A stretch of DNA of 41,622 bases from Bacilli bacterium (lineage in GTDB: Bacteria; Bacillota_I; Bacilli_A; RF39; UBA660), in assembly GCA_017886705.1 (NCBI GenBank), contig JAGHJJ010000013.1, positions 1 through 41,622 on the forward strand, given 5' to 3'. Each line of letters starts with the position of its first letter. The first letter of the stretch is position 1. Below are positions 1-41,622 of the stretch, piece after piece. A model generated the notes under the pieces. That model saw only the letters and a list, made by a program, of their open reading frames with translations, did not search any database and had not been told where the DNA came from. Made by a program: the position numbers and the translations under genes.

Positions 1-398
<398 letters not shown>

Positions 399-400
<2 letters not shown>

Positions 401-1424
401 ATTTATTAGGGTCTACTAAAATCTTTACAGCATCATCTGTTCCAGAAGTTAGTCTTTCGTATGATTTTTGTACTTCTTCTAGACTTACAATGTCATCTAC
501 AAATTTTAGTACATCGACTTTCTTTTCTGCAATTAGATCAATACAAGTTTGGAATTCGTCTTTTGTATAACCGATTGCACCTTTTAATGTTAGTTCTTTC
601 ATTACTCCTACGATGGTTGGTATCGTTACTGTGCCAAGAGATACTCCAACTAATACCACTGTTCCTCCAGGTTGTACTGTCATTAGTGATGTTCCTACTG
701 CTGGAGAGTTACCACAACACTCAATAACTACATCGAATCCACCATTTGTTTTTGCTAATAAGGTCTCTACCATTTTAGTGTCTTTAGCATCATACCATTC
801 ATCTGCTACACCTAGTTTTACAGCTTTTTCTCCTCTAGCTTTATTAGTCTCTGATAAGGCAACATAACTTGCTCCTTCCATTTTAGCAAACATAGCGCTT
901 ACTAATCCGATGATTCCTCCACCAATAACTAATACTTTGGCTCCTACTTTGATATCTGCTAAATGAATGGCATGTAGACCTACTGCCGTTGGCTCTACCA
1001 TAGCGCCTTCGTCATCATTTACTGTGTCTGGTAGTTTTATTACCATATCTGGTCTTACTTTCGTTTCTTTAGCTAGTGCACCTGGATTAGTTAGTGATAG
1101 TCCTACTGCATATGTCCAAGTCGAAGGGCAATATTGAGGATTTCCTGAAAGACATGCTTCACATTTTCCACATGGAGAAATTGGAAGTCCTGTTACTCTA
1201 TCTCCTATTTTTAAATCTGTTCTGGAACCAGGATCTTTTACGATACCAGAAAACTCATGTCCCATGACTAATCCTTTTGGTTCTCCTGCTACCCAGTAAT
1301 GAATATCTGATCCACAAATACCGCATTTTTTGACTTCTAATACGACATTTTCATGATCTATTTCTGGTTGTTTGATATCTGTAATTTCAAATTCTTTTAC
1401 ACCTTTAATGGCTACACATTTCAT
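399..1424 (-). CDS. Zinc-dependent medium-chain alcohol/polyol dehydrogenase
   Basis: A 341-residue member of the MDR zinc alcohol dehydrogenase family, in the sorbitol, threonine and 2,3-butanediol dehydrogenase branch. Catalytic zinc ligands are visible as Cys37 (GICGSD), His56-Glu57 (GHE) and Glu144. The structural zinc site is Cys85, Cys88, Cys91 and Cys99. A Rossmann motif, GGGIIG, is at about 168-173. The length matches the family. The protein is a cytosolic NAD(P)-dependent dehydrogenase of an alcohol or polyol; the exact substrate cannot be told from the sequence. An AGGAGG lies 8 nt before the ATG. The gene is divergent from the glycosyltransferase and convergent with the collagen-like gene. 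Confidence 0.9.
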
Positions 1425-1535
1425 TTTTCTATCCTCCTACTATTATCTTTATCATATCACAAATTTCCTTTATTGCTTCTTTTTTTCTTCATTTTTCTTC
1501 ATTTTTTACATATGATACAGAGAAAGGATGTTTTT

Positions 1536-2624
1536 ATGAAGATATGTGTTTATGCTATTAGTAAAAATGAGGAGAAATTTGCTAGACGCTGGTATGAGTC
1601 GATGAAGGAAGCAGATGAAGTTTATGTACTTGATACAGGGTCTACTGATAATACAGTTTCTATACTTGAAGAGTTAGGGGCTCATGTAAAAGTTGAGGTC
1701 GTTACTCCTTGGCGATTTGATGTTGCGAGAAATAAATCTCTTGAATTAGTACCAGAAGATTGTGATATTTGTGTTTGTACTGATTTAGATGAAGTATTAG
1801 TTCCAGGATGGAGAGAAAAATTAGAAAAAGCTTGGACTCCTGGTACTACTAGGTGTCAATATATGTATTACTGGAGCTTAGATCAAGATGATCAACCTAT
1901 TGTTAGTTTCTTTTTAAACCAGGCTCATTGTCGTCATGGTTATCGTTGGACTCATCCTGTCCATGAAGTGTTGGAGTATACTTTAGGGGATGAAGTTGTT
2001 GTTAGTTGCCCTGATGTCATTTTAAAACATTATCCTGATGCTACAAAATCTAGAAGTAGTTATTTACCTCTTTTAGAGCTTTCTGTTCGTGAAGATCCTG
2101 ACGATGACCGTAATATGCATTATCTTGGTCGTGAATATATGTACTATGAGAAATGGGATAAGGCGATTGAAACATTAAAAAAGCATTTAACTTTAGAGCG
2201 AGCTGTTTGGAAAGATGAAAGAGCTGCTTCTATGAGATTTATTGGTCGTTGTTATAAAAACTTAAAGCAGTATGATGATGCTAGATATTGGTATGACCAA
2301 GCAATGAAAGAAGCGCCTCACCTACGGGATGCTTTTGTTGAAAAAGCACTTCTTGAATATGAACTTGATAATTATGATAAAGTAGAAGATTTATGTTTTC
2401 GTGCTTTAGAAATAAAATCCCATGAACAAACTTATATCAATGAGCCATTTAGTTGGGATAGTACTATCTATGATTTATTATCTATTAGTGCTTATCATTT
2501 AAGTAGAATACCACAAGCTATTTATTTTGTGGATATTGCTCTTACTTATTTACCAGATGATAGTAGGCTTTTAAATAACCGAAGAATATTTAAAGAATTA
2601 GAAACAGAAAAAGAAGGCTCTTAG
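1536..2624 (+). CDS. GT2-family glycosyltransferase with C-terminal TPR repeats
   Basis: A protein of 362 residues. The N-terminal part (about 1-190) is a GT-A domain: an ISKNEE opening, DTGSTDNT for nucleotide-sugar binding, and a DLDE metal-binding acidic motif. The C-terminal part contains about three TPR-like helical pairs (about 190-350), as in SunS-type and other protein glycosyltransferases. The start was chosen at the ATG preceded by AGAAAGGATG; the open frame extends upstream but without coding character. It probably transfers sugar to a protein or surface glycan. The Thr-rich collagen-like protein ending about 1.2 kb upstream is a possible substrate by location only. The 3' end overlaps the convergent mscS-like gene by 4 nt. 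Confidence 0.85.
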   Translation: MKICVYAISKNEEKFARRWYESMKEADEVYVLDTGSTDNTVSILEELGAHVKVEVVTPWRFDVARNKSLELVPEDCDICVCTDLDEVLVPGWREKLEKAWTPGTTRCQYMYYWSLDQDDQPIVSFFLNQAHCRHGYRWTHPVHEVLEYTLGDEVVVSCPDVILKHYPDATKSRSSYLPLLELSVREDPDDDRNMHYLGREYMYYEKWDKAIETLKKHLTLERAVWKDERAASMRFIGRCYKNLKQYDDARYWYDQAMKEAPHLRDAFVEKALLEYELDNYDKVEDLCFRALEIKSHEQTYINEPFSWDSTIYDLLSISAYHLSRIPQAIYFVDIALTYLPDDSRLLNNRRIFKELETEKEGS

Positions 2625-3496
2625 CCTTCCATATATAAATCTATTTTCTTATCTTTATACCCTTCTAATATTTTATTCCAGATGACGCTTTCTACAAAGC
2701 GTCCTTTTTTGGGATGCATTAAATATCTTATTGTTAGTTCAATATGATTATCGACAATTTTAGTATAGATAGTAGGATCATACTTATTGAAATATACTCT
2801 ATTCGTAGTATTGATATCATTAATCTGAGCTTTCATCTTTTTAGGAATGTTTTTAATAATTTCTATGTTATTTACAATTTTATATAATTCTTGTTTGTTT
2901 TTTACTAAATCACAATCCATTGGAACTTTTACTGTTAATTCATCCCAGATGTATTTGAATCCTTTATTTAAGTTTCTTACTGGTTCTGAAAAGACAATGG
3001 AGTTAGGGAAAGTTACGATTACACCAGTAGATTGTCCATGCTCTTCTTTAGTTGATATTTCTAGAACTTCAAAGTTTAGGGAAGAAATATTCATGACATC
3101 CCCTTTGATGCCTTTTACTTCAATTCTATCTTCTACTTGAAATGGTTTTTTCATTTTTATATAGATACCACAGAAGAAGTTTAATATTAATTCACGTAAA
3201 GCGATAGTCATGGCTGCTGATGTTACACTGATTAAGGTCATTAGACTTTGAATATATTCATTCCATATTACTAATAAGAATACAACTTCTAAAATATTTA
3301 AAATAATTTGGACTGCTTGATTGATTATGTATTCCTTTCTACCTTCTATTTTCTTTCTAATCGCTCTTTTTCCTATTTTTTTGAAGAAACTAAATAGTAA
3401 TATTACTATACTGGTTGCTAGAGCTAAGGCTATATATGATTGATTAATGGTTGTTAAATCGCTTACATATTTACAAATTTTATCAAATAATCCCAT
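2621..3496 (-). CDS. MscS-family mechanosensitive ion channel
   Basis: A protein of 291 residues with three N-terminal membrane helices. The third is the small-residue pore helix typical of MscS, visible as SAAMTIALREL at about residues 93-103. It is followed by the beta domain (PFQVEDRIEVKGIKGDV) and a soluble C-terminal domain. Family members release solutes on hypo-osmotic shock. The RBS AGGAGG lies just before the ATG. The gene is transcribed alone, divergent from mtnN, and its 3' end overlaps the glycosyltransferase gene by 4 nt on the opposite strand. Confidence 0.88.
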   Translation of the reverse strand: MGLFDKICKYVSDLTTINQSYIALALATSIVILLFSFFKKIGKRAIRKKIEGRKEYIINQAVQIILNILEVVFLLVIWNEYIQSLMTLISVTSAAMTIALRELILNFFCGIYIKMKKPFQVEDRIEVKGIKGDVMNISSLNFEVLEISTKEEHGQSTGVIVTFPNSIVFSEPVRNLNKGFKYIWDELTVKVPMDCDLVKNKQELYKIVNNIEIIKNIPKKMKAQINDINTTNRVYFNKYDPTIYTKIVDNHIELTIRYLMHPKKGRFVESVIWNKILEGYKDKKIDLYMEG

Positions 3497-3569
3497 GTTA
3501 TTCCTCCTCTTACTAGGGACTAATTATATCACTTTTTCTAAATTTTATAAAGTAATCTATTTAAATGTA

Positions 3570-3578
3570 TGATATACT
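3570..3578 (+). promoter_or_regulatory. Probable extended -10 promoter of mtnN
   Basis: The sequence TGATATACT (TG-N-TATACT) lies about 30 nt before the mtnN start codon. No convincing -35 box is seen, which is usual for extended -10 promoters. Confidence 0.4.
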
Positions 3579-3609
3579 AGACATATTGTTTACACATGGA
3601 GGTAGTTTT

Positions 3610-4272
3610 ATGATTATTGGTATTATTGGTGCTTTTGATGAAGAGGTAGAAAAATTTATTGAAATGTTTCAGTTAACGAAAGAAGATACTACTATTTGGG
3701 ATATTTATTCCGGTGATTTCAAAGATAAACATTTAGTAGTTTGTCGTTCTGGTATTGGTAAAGTAAATAGTGGCGCTATGACACAATATTTGATTGATCA
3801 TTATCAGGTGGATTTGGTAATTAATTCTGGTTGTGCAGGAAGCCTACTTAGTAAAGTTAAGATTATGGATGTCGTTTTGAGTAGTTATGTTACTTATCAT
3901 GATTTTAACCCTACTCGTATTATGGAGTATAGTGTTCCTGAACTTGGTAAGATTCGTGCTTCTACTAAACTTATTCATATTGCAGAAGATGCTTTAAAAA
4001 AATTAGATGTTGATAATTATTTTATTGCTCCTATTGCTAGTGGAGACTGTTTTGTTACTGATGAAGTGATGAGAGATACCATTTATAAAGCTACTGGCGC
4101 TTATGCTGTTGATATGGAAAGCGCATCGATCGGTCATATTTGCAAATTAAATCAAGTTCCCTTTTTATCTCTTAGAACTATTTCTGATTTTTCGGATGGT
4201 AATGATGATTTTGAAGTGATTGCTGCTTATAAATCTAGTCAGTTAGTTAAAGAGATGATTGAGGCATTATAA
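3610..4272 (+). CDS. mtnN: 5'-methylthioadenosine/S-adenosylhomocysteine nucleosidase
   Basis: A protein of 220 residues. It cleaves methylthioadenosine and S-adenosylhomocysteine to adenine plus the thioribose or ribosyl-homocysteine, in SAM recycling and AI-2 precursor formation. Family motifs in order are IGIIGAFDEEVE at the N-terminus with the catalytic Glu, SGDCFV, AVDMESASIGH with the substrate-binding Met-Glu, and the RTISDFSDG loop with the catalytic Asp. The start is the ATG after GGAGG at 3598-3602; an in-frame ATG at 3565 lacks an RBS. The gene stands alone and ends in a terminator shared with the convergent operon. Confidence 0.93.
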   Translation: MIIGIIGAFDEEVEKFIEMFQLTKEDTTIWDIYSGDFKDKHLVVCRSGIGKVNSGAMTQYLIDHYQVDLVINSGCAGSLLSKVKIMDVVLSSYVTYHDFNPTRIMEYSVPELGKIRASTKLIHIAEDALKKLDVDNYFIAPIASGDCFVTDEVMRDTIYKATGAYAVDMESASIGHICKLNQVPFLSLRTISDFSDGNDDFEVIAAYKSSQLVKEMIEAL

Positions 4273-4302
4273 AAAGATAGCTATTCGTTTGCTATCTTTT
4301 TT
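4272..4302. terminator. Bidirectional terminator, mtnN and the S66 operon
   Basis: A 10-bp stem AAAAGATAGC / GCTATCTTTT with a 9-nt loop is flanked by A and T runs, so it works in both directions. The stop codon of the convergent gene (4281-4283) sits in the stem and loop. Confidence 0.85.
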
Positions 4303-4520
4303 AGTTCGTTAAATAAGAACTCTTTGGCTTTTTCATCTTTTTCTTCTTGAATTTGTTTGGCAAGTGATTTTAATTTTTGTTTTTTCTTCTCGTCTATTTC
4401 TAAGTAGTCTAATTGTTCTAGGAATTCTTCTATCATTTCGTTGATTGTCATTTCTTCTTCATCTTCTTTACTGATGATTTCTTTTAAAATTCCTGTTTTT
4501 TCTAATTCTTCTTCTGACAT
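4281..4520 (-). CDS. Small acidic, helical hypothetical protein
   Basis: A protein of 79 residues, very rich in Glu and Lys, predicted to be almost wholly alpha-helical or coiled-coil (EEELEKTGILKEI at the start, KAKEFLFNELKKI at the end). The family is not recognised. A GAAAGGGAG RBS precedes the ATG. It is the last cistron of the minus-strand operon, 29 nt after the S66 peptidase gene, and its stop lies inside the terminator. Confidence 0.7.
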   Translation of the reverse strand: MSEEELEKTGILKEIISKEDEEEMTINEMIEEFLEQLDYLEIDEKKKQKLKSLAKQIQEEKDEKAKEFLFNELKKIANE

Positions 4521-4549
4521 AAACTACTCCCTTTCACATCTATATTATA

Positions 4550-5533
4550 TCATAAAATTTGTCTTATGGTACCTTTTCCATTTTTGCAAGTAATATGAGC
4601 AATACTTCCATTGATTATTGTCATTTTAGGGGGAACGTGTCCAATATCTGCATTAAATATTATTGGTAAGTCTTTAAATAGTCTTTTTAGTGCTTCTTGA
4701 TAGGTAAACTCTGGATAGAAATGTTTAGGAAAAGCAACTCGTCCTACAATGATTCCTTTGATATATTTAAACCAGCCGACTTCCTTTAATCTAAATAAAA
4801 TACGATAAGTCTCTTCTGCTGATGGTTCACAAATATCAAAGTACCAGATAATACCATCATCTTTATACTTTTCTATAAATTCTTTGGTATAGTCATAAGC
4901 TGTTCCAGGTAAATCTTTTAGGCAATCAAGACATCCTCCAATGATTCTTCCGGTGATATCTACTTCCTTATTTATCGTCTCCCAGTAGACTTTTTCTGTT
5001 AGATGGTATCCGTCTTCCGTATTTGTCCATTCTTTTTGGTAATAATCAAAACTATGTTGTTCTACGATATTTCCTGATAGTATTTCTAAATTATTTTTTA
5101 AACACTGATGAGGATTTGTCTGATCAAAACTTCCTGCATTACAGCCGTAGATTGTTGCGATATCTAATTTTGTAGTTATTACATATAGAAGATAAGTTGG
5201 ATCTGAATATCCCTCTATCCATTTTGGATTGTCTTTTATATGTTGCCAGTTAATATATGGTAGCATTTCTATTAGGAAGTCTCCGCCTGCTGCACACATT
5301 ATCATATCTGTATCCTTATCAGTGATTAATTCATCCAATTCTTTGGCTCTTTTTTCTCCTGATGTAGATACCATGCCTTTCTTTCTGACACTTTTTGTCT
5401 CTTTTATGCGATATCCATAGTTTGTTAGTGTTTGTATTGACTTTTCATAAGACGGAATATCGTCCCCTACACCTTGTGATGGTGCTGTTATTCCGATTGT
5501 TGAATTTGCTTTTAAAAATTTAGGATACTGCAT
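4550..5533 (-). CDS. S66-family serine peptidase (LD-carboxypeptidase / MccF-like)
   Basis: A protein of 327 residues. The S66 Ser-Glu-His triad can be placed: Ser110 in GYSDPT, Glu236 in FDICEPSAEE, and His299 in DIGHVPP. The N-terminal ITAPSQG motif is also typical. Family members either trim L,D-peptide bonds of murein tetrapeptides in the cytoplasm or hydrolyse microcin-C-type and other acyl-sulfamoyl adenylates. The sequence resembles the MccF-like branch, but this is not certain. The start overlaps the end of the upstream membrane-protein gene by 14 nt, suggesting translational coupling within the operon. Confidence 0.87.
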   Translation of the reverse strand: MQYPKFLKANSTIGITAPSQGVGDDIPSYEKSIQTLTNYGYRIKETKSVRKKGMVSTSGEKRAKELDELITDKDTDMIMCAAGGDFLIEMLPYINWQHIKDNPKWIEGYSDPTYLLYVITTKLDIATIYGCNAGSFDQTNPHQCLKNNLEILSGNIVEQHSFDYYQKEWTNTEDGYHLTEKVYWETINKEVDITGRIIGGCLDCLKDLPGTAYDYTKEFIEKYKDDGIIWYFDICEPSAEETYRILFRLKEVGWFKYIKGIIVGRVAFPKHFYPEFTYQEALKRLFKDLPIIFNADIGHVPPKMTIINGSIAHITCKNGKGTIRQIL

Positions 5534-6347
5534 GGCGTTTTGCCTTTCTACTATCTAAGATAGAGTTTATCACTATTAACACGATACTTACTAATAGCAT
5601 GATTCCAGAAGTAATTAACATTGGCATAGCAGATATTCCTACTGTTTCTATTTCTATAGCAACATTTAGCACTAAAGCAATCGATCCTCCAATTAAGGCA
5701 ATGAATAATGCAGAAACAATTCCAGCAATGGCGATATTTACAATCCATTTATAGTATGGTTTCTTTAATAAAGCAATAATCACTATAGAAATTATTGATG
5801 TTATTATTAGTCCCATCATAAAATTATCGGTAGTAACACTTTGATATCTATTCAGTACTACTTGTCCTTCTTCTGGCATTGAGTTTTTTGCTTCTTCAAT
5901 CATTTTTTTGTATGATGCATTTATATCTTCGTTTTGGGTTACTTCCTCTAATAGTTCGTCTAGCTTTTCATCACTAATCGATTGTCCTGTCGCTTGTTCT
6001 ATTGTTGTTTTATTTTCTTCCATAAAAGTTTTTAGGTCTTCTTCGATATTGATATCTTCTATTTCATCAGTTGTTAAATCTTTCATTATTTTGTCAGTAT
6101 ATTTATTCATCAAATTATCTATTGTTTCATTTGTACGTAGACTATCTTCTAACTCTTTTATATTTTCGTCGGTTATTTCTGGAAATTCATTTTTAAGAGA
6201 TTCACTCATTTGCTTTATAACTTCTTCTTTTCCATAAGTTCCTATAATTTCTTGATTTACGATTTGTTCTGCGTACATAATCGTTGGTATTAATGTAAAT
6301 GTAAAGACTAATACTGTAGTTAAAATTCCTCTAATAAATGTTTTCAT
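5520..6347 (-). CDS. Secreted/membrane protein with C-terminal TM cluster, unknown
   Basis: A protein of 275 residues; no family recognised. A signal-peptide-like helix (about 5-25, ending in MYAEQ) precedes a highly charged extracytoplasmic region of about 140 residues rich in Glu, Asp and Asn with helical heptads. Three C-terminal membrane helices follow (starting at MMGLIITSIISIV), and the protein ends in a basic tail. The start is the ATG preceded by AAAGGAG; the frame is open 27 codons further upstream without an RBS. It lies 23 nt after the DUF3592-like gene and overlaps the S66 peptidase start, so it belongs to the same operon. Confidence 0.75.
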   Translation of the reverse strand: MKTFIRGILTTVLVFTFTLIPTIMYAEQIVNQEIIGTYGKEEVIKQMSESLKNEFPEITDENIKELEDSLRTNETIDNLMNKYTDKIMKDLTTDEIEDINIEEDLKTFMEENKTTIEQATGQSISDEKLDELLEEVTQNEDINASYKKMIEEAKNSMPEEGQVVLNRYQSVTTDNFMMGLIITSIISIVIIALLKKPYYKWIVNIAIAGIVSALFIALIGGSIALVLNVAIEIETVGISAMPMLITSGIMLLVSIVLIVINSILDSRKAKRHAVS

Positions 6348-6370
6348 AGTTTTCTCCTTTTTTTCTTCTA

Positions 6371-6901
6371 TTATATCATATATATTGTCCCTATTATCAC
6401 AATAATACCAGTGATTATAAACATACATGCTACTAGTTCTGGAATTATATTTTTTGTATAAGCATCACTCGGATTTTCTTTATTATAATAAACAGTCACT
6501 TTTTTTATACATGAACTAAGAATTCCATTTATTCCTACGGAAGATTTTATTTGATAGGTTTTCTTGTCTACCTCATATTTTACAGTAGGATATTTTGCCC
6601 AGGTTTTTGCTTCATTTAATTCAAATTGGGAATCGATAATTATACCTTTACATTTTTCTAAACATTTAGGATGTTCTTTTTTTATAATTCTTTTTTCAGT
6701 AATTAGTATCACTATTCCTACTATTACTACTTCTGTACTTAGTATTAATGACTGAATGATTCCTTTTTCTATTAATGGCCCTTTTACACATAGGCTTAGT
6801 ATTACTATAATTACTGCATTGATACAGATTGCGATAAATACTATGATTGGTAGAATAAATTCTGGTTTTATAGTTTGTTCTTTTTTGTTGTTTTTCTTCA
6901 T
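6371..6901 (-). CDS. DUF3592-like membrane protein
   Basis: A protein of 176 residues with two N-terminal membrane helices, a soluble part and one C-terminal helix. The soluble part carries the DUF3592 pattern: a short beta-rich stretch with YPTVKYEVDKKTYQ and then VTVYYNKENPSDAY, the usual yP-V-Y-dGk ... v-YnP-nP-a layout. The family's function is unknown. The RBS AAGGAG is visible. Only 3 nt separate it from the preceding YcxB-like gene, so the two are co-transcribed. Confidence 0.75.
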   Translation of the reverse strand: MKKNNKKEQTIKPEFILPIIVFIAICINAVIIVILSLCVKGPLIEKGIIQSLILSTEVVIVGIVILITEKRIIKKEHPKCLEKCKGIIIDSQFELNEAKTWAKYPTVKYEVDKKTYQIKSSVGINGILSSCIKKVTVYYNKENPSDAYTKNIIPELVACMFIITGIIVIIGTIYMI

Positions 6902-6904
6902 ATT

Positions 6905-8155
6905 TTACTCCTTATAATTATAAATATATTCTTCGATATCTAGATAAGATTTATCCTTTGAGTAAGTCATAGCATAGATGTGATATACTCCATTTTGAAC
7001 TGGTAGTGTGTTATGTGTATTTAGCTCTTTAATATAGATAGAATAGTAGCATTCTTGGTTTACCGATTCACAAGTTGCGGGTGTGAGTAAGTTTTCTATA
7101 TTGGTACTTATTTCTTTTTTTGTTAACCAGTTCTTACTATTTTGTAACTCTTCAAAAAAGGCTTTTTCCTCTTTTGGATTTGTGAATATGATATAGTTTG
7201 ATTTATGATTTAGTAAATAGCTTTCATCCCAGTTTATTTTATAGTATTTTCCTTGAGATGGTAGGGTTATTCCTATTGCATCTCGATAAGTAGTGATGTT
7301 TTTATAGTCTATTTCATCATTTATTAAGAAAGATACAGAACCTTCTAGTAGGATGATTCCTGTTACTATGATACCTGCAATAATATTTTTGGTGCATTTT
7401 AGTCCTTTGATACGATAGATAATTCCTAGTATTATGGATAGCACGGGAATTGGTAATAGATAGTATGCTACATATGTATAGTTAAATGTTAAAGGAAGTG
7501 GAACATTTTCTTTTTGTGGTGTTAGTAGTATTAAAAACATGCTTGCCCAGATGGAGATAATTGTTAATACAAATAGAACGATTAGTCCAATCTTTACTTT
7601 TTCATATTTTTCTAAGTTTTCTTGCTGTTCTTCGATGGCTATTTTTTTCTTAATCTTAGTTTTAGGGATTCGGTCATAAAGATAGTCAATTAAGTTCATA
7701 TTTATTTTGTGCTTTGGTATAGGAATTATGTTTTTAGTATTTACTATGATATAGATATCAGTGCTGGTTATTTTTATTTTCTTTATTTCTTCATAGTTTA
7801 TTTTTAAATTCATTTTTTCATTTTCTAGTTTTATGTATTTGTCATAAAAATAGACTTTATATTCTACTTGATTTTTATTTTTAGCAAATCTTTTATAATC
7901 TAATTTACTAAATAACACGTATCTTATTTTTAGAAGAAAAAACATTACCATAATTACAAAGATATCTGATATTACTACCTCTTCTATTGGTAAGGGATCT
8001 GGAGGTATTAGAGCAATTGAGAAAAACAATATAATTATTAGAGATGCAATTAAGAATGTTTTCCAAAATTGATAACTACAAGTCTTTCTTAGTTTTTGAT
8101 ATTCTTCATAAGCTATTGTTAGTTCTACCTTTTCTTTAAAGTTTTCATACTCCAT
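6905..8155 (-). CDS. YcxB-like membrane protein with extra TM and C-terminal domain
   Basis: A protein of 416 residues. The first ~175 residues have two membrane helices and then a beta-rich segment (YKVYFYDKYIKLENE ... YEEIKKIKIT ... IIPIPKHKI), the layout of YcxB-like proteins. A second half adds three membrane helices and a C-terminal soluble region (about 280-416) with four Cys-containing strands that would face outward; this part is not recognised. The RBS is GGTGATAATATG-like. It lies 12 nt after the anchored surface protein gene. A role at the membrane with that protein is inferred only from the operon. Confidence 0.65.
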   Translation of the reverse strand: MEYENFKEKVELTIAYEEYQKLRKTCSYQFWKTFLIASLIIILFFSIALIPPDPLPIEEVVISDIFVIMVMFFLLKIRYVLFSKLDYKRFAKNKNQVEYKVYFYDKYIKLENEKMNLKINYEEIKKIKITSTDIYIIVNTKNIIPIPKHKINMNLIDYLYDRIPKTKIKKKIAIEEQQENLEKYEKVKIGLIVLFVLTIISIWASMFLILLTPQKENVPLPLTFNYTYVAYYLLPIPVLSIILGIIYRIKGLKCTKNIIAGIIVTGIILLEGSVSFLINDEIDYKNITTYRDAIGITLPSQGKYYKINWDESYLLNHKSNYIIFTNPKEEKAFFEELQNSKNWLTKKEISTNIENLLTPATCESVNQECYYSIYIKELNTHNTLPVQNGVYHIYAMTYSKDKSYLDIEEYIYNYKE

Positions 8156-8167
8156 ATTATCACCTGA

Positions 8168-9268
8168 CTATCTTTTCTGGTTTTCTATCCATTTTGTGAG
8201 TTGTCTTTTTTGATAATAAGAGATAATCATTGCTAGTATTATGATTACAATTACTGCTCCTCCTATTATCAGAGCTACTTGGTTTAGTTTGTTTACTATT
8301 CCTGTTGTATTATCCTCTTTTCCAGTTTCTTTTTTTACATTGATTACGTATGTTCTTTTTTCTTTATTTTCAGCAGTTACGATAATTTTAATTGTATCAT
8401 TTTTCTTTAAGTTATCTGTATCAGTAATTTCATAAGTTGCTTTTTCATCTTCTGGTGTTGCGGTTACTTCTAAAGATTTTATTTTTTTAGGGATGGTAAT
8501 CGTATAATTTTGTTTTTCTTTGGTAAATTTTATTTTATAGTTTTTTATACTTAAGTCTTTTAAGTAGTTATTGGATGAGTGTTCTACTGGTTGTGGTTCT
8601 TCCGGGATATCTGCTGGTGTATTTTTATTCGCACTTTCTACTTTTTCTTGAATGGTTGTGTTATTTATGGCTGGTTTTTGTGTTTCTATGATAGATGTCT
8701 TACTATTTCCTGCTACCGGTGTTTGTGACTTATTTATTTTTACTTTCTGTGTTTGGTTAGGGCTATATTCTATTTCTTGCATGTTTTCCATCCAATATTC
8801 TAACGACTCCGTATCAACTTTAAATACACCTGCTCCTACTTGAGTTAGCGTGATATTCGTTTCCGTTTTGTCTGTTTGTTTTACAAAGAATTCTAAGTTT
8901 GCAGAATAATTGCTGCAGGCAAGAAAATTATCTATACATTTATTATCTAATGTTTCATCAGCAATACTTAACACATAATAATTACTTCCTTCTTTATAGA
9001 CAATACTATCCCAGTATGTTGAAGTAATTCCCGTTATATCTAACACTGTATCATCGAAAGATAATTCGAAAGCTACTAAATAGATACCATCACTATTCTC
9101 ACTATTTTTGTTTAGTCCGGAAAAAGAAATATTAAAATTTGCATTAAAATAAGTCCCTTCTGTTTGTTCTCCTGCTAGACTCATCTGTGCACTGGTTATT
9201 GCTGCTGCTTGGACTTTTAATGGTATTAACAATACTAGCATACATACTATTATCCCTACTTTTTTCAT
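8168..9268 (-). CDS. Membrane-anchored surface protein, cohesin-like plus cadherin-like domains
   Basis: A protein of 366 residues. Residues 1-21 are a signal peptide (VQAAA cleavage region). A cohesin-like beta-sandwich of about 150 residues follows (FELSFDDTVLDITGI pattern), with two Cys that could form a disulfide. Then come a Pro/Thr/Asn-rich linker and a cadherin-like beta-sandwich domain of the PF12733 type (NNYLKDLSIKNYKI ... YTITIPKKIKSLEVTATPE ... TYVINVKK). The C-terminus is a single membrane helix and a basic cytoplasmic tail; there is no LPXTG motif. It is the first gene of the operon and has a clear promoter. It probably displays an adhesion or scaffold domain outside the cell (inference). 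Confidence 0.8.
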   Translation of the reverse strand: MKKVGIIVCMLVLLIPLKVQAAAITSAQMSLAGEQTEGTYFNANFNISFSGLNKNSENSDGIYLVAFELSFDDTVLDITGITSTYWDSIVYKEGSNYYVLSIADETLDNKCIDNFLACSNYSANLEFFVKQTDKTETNITLTQVGAGVFKVDTESLEYWMENMQEIEYSPNQTQKVKINKSQTPVAGNSKTSIIETQKPAINNTTIQEKVESANKNTPADIPEEPQPVEHSSNNYLKDLSIKNYKIKFTKEKQNYTITIPKKIKSLEVTATPEDEKATYEITDTDNLKKNDTIKIIVTAENKEKRTYVINVKKETGKEDNTTGIVNKLNQVALIIGGAVIVIIILAMIISYYQKRQLTKWIENQKR

Positions 9269-9297
9269 ATATACCTCACTACTCTTACTCTATCTGC

Positions 9298-9326
9298 ATT
9301 ATATCATATTGTTTTATAGGGTGCAA
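9298..9326 (-). promoter_or_regulatory. Promoter of the surface-protein/S66 operon
   Basis: Read on the minus strand: -35 TTGCAC (9321-9326), a 17-nt spacer, and -10 TATAAT (9298-9303) with an upstream TG, giving a consensus extended -10. It is about 30 nt before the start codon at 9268. Confidence 0.85.
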
Positions 9327-9341
9327 TTTTCTTAGACAAAA

Positions 9342-9372
9342 CAAAAAAAGATAGTACTTTTGATACTATCTT
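9342..9372 (-). terminator. Terminator of the 9375-9875 gene
   Basis: Stem AAGATAGTA / TACTATCTT (9348-9356 with 9364-9372) with a 7-nt loop, followed on the minus strand by seven Ts. It lies immediately after the stop codon. Confidence 0.85.
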
Positions 9373-9374
9373 GT

Positions 9375-9875
9375 CTATTTGTGAAGATTTCCTTCTTTTT
9401 GTTCTTGCAACATTTCTTCTTGGGCAAGTTTTAGTTTTTGATTATATTCCTGCATGATATCATAAAAATCTTGTCCACCATAGCAAAAATCTATTTTTAT
9501 GTGATTATTTACTTTTCCCGTTTCTTCATCCACACTTATTGCGTCCATTCCTTTTCTATTTACTGGTGGCATACTTTTCATTTCAAAAAATGGAGTTACT
9601 CCTTTTGTTTTTTCTTTTGCAAAAGTATCTGCTAGGTCGTTTGTAAATTGTCTTGTAAACACATTACAATGTACGCTTGGAATACCTAAGTTGAAGTGCC
9701 TTTCAAATTCATTATTTAGCATAATGTCAACAATAACTAAATCTTCTTTTCCTACTTTGGCCGTACCAAACATCATTTTTCCTGTTATATTTTCATCAGA
9801 TAAAAATTGTTCTAAATATTCAATCATTACTCTAGATTTTTCGATTGCTATTCCTTGTGCTTCTTGTTTTTTCAT
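9375..9875 (-). CDS. Hypothetical cytosolic protein
   Basis: A protein of 166 residues; family not recognised. There is no signal peptide or membrane segment. It has mixed alpha/beta character with conserved-looking stretches KMMFGTAKVGKEDLVIVDI and HIKIDFCYGGQDF, and a helical Gln/Glu-rich C-terminus. An AGAGGAAAG RBS precedes the ATG. An extended -10 (TGGTATAAT, about 9918-9926) lies just after the clpB terminator, so the gene is probably monocistronic. Confidence 0.6.
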   Translation of the reverse strand: MKKQEAQGIAIEKSRVMIEYLEQFLSDENITGKMMFGTAKVGKEDLVIVDIMLNNEFERHFNLGIPSVHCNVFTRQFTNDLADTFAKEKTKGVTPFFEMKSMPPVNRKGMDAISVDEETGKVNNHIKIDFCYGGQDFYDIMQEYNQKLKLAQEEMLQEQKEGNLHK

Positions 9876-9930
9876 TTTTCTTTCCTCTTAACTTTCTTTT
9901 TTATATAATTTTTTACTATTATACCAAAAA

Positions 9931-9950
9931 AAGAGGATTTTTCCTCTTAA
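9931..9950 (-). terminator. Terminator of clpB
   Basis: Stem AAGAGGA / TCCTCTT with a 4-nt loop (9931-9937 with 9942-9948), then seven Ts on the minus strand. The clpB stop codon (9947-9949) overlaps the ascending arm. Confidence 0.85.
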
Positions 9951-12049
9951 TTTTTAATTATGTAGTTATTATTTTCGTAATCGATGGTTACTGTATCGTC
10001 TGGTTTTATTTTACCTTCTATTATCATTTTAGCAAGCATTGTCTCTAGTGTTCTTGATACTAAACGTTTTAGAGGTCTAGCTCCATAGTTGATGTCATAT
10101 CCAGTATTAATTAATTCGTCTTTTGCTTTGTCTGTTAGATTGATTTTTAAGTTAACATCAGCTAAACGTTTTTCAATATCATGAATAATCTTATCTAATA
10201 TTTTAGCAATTGCTTCTTTTGATAATGGATTAAATACAATAATTTCATCGATACGGTTAATAAATTCTGGACGAAAATGTTCTCTTACTTCTGGCATTAC
10301 TAAATCCGTATTACCATCTAGAATATGTTCACTACCTAAGTTAGATGTCATAATGATGATGGTATTTTTAAAGTCTACTGTTCTACCATTCGAATCTGTT
10401 ACTCGTCCATCATCTAGAATTTGTAGTAATAAGTTTAGTACTTCTGGATGAGCTTTTTCTACTTCATCGAATAAGACAATACTATATGGATTACGTCTTA
10501 CTGCTTCTGTTAATTGACCTCCTTCTTCATATCCTACATATCCAGGAGGAGAACCGATTAATCTAGAAACTGAGAATTTTTCCATATACTCACTCATATC
10601 AATTCTTATCATGTGACGTTCATCATCAAATAATTCATAAGCTAGTGTTCTAGCAACTTCCGTTTTACCTACACCAGTTGGTCCTAAGAATAAGAAGGAT
10701 GCGATTGGTCTATTTGGATCTTTGATACCACTTCTTGATTTGATTACTGCATCACTTACTAATTCTAGAGCTTCATCTTGTCCCATGACACGTTTTTTCA
10801 TATTATCTTCTAGAGATAATAATTTTTCTTTTTCACTGCTAATTAGCTTGGTTACTGGAATATTAGTCCATTTAGCAATAATTTTTGCGATATCATTATC
10901 GGTTACAGTATCACTTAATATTTTATTTTTTTCTGTGTTGTTTAACTCTTCTAGTTCTTTTTCTAATTTTGGAATGGTACCATGTCTTAGAATGGCAGCT
11001 TGTTCTAGATCATATTTATTTTCTGCTTGGTCTAGTTTAAATTTTGCTTCTTCAATTTCTTTTTTCTTCTTCTTAATATTTTCGTTTAGATTCTTTTCTT
11101 TATTCCAAGCTTCGGTTAATTCCTGTTCCTTTTGTTTCATCGTTACTAGATTTTTGTCAATATCTTCACGACGTTTTTTAGATATTTCATCTTTTTCTTT
11201 TTTGATTGCTTGACGTTCGATTTCTAGTCTCATAATTCGATGAGTTAAGTTGTCTAGTTCGAATGGAACAGAGTCCATTTGTACACGAATAGTTGCACAA
11301 GCTTCATCTACTAAGTCGATTGCTTTATCTGGTAAATAACGATCTGTAATATATCTATTTGATAGCGTTGCAGCAGCAATTAGTGCTTTATCTTGAATCG
11401 TTACACCATGATGGATTTCAAAACGTTCTTTTAATCCACGTAGAATTGTGATAGTATCTTCGACATTTGGTTCTTCTACTTTGATTTTTTGGAAACGTCT
11501 TTCTAGGGCTCCATCTTTTTCAATATATTGTCTATATTCATTTAGTGTTGTTGCACCTATTACATGAATTTCACCACGAGCAAGCATTGGTTTTAAGATA
11601 TTTGAAGTGTCCATAGCACCATCGGTTCTACCAGTCCCAACTATTATGTGAATCTCATCGATAAACATGATGATGTCGCCTTCACTTTTCTTAATTTCAT
11701 TTAAGACCTTTTTTAGTCTTTCCTCAAACTCACCACGATATTTGGCACCAGCAATTAAAGATGCCATATCTAGTTCCCAGATAGTTTTATCTTTTAAGCT
11801 AGATGGTACATCTCCTTTGATAATTCTTAATGCAAGTCCTTCTACGATGGCTGTTTTTCCTACACCAGGTTCACCAATTAGAACTGGATTGTTTTTTGTT
11901 TTTCTTGATAATACTCTGGTGATACTACGAATTTCTTCATCACGACCGATTACTGGATCAATTTTACCAGCTTTAGCATCGGCAGTAATATCTCGTCCAT
12001 ATTTTTCAAGAACATTTTCTTCTTGTTCTTGTTGATAGTTATTATACAT
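9947..12049 (-). CDS. clpB: ClpB-type AAA+ disaggregase lacking the N-terminal domain
   Basis: A protein of 700 residues against about 860 for typical ClpB. It begins at the linker before AAA-1 ([16 protein letters not shown]) and has no Clp_N repeats. AAA-1 has Walker A GEPGVGKT at 59-66, Walker B around 126-132 (MFIDE) and the pore loop [10 protein letters not shown] long coiled-coil M domain (about 265-375) separates ClpB from ClpA/ClpC. AAA-2 has Walker A GPTGVGKT (456-463), the pore loop GYVGYEEGG and Walker B IVLFDE. It would thread aggregated proteins through the hexamer with the DnaK system. The start has a strong GAGGTGAT RBS and a dedicated CIRCE-controlled promoter, so the short form is the native start. 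Confidence 0.93.
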
Positions 12050-12071
12050 ATTATCACCTCTCTCATTGTAT

Positions 12072-12099
12072 ATTATACTCTATTTTTAGCACTTGTCAA
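12072..12099 (-). promoter_or_regulatory. Sigma-A promoter of clpB
   Basis: On the minus strand: -35 TTGACA (12094-12099), 16-nt spacer, -10 TATAAT (12072-12077). The -35 box lies inside the CIRCE operator, so HrcA binding would block polymerase. Confidence 0.85.
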
Positions 12100-12112
12100 G
12101 TAAGAGTGCTAA
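12086..12112 (-). promoter_or_regulatory. CIRCE operator (HrcA binding site)
   Basis: Minus strand TTAGCACTC - 9 nt - AAGTGCTAA, differing from the consensus TTAGCACTC-N9-GAGTGCTAA only in the first base of the right arm (A for G). This is the classic HrcA repressor site of class I heat-shock genes. No hrcA gene is in the window. Confidence 0.93.
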
Positions 12113-12121
12113 TTATTATTT

Positions 12122-12160
12122 AAAGAAAACACCTTACTCTTTTTATAAGGTGATTTTCTT
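12122..12160 (-). terminator. Terminator after the decayed 12163-12690 gene
   Basis: Stem CACCTTA / TAAGGTG (12130-12136 with 12146-12152), extended by AAAGAAAA / TTTTCTTT with a one-base bulge. It is followed by an AT-rich stretch on the minus strand, and separates the broken gene from the clpB promoter. Confidence 0.6.
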
Positions 12161-12162
12161 TA

Positions 12163-12690
12163 TTATTCTTGGACTTTTCCCGTTTTTATTAATTTCTTTA
12201 ATTCTTCTGATGTTTTCTTTTTTCTGTTATCTTCGATTACTGTTTCGATTTTCCCTTGCCAATTACCAGTATGATAGATTCTTTTACATAAATGATTATG
12301 AATTAATTCTTGCTTTGGATGATTCAATAATTGGTAGAAATCATTAATATCCATACTATAGACTGCTTGTCCTTCGGCCACTCTACCAGTTTCTTGATTT
12401 TCAAAAAATTTATCTAGCACTACTTTTCCATTTATATAAATATGACCTACATACCCTGCAAATGTATTCTTTTCTATCATTCTAAAGAATGAATCTGTCC
12501 TATCATAGAATTCTTTTTTGCATATATAATTCTATTAGTTTCTCTTGTTTTTGTTATCTTTCTTCTTCTGTTATTAATTCTAATCTATCTTTTGTCTTTA
12601 ATGCTAACTAGCTATTTAATTCTTGTGATATGTAAAAATTATTAGATAATGGCGCGACTTTATTAATTGATTCTTCAAATATACTCAAAA
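12163..12690 (-). pseudogene. Decayed gene of unknown family (truncated, two stops, one frameshift)
   Basis: An open piece of 105 codons (12480 down to 12163) has no credible RBS. Its frame continues upstream through EFYDRTDSFFR to a run of six A (12514-12519 on the plus strand as T). Deleting one A joins it to another coding-like frame reading LELITEEER, QKQEKLIELYMQK and, further up, SIFEESINKVAPLSNNFY. That upstream frame is interrupted by TAG at 12608-12610 and TAA at 12554-12556, and it stops abruptly at the terminator near 12690 with no start codon. I therefore read it as the remnant of a gene of at least ~175 codons that lost its 5' end. The surviving part (YVGHIYINGKVVLDKFF ... HNHLCKRIYHTGNW) is soluble and not recognised. 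Confidence 0.7.
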
Positions 12691-12691
12691 C

Positions 12692-12720
12692 ACTAAAAAA
12701 AGCAAGATTTTTTCTTGCCT
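12692..12720 (-). terminator. Terminator of the Ca-ATPase / DUF2871 transcription unit
   Basis: Stem GCAAGA / TCTTGC (12702-12707 with 12713-12718) with a 5-nt loop, then seven Ts on the minus strand, just after the DUF2871 gene. Confidence 0.8.
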
Positions 12721-12727
12721 TATAATT

Positions 12728-13147
12728 CTATTTTTTCTCTTCTTTTACTTTTTTTGTTAATATAATGAAGAATAAAATGATTCCTATTCCTAATAGGATA
12801 TGTCCTATTCCACTGATTCCACTAATCATTTTGTCATAGTTTATATAGAAATCATCTACAATATCGGCAATTCCTCTTATCCATAACATGATTCCTGTTA
12901 ATATTAATCCTATATTATAGATAATATAGAATGCTTTAAACTTCTTATCTTTAGTTATGTGAAATTCTTTTTCTAATAATAGAACTATTAGGAAAAAGAA
13001 CATTCCTAATACAAAGAAATGAGTATGTGTAAAACTCCATGTGTTTGGTTCAGTTAGTTCTAAGAATCTGCTTCCTTCCCTGTAAATCACTCCACAAAGC
13101 ATGGCTACTATTGCGTAGATAAGTGCTGTATTTGTTATTTTTTTCAT
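12728..13147 (-). CDS. DUF2871-family membrane protein
   Basis: A protein of 139 residues with four membrane helices. The pattern NTWSFTHTHFFVLGMFFFLI (His-Thr-His in helix 2) and GIAD ... GISGIGHILLGIG in the last helix fits the DUF2871 family, whose function is unknown. The intramembrane His residues could bind a metal or haem, but this is only a guess. The start was chosen at the ATG after AAAAGGAG; a longer frame starting at 13183 would overlap the ATPase gene and lacks an RBS. It lies 13 nt after the Ca-ATPase gene and is co-transcribed with it. Confidence 0.75.
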   Translation of the reverse strand: MKKITNTALIYAIVAMLCGVIYREGSRFLELTEPNTWSFTHTHFFVLGMFFFLIVLLLEKEFHITKDKKFKAFYIIYNIGLILTGIMLWIRGIADIVDDFYINYDKMISGISGIGHILLGIGIILFFIILTKKVKEEKK

Positions 13148-13160
13148 ACTACTACTCCTT

Positions 13161-15752
13161 TTATTTTTCTTCTTTTGGTGCAAATAATTTTAAAATTTCT
13201 GATACTACTAATGGCATTAATGATAGACCGATTGCTACTAACCATTGCTTTAATGTTAATGGAACAATTGAGAAGAAGTCTCTTAATACTGGTACACATA
13301 CAATGATCATTAACATTAATACTGATGCAAGCATTGCTAGGAATAGCATTTTGTTTTTTGGTTGATCTTTTGAAAAGAATGATAATGTATTGGAATGTTG
13401 ATTCATAGCATGTACTATTTGTGATAGGCATAATGTTGTAAAAGTCATGGTGATTGCTGTTTCATAACTTGTTTGTAATCCTGTGAAATATGCACTAAAT
13501 GATAATAATGTTAACAATGCTCCATAGTAAGCGATATTATAAATCATGCTTTTTTCAAATAAAGTTCCTTTTTTGGTTGGAGGATGTTTCATGGTGTTTT
13601 TATTGGCAGGATCCACTCCTAATGCTAGTGCTGGAAGTGTGTCGGTAATTAAGTTTACAAACAAAATATGGACTGCTAAAATTGGTGCTTGTAAATTAAA
13701 TACCATTGCTAAAAAGATAGTTAACACTTCGGCAATATTTCCTGTTAATAAGAATTGAATTACTTTTTGAATGTTTCTATATATTCTTCTTCCTTCTTTA
13801 ATGGCTACTTCAATGGTTGAAAAATTATCATCTAATAACAACATATCTGCTGCATCTTTAGCAACATCTGTACCATTTTTTCCCATGGCAATACCGATAT
13901 CTGCGGTATTTAGGGCAGGAGCATCATTTACTCCGTCACCAGTCATTCCTACGATTTCATGTTGTTCTTGTAGAGCATTTACAATATCTAGTTTATCTTT
14001 AGGACTAACTCTTGAGAAAACGCTAATTCTTGGTAATTTTTTATGTAGCTCTTCTCTTGTCATTTCATGAAATTCTTCTACATTAACAGCTAAATCCCCT
14101 TCTTGATAGATTCCTAATTTTTTAGCAATCGCTACTGCTGTTGCTTTATGGTCTCCAGTAATCATAATTACTCTAATACCAGCCGTATGACAACTTTTAA
14201 TGGATGACATTACTTCCCGTCTAGGAGGATCAATCATTCCAACAATGCCTAAAAATATTAAATCTTCTTCTACTTCGTTTTCTTTTAATTTTTCTGTTTT
14301 GTAAGCGAAAGCTAGACTTCTTAGGGCTTCTGTTGCTAGTTCTTCACTCTTGTTTAGAATTTTTTGTTTGTCCTCTTTGGTTAATTTTTTCTTTTTACCA
14401 TCTATCAAAGCGTAAGTACATTTTTCTACTAATTCTTCCGGAGCACCTTTCGTGTAGGATATATGTTTCTTATCTTTTGTTTTGCATACTACAGTCATTA
14501 GCTTACGGTCAGAGTCGAATGGTTTTTCATGTTCTTTTACATTTTCTTTTTTGATTTGCTCTACATTGTAGTTGTTCTTTTCGGCAAATACTAATAGCGC
14601 TCCTTCGGTTGGATCTCCTTGCATTTCTCCATTAATGATGTTAGCGTTATTACACAATACTCCGCAAGTTACTAGTTTTTCTGTTAAGGTGTTTTCCTTA
14701 TTTTCTAGTAAGTTATCGGCCGTAAAGTATTCTGTTACTGCCATTTTATTTTCTGTTAGTGTTCCGGTTTTATCTGTACAAATAACGGTTGCACTTCCTA
14801 GGGTTTCTACGGCTGGCAATTGTTTTACTAGTGCTCGTTTTTTAGCCATTCTTTGTACACCAATTGCCATAACTACTGTTACTGTTGCAGGAAGGCCTTC
14901 TGGTATTACTGAGATTGCTAAAGATATGGCAATCATTAAAATATCAATTAGGTTTTGTCCATGAAGTAAGCCAATAATAAAGATTAAGATACTTATAATA
15001 ATTCCTAAAATACTTAGTACTTTTCCAATTTTATTTAACTTTTGCTTTAATGGTGTTTCTAGACCATTATCCGTATCTAATAATTTGGCTATCGTACCTA
15101 TTTCTGTTGACATTCCAATCGATGTAACAACACCAGTTCCAGTACCATTACTAATAATGGTTGATGAGTATCCCATATTTTTTCTTTCACCTAAAGGTTC
15201 TTTGGCACTGCCAATATAATCTTTGTCTTTTTCTACTGGTACACTTTCGCCAGTTAGAGCAGACTCATCTACTAAAATATTATGTTCTTCTATCCAACGG
15301 ATATCAGCAGGTATAATATTTCCTGCTTCTAGATGGACAATGTCTCCAGGTACTAACTCACTTGCTAGTATTTTTTCTAATTTACCATTTCTTAATACCA
15401 AGGAATGTGGTGCATTCATATTTTTTAGAGCTTCTAGAGCGTTACTTGCTTTTTTCTCTTGAATTACGCTAATTACAATATTAATACTGATAATAAACAA
15501 GATGACAAATCCTTCTATTTTTTCTCCTAGTAAGAACGATAGTGCTGATGCTATTAATAAAATAATTATCATCTTATCCGTTAGTTGCTCTAAAATCATT
15601 TTTCCTATAGTTTTTTTCTTTTTTTGTTGTAGTTCATTTGATCCATATTCTGCTTGTCTTTTTTTGACTTCTTTCGTTGTTAGGCCGGTTTTTGTATTGG
15701 TATTTAATTCTTTTATTACTTCTTCTAATTGTTTTTGGTAATTATCTTGCAT
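13161..15752 (-). CDS. P-type Ca2+-transporting ATPase (P2 type)
   Basis: A protein of 863 residues, the full length for bacterial SERCA/PMCA-like pumps. It has an N-terminal cation-ATPase motif (TTKEVKKRQAEYGSNEL), actuator TGES at 167-170, the M4 calcium-site motif PEGLP at 284-288, the phosphorylation site DKTGT with Asp327, KGAPE for ATP binding, and the hinge TGDGVNDAPAL. M6 has NLITDTLPALALG, with the Asn and Asp that coordinate Ca2+. It would export Ca2+ from the cytoplasm using ATP. RBS AAAGGGAGG; a TATAAT lies at 15778-15783. The DUF2871 gene follows in the same transcript. Confidence 0.92.
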   Translation of the reverse strand: MQDNYQKQLEEVIKELNTNTKTGLTTKEVKKRQAEYGSNELQQKKKKTIGKMILEQLTDKMIIILLIASALSFLLGEKIEGFVILFIISINIVISVIQEKKASNALEALKNMNAPHSLVLRNGKLEKILASELVPGDIVHLEAGNIIPADIRWIEEHNILVDESALTGESVPVEKDKDYIGSAKEPLGERKNMGYSSTIISNGTGTGVVTSIGMSTEIGTIAKLLDTDNGLETPLKQKLNKIGKVLSILGIIISILIFIIGLLHGQNLIDILMIAISLAISVIPEGLPATVTVVMAIGVQRMAKKRALVKQLPAVETLGSATVICTDKTGTLTENKMAVTEYFTADNLLENKENTLTEKLVTCGVLCNNANIINGEMQGDPTEGALLVFAEKNNYNVEQIKKENVKEHEKPFDSDRKLMTVVCKTKDKKHISYTKGAPEELVEKCTYALIDGKKKKLTKEDKQKILNKSEELATEALRSLAFAYKTEKLKENEVEEDLIFLGIVGMIDPPRREVMSSIKSCHTAGIRVIMITGDHKATAVAIAKKLGIYQEGDLAVNVEEFHEMTREELHKKLPRISVFSRVSPKDKLDIVNALQEQHEIVGMTGDGVNDAPALNTADIGIAMGKNGTDVAKDAADMLLLDDNFSTIEVAIKEGRRIYRNIQKVIQFLLTGNIAEVLTIFLAMVFNLQAPILAVHILFVNLITDTLPALALGVDPANKNTMKHPPTKKGTLFEKSMIYNIAYYGALLTLLSFSAYFTGLQTSYETAITMTFTTLCLSQIVHAMNQHSNTLSFFSKDQPKNKMLFLAMLASVLMLMIIVCVPVLRDFFSIVPLTLKQWLVAIGLSLMPLVVSEILKLFAPKEEK

Positions 15753-15816
15753 AAAGCCTCCCTTTCTATCTTCTTTTATTATACATCATTATTAAAATAT
15801 TTTTTCCATAATTTTA

Positions 15817-18381
15817 CTATCTTTTTTCTTTCATATCTTTTTGCAGTTCATTATTTGTTGCAAATATAATTAGTACAAAGCCTATTACTAATAAATATAG
15901 CCACCAAGGTAGGCTAAACCAGAATTCTCTTGTTAATAAGAAGACATTTATTATTATAAATATTAAACTTGTAAAAAATGCAGAGGCTATTTTTTTCTTA
16001 TACCCTATTATCATAATCAGAATTAAAAGTGTCACAAATAAAATTCCATCCACTTCATCTTTATACATTCCTATTGCAAGTACATAAAGTATACAACTTA
16101 TTATCCATTCTAATTTATTAGCTATATTTGAATTTTTATTTTTTATCATTGTTCTTGTTACTAAGAATAATAAGGAAATATGTCCTATCATTGGTAATAC
16201 TACAATATCTAACAATTCTAGTTCATGAAGAATATTATTATATATATCCCAGCAAGTTATATAGAGAATACTTTTTGTAATATAGGGATTTTCTTTTCTT
16301 CTATTTTCATTTGCAAAATACCATACGATTAGTAATAAATCTCTTATCCAAGTGTATTCGAAGAATCCTAGTACAATATATAATACTGTCATATAGTCTG
16401 TTATAGTAACTTTGGTATTTAGATAACTCTTTACTAACCAGGTAATAATTAATATTAAATTTAAAATAGGATTTATATGTATATTTAAGATATAAATATC
16501 GGTTATGAATAGTCCTAATGTTAAGAAAATATAAGATAAGTACTCTATTACTTTATTGTGGAGATATTTATCATTATATCTTAATGTTAAAATAATAGTT
16601 ATTAGGGCTATTGTCTTAGGAATATCATTTGTTAGGTAAGATATTCCTAACAGTGTTACTAAGTAAAGTGTTATAAATACTTTTTCTTCTTTTAGTTTTT
16701 GTTTTGTAATTAGTTTATATAATATGATTATCAATGTAACTATTACCAGTGATAAGTAAGATTCTTTTGTTATTAGTAGAATATTATTAATGGACGTTAA
16801 TAAGGCTGCTAGTGCGATATTAGTAATGGCTAATTGGTACGACTCTTTTTCGTTTTTATAACTTACATAACTTGTTATGATTACTAGTAATGGTATTATA
16901 AATAAAGTGTTTCCATTATTGAATATTTCTATTAGTGCAAAGTAAAATAAGTTTGGTAATAGAATGATATTGTTGTTTATTTCTATTACTTTTTTTGTGT
17001 TTTTATCTTTTATGTTTTTATCTAGTACTATTTTTAATAGTTGTGTTGCTGCTAATAAGAAGATAAAGTCTTGATATGCAAGATTTAATATATCTACTAC
17101 TAAGATATATAGTAGTGTTACTAACCAGACATTTAAAGCAGCGTTTATTATATTCTTTGTTTTTACATAATGATAGATATTCATTATGATTGCTACTGCT
17201 ACTATTAGTATAGAAATTACTAAAGAGTTTTGTCCGGATATTAAAAATAAACATACAAAAGATGTAATTAAAACTATCCAGTTTAATTGTTTGTTTTTGT
17301 GTTGCGATAGTTCTGTTTTTATAAATATTAATGTTAATGTAAGAAGTATTATTATTTCATTTAGTGTTTGTGAAAAAGTTAGTTTGGTTATTATACTTGC
17401 CGTTAATATTATTAATAATAATTCGCTAAGTGCAGTGAAATAGTTATTTTCTTTTCCTTTATAAATAGTTATTCCTAATAATATGAATAAAGATAAAATA
17501 CTACTTATTGGTATTTGAAATTCCAGTGGCATTTGTACTAAGAATATGTGTCCTGTTGTGTTTATGATTAGTATTATAGATAAGATAATTTCTAATACTA
17601 GTTCTGTAATATGAGAATATTTTGACTTTTTGCAATAGACATTTTTTATTAAAATTGCTAGATTGTAGAATGTTAGTAATAAATATATTGTTTCATATCC
17701 TTGATTTAGAAATATTCCTAAGCAGAATACTGCTAGTACTTGGCATATATAATTTCCATATAATAGGTTTTGCTCTTTTTTTGATGCTAGAATGTAGATT
17801 CCACTAGTTATTGAAAATGCTAGAGTTAGATACAGAAAAAATCCTATACTGTCTTTTGAAAAATAATCTCCTAGTAGACCTAGATATCCAATCGAATATA
17901 GGCATATAGGAATATAGATCATAGCGATATAGAAAAAAGTTTTGGCTGTTTTTTCTACTTTTATTTTTTCTTTGGCAAAATAACTTGTACCAAGAAAAAC
18001 GAAGATTAATAAAAATAATGTAGTAGTTTTTATCATGTTTGGTAGAATATTCCAAGTTGATGTTAAAAATAGTAAGGATGCTAGGATGATAAAGATAGAA
18101 CCTGTTACTAATATTAAATTATTTTTATTGAGTTCTTGTTTTGGTGCTACTACTTTTTCTTCTTTTATGACTTCTTCTTGCTTTCTTTCATTTTGTGTTA
18201 CTTTTTTCTCTTCTAATTTTTCTTTTTTCTTTGACCTTTCATTTAATTTCGTTGCCATATTATAGATATTATTATGCAACATATCATTTTCTTCTTTTAA
18301 TTTGATTAATTCATTTGATAAAGTATTTATTCTTACTGCAAAAATTATTAATAAAATTATTAAGGGAATTATTAAAATCAT
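15817..18381 (-). CDS. Very large polytopic membrane protein of unknown function
   Basis: A protein of 854 residues, one of the largest genes here. An N-terminal membrane helix (1-18) and a coiled-coil (about 20-80: LSNELIKLKEEND, followed by Lys/Glu-rich repeats) precede more than 20 predicted membrane helices that fill the rest of the chain with very short loops. Composition is extremely rich in Ile, Leu and Asn. The layout recalls DUF2157/DUF2339-type or SCO7613-like large membrane proteins, but no diagnostic motif was found. RBS GGAGG 6-7 nt before the ATG. It lies 9 nt after the NUDIX gene, so it is probably co-transcribed with it. Confidence 0.72.
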   Translation of the reverse strand: MILIIPLIILLIIFAVRINTLSNELIKLKEENDMLHNNIYNMATKLNERSKKKEKLEEKKVTQNERKQEEVIKEEKVVAPKQELNKNNLILVTGSIFIILASLLFLTSTWNILPNMIKTTTLFLLIFVFLGTSYFAKEKIKVEKTAKTFFYIAMIYIPICLYSIGYLGLLGDYFSKDSIGFFLYLTLAFSITSGIYILASKKEQNLLYGNYICQVLAVFCLGIFLNQGYETIYLLLTFYNLAILIKNVYCKKSKYSHITELVLEIILSIILIINTTGHIFLVQMPLEFQIPISSILSLFILLGITIYKGKENNYFTALSELLLIILTASIITKLTFSQTLNEIIILLTLTLIFIKTELSQHKNKQLNWIVLITSFVCLFLISGQNSLVISILIVAVAIIMNIYHYVKTKNIINAALNVWLVTLLYILVVDILNLAYQDFIFLLAATQLLKIVLDKNIKDKNTKKVIEINNNIILLPNLFYFALIEIFNNGNTLFIIPLLVIITSYVSYKNEKESYQLAITNIALAALLTSINNILLITKESYLSLVIVTLIIILYKLITKQKLKEEKVFITLYLVTLLGISYLTNDIPKTIALITIILTLRYNDKYLHNKVIEYLSYIFLTLGLFITDIYILNIHINPILNLILIITWLVKSYLNTKVTITDYMTVLYIVLGFFEYTWIRDLLLIVWYFANENRRKENPYITKSILYITCWDIYNNILHELELLDIVVLPMIGHISLLFLVTRTMIKNKNSNIANKLEWIISCILYVLAIGMYKDEVDGILFVTLLILIMIIGYKKKIASAFFTSLIFIIINVFLLTREFWFSLPWWLYLLVIGFVLIIFATNNELQKDMKEKR

Positions 18382-18390
18382 TGTACCCTC

Positions 18391-18822
18391 CTACTCCATA
18401 ATTTGTAAGATGTCTGTAGAAAATAAATTATTTTTATTTAGATACTCTAATACTTGAATATTCGATTCATAACCTCTAAAATCTTGTTTTGGTATATTTA
18501 GAATTTCTTCTTGCCTCATCCATTTAATTTCTGCAATTGTACTTTCATAGTCTTTTATTTTTTCTTTTGGTGTTGCTAGAAAACGAATTAAAATATATTT
18601 TTTATTATTTTGATATAGTTCTGTAATTGGTAACATTTTATGAATATCTACTTCATAACCTGTTTCTTCTAATGTTTCTCTTTTAGCACCTTCTATGATA
18701 GTTTCATTTTCTTCTAGGTGTCCGATTGGAAAATTCCACATTCCTTGGCATCTACCATGGCCTTCTTTCACCATTAAAAACTTATCTTCTTTTTTTACTA
18801 TACATCCTACTACTACATTCAT
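18391..18822 (-). CDS. NUDIX hydrolase
   Basis: A protein of 143 residues with a complete Nudix box at 34-56: Gly34, Glu40, Arg48-Glu49, Glu52-Glu53 and Gly55 (GHLEENE ... RETLEETGYEV). It hydrolyses a nucleoside diphosphate linked to another moiety and needs Mg2+; the substrate is not predictable. The N-terminal GCIVKKEDKFLMVKEGHGRCQGMW is of the ADP-ribose-pyrophosphatase/MutT general type. It lies 6 nt after the preceding unknown gene and 9 nt before the large membrane protein gene. Confidence 0.9.
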   Translation of the reverse strand: MNVVVGCIVKKEDKFLMVKEGHGRCQGMWNFPIGHLEENETIIEGAKRETLEETGYEVDIHKMLPITELYQNNKKYILIRFLATPKEKIKDYESTIAEIKWMRQEEILNIPKQDFRGYESNIQVLEYLNKNNLFSTDILQIME

Positions 18823-18828
18823 AATATT

Positions 18829-19389
18829 CTACCTTTTCTTACCCTGTGTTTTATTTAAATTTAGTCTATCATAAATTTCGTCTAAGTTATCTACATTAAA
18901 CCTCTCCACTTCCCAAGCTTCATTTCCTTCTCGGTCATACGCCATACCATCAATATAAGGGTGCTTTCTTTCTATCATTTCTTTTAGACCGGTGTAACTT
19001 GCTTCTAATACTTCTTGTTGTTCTTGTGATAAATGAAGTGGAAACAGAAAAAGAAAACGATTATATTCAGCTCCTCTTGCTGTTAGATGGGAATCATTCA
19101 TTATTACAACCAGTCCATTTCCTGCCCAGAAGGCTGTTTCTTGATAAATATTTACAGAACTTCCATTATTCTTTTTTTCATAGGGAATTCCTGCTTGTTC
19201 TGTAAAATTTTGAAACCATTCTTCATCAGCAAGCGATGTATTAAAACTAGCTTCATGGTCATTTTCATCTGTTATTTCAAATCCAAATTCATATCTTTGT
19301 TCTCCAAAGAAATGTAGAGTACCATTAGGTTCCATTAGAACTCCTTTCGCATACTCTATTCTTAATAAATCATTGTCTTGCTCTTGCAT
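18829..19389 (-). CDS. Hypothetical acidic cytosolic protein
   Basis: A protein of 186 residues; family not recognised. It is acidic and soluble, rich in Glu, Asp and aromatic residues, with segments FFGEQRYEFGFEITDEND and LVVIMNDSHLTARGAEYN, which suggest an alpha/beta fold. The ATG at 19389 is preceded by GAAGGTAGTGATAAT, like other starts in this window. A TTG start 15 codons upstream is possible but would lie over a likely TATAAT (19421-19426). First gene of a unit with the NUDIX and the large membrane protein genes. Confidence 0.62.
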   Translation of the reverse strand: MQEQDNDLLRIEYAKGVLMEPNGTLHFFGEQRYEFGFEITDENDHEASFNTSLADEEWFQNFTEQAGIPYEKKNNGSSVNIYQETAFWAGNGLVVIMNDSHLTARGAEYNRFLFLFPLHLSQEQQEVLEASYTGLKEMIERKHPYIDGMAYDREGNEAWEVERFNVDNLDEIYDRLNLNKTQGKKR

Positions 19390-19503
19390 ATTATCACTAC
19401 CTTCTATACTTATTATTTTAATTATAACACGCAATGGTGGTTATCAGAAAGATTTTTTGCTATTTTATAAGGGTTTATTCTAGTATGTTAGTTTAGAATT
19501 CTT

Positions 19504-20300
19504 TTAGTCTAGCTTTACTTTTTCTTTTATTAGTTTTACTATTTTCTCATGTATTAATTTATTACTAATAATTGCTCCATGAATAGATTGGTCATAACGT
19601 TCTTCCTCTCCAGCAAGATCCGTTGCTTTTCCACCTGCTTCTTCTACAATTACTTTTAGGGCTGCAATATCACAATTTTTATCCTTAGTTCCAGGAAATA
19701 ATGCTAATGTAAAATTTCCTTTGGCAATTTCTATTCCGGCTCTTATAATACTTCCTATACTTACTGTATAAGTTTTTTTACCTAATATTTCTAATATAGG
19801 GTATAGATTATATTCTGCAGCTGGCCAGATATCAAAATTAATTATAGAATTTTCATTTTCCAATTCGTAATTATTTACTTTTATTAATTGATTATTTTCA
19901 TATGCTCCATTTCCTTTAGAAGCGCTATACAAGTTATCTGTTGATGGATCATATACTACCCTAGTATTGGAACACCTTCTTCTGCTAGTGCCAAAGAGAA
20001 AACAGAGATGGGAATTTTCCTAGCATACATAGCTGTTCCATCGATAGGATCACAAATCCAAGTATACGTGCTTTTTCCATATTTTTCTTCTTCTCCATCA
20101 ATAGCATGGGTTGGGTATTTTTTCTTTATTTCGTTAATGATAAATGTATTTATTTTTTTGTCAACTTCCGTAACAATAGTTTTGTCAGTTTTATAGCTAT
20201 AGGCTTTGTCTTTATTAAAATATTCCTTCATGATTTTTCCAGAATCTTTGCTTAACTTTTTGGCGAATTCTAAATATTCATTTTGTTCTTTTTGCGTCAT
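19504..20300 (-). pseudogene. Inositol-monophosphatase-family gene with a frameshift
   Basis: Two adjoining frames together make one ~265-residue IMPase-family protein. The 5' part (20300 to 19956, 114 codons, RBS GAGAGGGA) has DGEEE and the metal-binding core CDPIDGT (Asp84, Asp87), then ends at a TAG just after PILG. The 3' part has no start codon or RBS and continues with VVYDPSTDNLYSASKGNGAY and the family's C-terminal motif CDIAALKVIVEEAGG. Adding one G to the GGG at 19959-19961 restores a single frame. Intact homologues dephosphorylate inositol phosphate, PAP or related substrates. The break is either a recent mutation or a sequencing or assembly error, since both halves are otherwise well preserved. 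Confidence 0.85.
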
Positions 20301-20345
20301 ATTATCCCTCTCTTTATTATTATACTGATATTATAGCACAACTTC

Positions 20346-20374
20346 TTGGGAAATATTTTGTTTTATGATATTCT
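20346..20374 (+). promoter_or_regulatory. Promoter of the tyrosine phosphatase gene
   Basis: -35-like TTGGGA (20346-20351), 17-nt spacer, -10 TATTCT (20369-20374) with an upstream TG (extended -10). It lies just upstream of the RBS AAAGGA. Confidence 0.55.
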
Positions 20375-20395
20375 AATATAGAAAGGATGAGGTGT

Positions 20396-20854
20396 ATGAT
20401 TCGGGTATGTTTTGTTTGCTTAGGTAATATTTGTAGGAGTCCTATGGCTGAGTTTATCTTTAAAAATATGGTTTATGAAAGAGGTCTTGGTGATTATTTT
20501 TTTATCTCTTCTAAAGGGACTAGTAGTGAGGAGTTAGGAAATCCTATGCATCCTGGCACTGTTTTAGAATTGAATCGTCATCACATTCCCTATAATGATC
20601 ATTTTGCTAGCAAGCTAGTGAAAGATGATTATCAAAGGTTTGATTATTTTATTGGAATGGATAGTTATAATATTTCTTCTATGATGCGTATTTTTGGGAA
20701 TGATACCAAACATAAAGTTTTTCGTATTCTGGACTTTTGTGATAATAAAAAAGACATTGATGATCCTTGGTATACAGGAAATTTTTCTCTTACCTATCAA
20801 GAAATTACTTTGGGATGTCAGATGTTTTTAGAATATATCATTCAAAATAAGTAA
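20396..20854 (+). CDS. Low-molecular-weight protein-tyrosine phosphatase
   Basis: A protein of 152 residues, the normal size. The P-loop CLGNICRS holds the nucleophile Cys8 and the phosphate-binding Arg14; the general-acid Asp is in DDPWYTG near residue 120. In low-GC Gram-positives such enzymes dephosphorylate tyrosine kinases of surface-polysaccharide systems or arginine-phosphorylated proteins; which applies here is open. The second ATG (20396) is placed correctly for the AAAGGA RBS; an ATG three codons earlier overlaps the RBS. The gene stands alone on the plus strand. Confidence 0.9.
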   Translation: MIRVCFVCLGNICRSPMAEFIFKNMVYERGLGDYFFISSKGTSSEELGNPMHPGTVLELNRHHIPYNDHFASKLVKDDYQRFDYFIGMDSYNISSMMRIFGNDTKHKVFRILDFCDNKKDIDDPWYTGNFSLTYQEITLGCQMFLEYIIQNK

Positions 20855-20894
20855 CTATAAAAGAGAAGTTACTTTTTATTTTCACTTCTCTTTT
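20850..20894. terminator. Two overlapping terminator hairpins for convergent genes
   Basis: For the plus strand, AGTAAC (20850-20855) pairs with GTTACT (20868-20873), followed by a T-rich run. For the minus strand, an 11-bp stem forms between 20859-20869 and 20884-20894, followed by TTTT. The two hairpins share bases and cannot form in the same molecule, but each strand needs only one. Confidence 0.7.
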
Positions 20895-20898
20895 TGAT

Positions 20899-22065
20899 TT
20901 ATATTTTTTTCTTTGATTTTTGATTTAGTACAATTTGCGTTTTATTTTTTTTGTCTATGCGGTTATTTACATCTGTTCTTAATATACTATATAAAATAGA
21001 ACATACTGGTACACTTAGTAGCATTCCTAATATTCCACCAATGCTTGCTCCTACTGTTACAGCTACCATGACCCAGATGCCTGGAAGGCCAACAGAGTTT
21101 CCTACTACTTTTGGATAGATTAGATTTCCTTCTAGTTGCTGTAGTATAATGATAAAGATGACAAATACTAGTGCTTTGGTAGGATCTACCATCAATATTA
21201 AGAAAGCGCCTATTGCTGTTCCAATGAAAGCACCAAATACCGGAATTAAGGCTGTGAACCCTACTAATACAGCAATCGTTGGAGCATATGGAATTTGTAA
21301 TATTAACATTCCAATAAAACAAAGTAGGCCAATAATTAGTGCTTCTATACATTGCCCTGAGACAAAGTTTCCGAATGTTTTATTCGATAGTGTACTTATT
21401 TCTTTCAAAGTTGTTTGCCTTTTTTCTGGAAGATAAGCTCTGGCTAACTTTTTAAACTGTCTGGTTAAGTCTTCTTTTTTTAATAAGATATAGATAGCAA
21501 AGACAATTCCTAATACTATGGTTGTTACAGTACCAGCTACTGTCGTTGCAACACCTACTGTTGTTTGCATGATTTTATCACTATTTTTACTGATATATTT
21601 CGTTGCTTCTTCTTGAATGTTTTCTATGTTATTATTTAACTTATTAATTGTTTTTTTCTCTATCCCTACTTTTTCTAAGAGTTCTACACTTTGAGTTTTA
21701 TATGAATCAAAGTTTTCTGTAAATAATTCTACTGTATTTTTTAATTGAGGAATAATTAGTCCTAATATTAAAGCAATTATCGCTATAATGATAATAAACG
21801 TTGTTACTAATGAGACTGGTCTTTTTAATTTTTTCCATGTTTTGGTATTTTTCTTATTTAGCTTTTTAAATAATTTATTTTCTACTACATTTAGTAATAC
21901 ATTTAATACAAAAGCCATCATTGCTCCTATAATAAATGGCATAAATATGGCGATTATATATTTTATAAATGTCCAAAGATATGAAATATTTATAAAGGCA
22001 AAGATTACTATTATAGTAAATAGTATTAATTGCATAATTGTTTTTTTATTTTTTTCTAAATCCAT
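20899..22065 (-). CDS. AI-2E family (PerM/UPF0118) transporter
   Basis: A protein of 388 residues with about eight membrane helices: two at the N-terminus, an extended amphipathic segment (about 110-190), then a cluster. The family hallmarks in the second half are LLKKEDLTRQF, GQCIEALIIGLLCFIGM, TALIPVFGAFIG, and the C-terminal GNSVGLPGIWVMVAVTVGA. Members have been linked to AI-2 export or Na+/H+ exchange; the substrate here is unknown. RBS GAGGAGG. The start overlaps the end of the preceding gene by 20 nt, so translation is coupled. Confidence 0.88.
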   Translation of the reverse strand: MDLEKNKKTIMQLILFTIIVIFAFINISYLWTFIKYIIAIFMPFIIGAMMAFVLNVLLNVVENKLFKKLNKKNTKTWKKLKRPVSLVTTFIIIIAIIALILGLIIPQLKNTVELFTENFDSYKTQSVELLEKVGIEKKTINKLNNNIENIQEEATKYISKNSDKIMQTTVGVATTVAGTVTTIVLGIVFAIYILLKKEDLTRQFKKLARAYLPEKRQTTLKEISTLSNKTFGNFVSGQCIEALIIGLLCFIGMLILQIPYAPTIAVLVGFTALIPVFGAFIGTAIGAFLILMVDPTKALVFVIFIIILQQLEGNLIYPKVVGNSVGLPGIWVMVAVTVGASIGGILGMLLSVPVCSILYSILRTDVNNRIDKKNKTQIVLNQKSKKKI

Positions 22066-22663
22066 ATTGACCTCCTCTACTAGACTTACTGGTTAGTTGA
22101 TTTATTTTGACCTGCGTTTTTTCTAATTCTTGAGATATTTGTTCTATATCTTCTGCACTTTCACTTGATAATTGCTCTGGTTTACTGTTTGCTGAATCCA
22201 TTAGGTGACTATATTTTACTAATTCTTTATATGCTAATATTGTATTTACTACTTTTTCGGTGTCTAAATTATCTTTTGTATCTTCTACTGCTTGTTCTAC
22301 TTTTTCTAAATTAGGAAAAATGTTTTGTATACTGGTCTGGCTAGCAGTTGCATAATTTCTATCTATAGCTCCCTTATTTCCTTGAAGAAGGCCAAGTACT
22401 TTCAAGATATTATTTGTGATTGTTAGAATTAATAAGTTCTTTTTAAGACCTGAAATTTTTTCTTTATATTCTCCTATCGTAAGTTTTACTAGTTCTAATA
22501 ATTTGATAGATTCCATTGCTGATAGCGATTCTTTTCTTTCTAATTTTTCTTGTATTTCTATATATACTTTTACTAATTCTTTTCCATTTGGTGTTGGCGA
22601 TAACATCATTTCGTCTATCAGTGTTTCTAATTTTTTTGCTTTACTTTTATCTATTATTTCCAT
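22046..22663 (-). CDS. Hypothetical helical protein co-expressed with the AI-2E transporter
   Basis: A protein of 205 residues; family not recognised. Almost all helix, with charged heptad-like stretches (KAKKLETLIDEM, QEKLERKESLSAMESIKLLELVKL), one moderately hydrophobic segment (KKNLLILTITNNILKVLGLL) and a Ser/Gly/basic C-terminal tail. The start was chosen at the ATG after AAGGGGAC; the frame is open 18 codons further but that part overlaps the promoter. It is the first cistron of a two-gene operon. Confidence 0.65.
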   Translation of the reverse strand: MEIIDKSKAKKLETLIDEMMLSPTPNGKELVKVYIEIQEKLERKESLSAMESIKLLELVKLTIGEYKEKISGLKKNLLILTITNNILKVLGLLQGNKGAIDRNYATASQTSIQNIFPNLEKVEQAVEDTKDNLDTEKVVNTILAYKELVKYSHLMDSANSKPEQLSSESAEDIEQISQELEKTQVKINQLTSKSSRGGQYGFRKK

Positions 22664-22688
22664 AAGTATGTCCCCTTCATTGGCACTG

Positions 22689-22717
22689 ATTATACCATAA
22701 CTTCTTAAAAAAAGCAA
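22689..22717 (-). promoter_or_regulatory. Promoter of the 22663-20899 operon
   Basis: Minus strand: -35 TTGCTT (22712-22717), 17-nt spacer, -10 TATAAT (22689-22694) preceded by TGG (extended -10). Confidence 0.82.
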
Positions 22718-22734
22718 TTATTTGTGAGTTATTG

Positions 22735-22761
22735 CAGCAAAAAAGGCAGTACTATCTGCCT
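22735..22761 (-). terminator. Terminator of the MBL hydrolase operon
   Basis: Stem AGGCAG / CTGCCT (22744-22749 with 22756-22761), 6-nt loop, followed on the minus strand by TTTTTTGC. It is just past the stop of the MBL gene. Confidence 0.75.
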
Positions 22762-22766
22762 ACTAT

Positions 22767-23390
22767 TTATAACGTAATTAATTCTTTTACTTCTATTTCT
22801 TTATTTATATTGGACTTAAACCAGTCAGCATCTTCTTTCGTCCCTACTACTAGTCCGTAATGAATTGGTATTACTGTTTTAGGATGTAGTTTGTTGGTAA
22901 ACTCTACGGCTTCTTTTTTATCCATCGTATAAGTTCCACCAATTGGAATACATAAAACATCACAGTCAATTGTCTCATTTTCCTCTAGGGCATCTGTATC
23001 TCCCGCAATGTAATATGTCGTATTATTGATTGCTATTACGTAACCTACCCAGGAGTTTTCTTTTGGATGAAATTGTTTTTCTTTATTGTATGCTGGTACT
23101 GTTTTTATTTTTATTCCTTCCATTAGTAGTTCTTGATAAGGCTCTACTAAATAAATATCTTGTTTTAGAAATCCCATATTTAATGATTCTTCTTCTATAT
23201 CATTTGGTCCAATTATTTTGGTAGTTTCTTTCTTTATTTTTGTTATATCTTCTTTGGAAAAATGATCCCTGTGAGTATGAGTAATAAAAATATAGTCAGC
23301 ATCATGTGTTTCTTCTACATTTAAGGGATCAAAATAGATTATCTTCTCTTCTGTTAATTTTATACTACTTTGACAGTTGATTGTTAGCAT
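22767..23390 (-). CDS. MBL-fold metallo-hydrolase (UlaG/UPF0173-like)
   Basis: A protein of 207 residues. The metal-binding HxHxDH motif is at 38-43 (HTHRDH). A second-metal Asp is in AGDTDALEE and the last His in IPIHYG. The sequence opens with a short beta-strand pair and IIYFDPL, as in the small UlaG-like hydrolases. The substrate is unknown. It ends a unit whose upstream members overlap: its start lies 26 nt inside the end of the 23365-23865 gene, with GGAAGGA as RBS. Confidence 0.85.
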   Translation of the reverse strand: MLTINCQSSIKLTEEKIIYFDPLNVEETHDADYIFITHTHRDHFSKEDITKIKKETTKIIGPNDIEEESLNMGFLKQDIYLVEPYQELLMEGIKIKTVPAYNKEKQFHPKENSWVGYVIAINNTTYYIAGDTDALEENETIDCDVLCIPIGGTYTMDKKEAVEFTNKLHPKTVIPIHYGLVVGTKEDADWFKSNINKEIEVKELITL

Positions 23391-23865
23391 TTAATCCTTC
23401 CTTTCTATATATTTTTTGTTTTGTGAAATCAAATGTTTTCATTAACATTGTTCTAAAATGATTATCTCTCATTTTTCCTGGATGATAAAATTGTTCTTCT
23501 TCCTCTTTAGATAATACAAAATAAATTTGTCCTGTTGTTGTCCAAAGTCTATCTCTATAAGCTTCTGTAAATTTTTGATAGAATTGATATATTCCATCAT
23601 GGCTTTCTTTATCGCCTGCTGCAAAAATTTCGTATAGTGGTGATAGATTAGATAATATTATTTTTTCTCCGTTCATAACTTTTTCTTTTACTGCTTTTAC
23701 CTTTTCTACACTGTCACAGTTTGTTATGTGTATTATCTTATCTCCTAATTCATTTAATACATTATTTAATTCCTTTTCAGTATCACATAAAATAAATCCG
23801 CAAAAGAAACAGTCCAAATTAATTGATATTTTTAGTTGTTCTAATTCTTTATTCATTTTTGTCAT
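23365..23865 (-). CDS. Hypothetical protein overlapping the MBL hydrolase gene
   Basis: A protein of 166 residues; family not recognised. It has an alpha/beta pattern (KIIHITNCDSVEKVKAVKEK, GEKIILSNLSPLYEIF) and a charged helical region; two Cys close together (DCFFCGF) could bind metal. The start was chosen at the ATG with AGAAGG six nt upstream; an ATG five codons earlier overlaps that RBS. The 26-nt overlap with the MBL gene suggests that the two act together. Confidence 0.62.
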   Translation of the reverse strand: MTKMNKELEQLKISINLDCFFCGFILCDTEKELNNVLNELGDKIIHITNCDSVEKVKAVKEKVMNGEKIILSNLSPLYEIFAAGDKESHDGIYQFYQKFTEAYRDRLWTTTGQIYFVLSKEEEEQFYHPGKMRDNHFRTMLMKTFDFTKQKIYRKEGLNANNQLSK

Positions 23866-23945
23866 TATAATCCTTCTCATTTAATTTTTTATAATAAAAC
23901 CATAATCTTTATTTTTATTCATATGCAATTTCTCTTGTTTTGAAT

Positions 23946-24365
23946 TTATCGATTACTATTTTGACTATTACTTTTTCTTAATAACCGGCTTTGATGCATT
24001 TTTAAAAATACTTCTTCTCCATCTTCTGGTGCTAAATATAAACCTTCGTAGGAATAGGTACCTAAAATTTTATATGGATAATCATTATTATCTATATTTT
24101 CTATTGCTAAAAAGGTTGCTGGTATTTTTCTATTTTCTGTTGTTTCTTTTTCTCTTGTTAACATGTAAAATACTTGGTCTTTTCTTGGTACTACAATTTG
24201 TTCTTTTAATAATGGAGGGACTTCATTTTCTGTAATTATTGTAGAATTATCTTTTATATCATCCATGCCTATTTCATTTAAGTAGAATATTTTTCTCGTT
24301 AGTTCAAAACAACCATTCATTTCCTCTATTGGATTTCCTCTAAATACTATTATATTATTTTTCAT
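23946..24365 (-). CDS. Hypothetical small protein downstream of the ASCH-NTase
   Basis: A protein of 139 residues; family not recognised. It has mixed strands and helices, a basic C-terminal tail (HQSRLLRKSNSQNSNR) and no membrane segment. The start overlaps the end of the ASCH-nucleotidyltransferase gene by 11 nt, so the two are translated together and may share a function; the nature of that function cannot be seen. Confidence 0.62.
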   Translation of the reverse strand: MKNNIIVFRGNPIEEMNGCFELTRKIFYLNEIGMDDIKDNSTIITENEVPPLLKEQIVVPRKDQVFYMLTREKETTENRKIPATFLAIENIDNNDYPYKILGTYSYEGLYLAPEDGEEVFLKMHQSRLLRKSNSQNSNR

Positions 24366-25377
24366 CGTTTATCCCCTTTCTAGGGACTATTTTATCACAA
24401 TTTTCATTATTAGTTACTTCATCCCAGGAAATTACTGTTAATTTTGGCCATTTTTGTTTCCATTTTTTAGTTTTTTCTTCATAATCTTTTCTGGTTACAT
24501 CGATTTTTACTGGTCTAATTATTAATCTGAATAGATCTTCTAGTCCATAGGGAGCATAAATTTTTATTTTTCCTTGTTGCAACCTTACTCCAAGGCAGTT
24601 CGATATTGCCTCTTCTATGGAAAGATATGGTTTTATTTCTTGGTTATATTTTTCCTTTTTCCAGATAGGAACACGACATTCATTTTTAATATCGGTCTTT
24701 ACTTTTAAGTCTTTTAGACGATTTTCTAAGTCTTTGATTATTTTATCTTCTTTTTCATAAGAGGTATCTTTATCATAATAGACAATATCATAGTCTGAGA
24801 TATTTTGTTCTACAGGATATTTATGAAAGTAGTTAAAGACTGTTTGATTGATTGCTCCGGCACTGACATAATAATCTTTAAAATCAGGATTATCTTTTTG
24901 ATATTGTTCTAGTCTTTTTAATAGTTCCATTAATGTCTTATTCTTGTTTAGAATTTTTTCTAGTTGCTTTTTCATATATTCTTCATCAAATGTCCAAACA
25001 CTTAAATTTCCATTTGTATAGATTGGATGAGATAAAACTTCTATATCCTCTAATATCCAAGCATAACGACCTTCTTCATAGATGCCACATAGATATTCTT
25101 CATTATTTTCCGTTCTTATTTTTTCTATCCAGTCTTTTGTCATTTTGATACAGTCGATTAAGTTTGCTTTGCAAATAATTTGACCATAGGGATAATCTTT
25201 ATTTTTTACTAGATTCATTAATTCTTTATTTTCTTTATATTCTTTAGGAACTTTAGTATTACTTGCATGAATATATAATTCTCCTCTATAAGAGGTTTTC
25301 CAACTTCTTGTTTCTATTCTTTTTGTTTTTTCTTTGATTAAAGTAGCGTATGGTTCTGTTAGACTTAGTACTTTCAT
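24355..25377 (-). CDS. ASCH domain fused to a nucleotidyltransferase (NTP_transf_6/DUF925-like)
   Basis: A protein of 340 residues with two domains. Residues 1-130 are an ASCH domain: an N-terminal strand, then KTKRIETRSWKTSYRGELYIH with the conserved Glu-Arg-Trp and YRGEL elements, and YAWILEDI; the ASCH fold resembles PUA and is thought to bind RNA or modified bases. A charged helical linker (131-165) leads to a nucleotidyltransferase part (about 166-300): YYVSAGAINQTVFNY, the acidic metal motif DYDIVYYD (Asp195, Asp197), EDLFRL and IRPVK, matching the COG3575/DUF925 family. RBS AGAAGGGA. It is followed by two or three overlapping unknown genes and an MBL hydrolase. The fusion suggests RNA or nucleotide modification (inference). 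Confidence 0.85.
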   Translation of the reverse strand: MKVLSLTEPYATLIKEKTKRIETRSWKTSYRGELYIHASNTKVPKEYKENKELMNLVKNKDYPYGQIICKANLIDCIKMTKDWIEKIRTENNEEYLCGIYEEGRYAWILEDIEVLSHPIYTNGNLSVWTFDEEYMKKQLEKILNKNKTLMELLKRLEQYQKDNPDFKDYYVSAGAINQTVFNYFHKYPVEQNISDYDIVYYDKDTSYEKEDKIIKDLENRLKDLKVKTDIKNECRVPIWKKEKYNQEIKPYLSIEEAISNCLGVRLQQGKIKIYAPYGLEDLFRLIIRPVKIDVTRKDYEEKTKKWKQKWPKLTVISWDEVTNNENCDKIVPRKGINDEK

Positions 25378-25442
25378 ATTTACTTCCCTTCTTTATGTAT
25401 TCAGCATTTTGGTACTTTTTTTAATTAATTTTAGCACAAAAA

Positions 25443-25461
25443 TAAGGACTTGTCGTCCTTA
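25443..25461 (-). terminator. Terminator of the SDR gene
   Basis: Stem TAAGGAC / GTCCTTA (7 bp) with a 5-nt loop. On the minus strand it continues into TTATTTTTG. The SDR stop codon TAA (25459-25461) is the first triplet of the stem. Confidence 0.75.
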
Positions 25462-26391
25462 ACTTTTGTATTCTCCTCCATTAATATGAAATACTTGTCC
25501 TGTTGTATATGTGGAGTCATTACTTGCTAGATATAAGAAAATAGGAGCAATTTCTACGGTTTCACCTGCTCTTTTCATTGGAGAGTCCGAACCTAGCGTT
25601 GGTATTTTGGATGCTTCCCAGCAGGCTGGTTGTAGAGGTGTCCAAAAGACTCCAGGAGATACTGCATTTACTCTGATATTTTTACTAGCTAGATTCGTTG
25701 CGAGTGACCTTGTAAAACCAACGATTGCTCCTTTACTTGTTACATAATCAATTAATTCTGGTTCTCCTTTAAACGTAGTAATTGATGTTACATTGATAAT
25801 AGATGCTCCTGGTTGTAGATATGGTAGTGCTTCTTTGGTTAAATAAAACATACCGTAGACATTGGTTTTTATCGTATAGTCAAATTGTTCATCAGTAATA
25901 TTAGTAAGTTCTTTTTGTTGGAATTGTACTCCAGCATTATTGATTAAAATATCAATTTTACCAAAGGTATTTAGTGTCTCTCTTACAATTTGTTTAGAAA
26001 AACTTCTATCCTTAATATCACCTTTTAATAGTAAGCACTTTGCTCCAAGACGTTCTATATATTGTTTGGTATAATTAGCATCTTGGTCTTCATTAAAATA
26101 GGCAATAACTAGATTTGCTCCTTCTTTAGCAAATAATACGGCTACCGCTCTACCAATCCCTGAATCTCCTCCAGTGATGATTGCTACTTTACCAAGTAAT
26201 TTTCCGCTTGCCTTATAATTTGGATTATCAAAAACAGGTTTTGGCATCATTAAGTACTCCATTCCTGGTTGTACATTTTGATGTTGTGGTGGAAATCGTA
26301 CTTGAAAATCTGTACATTTCCAACCGATACCATCCTGATTTATTGCTTTTAGTCCATAATCATTCATAGTATGAAAAAAATCTTGATTCAT
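25459..26391 (-). CDS. Short-chain dehydrogenase/reductase (GSP39/YhxC type)
   Basis: A protein of 310 residues. An N-terminal extension of about 50 residues (PPQHQNVQPGMEYLMMPKP) precedes the Rossmann core, as in the general-stress SDRs of Bacillus. Motifs are ITGGDSGIGRAVA for the dinucleotide, NNAGV, a catalytic Ser (NVTSITTFKG), YVTSKGA (Tyr-x-x-x-Lys) and SPGVFWTPLQP. It is an NAD(P)-dependent oxidoreductase; the substrate is unknown. RBS AGGTGATAAA. The gene is monocistronic, with its own terminator. Confidence 0.9.
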   Translation of the reverse strand: MNQDFFHTMNDYGLKAINQDGIGWKCTDFQVRFPPQHQNVQPGMEYLMMPKPVFDNPNYKASGKLLGKVAIITGGDSGIGRAVAVLFAKEGANLVIAYFNEDQDANYTKQYIERLGAKCLLLKGDIKDRSFSKQIVRETLNTFGKIDILINNAGVQFQQKELTNITDEQFDYTIKTNVYGMFYLTKEALPYLQPGASIINVTSITTFKGEPELIDYVTSKGAIVGFTRSLATNLASKNIRVNAVSPGVFWTPLQPACWEASKIPTLGSDSPMKRAGETVEIAPIFLYLASNDSTYTTGQVFHINGGEYKS

Positions 26392-26434
26392 TTTATCACC
26401 TATTCTAGACTATGATACTTATGTTAAAAAAATG

Positions 26435-27214
26435 TTAATTCATCTTTGGTGGAAATAGTATTTTTCTTAGGCTCTTGGCTATTTCTTGTTTTGTTTTACA
26501 TTCGGTATATATTCCATCTTTATTTAAAATTGTTGCTTTATGCATTCCATTATGAATTTCTGCTAAGTTATTCGCAACAATATAGTCTGCATCATTTTTT
26601 TGTCTTAATTTATCAGCAACCTCTAGAAGTTCTTCTTTTTGTACACCGTCTAATAGTTTAAAACCAATTAATAGTATATCAGGGTCTAATTTCTTGATTT
26701 CTCCTATTACTTTTGGAGTTAGTCCCAGTTTTACCATTAAGTTTTTTTCATAGGATGAAATTTTATGAGTATTATCTGTTAGTATTTCTGGATTTTCAAT
26801 AATAGACAAGACCTTATTTTTTATTTCTTCTTCTGTTAATTGTTGTGAAGATAGTTTTTTAGCAATTTCTGCTGCTAAGTCCTCACCAGTAAATGTGTAC
26901 TCTCCATAGTAATCACCTACGGCAGAAGCGTGTACCATGCCATATATTTTTGTGTCTGTAATAATTTTTCTTAGGGCTTTTAATAAGTCTAGCGTTGATT
27001 CTATCGTTACGAGTTGTAATTTATCACTTTGTGTTTTTGGTTTATACGCAAGTTTTGGTGATAGATAAAATAGTGTTCCTAACTCTTCTTCTTGTAATAG
27101 TTCATCTGCTACAGTTGCTCCTAGTTTTCCAGTTGACATATTAGTGATTTTCATAACTGAATCAATTCTTTCATTGGTTGGTCCAGATGTAATGATAATA
27201 TTCTTTTTATTCAT
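26435..27214 (-). CDS. coaB: Phosphopantothenate--cysteine ligase, stand-alone type
   Basis: A protein of 259 residues resembling the separate CoaB of streptococci. It has ITSGPTNERIDSVMKITNMSTGKLG at its N-terminus (nucleotide and phosphopantothenate site), HASAVGDYYG in the middle, IGFKLLDGV with the family Lys, and DYIVANNLAEI. It joins cysteine to 4'-phosphopantothenate using CTP or ATP, for coenzyme A; coaC is not adjacent. The start was chosen at the ATG after AAGGCGGG because it fits homologue length. The frame is open to an ATG at 27319 that has an even better RBS (AAGGAGGG), giving a 35-residue extension, so the longer form may be real. Confidence 0.87.
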   Translation of the reverse strand: MNKKNIIITSGPTNERIDSVMKITNMSTGKLGATVADELLQEEELGTLFYLSPKLAYKPKTQSDKLQLVTIESTLDLLKALRKIITDTKIYGMVHASAVGDYYGEYTFTGEDLAAEIAKKLSSQQLTEEEIKNKVLSIIENPEILTDNTHKISSYEKNLMVKLGLTPKVIGEIKKLDPDILLIGFKLLDGVQKEELLEVADKLRQKNDADYIVANNLAEIHNGMHKATILNKDGIYTECKTKQEIAKSLRKILFPPKMN

Positions 27215-27339
27215 AATTCCCGCCTTCTTTTCTCTTATAAAGTTTATTTTTAGTAGTGACCCGGGTGAGCAAGTAAAACATACTAGTGTATTTGGATCTT
27301 CGAATGTTCTTTTAATCATACAAATCCCTCCTTAATTGC

Positions 27340-27388
27340 ATTATATAACCTTTTATGTTATAAGTATAATATATATTATTTATACTTA
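27340..27388. promoter_or_regulatory. Divergent coaB/LysR control region with two dyads
   Basis: Two inverted repeats fill the space between the divergent genes: TATAAC-N7-GTTATA (27344-27362) and TAAGTATA-N12-TATACTTA (27361-27388). A minus-strand TATAAT (27340-27345) lies just upstream of the strong RBS at 27326-27333, and a plus-strand TATAAT is at 27365-27370. Neither has a good -35, as expected at promoters activated by a LysR-type regulator. Probable autoregulatory LysR sites (inference). Confidence 0.5.
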
Positions 27389-27405
27389 ATATAAGGAGTA
27401 ATTAT

Positions 27406-28299
27406 ATGAATATTAATTATGAACTTTATAAGATTTTCTATTATGTTGTAATTCATGGAAGTATTTCTAAAGCTGCTAATGCCTTGTTCATTTCCCAACC
27501 TGCTGTATCTCAGGCTATTAAAAATCTAGAAAATGCTTTAGGTGGAAAATTGTTTATTCGGACTAAGCACGGAATTTTGTTGACTGAAGAAGGGAATGTT
27601 TTCTTCAAATATATAAAAACTGGAATTGAAGCATTTCAAAATGGCGAAAATGCATTTTTAAATTATATGAACTTAGATAGCGGGTCAATCCGTATTGGTG
27701 CTAGTACTACTATTACTAGAAATATTGTGATGCCTTATATTGAGCAGTTTCATAAATTGCATCCTAATGTTGATATTAAAATTACTAATCAGTTAACCTC
27801 TGAACTTATTACTATGCTTCGTAAAGGTGATTTAGATTTACTGGTTGTGAATCTTCCTATGCAAAAACAAAAAGATGTAAAAATTATACCACTCTGTAAA
27901 GTTCATGATATTTTTGTTGGTAATAGTCGTTATTATGAAAAAACAACAGGAAAGATTATAGCTTCTGATTTAGCTAAATTTCCTTTGGTTACTCAAAAGG
28001 AGCCTAGTAATACTCGTCAGTTTTTAAATCATTATTTAGAAGAAAATCAGGTGTCTACTAAGATTTCTAATGAGATTGTTAGTTCTAGCTTGGTGATAGA
28101 TTTTGTGAAAGCTGGTTTTGGAATAGGATATGCTACTAAGGAGTTTATCTTAGATGATTTAAAGAAAAAGAAACTATACGAGATCAAAGTTACTCCTAGC
28201 ATTCCTACAAGAGAAGTTGGTATTGTTTTATTAGATAGGTCTATTCCTAATTACAGTGCATTAAAATTAGTGGAAATCATGACGCAAAAACAGTCATAG
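27406..28299 (+). CDS. LysR-family transcriptional regulator
   Basis: A protein of 297 residues. The N-terminal winged helix-turn-helix is clear (YKIFYYVVIHGSISKAANAL, then SQPAVSQAIKNLENALG and GILLTEEG). The effector-binding domain starts near 90 (SIRIGASTTITRNIVMPYI) with two Rossmann-like subdomains. RBS AAGGAG. It is divergently transcribed from coaB across dyad symmetry; LysR regulators often control such a divergent neighbour and themselves. The effector is unknown. Confidence 0.92.
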   Translation: MNINYELYKIFYYVVIHGSISKAANALFISQPAVSQAIKNLENALGGKLFIRTKHGILLTEEGNVFFKYIKTGIEAFQNGENAFLNYMNLDSGSIRIGASTTITRNIVMPYIEQFHKLHPNVDIKITNQLTSELITMLRKGDLDLLVVNLPMQKQKDVKIIPLCKVHDIFVGNSRYYEKTTGKIIASDLAKFPLVTQKEPSNTRQFLNHYLEENQVSTKISNEIVSSSLVIDFVKAGFGIGYATKEFILDDLKKKKLYEIKVTPSIPTREVGIVLLDRSIPNYSALKLVEIMTQKQS

Positions 28300-28318
28300 A
28301 AAAATTATGACTGTTTAT
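28290..28318. terminator. Bidirectional terminator, LysR gene and PDF-kinase gene
   Basis: A 9-bp stem ACAGTCATA / TATGACTGT with a 7-nt loop, flanked by A-rich and T-rich runs. The LysR stop (28297-28299) and the convergent stop (28305-28307) both lie within it. Confidence 0.85.
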
Positions 28319-29441
28319 TTTTTAGTTTGTTTACAATTTCTGTTATTTGAGAATCAATATCTTCTGCTGTATTGATAGTAAAATCGATTAGTTCTACCGG
28401 TACTCTTTTCGTGTTTTCTTTCATCCACAGATAATCATTGAAAGTAGCAATACTGGCATTATCTTTTGTTACTGTTCTTTTTTCTAATCTTTCTTTTACT
28501 ATTTCTTCTGTGCATTCTAACCTAATAATATAATAAGGATATCCTAATTTTTTATAATACTTTATTTTTTCTTGATAATTATGTGCTAAACAACTATCAC
28601 AAATACAACTGTTTTTATTTAATAGCAATCGTTCTAGACGATACTTTTGTAGTCTGTTTTTTAAATTTGTTGTATCTTGATAATCATTTAAGAACATTCT
28701 TACTTCGTCATTATTTAATATAATTGAATTATCTTGTTTTGCGATAGCTTTCGCTACTGTAGTTTTTCCCATACCTGTATATCCATCTAATAAAATAATA
28801 TAGGGATTTTCTTTTTTTCCTTGATAAATTGGGAAGGATTTTATAAATTTCGTTATTAGCTTTGTGTTTATTTTCTGATTGGCAGGTGTATACTCTTTTT
28901 CTTTCCTAATAATTTGATATGGTTCTTTTTTCCTTAACTCTTTTCTTTCCTCTTTGGTTAGAACTTTGATTTTTAAAGCAATATCTATATGAAGTATTCC
29001 ATTTAGGTGATCTATTTCATGGGATAAGACAGTGGATTCAAATCCTTCAAAAATTTCTTGATGCTTTTTTCCTTCTATATCATAATATTCCACTTCTATT
29101 TTGTAGGGTCTTTCTACTAATCCTGTATAGTTTAGACAACTTGCACAGGCTTCCCAGTATCTAGTTAGTCCTTCTTCTTTGATAATTTTAGGATTAATTA
29201 ATACTCTTTCTTCATTATAATCTTCGTCTAGTCTTTCAAGATTTGTTTTCTTTAGATAAATTACTCTTAGCGGAATTCCTAATTGAATTGATGCAAGTGC
29301 CATAATATTATTATCATTCTTACAAAAATAATCTAACTCTTTTATGGCTTTTTTCCAGTCATCTTTTTTAAAATCTACTGGTTTTGATATTTGTCTTAAA
29401 TACTCCTCATCATTTTCAATCGTTTTTCTTTCTAATTCCAT
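28305..29441 (-). CDS. Peptide-deformylase-like domain fused to a P-loop kinase domain
   Basis: A protein of 378 residues with two domains. Residues 1-175 are a peptide-deformylase fold. Motif I is degenerate (IMALASIQLGIP, Gln53), motif II is EACAS with the metal-ligand Cys99, and motif III is HEIDH at 141-145, so all three metal ligands are kept. After a basic linker comes a P-loop domain with Walker A GYTGMGKTT (220-228), an NNDEVRMFLNDY segment, and a C-terminal lid with KERLEKRT, as in zeta-toxin/AAA_33/polynucleotide-kinase-type small kinases. The deformylase half may act on N-formyl peptides or a related amide; the kinase half may phosphorylate a small molecule or RNA end. RBS AAAGGAGA. 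It is the last gene of a three-gene operon. Confidence 0.85.
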   Translation of the reverse strand: MELERKTIENDEEYLRQISKPVDFKKDDWKKAIKELDYFCKNDNNIMALASIQLGIPLRVIYLKKTNLERLDEDYNEERVLINPKIIKEEGLTRYWEACASCLNYTGLVERPYKIEVEYYDIEGKKHQEIFEGFESTVLSHEIDHLNGILHIDIALKIKVLTKEERKELRKKEPYQIIRKEKEYTPANQKINTKLITKFIKSFPIYQGKKENPYIILLDGYTGMGKTTVAKAIAKQDNSIILNNDEVRMFLNDYQDTTNLKNRLQKYRLERLLLNKNSCICDSCLAHNYQEKIKYYKKLGYPYYIIRLECTEEIVKERLEKRTVTKDNASIATFNDYLWMKENTKRVPVELIDFTINTAEDIDSQITEIVNKLKNKQS

Positions 29442-29451
29442 ATTTTCTCCT

Positions 29452-29916
29452 TTATATTTCTATTATTTTATGATTCTCACTTTCTATTAATTTTATTAAA
29501 TCTTGATAAAAAATAGATATTGTTGCGGTATTTCTATTAGGGTGCACTAATATTTTTTTATTTTTTAATTCTTTGTCTAATACGACCGTAACTTTGTTTT
29601 CATTATCGTTGATAATCGCTAAGGGTGTTACAGAACCAGGTACTATATTTAGAATATCTTCTAGATTTTCTTTCGATGCAAAATGAAATCTTGTTAGTGA
29701 TAATTTTTCGGCTAGTTCCTTTAAATCTACTTTTTTATCCTCTGGAAGTGTATATAAGAAATATTCTTTTTTCTTGGTTTTTAAAAATAAATTTTTACAT
29801 CCTATTCCTTCTATGTTAGGAACTTTTTGTTTGGCTTCTTCTACTGTGTAGACTGCTGGATGTTCTACTATATCATATTTTATTTGTAATTTTTTTAACT
29901 TTTCTTCTATGGACAT
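29452..29916 (-). CDS. YbaK/ProX-type aminoacyl-tRNA deacylase (PrdX/ProXp-like)
   Basis: A protein of 154 residues matching the stand-alone editing domains that hydrolyse mischarged tRNA, particularly Ala-tRNA(Pro). The pattern is HPAVYTVEEAKQ, CKNLFLKTKK, KVDLKELAEKL, RFHFASKENLEDIL, VPGSVTPLAIIND, VVLDKELKNKK and the final HPNRNTATISI, which marks the PrdX/ProXp-ala branch. The usual Lys of the active site is in CKNLF. RBS AAGAGGTG. It lies 10 nt before the PDF-kinase gene and 19 nt after the small HhH-like gene. Confidence 0.88.
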   Translation of the reverse strand: MSIEEKLKKLQIKYDIVEHPAVYTVEEAKQKVPNIEGIGCKNLFLKTKKKEYFLYTLPEDKKVDLKELAEKLSLTRFHFASKENLEDILNIVPGSVTPLAIINDNENKVTVVLDKELKNKKILVHPNRNTATISIFYQDLIKLIESENHKIIEI

Positions 29917-29935
29917 AAAACACCTCTTTTAAATT

Positions 29936-30322
29936 TTATTTTGTGCTATGATTTTTTCCTACTTCTTTATTTTGGTTTTCACTATGATTTGATTGATTAT
30001 TCATATGGTCTAAGTTATAGAAACCTTGTGCCCAGGTAAGAGACTCTTGTGTACGCTTTGTTATTCCTTTTAAATGATTTATATTACAACCTCTTAAATC
30101 AGAAACTGTTTTTAATCCGTTTTCTTCTAATATTTTTCTTTCTTCTATATCAAAAGGAATTGCCGATAATAAATATCTTTCGTTTAGTGTTGGTTTTTCT
30201 CGCTTGTTTAATTCTTGCTCTATTATACTTTCTAATTCTTCTATGTTATTTGCAGAAGTTATTAACTTTTTTAATTCTTTTAATTCTTTCACAGAAAGAC
30301 TGTTTATGATACTTTGTGACAT
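29936..30322 (-). CDS. Small protein with HhH / RNA polymerase alpha-CTD-like C-terminus
   Basis: A protein of 128 residues. The N-terminal half is charged helix (SVKELKELKKLITSANNIEEL). Residues about 60-100 (RKILEENGLKTVSDLRGCN ... LKGITKRTQESL) resemble the helix-hairpin-helix of the RNA polymerase alpha C-terminal domain or other nucleic-acid-binding HhH modules. The tail is Asn/His/Lys-rich and probably disordered. The exact role is unknown; DNA or RNA binding is inferred. RBS AGAGGTGA. It is the first gene of the operon with the tRNA deacylase and the PDF-kinase fusion. Confidence 0.65.
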   Translation of the reverse strand: MSQSIINSLSVKELKELKKLITSANNIEELESIIEQELNKREKPTLNERYLLSAIPFDIEERKILEENGLKTVSDLRGCNINHLKGITKRTQESLTWAQGFYNLDHMNNQSNHSENQNKEVGKNHSTK

Positions 30323-30339
30323 TTTTTCACCTCTTTTTT

Positions 30340-30368
30340 ATTGTAACATACAATATAATTTTTATTAA
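30340..30368 (-). promoter_or_regulatory. Promoter of the 30322-28305 operon
   Basis: Minus strand: -35-like TTAATA (30363-30368), 17-nt spacer, -10 TACAAT (30340-30345) preceded by TGT (extended -10). Confidence 0.55.
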
Positions 30369-30372
30369 AATA

Positions 30373-30415
30373 GTAAAATAAAAGTAAACATTTTTTGTGT
30401 TTATCTTTATTTTAC
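30373..30415 (-). terminator. Long inverted repeat, probable terminator of the ABC exporter unit
   Basis: A 17-bp stem with two central mismatches (30373-30389 with 30399-30415) and a 9-nt loop, AT-rich and followed on the minus strand by TATTTTAATAAAAATT. It lies between the ABC exporter transcript and the next promoter. Confidence 0.6.
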
Positions 30416-30497
30416 AACTTCACACTTTTTATGTCTACTTTTATGAATTTATTTATCTTTTTTATTATTCTTTTTATACTTTCATATGATATGGCAT
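30412..30497 (-). pseudogene. Possible small basic ORF, broken after seven codons
   Basis: A very good RBS (GGAACGGAGG, 30505-30514) stands 7 nt before ATG 30497, yet the frame stops after seven codons (TAA at 30474-30476). Adding one A to the AAA of the sixth codon would open a frame of 28 codons (KSIKRIIKKINKFIKVDIKS, basic and helical) ending at 30412, inside the terminator stem. This may be a decayed small gene co-transcribed with the ABC exporter, or simply a 7-codon ORF. No family is recognised. Confidence 0.3.
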
Positions 30498-30516
30498 ATT
30501 ATTACCTCCGTTCCTT

Positions 30517-32247
30517 TTAATTTTTAGATTCTGCTGTATATAAATTCTGATAAGCAGGACACTCTTTTAATAATTTTTTATGTGTTCCACTACCTGCTAA
30601 TTTACCTTTTTCAATTACATGAATTGTGTCAGCATCTATAATAGTTGATAGTCTATGAGCAACAATAATTATGGTATGATCTTTTACTAAGTCATCAATT
30701 GTCTTTTTGATATACTCTTGTGATTCATTGTCTAAAGCTGAAGTTGCTTCATCAAATAGTATTATTTTAGTATTTAATAGCAAGGTTCTAGCAATCGCAA
30801 TACGTTGCTTTTGCCCTCCAGATAAGTTTACTCCACCTTCACCGATAATTGTATCATAGCCCTTAGGTAAGCTCATAATGTAATCATCAATGTATGCTCT
30901 TTTGCAACAATCTCTTACTTCTTCTAATGTTACATCTTCCCTCACTAATTTGAAGTTTTCTAGAATTGTTAAATTAAATAAGAAGGGACTTTGTCTAATG
31001 ATAGATATATTACTTCTTAATGATTCTTGTGATAATTCTTTAATATCTATATCATCAATGGTAATTTTTCCTGTTGTTGAGTCAAAGTAACGTAATAATA
31101 AATTAAATATAGTACTTTTTCCATTTCCACTACGTCCTACGACTGCTATTTTTTTGTTAGGTTCGATGGTTAAATTTAATCCCTTTAAAGTATAATCTTC
31201 TTTTTCTGTATACCTAAATTTGACATTATCAAATTGGATAATTCCTTTGGTATTTTCTAATACTTTGTTTCCGTATTGTTCATCTTGATATAATTCATTA
31301 TTTAAAATTTCACCAATTCTCTTTAAAGAAACTGTTACTTTATTAAAACTTACTCCAAAATCACTAATACTTTCTACTACTTCATCTATTCTCCAAATGT
31401 AAGACTCCATCATTAAGAAAATACTTAATGTGATTGCTCCATCTAGATAGTATTTTCCTGTCGTAAAAAGTATTAAGAATTGAATTAAGAAATAAGCTAG
31501 ATTATTAAAAGCATAATACCATCTTTCATATTTTCTAACTTTTGCTGTATGGCCAAATAATTTATCAATTACTTTGCTGATGTTATTTTCTATTATTTTA
31601 GTAATACCTAGAGATTTTATTTCTCTGATACCAGTGATATTTTCAGTTGCTATTTTTACATAAGCATCGCTTTCTTTTTTGATTTTTTCTTGGCTCATTT
31701 TTATTCTAGGGAAGAACTTCGTAGAAATAAATCCCATGATTACTGCTAATACCATGACTTCTGCAAATAATATCCAAGATATTTGTAAAGCTAATATGAT
31801 AACAATAATGACTGCAATTGCTTTACATATTAATCTTACTATTTTAGAAAGTAATTCCATGACTCTATCTGGATCTGTGTATAGTCTATTGATAAACTCT
31901 CCTACGCCAATTTCTTCAAATGCTATTGCAGGTAGTTTATCTATTTTTTGGTATAAATCTTTACTTACATTTTTTGTAAACTTTATTTCAAAGTATGTGT
32001 AAAGATAGTCTCTTGGTATTTGTAAAAAAGTGTAAAACAGTATGTATATTCCTTCATATAATACTAAGTAAAAGACAAAAGTGTTTATATCTTTTGCTGT
32101 TAATGCTTCTACAGCTATGCCCCAGAAATATACTGCTACTAAGGCAGGTACGTATGATAAGGCAACTAGTAGTACGTATAGAAATAACTTTAATTTATCA
32201 TCTTTGATGTAGTTCCAAAATATTTTAAAATGTTTTAACTTTTTCAT
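30517..32247 (-). CDS. ABC exporter, half-transporter (TMD-NBD fusion)
   Basis: A protein of 576 residues with the type IV exporter layout. Six membrane helices (about 20-310) include the ENITGIREIKSLGI coupling-helix region. The nucleotide-binding domain has Walker A GRSGNGKST, the Q-loop RQSPFLF, the signature LSGGQ, Walker B IILFDEATSALD and the H-loop VAHRLST. It works as a homodimer or with a partner not seen here, exporting a drug, lipid or peptide; there is no peptidase domain. RBS AAAGGAG begins only about 15 nt before the ATG, directly behind a terminator. Expression is probably controlled by the leader region described separately. Confidence 0.93.
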   Translation of the reverse strand: MKKLKHFKIFWNYIKDDKLKLFLYVLLVALSYVPALVAVYFWGIAVEALTAKDINTFVFYLVLYEGIYILFYTFLQIPRDYLYTYFEIKFTKNVSKDLYQKIDKLPAIAFEEIGVGEFINRLYTDPDRVMELLSKIVRLICKAIAVIIVIILALQISWILFAEVMVLAVIMGFISTKFFPRIKMSQEKIKKESDAYVKIATENITGIREIKSLGITKIIENNISKVIDKLFGHTAKVRKYERWYYAFNNLAYFLIQFLILFTTGKYYLDGAITLSIFLMMESYIWRIDEVVESISDFGVSFNKVTVSLKRIGEILNNELYQDEQYGNKVLENTKGIIQFDNVKFRYTEKEDYTLKGLNLTIEPNKKIAVVGRSGNGKSTIFNLLLRYFDSTTGKITIDDIDIKELSQESLRSNISIIRQSPFLFNLTILENFKLVREDVTLEEVRDCCKRAYIDDYIMSLPKGYDTIIGEGGVNLSGGQKQRIAIARTLLLNTKIILFDEATSALDNESQEYIKKTIDDLVKDHTIIIVAHRLSTIIDADTIHVIEKGKLAGSGTHKKLLKECPAYQNLYTAESKN

Positions 32248-32267
32248 ATTTTACTCCTTTCTAGCAC

Positions 32268-32292
32268 AAAAAAACTACTTTGCAGTAGTTTT
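32268..32292 (-). terminator. Leader terminator directly before the ABC exporter gene
   Basis: A perfect 9-bp stem (32271-32279 with 32284-32292) is capped by a GCAA (GNRA) loop, with seven Ts at its end on the minus strand, 21 nt upstream of the exporter ATG. Because promoter and leader ORF lie upstream and the structural gene downstream, this is an attenuator-type terminator. Seven bases of its 5' arm region (32281-32287) can instead pair with 32353-32359 in the leader ORF. Confidence 0.85.
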
Positions 32293-32314
32293 CTTTGAAT
32301 ACTTTTTTCTCGTA

Positions 32315-32410
32315 TTAAAAGATAGGAAAACACGAAGATATTTTCCTAGTTTTACTGCAGAATGTTTTTTTGTTAAATTGTGTTATTTTGTCTGTAATTA
32401 AATATCTCAT
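32315..32410 (-). CDS. Leader peptide ORF of the ABC exporter (31 codons)
   Basis: ATG 32410 with RBS GAAAGGAG (32418-32425) opens 31 codons ending in TAA (32315-32317). The peptide starts MRYLITDK and ends CFPIF, with two Cys near the end and many Lys. It lies between a strong promoter and the leader terminator, the place of the leader peptides that control antibiotic-resistance ABC genes (bmrB-bmrCD, vmlR-type attenuation). A hairpin, TAGGAAAA / TTTTCCTA (32323-32330 with 32341-32348), overlaps its last codons. A run of seven A (32365-32371) divides it: after the run, the +1 frame is open for about 30 codons and ends at TAG 32275-32277 inside the terminator, so a frameshifted 44-residue product is the alternative. 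Confidence 0.7.
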   Translation of the reverse strand: MRYLITDKITQFNKKTFCSKTRKISSCFPIF

Positions 32411-32442
32411 GTTTTTTCTCCTTTCTTTTTCTAAGTGCTATC

Positions 32443-32471
32443 ATAGTACCATGTCTTTTTTTAGTTGTCAA
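32443..32471 (-). promoter_or_regulatory. Promoter of the ABC exporter leader
   Basis: Minus strand: -35 TTGACA (32466-32471), 17-nt spacer, -10 TACTAT (32443-32448). A second TTGACA (32479-32484) lies 13 bp upstream as part of a direct repeat (TTGACAAAACTA / TTGACAACTA), possibly an operator. Confidence 0.85.
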
Positions 32472-32568
32472 CTAGTTTTGTCAATTATGATTAAGAAAAT
32501 TTTTTTCAAAACAACGTATGTGTTGATGAAAGATGAAGTCTTTTTGTTATTATAATATTCCATATACT

Positions 32569-33051
32569 TTATTTTTTATTTTCATTTTCTATCCTGTCAT
32601 CTACCATTTTTATTGCTTCTTGTAATAATTTTTCCAAGTCATTTATTGGTTTTTTATTGTAATCTAGTTCGTATAACCAGTCTAGATATTTTGTTTTTGG
32701 TGCATGGTCTGGTCTACCATAAATTACTTTTTTGGTAGGTAGCCAGTAGCCAAATTCTACATTTGTAGTAAATCCTGCCATATCTGGCAAGCTTCTTGGT
32801 AGCCAGAATGTGATTACGGTTGCTTCTGTTAAGGCAATTCTTTCCCAGAGTGCTTGATCTGTATAATCTTCTTTGGGATGCCAAGTAGAATATTCAGGTA
32901 CATAAACTACACCATCAAAGTTTAATTTTTCTAAAATTTCACACGCTTTCTTTCTCCATGAAATTTGATTTTCTCCTCTTGGAGTTGGTCCTGCTAAAAA
33001 GATTGATTTTTTTCCTGTGATTACAGGTTGGTCTGAATAATTTATTTGCAT
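32569..33051 (-). CDS. Nucleoside 2-deoxyribosyltransferase-like protein
   Basis: A protein of 160 residues. The N-terminal strand and loop IFLAGPTPRGE, the mid-segment ALWERIALTEATVITFWLP and the TTNVEFGYWL helix with the candidate catalytic Glu follow the NDT-like (Nuc_deoxyrib_tr_2) pattern. Members cleave or exchange the base of deoxynucleosides or related N-glycosides. The C-terminus is helical (LEKLLQEAIKMVDDRI). RBS AAAGGAG. It lies 33 nt after the PHP gene in the same direction; downstream is the ABC leader promoter, without an obvious terminator between. Confidence 0.8.
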   Translation of the reverse strand: MQINYSDQPVITGKKSIFLAGPTPRGENQISWRKKACEILEKLNFDGVVYVPEYSTWHPKEDYTDQALWERIALTEATVITFWLPRSLPDMAGFTTNVEFGYWLPTKKVIYGRPDHAPKTKYLDWLYELDYNKKPINDLEKLLQEAIKMVDDRIENENKK

Positions 33052-33084
33052 ATTACTTACTCCTTTGACATATTATTTCGAATA

Positions 33085-33975
33085 CTATTCTTTATGTTTT
33101 GTATATTGTTTCACCCAGGGTTCTATTATTTTTTCTTCTATTTGCAAATTTCCTCGTCCTGTTCCTAGGTTATGATTTATTTTCCTTGTACCGTGAAAAT
33201 CGCTTCCTCCACTCATATATAATCCTTTTTCTTTACATAAACTCACAAGATAATTTGACTGCTCTTTAGTAAATGTTGTATAAAAACATTCTAATCCATC
33301 TAATTTATAATTACCAAGTATATCTAAAAGGCTATTTGCTATATTAGGTGAATAGGCAAAAGTATGGGCAAGGAAAGCAAGTCCTCCAGATTCATGAATC
33401 ATCGCAATTGCTTTTTCTAGGCTAGGAAATAGTGATGACTCATCTACATATAAAGGACTCTTTGGATTATAGATTTCATTTCTGGTAAAGCTACTAGTTT
33501 CCTCTTTCGACTTTTCTTCTAAAAATAGGCAATTATTTTCTGGATGACTTTTTATTTCTTTCCAGAATGATACTCTGCAAGACTCTTTTTCTGGATTAAA
33601 CTCAATATTTTCTTCATCAAAAATAACACCAATCTTTTGATATTGTTTCTTTATTAAATTATACTCTTGTATCTGTTTTTCTTCAAAAGTTAAGACACTT
33701 TCTTTTAGTAATTCGCTCATCATATCCAAATTGAAATTGTATCCTAGCACTTCTATTGTTTCACCATGATATGTTGTTGTTATCTCTATTCCTGGAATAA
33801 TCATTCCTTCGAATTTGCCTCTTATATTTGGATTTTTTAATTCTTCATAAGCACCTATTGTATTGTGATCTGTAATAGAGATTATCGTTAATTTTTTCTG
33901 ATGCGCTTCTTCTAGTAATTCTCCTGGTGTTAGTGTGCCATCTGAATATGTTGTATGTGTATGAATATCAATCAT
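33085..33975 (-). CDS. PHP-domain phosphoesterase
   Basis: A protein of 296 residues with PHP metal-binding motifs: DIHTHTTYSDG at 3-13, SITDHNT, an internal IPGIEIT with acidic ligand, FLAHTFAYS, and the C-terminal GGSDFHG. This is the YciV/RNase AM or nucleoside-3',5'-bisphosphate phosphatase type of small PHP enzyme. The start was chosen at the ATG opening MIDIHTH, as in relatives; a GTG four codons upstream is an alternative. The RBS is weak (AAAGTGAG). Its first codons overlap the end of the reading frame of the broken BRO gene by 8 nt, so translation was probably coupled to BRO before it broke. Confidence 0.88.
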   Translation of the reverse strand: MIDIHTHTTYSDGTLTPGELLEEAHQKKLTIISITDHNTIGAYEELKNPNIRGKFEGMIIPGIEITTTYHGETIEVLGYNFNLDMMSELLKESVLTFEEKQIQEYNLIKKQYQKIGVIFDEENIEFNPEKESCRVSFWKEIKSHPENNCLFLEEKSKEETSSFTRNEIYNPKSPLYVDESSLFPSLEKAIAMIHESGGLAFLAHTFAYSPNIANSLLDILGNYKLDGLECFYTTFTKEQSNYLVSLCKEKGLYMSGGSDFHGTRKINHNLGTGRGNLQIEEKIIEPWVKQYTKHKE

Positions 33976-34831
33976 TTTTATTCTCACTTTCTAATTGTTT
34001 TACATTATCTATATATTGATAATTTAATGTATTTTCTTTTGTTACTACCGTTCTTCCTAATTCTTTTTCTAGGTTATCCCTAGTAATTTTAGCGATATTT
34101 CCACCACGCTTTGCCATCTTTTTATTTTCTTCTAGTCCTTATGGTTTATATTCTTTAGTTAATTCTCTCGTTGCGATTTCTCCTAAATCCGTAAGTGCTA
34201 TTTCGACATCTGTCATATTATCTCTTAGAGATTCTTTTCTTATTCCTTTGTATTCTTTATATTCTGACGATTTCATACCAGACCAAGACTTATATATTTC
34301 ATTGGTTAATATTCCATATTCATAATCTTTAGTAATACCGTTTTCTTTCCAAACATCAGTAAGTTTGTTTCTACTTAAAATTCCTTTTAATCTTGTCTCT
34401 ATCCATTTATCAGAATAGCCTCTTTTGCGGTAATAATCAATTGCTCTTTTGATAGCGATTTCAGGATCAAAGACTTCATCAATTCTTTCGCTCCCGAGAT
34501 TAGCAAGCCACATTTTAAAAGGTTCTGCTTTAGGGCTTGGAATGGATTCGATTAATCTGAAAATGTCTGCAGTTATCATAGCATCCCTTAATCTCATTTT
34601 TCCATCAGGTGCTAGCATTTTCAACTGACTACATTTTGTAGTCAGTTCGCTCCCTTCTTTTTTCAATCTACTTTTTAATACTGACCAATATTTTCTTGGC
34701 TCTGGACTATCAGTTAGAGCAGCGACTACATCCACAACACTAAAATAGTACTCTTCTTTTTCTCTATCCCAGATGCTTCTTATTTCTTTTCCTTCAAATA
34801 GATTGGAAATTGTTTCTATTTTATTATTCAT
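33968..34831 (-). pseudogene. BRO-family (phage antirepressor/DinD-like) gene with an internal stop
   Basis: The first 230 codons (34831 to 34139) encode a Bro-N domain (IRSIWDREKEEYYFSVVDVVAAL, RKYWSVLKSRL, LRDAMITADIFRLIESI) and the conserved middle of chromosomal BRO/antirepressor proteins (IDYYRKRGYSDKWIETRLKG). A TAA at 34139-34141 then interrupts the frame, but the same frame goes on for 56 more codons with the usual family C-terminus: GLEENKKMAKRGGNIAKITR, LEKELGRTVVTKENTLNYQY. A single C-to-T change (CAA to TAA) explains the break. RBS AAAGGTGG. The full frame ends at TGA 33968-33970, overlapping the PHP gene. Such proteins bind DNA and respond to damage or prophage control. The truncated protein may still be made and fold. 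Confidence 0.85.
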
Positions 34832-34835
34832 ATCT

Positions 34836-34876
34836 TTACCACCTTTCTATATGTATTATTAGAAAAAAGTTGGTAA
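34836..34876 (-). repeat. Imperfect inverted repeat covering the BRO ribosome binding site
   Basis: On the minus strand TTACCA and TTTCTA upstream pair with TAGAAA and TGGTAA (34836-34849 with 34859-34876), leaving an asymmetric internal loop. The RBS AAAGGTGG of the BRO gene is within the downstream arm, so the hairpin could hide it, or the dyad could be an operator. Confidence 0.45.
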
Positions 34877-34898
34877 TTTCCTTTAAAATTTTAATTTT

Positions 34899-35750
34899 TT
34901 ATTCATTTCTTTCTAATGGACAAGTGGTGCATCGAAATGCTCCGCCAAGTTTTGCGGTTTCTTCCATCTCTAATGGGATTGTTTTAATATGTCTTTTTTC
35001 TATTTCTTTTTTGATGCGTTTATGATTAGAATTTATTATTATCGTTTTCGGATTAATTACAAAAGCATTGGTTCCTAGTTCAAATTGTTCTTGTTCTGTA
35101 AGTGTAATTTTATCAAATTTATCTAGTAATTTGTAAGAATCTTCTTCTAATCCTTCTTTATAGATGATTGCTAGATTAGGATTAATTATTGTAAATACAA
35201 CATCTAGGTGAAGAAATTTTTCTTTTAATTTTAATGGGATGATTGTATAACTTTCATCTAGTACACTTTTTAAAAAATCAACTCCATCCATGGTTGTTCT
35301 TTCACTGATTCCAACATAGATTGTTTTATTATCTACTAAAACATCTCCACCTTCTAGATAGATATCTTCTGGTACTTTAATTATATTTTCTTTATCAATT
35401 GTATTTATAATATGGTTCCAACCTTTGATGGCAGCTTTTCTGTTTTCTTTTCTCATATTTGAAATAAAGAATTTATTTCCTATTACAAAAGCTAAATCTC
35501 TAGTAAACATCTGACCTTTTGCGTCTTCTACTTGATCTGCTATTAAAATATCAATATTATTTTCTTTTAGCGTATCCCAAAACTTCTTTTGTTCTTCTAA
35601 TATAATTTCTTTTTTAGGTATACTTTCTATTTCCGCATAGTGTTTGATAGTTTCATTATTTATTGCTAAACTAGTTGGATTATAATAGTTTGCACTTGCG
35701 ACAATGACTTTTTGTAATTTATCATATTCATTATTTACATTTACTTTCAT
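34899..35750 (-). CDS. DDAH/arginine-deiminase-family amidinohydrolase
   Basis: A protein of 283 residues of the guanidine-modifying superfamily (beta/alpha propeller). Motifs are MFTRDLAFVIG with the substrate-binding Arg-Asp, YLEGGDVLV, the catalytic His in FLHLDVVF, and the C-terminal nucleophile Cys274 in GGAFRCTTCPL. Length and order fit dimethylarginine dimethylaminohydrolase or a related amidinotransferase rather than the longer arginine deiminase. It would hydrolyse a guanidino compound, releasing an amine or ammonia and a ureido product. RBS GGAGG. It lies 14 nt after the RBBP9-like hydrolase gene. Confidence 0.88.
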   Translation of the reverse strand: MKVNVNNEYDKLQKVIVASANYYNPTSLAINNETIKHYAEIESIPKKEIILEEQKKFWDTLKENNIDILIADQVEDAKGQMFTRDLAFVIGNKFFISNMRKENRKAAIKGWNHIINTIDKENIIKVPEDIYLEGGDVLVDNKTIYVGISERTTMDGVDFLKSVLDESYTIIPLKLKEKFLHLDVVFTIINPNLAIIYKEGLEEDSYKLLDKFDKITLTEQEQFELGTNAFVINPKTIIINSNHKRIKKEIEKRHIKTIPLEMEETAKLGGAFRCTTCPLERNE

Positions 35751-35764
35751 TGTTCCTCCAACAT

Positions 35765-36319
35765 TTAGATTTCTGTTAATAGTTCAGAAAATTCTTGATA
35801 GCCACTTTCACTATTTAAGTGTCCGCCATTTGGTATTAGTTTTTGTTTTGTAGCAACAGCATCCGCAAAGGCTTTTTCTACCTCATATTTTACATAGGGA
35901 TCATTATCTGTGTAATAGCAGACAATATCATTACAATAGTTTTTTACCTCTTCTAGATTATCTAGATACATACTTTTATTTACTGTATCATACTCTTGGT
36001 TTATTCCTAAATAGTTATTAAAACCACAGACAAAGACTAATTTTTTTACTTTTAATTTATTTTCAATTAAAAATTTTGCAATAAATACTGGTGCAATGGA
36101 ATGAGCAAATATTGTTGTGTTTTCTGTTAGTATTTTAGCATCTACATAAGTCTTTAATAATTTAGACCAATTTTCATAAGTTTGAAATCCAACTCCTGAT
36201 GGAAAGTCTGGAGTATATACTTCTAGGTCCTTTTTTTCCAACTCACATCTTAACCATGGTATCCAGTTTGAAAATGGACTAGCAAAACTTCCATGAATTA
36301 TAAAATAGTTTTGTTTCAT
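35765..36319 (-). CDS. RBBP9/YdeN-type serine hydrolase
   Basis: A protein of 184 residues, the size of this small alpha/beta-hydrolase family. It opens with YFIIHGSFASPFSNWIPWL and TPDFPSG. The nucleophile elbow is AHSIAPVF (Ser in the family's H-S-x-A/G form), the acid is in YTDNDPYV and the His in NGGHLN. The natural substrate is unknown. It lies 36 nt after the broken MBL gene and 14 nt before the DDAH-like gene, in the same direction. Confidence 0.85.
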   Translation of the reverse strand: MKQNYFIIHGSFASPFSNWIPWLRCELEKKDLEVYTPDFPSGVGFQTYENWSKLLKTYVDAKILTENTTIFAHSIAPVFIAKFLIENKLKVKKLVFVCGFNNYLGINQEYDTVNKSMYLDNLEEVKNYCNDIVCYYTDNDPYVKYEVEKAFADAVATKQKLIPNGGHLNSESGYQEFSELLTEI

Positions 36320-36355
36320 TTGTTCACCTCATTAATATTTTCTATTTTTGTATTG

Positions 36356-37164
36356 TTAGTTTAGTGGTATTATTTCTAAATCATTTGGAACTACTACATT
36401 CCCACTAAAGTTTTCTTTTGCTTCCTTGGTATATTGTGCTTTTCTTTTATCTCCTAAGTTTTCTTGAGTATGCCATAAAACTATATTTTTTATACCAAGA
36501 TTTTCTGCCTTAATACACGCTGATTTTACTGTATCGTGATTCTTTTCTCTTGGTTTAAATATACTCTCTTCTGTTTCTAGACAAAAAGCTTCGTGCAATA
36601 AGTAATCTGCATTTTTTACATCATTATATAAATTCTCGTCTAATGGTTCATCTCCTAGAAAAGCTAACACTTTGCCGTTATTTAATCTAGTTTTAAATCC
36701 AAATTGTTTATCACTTTTACTGAAAATATCTAAGAATTCTATATCATAATTTAAAATTTTAATTTTTTCATGACTTTTTACGGTATGAATAAATATTCTT
36801 TTATCTAAAAATTGTTGTTGACTTTTACGCAAAAGTGTCTTGATTTGTGTTTTTAGAATTTCTGCCACTTCATCGTGACAGTAAATATCTAGGTTTCCAA
36901 TATATATTCCTTTTGCCATAGATAGATCCACATATCGATAAATCCAAGGCATTCCTAATAAATGATCCAGATGTTTGTGTGATATGAATACATTATGAAT
37001 GTTATTAATATTGATATTTGCTAATTGTAATTGCTTTAATATTCGATTCCCTCACCAGTATCTACCATTAAGTATTCTTGACTATTATTTTCTAAAATAA
37101 AACAGGTATTGAAATTATTTACAACACTTGCAGTTCCTGTTCCTAGTACGATTATTTTTTCCAT
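36356..37164 (-). pseudogene. RNase-Z-like MBL gene, frameshifted second copy
   Basis: This is a tandem relative of the intact gene just upstream (37167-37991). The 5' frame starts at ATG 37164 (RBS AGAGGAATTG) with KIIVLGTGTASVVNNFNTCF and LMVDTGEG, then hits TAA at 37036-37038. The rest continues in another frame as ILKQLQLANININNIHNVF, then the metal motif SHKHLDHLLG, and from 36952 the open 198-codon part with FLGDEPL, LLHEAFCLE and the final VLWHTQENLGD. A one-base deletion near 37039-37060 explains it. The metal ligands are preserved, so the break is recent or is a sequence error. Confidence 0.85.
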
Positions 37165-37166
37165 TT

Positions 37167-37991
37167 TCAATTCCTCTTTTCTAGGACTTTTGCGATTTCT
37201 ATTTCTTCCATATCATCTGGTACGATTACATTCCCTTGAAAAACACTCTGAGCTTCTTCTTGATATAATCTTTTTCTATCTTTACCGTGGGACTCTTCTG
37301 TGTGATACAGAATTAAATTTTTAACTTCTAGTTTGTTCATTGTCTTCGCAGCACTTAATGCGGTAGAATGGTTTTTCTCATAAGCGTGAAAGATATTTTC
37401 TTCTCTGTCTAAGCAAAAAGCCTCGTGCATAACGTAATCAGCGCCTCGAACTCTATCATCAAGTAAAGGATTTAAGGTTTCATCACCTAAAAAGATAAGA
37501 CGATTTTCATTCAATCTACATTCAAATCCGAATTGTTTGGTTCCTTTCGCTAATATATCGAAAAATTCATAATTAATACCATTTATCGTATACTTGTCGC
37601 AATCATTTAATACTACAAAGTTAGTAATTTTATATATAGCATCCATTAATACAGTTGGTAATATCAAGTTAGATACTCCTTTAATCGCTTCATACACTAC
37701 ATCGTTACAATAAATATTAATTTTTTCTTTAATCTCCCCACGTTTTGCCATACTATTCATTCTCTTAAACATCCATATAAGTCCCAAAATATGATCTGTG
37801 TGGCTATGGGAAATAAAGATATTTTTAATATCAGTTAATGATATATTAACTTCTTTAAGTCTTCGTACAATCTCTACACTTCCGCCAGTATCAACTAAAA
37901 ATACACCTTTTTCATTTTGAATGACAAAGCAAGTATTATACAAATCTAATGTTCCACCGTTTCCTGTACCTAACATTATTATTTTTGACAT
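37167..37991 (-). CDS. RNase-Z-like MBL-fold hydrolase
   Basis: A protein of 274 residues. LGTGNGGTLDLYNTC at the N-terminus and the HxHxDH metal motif (His62, His64, Asp66, His67 in SHSHTDH) are followed by FLGDETL (metal Asp), HEAFC (the RNase Z/elaC-type His-Glu) and LYHTEESHG near the C-terminus. This is the RNase Z/elaC branch of MBL proteins, but it is shorter and lacks a clear exosite arm, so it may act on another phosphodiester or a small molecule. RBS AAGGAGATG. It is followed after 2 nt by its frameshifted copy. Confidence 0.85.
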   Translation of the reverse strand: MSKIIMLGTGNGGTLDLYNTCFVIQNEKGVFLVDTGGSVEIVRRLKEVNISLTDIKNIFISHSHTDHILGLIWMFKRMNSMAKRGEIKEKINIYCNDVVYEAIKGVSNLILPTVLMDAIYKITNFVVLNDCDKYTINGINYEFFDILAKGTKQFGFECRLNENRLIFLGDETLNPLLDDRVRGADYVMHEAFCLDREENIFHAYEKNHSTALSAAKTMNKLEVKNLILYHTEESHGKDRKRLYQEEAQSVFQGNVIVPDDMEEIEIAKVLEKRN

Positions 37992-38022
37992 GACTTTTCA
38001 TCTCCTTTTTTATATTTTATCA

Positions 38023-38652
38023 TTAACTCATCTCAATTATATTTTTCTTTAATTTTTCTATATTTTGTTTTAGTGATAAGAGATAAGGAATATTACTTGT
38101 TAATTCTACTCCGTCTAATTTTGTTATATTGCTATCTAATGGTAATATTTTTTGATCATATAGCTTTTGGTTTAGTAGTGTGTCTAAATCATCTATTTTA
38201 TCTGCTACATAGTTTTCAAAATAATATAGAGTCCAAACATTTTTTGACTTTGAATATTTCAGTTCAAAAATTGGTAATAATTCCTCTCCTATATGAACAG
38301 CTTTTAAATTAAATGTTTTCTTATATTCTTCTATGAGTGTTTTTATTCTTACTGATTTTGTATTTTGGTTATCTATTTCATATATTTTATGATATAACTT
38401 TTGGTATTCTTCTAATAGTTCTCTATAAGTTATCTTTTCTTTTGTAAATTTATAATTATCTATTGTAAATTTATGTTTTTGTTCATAAAAAGGATATAGT
38501 GTGTTCCAAGTATCTGGATTGGTGTTATAAACTAGAATTCCTGATTTTCCATTTATATTTACATTTGTATATAGATTCATGGCACTATCTAATCTAGTAG
38601 GAAGTATTTCTTTTGGTACTTTTTCATCTAATATATTATTTGCAATTATCAT
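38023..38652 (-). CDS. Hypothetical protein translated with the NUDIX gene
   Basis: A protein of 209 residues; family not recognised. It is soluble, with an N-terminal beta-rich part (SGILVYNTNPDTWNTLYPF) and a long helical, Lys-rich middle (KITYRELLEEYQKLYHKIYE), then more helix. The start was chosen at the ATG behind AAGGAGACAAGAA; it overlaps the end of the NUDIX gene by 17 nt, so the two are coupled. It lies 31 nt upstream of the intact MBL gene. Confidence 0.63.
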   Translation of the reverse strand: MIIANNILDEKVPKEILPTRLDSAMNLYTNVNINGKSGILVYNTNPDTWNTLYPFYEQKHKFTIDNYKFTKEKITYRELLEEYQKLYHKIYEIDNQNTKSVRIKTLIEEYKKTFNLKAVHIGEELLPIFELKYSKSKNVWTLYYFENYVADKIDDLDTLLNQKLYDQKILPLDSNITKLDGVELTSNIPYLLSLKQNIEKLKKNIIEMS

Positions 38653-39199
38653 TTCTTGTCTCCTTATCAAGATAGAAAAAAAGTGTTTCTATTTCTTCTT
38701 CAAAAGTATCAATTAATAAGTCTGGCTCTTTATTTTTTACCATTTCTTTTAGCTTATTGTAGGATACGAAAAATATTTCAGATATTTCTTCCTTTTGATA
38801 AGTCATATCTGATATTTTTTCTTTGATTTTTAAAATGTATAAATCATTAAACTCGTTGTTTTTGTATGTTGGTGTATATTTAGCACTTCTTTTTATTGTT
38901 TTTATAAATTTTAAGTTTTTCTCATTCACTTCTAAATTTAACTCTTCTTTTAATTCTCTTTTTACACCATCGATGGAAGTATCTCCTGCAGATAAATGAC
39001 CTCCATTGAAAATACTTATTTTGTTAGGATTACTATCTTTTGTTTTTGATCTTCTTTGTAATAAAACTTCATTTTTGTCATTGATTATCCAAACATGTAC
39101 TGCTTTGTGCCAATCACCATCTTTATGTACTTCTTTTCTCGGCTTGGTTTTTCCAGTTTTATTTCCTTTTTCATCTAATACATCAAAATACTCTTCCAT
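38636..39199 (-). CDS. NUDIX hydrolase, isopentenyl-diphosphate-isomerase-like
   Basis: A protein of 187 residues. The opening FDVLDEKGNKTGKTKPRKEV, then HKAVHVWI and VLLQRRS, is typical of the YfcD/IDI-like NUDIX group. The box is GGHLSAGD ... VKRELKEELNLEV (Gly67, Arg81-Glu82, Glu85-Glu86); Asp73 replaces the first Glu of the consensus. The substrate could be a nucleotide or a diphosphate such as isopentenyl diphosphate, but the IDI-specific Cys is not obvious. RBS AGGTGATATGA. It lies 9 nt after the SDR gene. Confidence 0.85.
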   Translation of the reverse strand: MEEYFDVLDEKGNKTGKTKPRKEVHKDGDWHKAVHVWIINDKNEVLLQRRSKTKDSNPNKISIFNGGHLSAGDTSIDGVKRELKEELNLEVNEKNLKFIKTIKRSAKYTPTYKNNEFNDLYILKIKEKISDMTYQKEEISEIFFVSYNKLKEMVKNKEPDLLIDTFEEEIETLFFYLDKETRNDNCK

Positions 39200-39208
39200 T
39201 CATATCAC

Positions 39209-39883
39209 CTACTTTACTAATTTCATACTAACAATCCCTATTTCTGGTATTAGAACATCCTTTGGAGTGTCTATTACAAATTGAATAGTTCGTATCACTT
39301 GTTCTAAATCTAGGCCACTAGGTTCTTTTTTTATTCCATTTTTTATAAAAAGAGAGGTTTTCATTCTTCCTGGTCTTATATCTGTAACTCTTATACCATA
39401 CTTCATTAATTCTAATTGCAATGATTTGGAAAAACCAGTCACTCCCCATTTACTTGCATTATAAATCGTTCTCTCTTCTTTTGCAGAAATTCCGGATTGA
39501 GAATTAATTTGTATAATTAATCCATCTTTTCTTTCTTTCATTGATGGAACAACAGCTTTCGTGCAATTAATAAGGCCTAATAAATTAACTTGAATAATTT
39601 CTTCAATTAATTTACTATCATTATCTACTAATTCTCCATATGTCCAAAGTCCAGCATTATTAACTAGTACATCAATATGACCGTAATCCTTTAGAATTTT
39701 ATCTATTACTGATTGAACTATTTCAAAGTTTCTTATATCACATACATAATAAGGGCATCCTATATTTTTCATTTTTTCTTCATTAGTCGATAAAATAATT
39801 ACATCATTTTCTTGCATTAGTTCTTTTGCTAAAGACTTTCCCAAGCCGTCACTTCCACCAGTAATTACGATTACTTTTTTCAT
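39209..39883 (-). CDS. Short-chain dehydrogenase/reductase
   Basis: A protein of 224 residues, a compact classical SDR. The cofactor motif is TGGSDGLGKSLA; NNAGLW follows near residue 77. The catalytic triad shows as Ser (NSQSGISA) and YNASK (Tyr-x-x-x-Lys), with RPGRMKT after it. It is NAD(P)-dependent with unknown substrate. Only 1 nt separates it from the preceding RibD-like gene and 9 nt from the NUDIX gene, so these three are tightly coupled. Confidence 0.9.
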   Translation of the reverse strand: MKKVIVITGGSDGLGKSLAKELMQENDVIILSTNEEKMKNIGCPYYVCDIRNFEIVQSVIDKILKDYGHIDVLVNNAGLWTYGELVDNDSKLIEEIIQVNLLGLINCTKAVVPSMKERKDGLIIQINSQSGISAKEERTIYNASKWGVTGFSKSLQLELMKYGIRVTDIRPGRMKTSLFIKNGIKKEPSGLDLEQVIRTIQFVIDTPKDVLIPEIGIVSMKLVK

Positions 39884-39884
39884 T

Positions 39885-40409
39885 TTATTTCTCCTTTACT
39901 TGGTACCATATTTGAACAATCCCCTCTTCTTCTTTTACTACTTTTTCTAATTGTAACTCCTTTTCTAGGTACTTTCCTTCAAAAAGATTAATTCCTTTTG
40001 TTAGAAGATAGGGATTATAGTTAATAATAATTCTATTTGCTAGATTGTTTTCTAAAAATAAGGTATTGGTATGCGCTCCTCCTGATACGAATATTTTATT
40101 TAGATTTTTTTCCTTACATACTCTTTTAAATTCTTCTAAGGAATTTACATAAATTACATTTTTATAATTTGAAGAGTTTTGTGTCTTAGAAAAGATAATT
40201 ACTGTTATATCTTTTAAATCATTTATATAGTCTTCTCCCCAGGATATCACATTCTGAAATGTTTTATTTCCCCAGACTAGGCAATCATACTCTTTTAAAA
40301 AATCTAGCATTATTTGGTAATTTCTTTCTGATAAAAAGTCTTCACTACCTTCTTTTGTTGCGATTAATCCGTTGATAGATGCTGCCATTTCTATTGTTAC
40401 TTCCATCAT
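39885..40409 (-). CDS. RibD C-terminal/DHFR-like reductase
   Basis: A protein of 174 residues with the dihydrofolate-reductase-like fold of RibD C-terminal domains: EMAASINGLIATKEGSEDFL, LVWGNKTFQNV (Trp-Gly-x-x-T-F) and KIFVSGGAHTNTLFL with the Gly-Gly of the NADPH site. Such stand-alone proteins reduce pteridine-like or pyrimidinone substrates. The start was chosen at the first of two adjacent ATGs after AGAGGTGAACTA; the frame is open 15 codons further upstream, inside the DapB-fusion gene. It lies 17 nt after that gene. Confidence 0.83.
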   Translation of the reverse strand: MMEVTIEMAASINGLIATKEGSEDFLSERNYQIMLDFLKEYDCLVWGNKTFQNVISWGEDYINDLKDITVIIFSKTQNSSNYKNVIYVNSLEEFKRVCKEKNLNKIFVSGGAHTNTLFLENNLANRIIINYNPYLLTKGINLFEGKYLEKELQLEKVVKEEEGIVQIWYQVKEK

Positions 40410-40426
40410 TAGTTCACCTCTTTTAA

Positions 40427-41569
40427 TTATCGTCTTATTATTCCACCATGACATTTTAAGGTATATATTTTCTTGTTTTCTTTTTCGATTGTTTCTTCTC
40501 CCTCAAAGTTTGTTAGGTCTCCTGTTACTTCAAATGTATATTTGTAACCTTGATTTTCAAATTCTTTAGGTCCTCTTACTGGAATAGTATCATCTTGTCC
40601 TACTTGCATTAATGCTGGTCTTAAGGCATTATCCATTGCTTCTTCACTTAAGTTTTCATCTAGCGTTCTTCCATAATATACCATTCCCCAGATAGGAGTG
40701 TCTTCTTGTTGATATACTACTTCTTGTCCCTGAAAATCAGTTCCAGCAAAGTAGGTATCGTGATAAGTCCACTTGTCTTTTGTGTATTCATAGTCACGAG
40801 AACCTCTTCTGGTAGGATTTACTTTTTCTGCAGTTCCGTTTGCATAAGTTCCTTTTTTGGCTTCTATTAAAAAGTTATATAAATCTATTAATTCTTGTTC
40901 TTTCAATAACCTATCTAAGTCATATACTCCTGATGGTGTTTTGTCTTTCATCATTTTTGCTATTTCTAATACATTTTCTGCTAGTTCTTTAAATCCTACT
41001 ACTCGGCATTCTAAATTATCTACTTTCCAGTCATTAATTAATTCATCATACTCTAAATAAGAATTGATATTTACCTTTTTTCCTGTTTCATCTAATACTC
41101 TTTTGGCAACTACTTTTGCAGTTTCACTTGGAACTTTTTTCGTTTTATAATGAGTTTCAATTAAGTCAAAGGATTCTTTTTCACTTTTCTTTGCATATTC
41201 TACTACTTCATCGATAAATTTCTTTACATCAAATCTAAAATTTCCACCTCTAAATACAGGGATGATGTTTGATGCTTCTTCAAAACGTTTCATCTGTTCC
41301 TCGGTAAGTCCTGCCGTTCCTATTACAATAGGCTTTTTTACTTTTAGTGCAAAGTCTAAGACTTTATCAAAGCTATCTTTATGAGAAAAATCTACAATGA
41401 CGTCAAAATCTTCTTTTATCCTATCTAATTCATCATAATTATAATAATTGGTATTACTTCTAGATAGTCCAGCAACAATTTCTACATTATCACTCTTTTT
41501 TGCTAGTTCTATTGCTTCACGTCCTGTTCTTCCTGTAATTCCACTCCATAATATTTTTACTTTTTCCAT
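40427..41569 (-). CDS. DapB-like dihydrodipicolinate reductase fused to DUF5680
   Basis: A protein of 380 residues against about 230-270 for DapB. Residues 1-222 are DapB-like: GITGRTG at 10-16 for the dinucleotide, GTAGLT at 84-89, a catalytic-region motif ETHYKTKKVPSETA (138-151) with His140 and Lys144 kept, and the typical C-terminal GVYDLDRLL. The second His is Tyr141 and PSGTA is PSETA, so activity may be altered. Residues about 228-380 match DUF5680: FLIEAKKGTYANG, DYEYTKDKWTYHDTYFAG, PIWGMVYYGR, and a final KCHGGIIRR. RBS GGTAGGA. It heads a long co-directional block within the window; the promoter lies in or beyond the last ~50 bases. Confidence 0.85.
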   Translation of the reverse strand: MEKVKILWSGITGRTGREAIELAKKSDNVEIVAGLSRSNTNYYNYDELDRIKEDFDVIVDFSHKDSFDKVLDFALKVKKPIVIGTAGLTEEQMKRFEEASNIIPVFRGGNFRFDVKKFIDEVVEYAKKSEKESFDLIETHYKTKKVPSETAKVVAKRVLDETGKKVNINSYLEYDELINDWKVDNLECRVVGFKELAENVLEIAKMMKDKTPSGVYDLDRLLKEQELIDLYNFLIEAKKGTYANGTAEKVNPTRRGSRDYEYTKDKWTYHDTYFAGTDFQGQEVVYQQEDTPIWGMVYYGRTLDENLSEEAMDNALRPALMQVGQDDTIPVRGPKEFENQGYKYTFEVTGDLTNFEGEETIEKENKKIYTLKCHGGIIRR

Positions 41570-41622
41570 ATTTTTTCCTACCTTTCATCTATTTGCTCTT
41601 TTATATTTTTTATTCTTTTTTC

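Follow-up and report, generated by a model that had tools for sequence, protein, structure and literature searches.

The vmlR leader of Bacillus subtilis controls an ABCF gene by means of a ribosome that stalls at an upstream ORF (uORF) and breaks an anti-antiterminator, whereupon the antiterminator forms and transcription reads through into the resistance gene; NusG pausing and a hairpin that sequesters the Shine-Dalgarno (SD) sequence of the main gene are further features of this system (PMC9226507). An anti-antiterminator and antiterminator overlapping a short ORF are likewise found in Rli53, the lincomycin-responsive leader of Listeria lmo0919, and Rli59 before lmo1652 likewise joins a small ORF to an ABC transporter gene (PMC8079631). 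The bmrB leader of bmrCD combines a longer translated ORF, an antiterminator, a terminator and a predicted anti-antiterminator with a downstream multidrug ABC exporter, and blocking its translation lowers expression (PMC4191407). The ABC multidrug exporter PatAB of Streptococcus pneumoniae is reported to be under terminator control as well (PMC4319486).

Here we describe a leader in front of an ABC exporter gene that is, in our judgment, probably a transcription attenuator that is controlled by a ribosome, works through competition among three helices and is likely triggered by drugs. It merges traits of vmlR/lmo0919 with those of bmrB, as a long ORF reads into the antiterminator strand while the SD and start codon of this ORF serve as one strand of the anti-antiterminator. 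In vmlR, the uORF has only three codons and sits in a bulge while its SD remains outside the helix, whereas here the SD and start codon are themselves a helix strand, the ORF extends over 18 to 39 codons into the antiterminator, and the downstream gene encodes an ABC exporter instead of an ABCF protein (PMC9226507). The ORF of Rli53 also has just three codons and belongs to a different bacterial lineage; the likeness to Rli53 and Rli59 drawn here is one of described architecture (PMC8079631). In bmrB, which spans 162 bp, the terminator lies inside the ORF, the exporter is made by two genes (BmrC/BmrD) and the predicted anti-antiterminator has no assigned role, unlike the one proposed here (PMC4191407). 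Overall, the locus is best read as an antibiotic-responsive, ribosome-mediated attenuator that would work like vmlR and lmo0919. Searches of Rfam at gathering and permissive thresholds gave no credible family and nothing at or above the gathering threshold, and a full-text search of open-licence papers returned no report linking this lineage (RF39) with leader peptides.

The leader and its exporter

The window, i.e., the whole stretch of DNA analyzed, comprises 41,622 nucleotides of a Bacilli bacterium (contig JAGHJJ010000013.1 of assembly GCA_017886705.1). A first-pass annotation made from the sequence alone had described a promoter, a leader ORF, a complementarity between this ORF and the terminator, an enclosed hairpin and a terminator before the exporter, and all of these elements are indeed present on the minus strand where it had placed them. 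Together with the strands that we add, the locus reads as follows:

32443 to 32471, minus strand: sigma-A-type promoter TTGACA-17-TACTAT with a TG preceding the -10 (consensus scan, 10/12)
32399 to 32426, minus strand: P1, leader SD, spacer and first codons; 5' strand of the putative anti-antiterminator (duplex, covariation)
32315 to 32410, minus strand: leader ORF of 31 codons, MRYLITDKITQFNKKTFCSKTRKISSCFPIF, with SD AAGGAG; putative ribosome sensor
32353 to 32359, minus strand: AT, antiterminator 5' strand TGCAGTA (complementarity, covariation)
32341 to 32348, minus strand: P2, TAGGAAAA, local partner of P1' that makes a hairpin inside the antiterminator (common to near relatives, not universal)
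32319 to 32344, minus strand: P1', candidate switch strand, paired with P1 (off) or with P2 within the antiterminator (on) (minimum-free-energy fold, duplex, covariation)
32284 to 32292, minus strand: T5, terminator 5' arm, which together with the start of the loop is the alternative partner of AT (complementarity, covariation)
32268 to 32283, minus strand: terminator loop GCAA, 3' arm and T run (sequence, folding, covariation of T5:T3)
30517 to 32247, minus strand: regulated gene, a 576-aa ABC exporter half-transporter with ABC_membrane and ABC_tran domains (domain search)

The promoter runs from TTGACA at 32471 over a spacer of 17 nt to the end of TACTAT at 32443, is among the best-scoring sites of a consensus scan over 6 kb, and has visible counterparts of the type TTGACA...TATNNT 5' of the leaders of relatives. 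Along the RNA, the elements follow in the order P1, AT, P1', T5 and T3. TGCAGTA (32359-32353) is the exact complement of TACTGCA (32287-32281), and the hairpin enclosed between them pairs TAGGAAAA (32348-32341) with TTTTCCTA (32330-32323) over 8 bp. The intrinsic terminator, AAAACTACT-GCAA-AGTAGTTTT within a 7-T run (32274-32268), lies between uORF and gene and is overlapped by the antiterminator, an arrangement of the vmlR, lmo0919 and bmrB type; a simple terminator scan missed it in the window, though it covaries in relatives. Compared with dinucleotide shuffles, the leader folds with a z-score of -4.2 and its 3' part with -5.4 (0/200 shuffles as good).

The exporter, which starts with an ATG at 32247, carries both domains in one half-transporter like Sav1866/MsbA-type proteins, and its nearest half-size bacterial relative in the list of solved structures is Sav1866 (2hyd). 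No NCBIfam model scored above cut-off for this protein, which appears multidrug-like by homology. Directly upstream and on the same strand lies a nucleoside 2-deoxyribosyltransferase-like gene (32569-33051; PF15891). We also note a single ORF elsewhere in the window (28305-29441) that joins a peptide deformylase domain to a P-loop kinase/zeta-toxin-like domain (Pep_deformylase, AAA_33, Zeta_toxin).

A candidate anti-antiterminator at the leader start site

The key element absent from the first-pass annotation is a long-range helix in which P1 pairs with P1'. Most leaders have an SD, spacer and start codon (e.g., GTGAGAATATG, GTGGAAAATATG and ATGAGACTTTT) that are complementary to a strand located between AT and the terminator (TATTCTCAC, ATGTTTTCCAC and AAAAGATGTCTCAT). 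The minimum-free-energy fold of the window leader already contains this helix (32426-32399 with 32344-32319), and the duplex energy of -19.2 kcal/mol was reached by none of 100 shuffles. The P1:P1' duplex was better than at least 95% of shuffles in 46 of 56 leaders, and the same was true of AT:T5 in 49 of them. P1:P1' crosses AT:T5 and the two therefore compete, while AT:T5 and T5:T3 have T5 in common. In our model, P1:P1' is the anti-antiterminator, and a ribosome positioned at the start codon would remove it; in silico, both covariation and constrained folding point to such a ribosome-removable helix as known from vmlR and lmo0919. P2 is a local copy of P1, and in the window and its near relatives P1' can pair with it as well, which gives the enclosed hairpin of the first-pass annotation. 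We considered this P2:P1' hairpin as a universal element, but only 10 of 56 leaders beat shuffles at the 5% level and it is kept as a feature of a subset.

Conservation and covariation among relatives

Scanning contigs of one genome per species yielded 80 loci, nearly all from metagenome-assembled genomes of uncultured Bacilli (Candidatus Onthousia, Caccenecus, Ventrenecus and others), of which 77 had enough upstream DNA to be assessed for a leader. The same leader precedes about 57 of these 77 exporter orthologues, i.e., 55 found by a script (leader ORF plus terminator, corrected by hand) and two by a covariance model (L088 and L089); it was not detectable in the remaining ca. 20. Automatic terminator choice took the P2:P1' hairpin in the window, where the terminator was thus assigned by hand. 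Within the window's genus, the covariance model gave a strong match to the exporter-type leader in 8 of 16 sampled genomes. A search upstream of orthologous exporters, which the first-pass annotation had named as a check, therefore bears out its leader ORF, AT pairing and terminator as conserved with covariation.

Covariation was assessed in an alignment of 36 leaders (A3) made with MAFFT from sequence only, from which the L025-like group with its pairing in another register was excluded. With paired columns picked after inspection of some of the aligned sequences, 84.8% of cells are paired in P1:P1' (two-sided changes at 6/11 pairs), 82.3% in AT:T5 (7/10 pairs) and 93.3% in T5:T3 (6/8 pairs). 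The joint covariation score of P1:P1' and AT:T5 is 0.403 versus 0.213 ± 0.012 in shuffles (0/500 as high) and 0.07-0.19 with slid partners; relatedness inflates such counts, and the slid controls retain this relatedness. P1 covaries most strongly within the spacer, at positions -4 and -1 and thus beyond the SD core, so that SD conservation does not explain these columns. RNAalifold on the whole alignment recovered the terminator alone, crossing and very long-range helices being hard for this program.

Leader peptides are not conserved

A uORF with SD was found in 56 leaders and is predicted to be translated. It stays open into AT in 54 of these 56, compared to 22% expected from shuffles for 16 open codons, though the leaders are related and do not count as independent trials. 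The encoded peptides range from 18 to 39 aa and have no motif common to the families, and even among the close relatives that make up the L025 group each of the three frames is used across AT. It is thus the RNA that is conserved and not the sequence or length of the peptide or even the frame across AT. Because peptide length and frame vary, we expect ribosomes to be arrested at or near initiation and not at a specific motif. Early codons are alike in two groups (MRYLIT and MRLLVT); these MRYL/MRLL starts resemble macrolide-arrest starts, which we treat as a lead only.

A second leader before a putative aminoglycoside resistance operon

A covariance model (R1) was run against the window's genome and its relatives. 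It found one further strong site in the window's genome (57.6 bits, E 1.8e-6) that is also present in four congeners. This second leader has its own P1 (GGAGTGTGAT), P1' (ATCACACTTC), AT and terminator with sequences different from those of the window leader. It also carries the P1 sequence a third time (TAGTGTGAT; L102:1573-1628), directly ahead of the terminator, which allows P1' to join an extended antiterminator stem; five genomes share this feature, one of them in slightly altered form. The operon that follows is located in the window's genome at:

G000:C61:13970-18204 (L128:71-4305); also L127 and L130: second-leader operon, with the leader at 13970-14113

It comprises two GNAT genes, a third, GNAT-like gene of 260 aa and a bifunctional enzyme of the AAC(6')-Ie/APH(2'')-Ia type with 487 aa, which share a strand and are separated by short gaps or overlap slightly, and we infer that they are co-transcribed. 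A 279-aa gene without assigned function also belongs to the operon. The bifunctional enzyme matches NF033692 with 548.7 bits (cut-off 475), contains a domain of the APH(2'')-Ia/If/Ih family that exceeds the curated cut-off, and shares about 79% amino acid identity with the clinical enzyme of Enterococcus and Staphylococcus. The operon may represent a reservoir form related to the clinical aac(6')-aph(2'') gene. Gene order is the same in one related genome (G014) and largely the same in another (G003). At a further locus (L121, G015:C30), the leader lies directly before the 279-aa gene with no GNAT or AAC/APH genes in between, so that the cargo downstream of the leader varies within the genus. 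The R1 model found no leader on the two plasmids examined in connection with the clinical gene. A common origin of the 260-aa GNAT and the GNAT beside the clinical gene was considered and dropped, as they have no meaningful similarity.

The remaining strong R1 matches, found in two samples of about 80 family genomes, lie upstream of ABC exporters 38-68% identical to that of the window. Matches below about 40 bits (L103, L111, L112 and L120) looked spurious and were discarded.

Folding with a ribosome

Constrained folding was performed on transcripts ending before T3, i.e., at equilibrium and ignoring kinetics. Under these conditions, the probability of AT:T5 exceeds 0.5 in 23 of 56 leaders without a ribosome, meaning that P1:P1' is not favoured in every leader, and in 51, 47 and 26 of 56 with a ribosome at codons 1, 5 and 10, respectively. 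For the window, the corresponding probabilities are 0.31 without a ribosome, 1.00 at codon 1, 1.00 at codon 5 and 0.95 at codon 10. Since a ribosome at codon 1 or 5 raises AT:T5, one held at the leader start is predicted to turn the switch on, in line with the earlier proposal that an early-stalled ribosome favours the antiterminator.

The off state is a different matter. The first-pass annotation had a finishing ribosome cover AT and let the terminator form, but in the window a ribosome at the stop codon has its predicted footprint some 20 nt downstream of AT and permits AT:T5 with a probability of 0.59, and AT would be covered in only 13 of 56 leaders. The conserved off-state element is instead P1:P1', which places the locus closer in logic to vmlR and lmo0919 than to bmrB. 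As a whole, the earlier interpretation is partly supported.

Proposed mechanism and alternatives

Sequence comparison establishes the leader elements, their conservation, covariation in three helices, the lack of peptide conservation and the linkage to ABC exporters and a putative aminoglycoside resistance operon, and the model that we propose builds on these. Once RNA polymerase has passed the promoter, P1 would pair with P1', which crosses and so excludes AT:T5; the T5:T3 terminator would then form and transcription would end before the exporter. If a ribosome came to a halt at the start codon or among the first codons, most likely because of a translation-inhibiting drug, it would occupy P1 and free P1', which in the window may fold onto P2, so that AT could pair with T5, the terminator would be blocked and the exporter transcribed. 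We infer a sensor role for the ribosome, antibiotics as the natural signal and their removal by the exporter.

This logic would answer any ribosome held at the start, and compromised protein synthesis is among the inducers of vmlR (PMC9226507). One may thus ask whether the leader is a general sensor of slow translation, caused by starvation, cold or defects in ribosome assembly, in front of an exporter with a housekeeping or stress role. We consider this unlikely given that the same architecture precedes an operon with one aminoglycoside-modifying enzyme in the same genome and that the other strong model matches lie at ABC exporters. Somewhat less credible still is a peptide-specific attenuator as originally drawn, in which a drug stalls ribosomes at a motif, a finishing ribosome masks AT and no anti-antiterminator exists. 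Leader ORF, AT and terminator are real, much of the L025-like group has the stop codon within or beside AT, which a terminating ribosome would then mask, and the shared early codons of two groups would suit such a mechanism; however, P1:P1' covaries across families that have no peptide motif in common, the frame across AT shifts among close relatives, and a terminating ribosome leaves AT uncovered in the window and in 43 of 56 leaders.

A structured, covarying leader with alternative helices could also be a riboswitch for a metabolite or protein with an incidental ORF, but the conserved helix strand is an SD with start codon, nearly all leaders keep the ORF open into AT, and we saw neither a conserved core resembling a ligand pocket nor an Rfam match, making this very improbable. 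A/T-rich DNA offers chance pairings, yet covariation well above shuffles and slides and the recurrence of the architecture before a second, resistance-type operon leave hardly any room for an ordinary terminator and a chance ORF without a switch.

Implications for uncultured gut Bacilli

Beyond the single locus, we give even chances to the idea that one RNA architecture, without any protein regulator, runs a lineage-wide resistance regulon in uncultured gut Bacilli. The start site would double as an anti-antiterminator strand, and the arrest of any ribosome at initiation or close to it would, regardless of the peptide, switch on ABC exporters and the AAC(6')/APH(2'') operon. The leader is a covariation-supported and apparently peptide-independent candidate for antibiotic sensing in a large group of these bacteria, and its covariance model allows genes that may respond to drugs to be located there with no need for culture. 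What anti-antiterminators such as the one of bmrB do becomes directly testable, and the same switch before an operon with a near relative of a clinical bifunctional enzyme suggests that these bacteria have regulated resistance genes.
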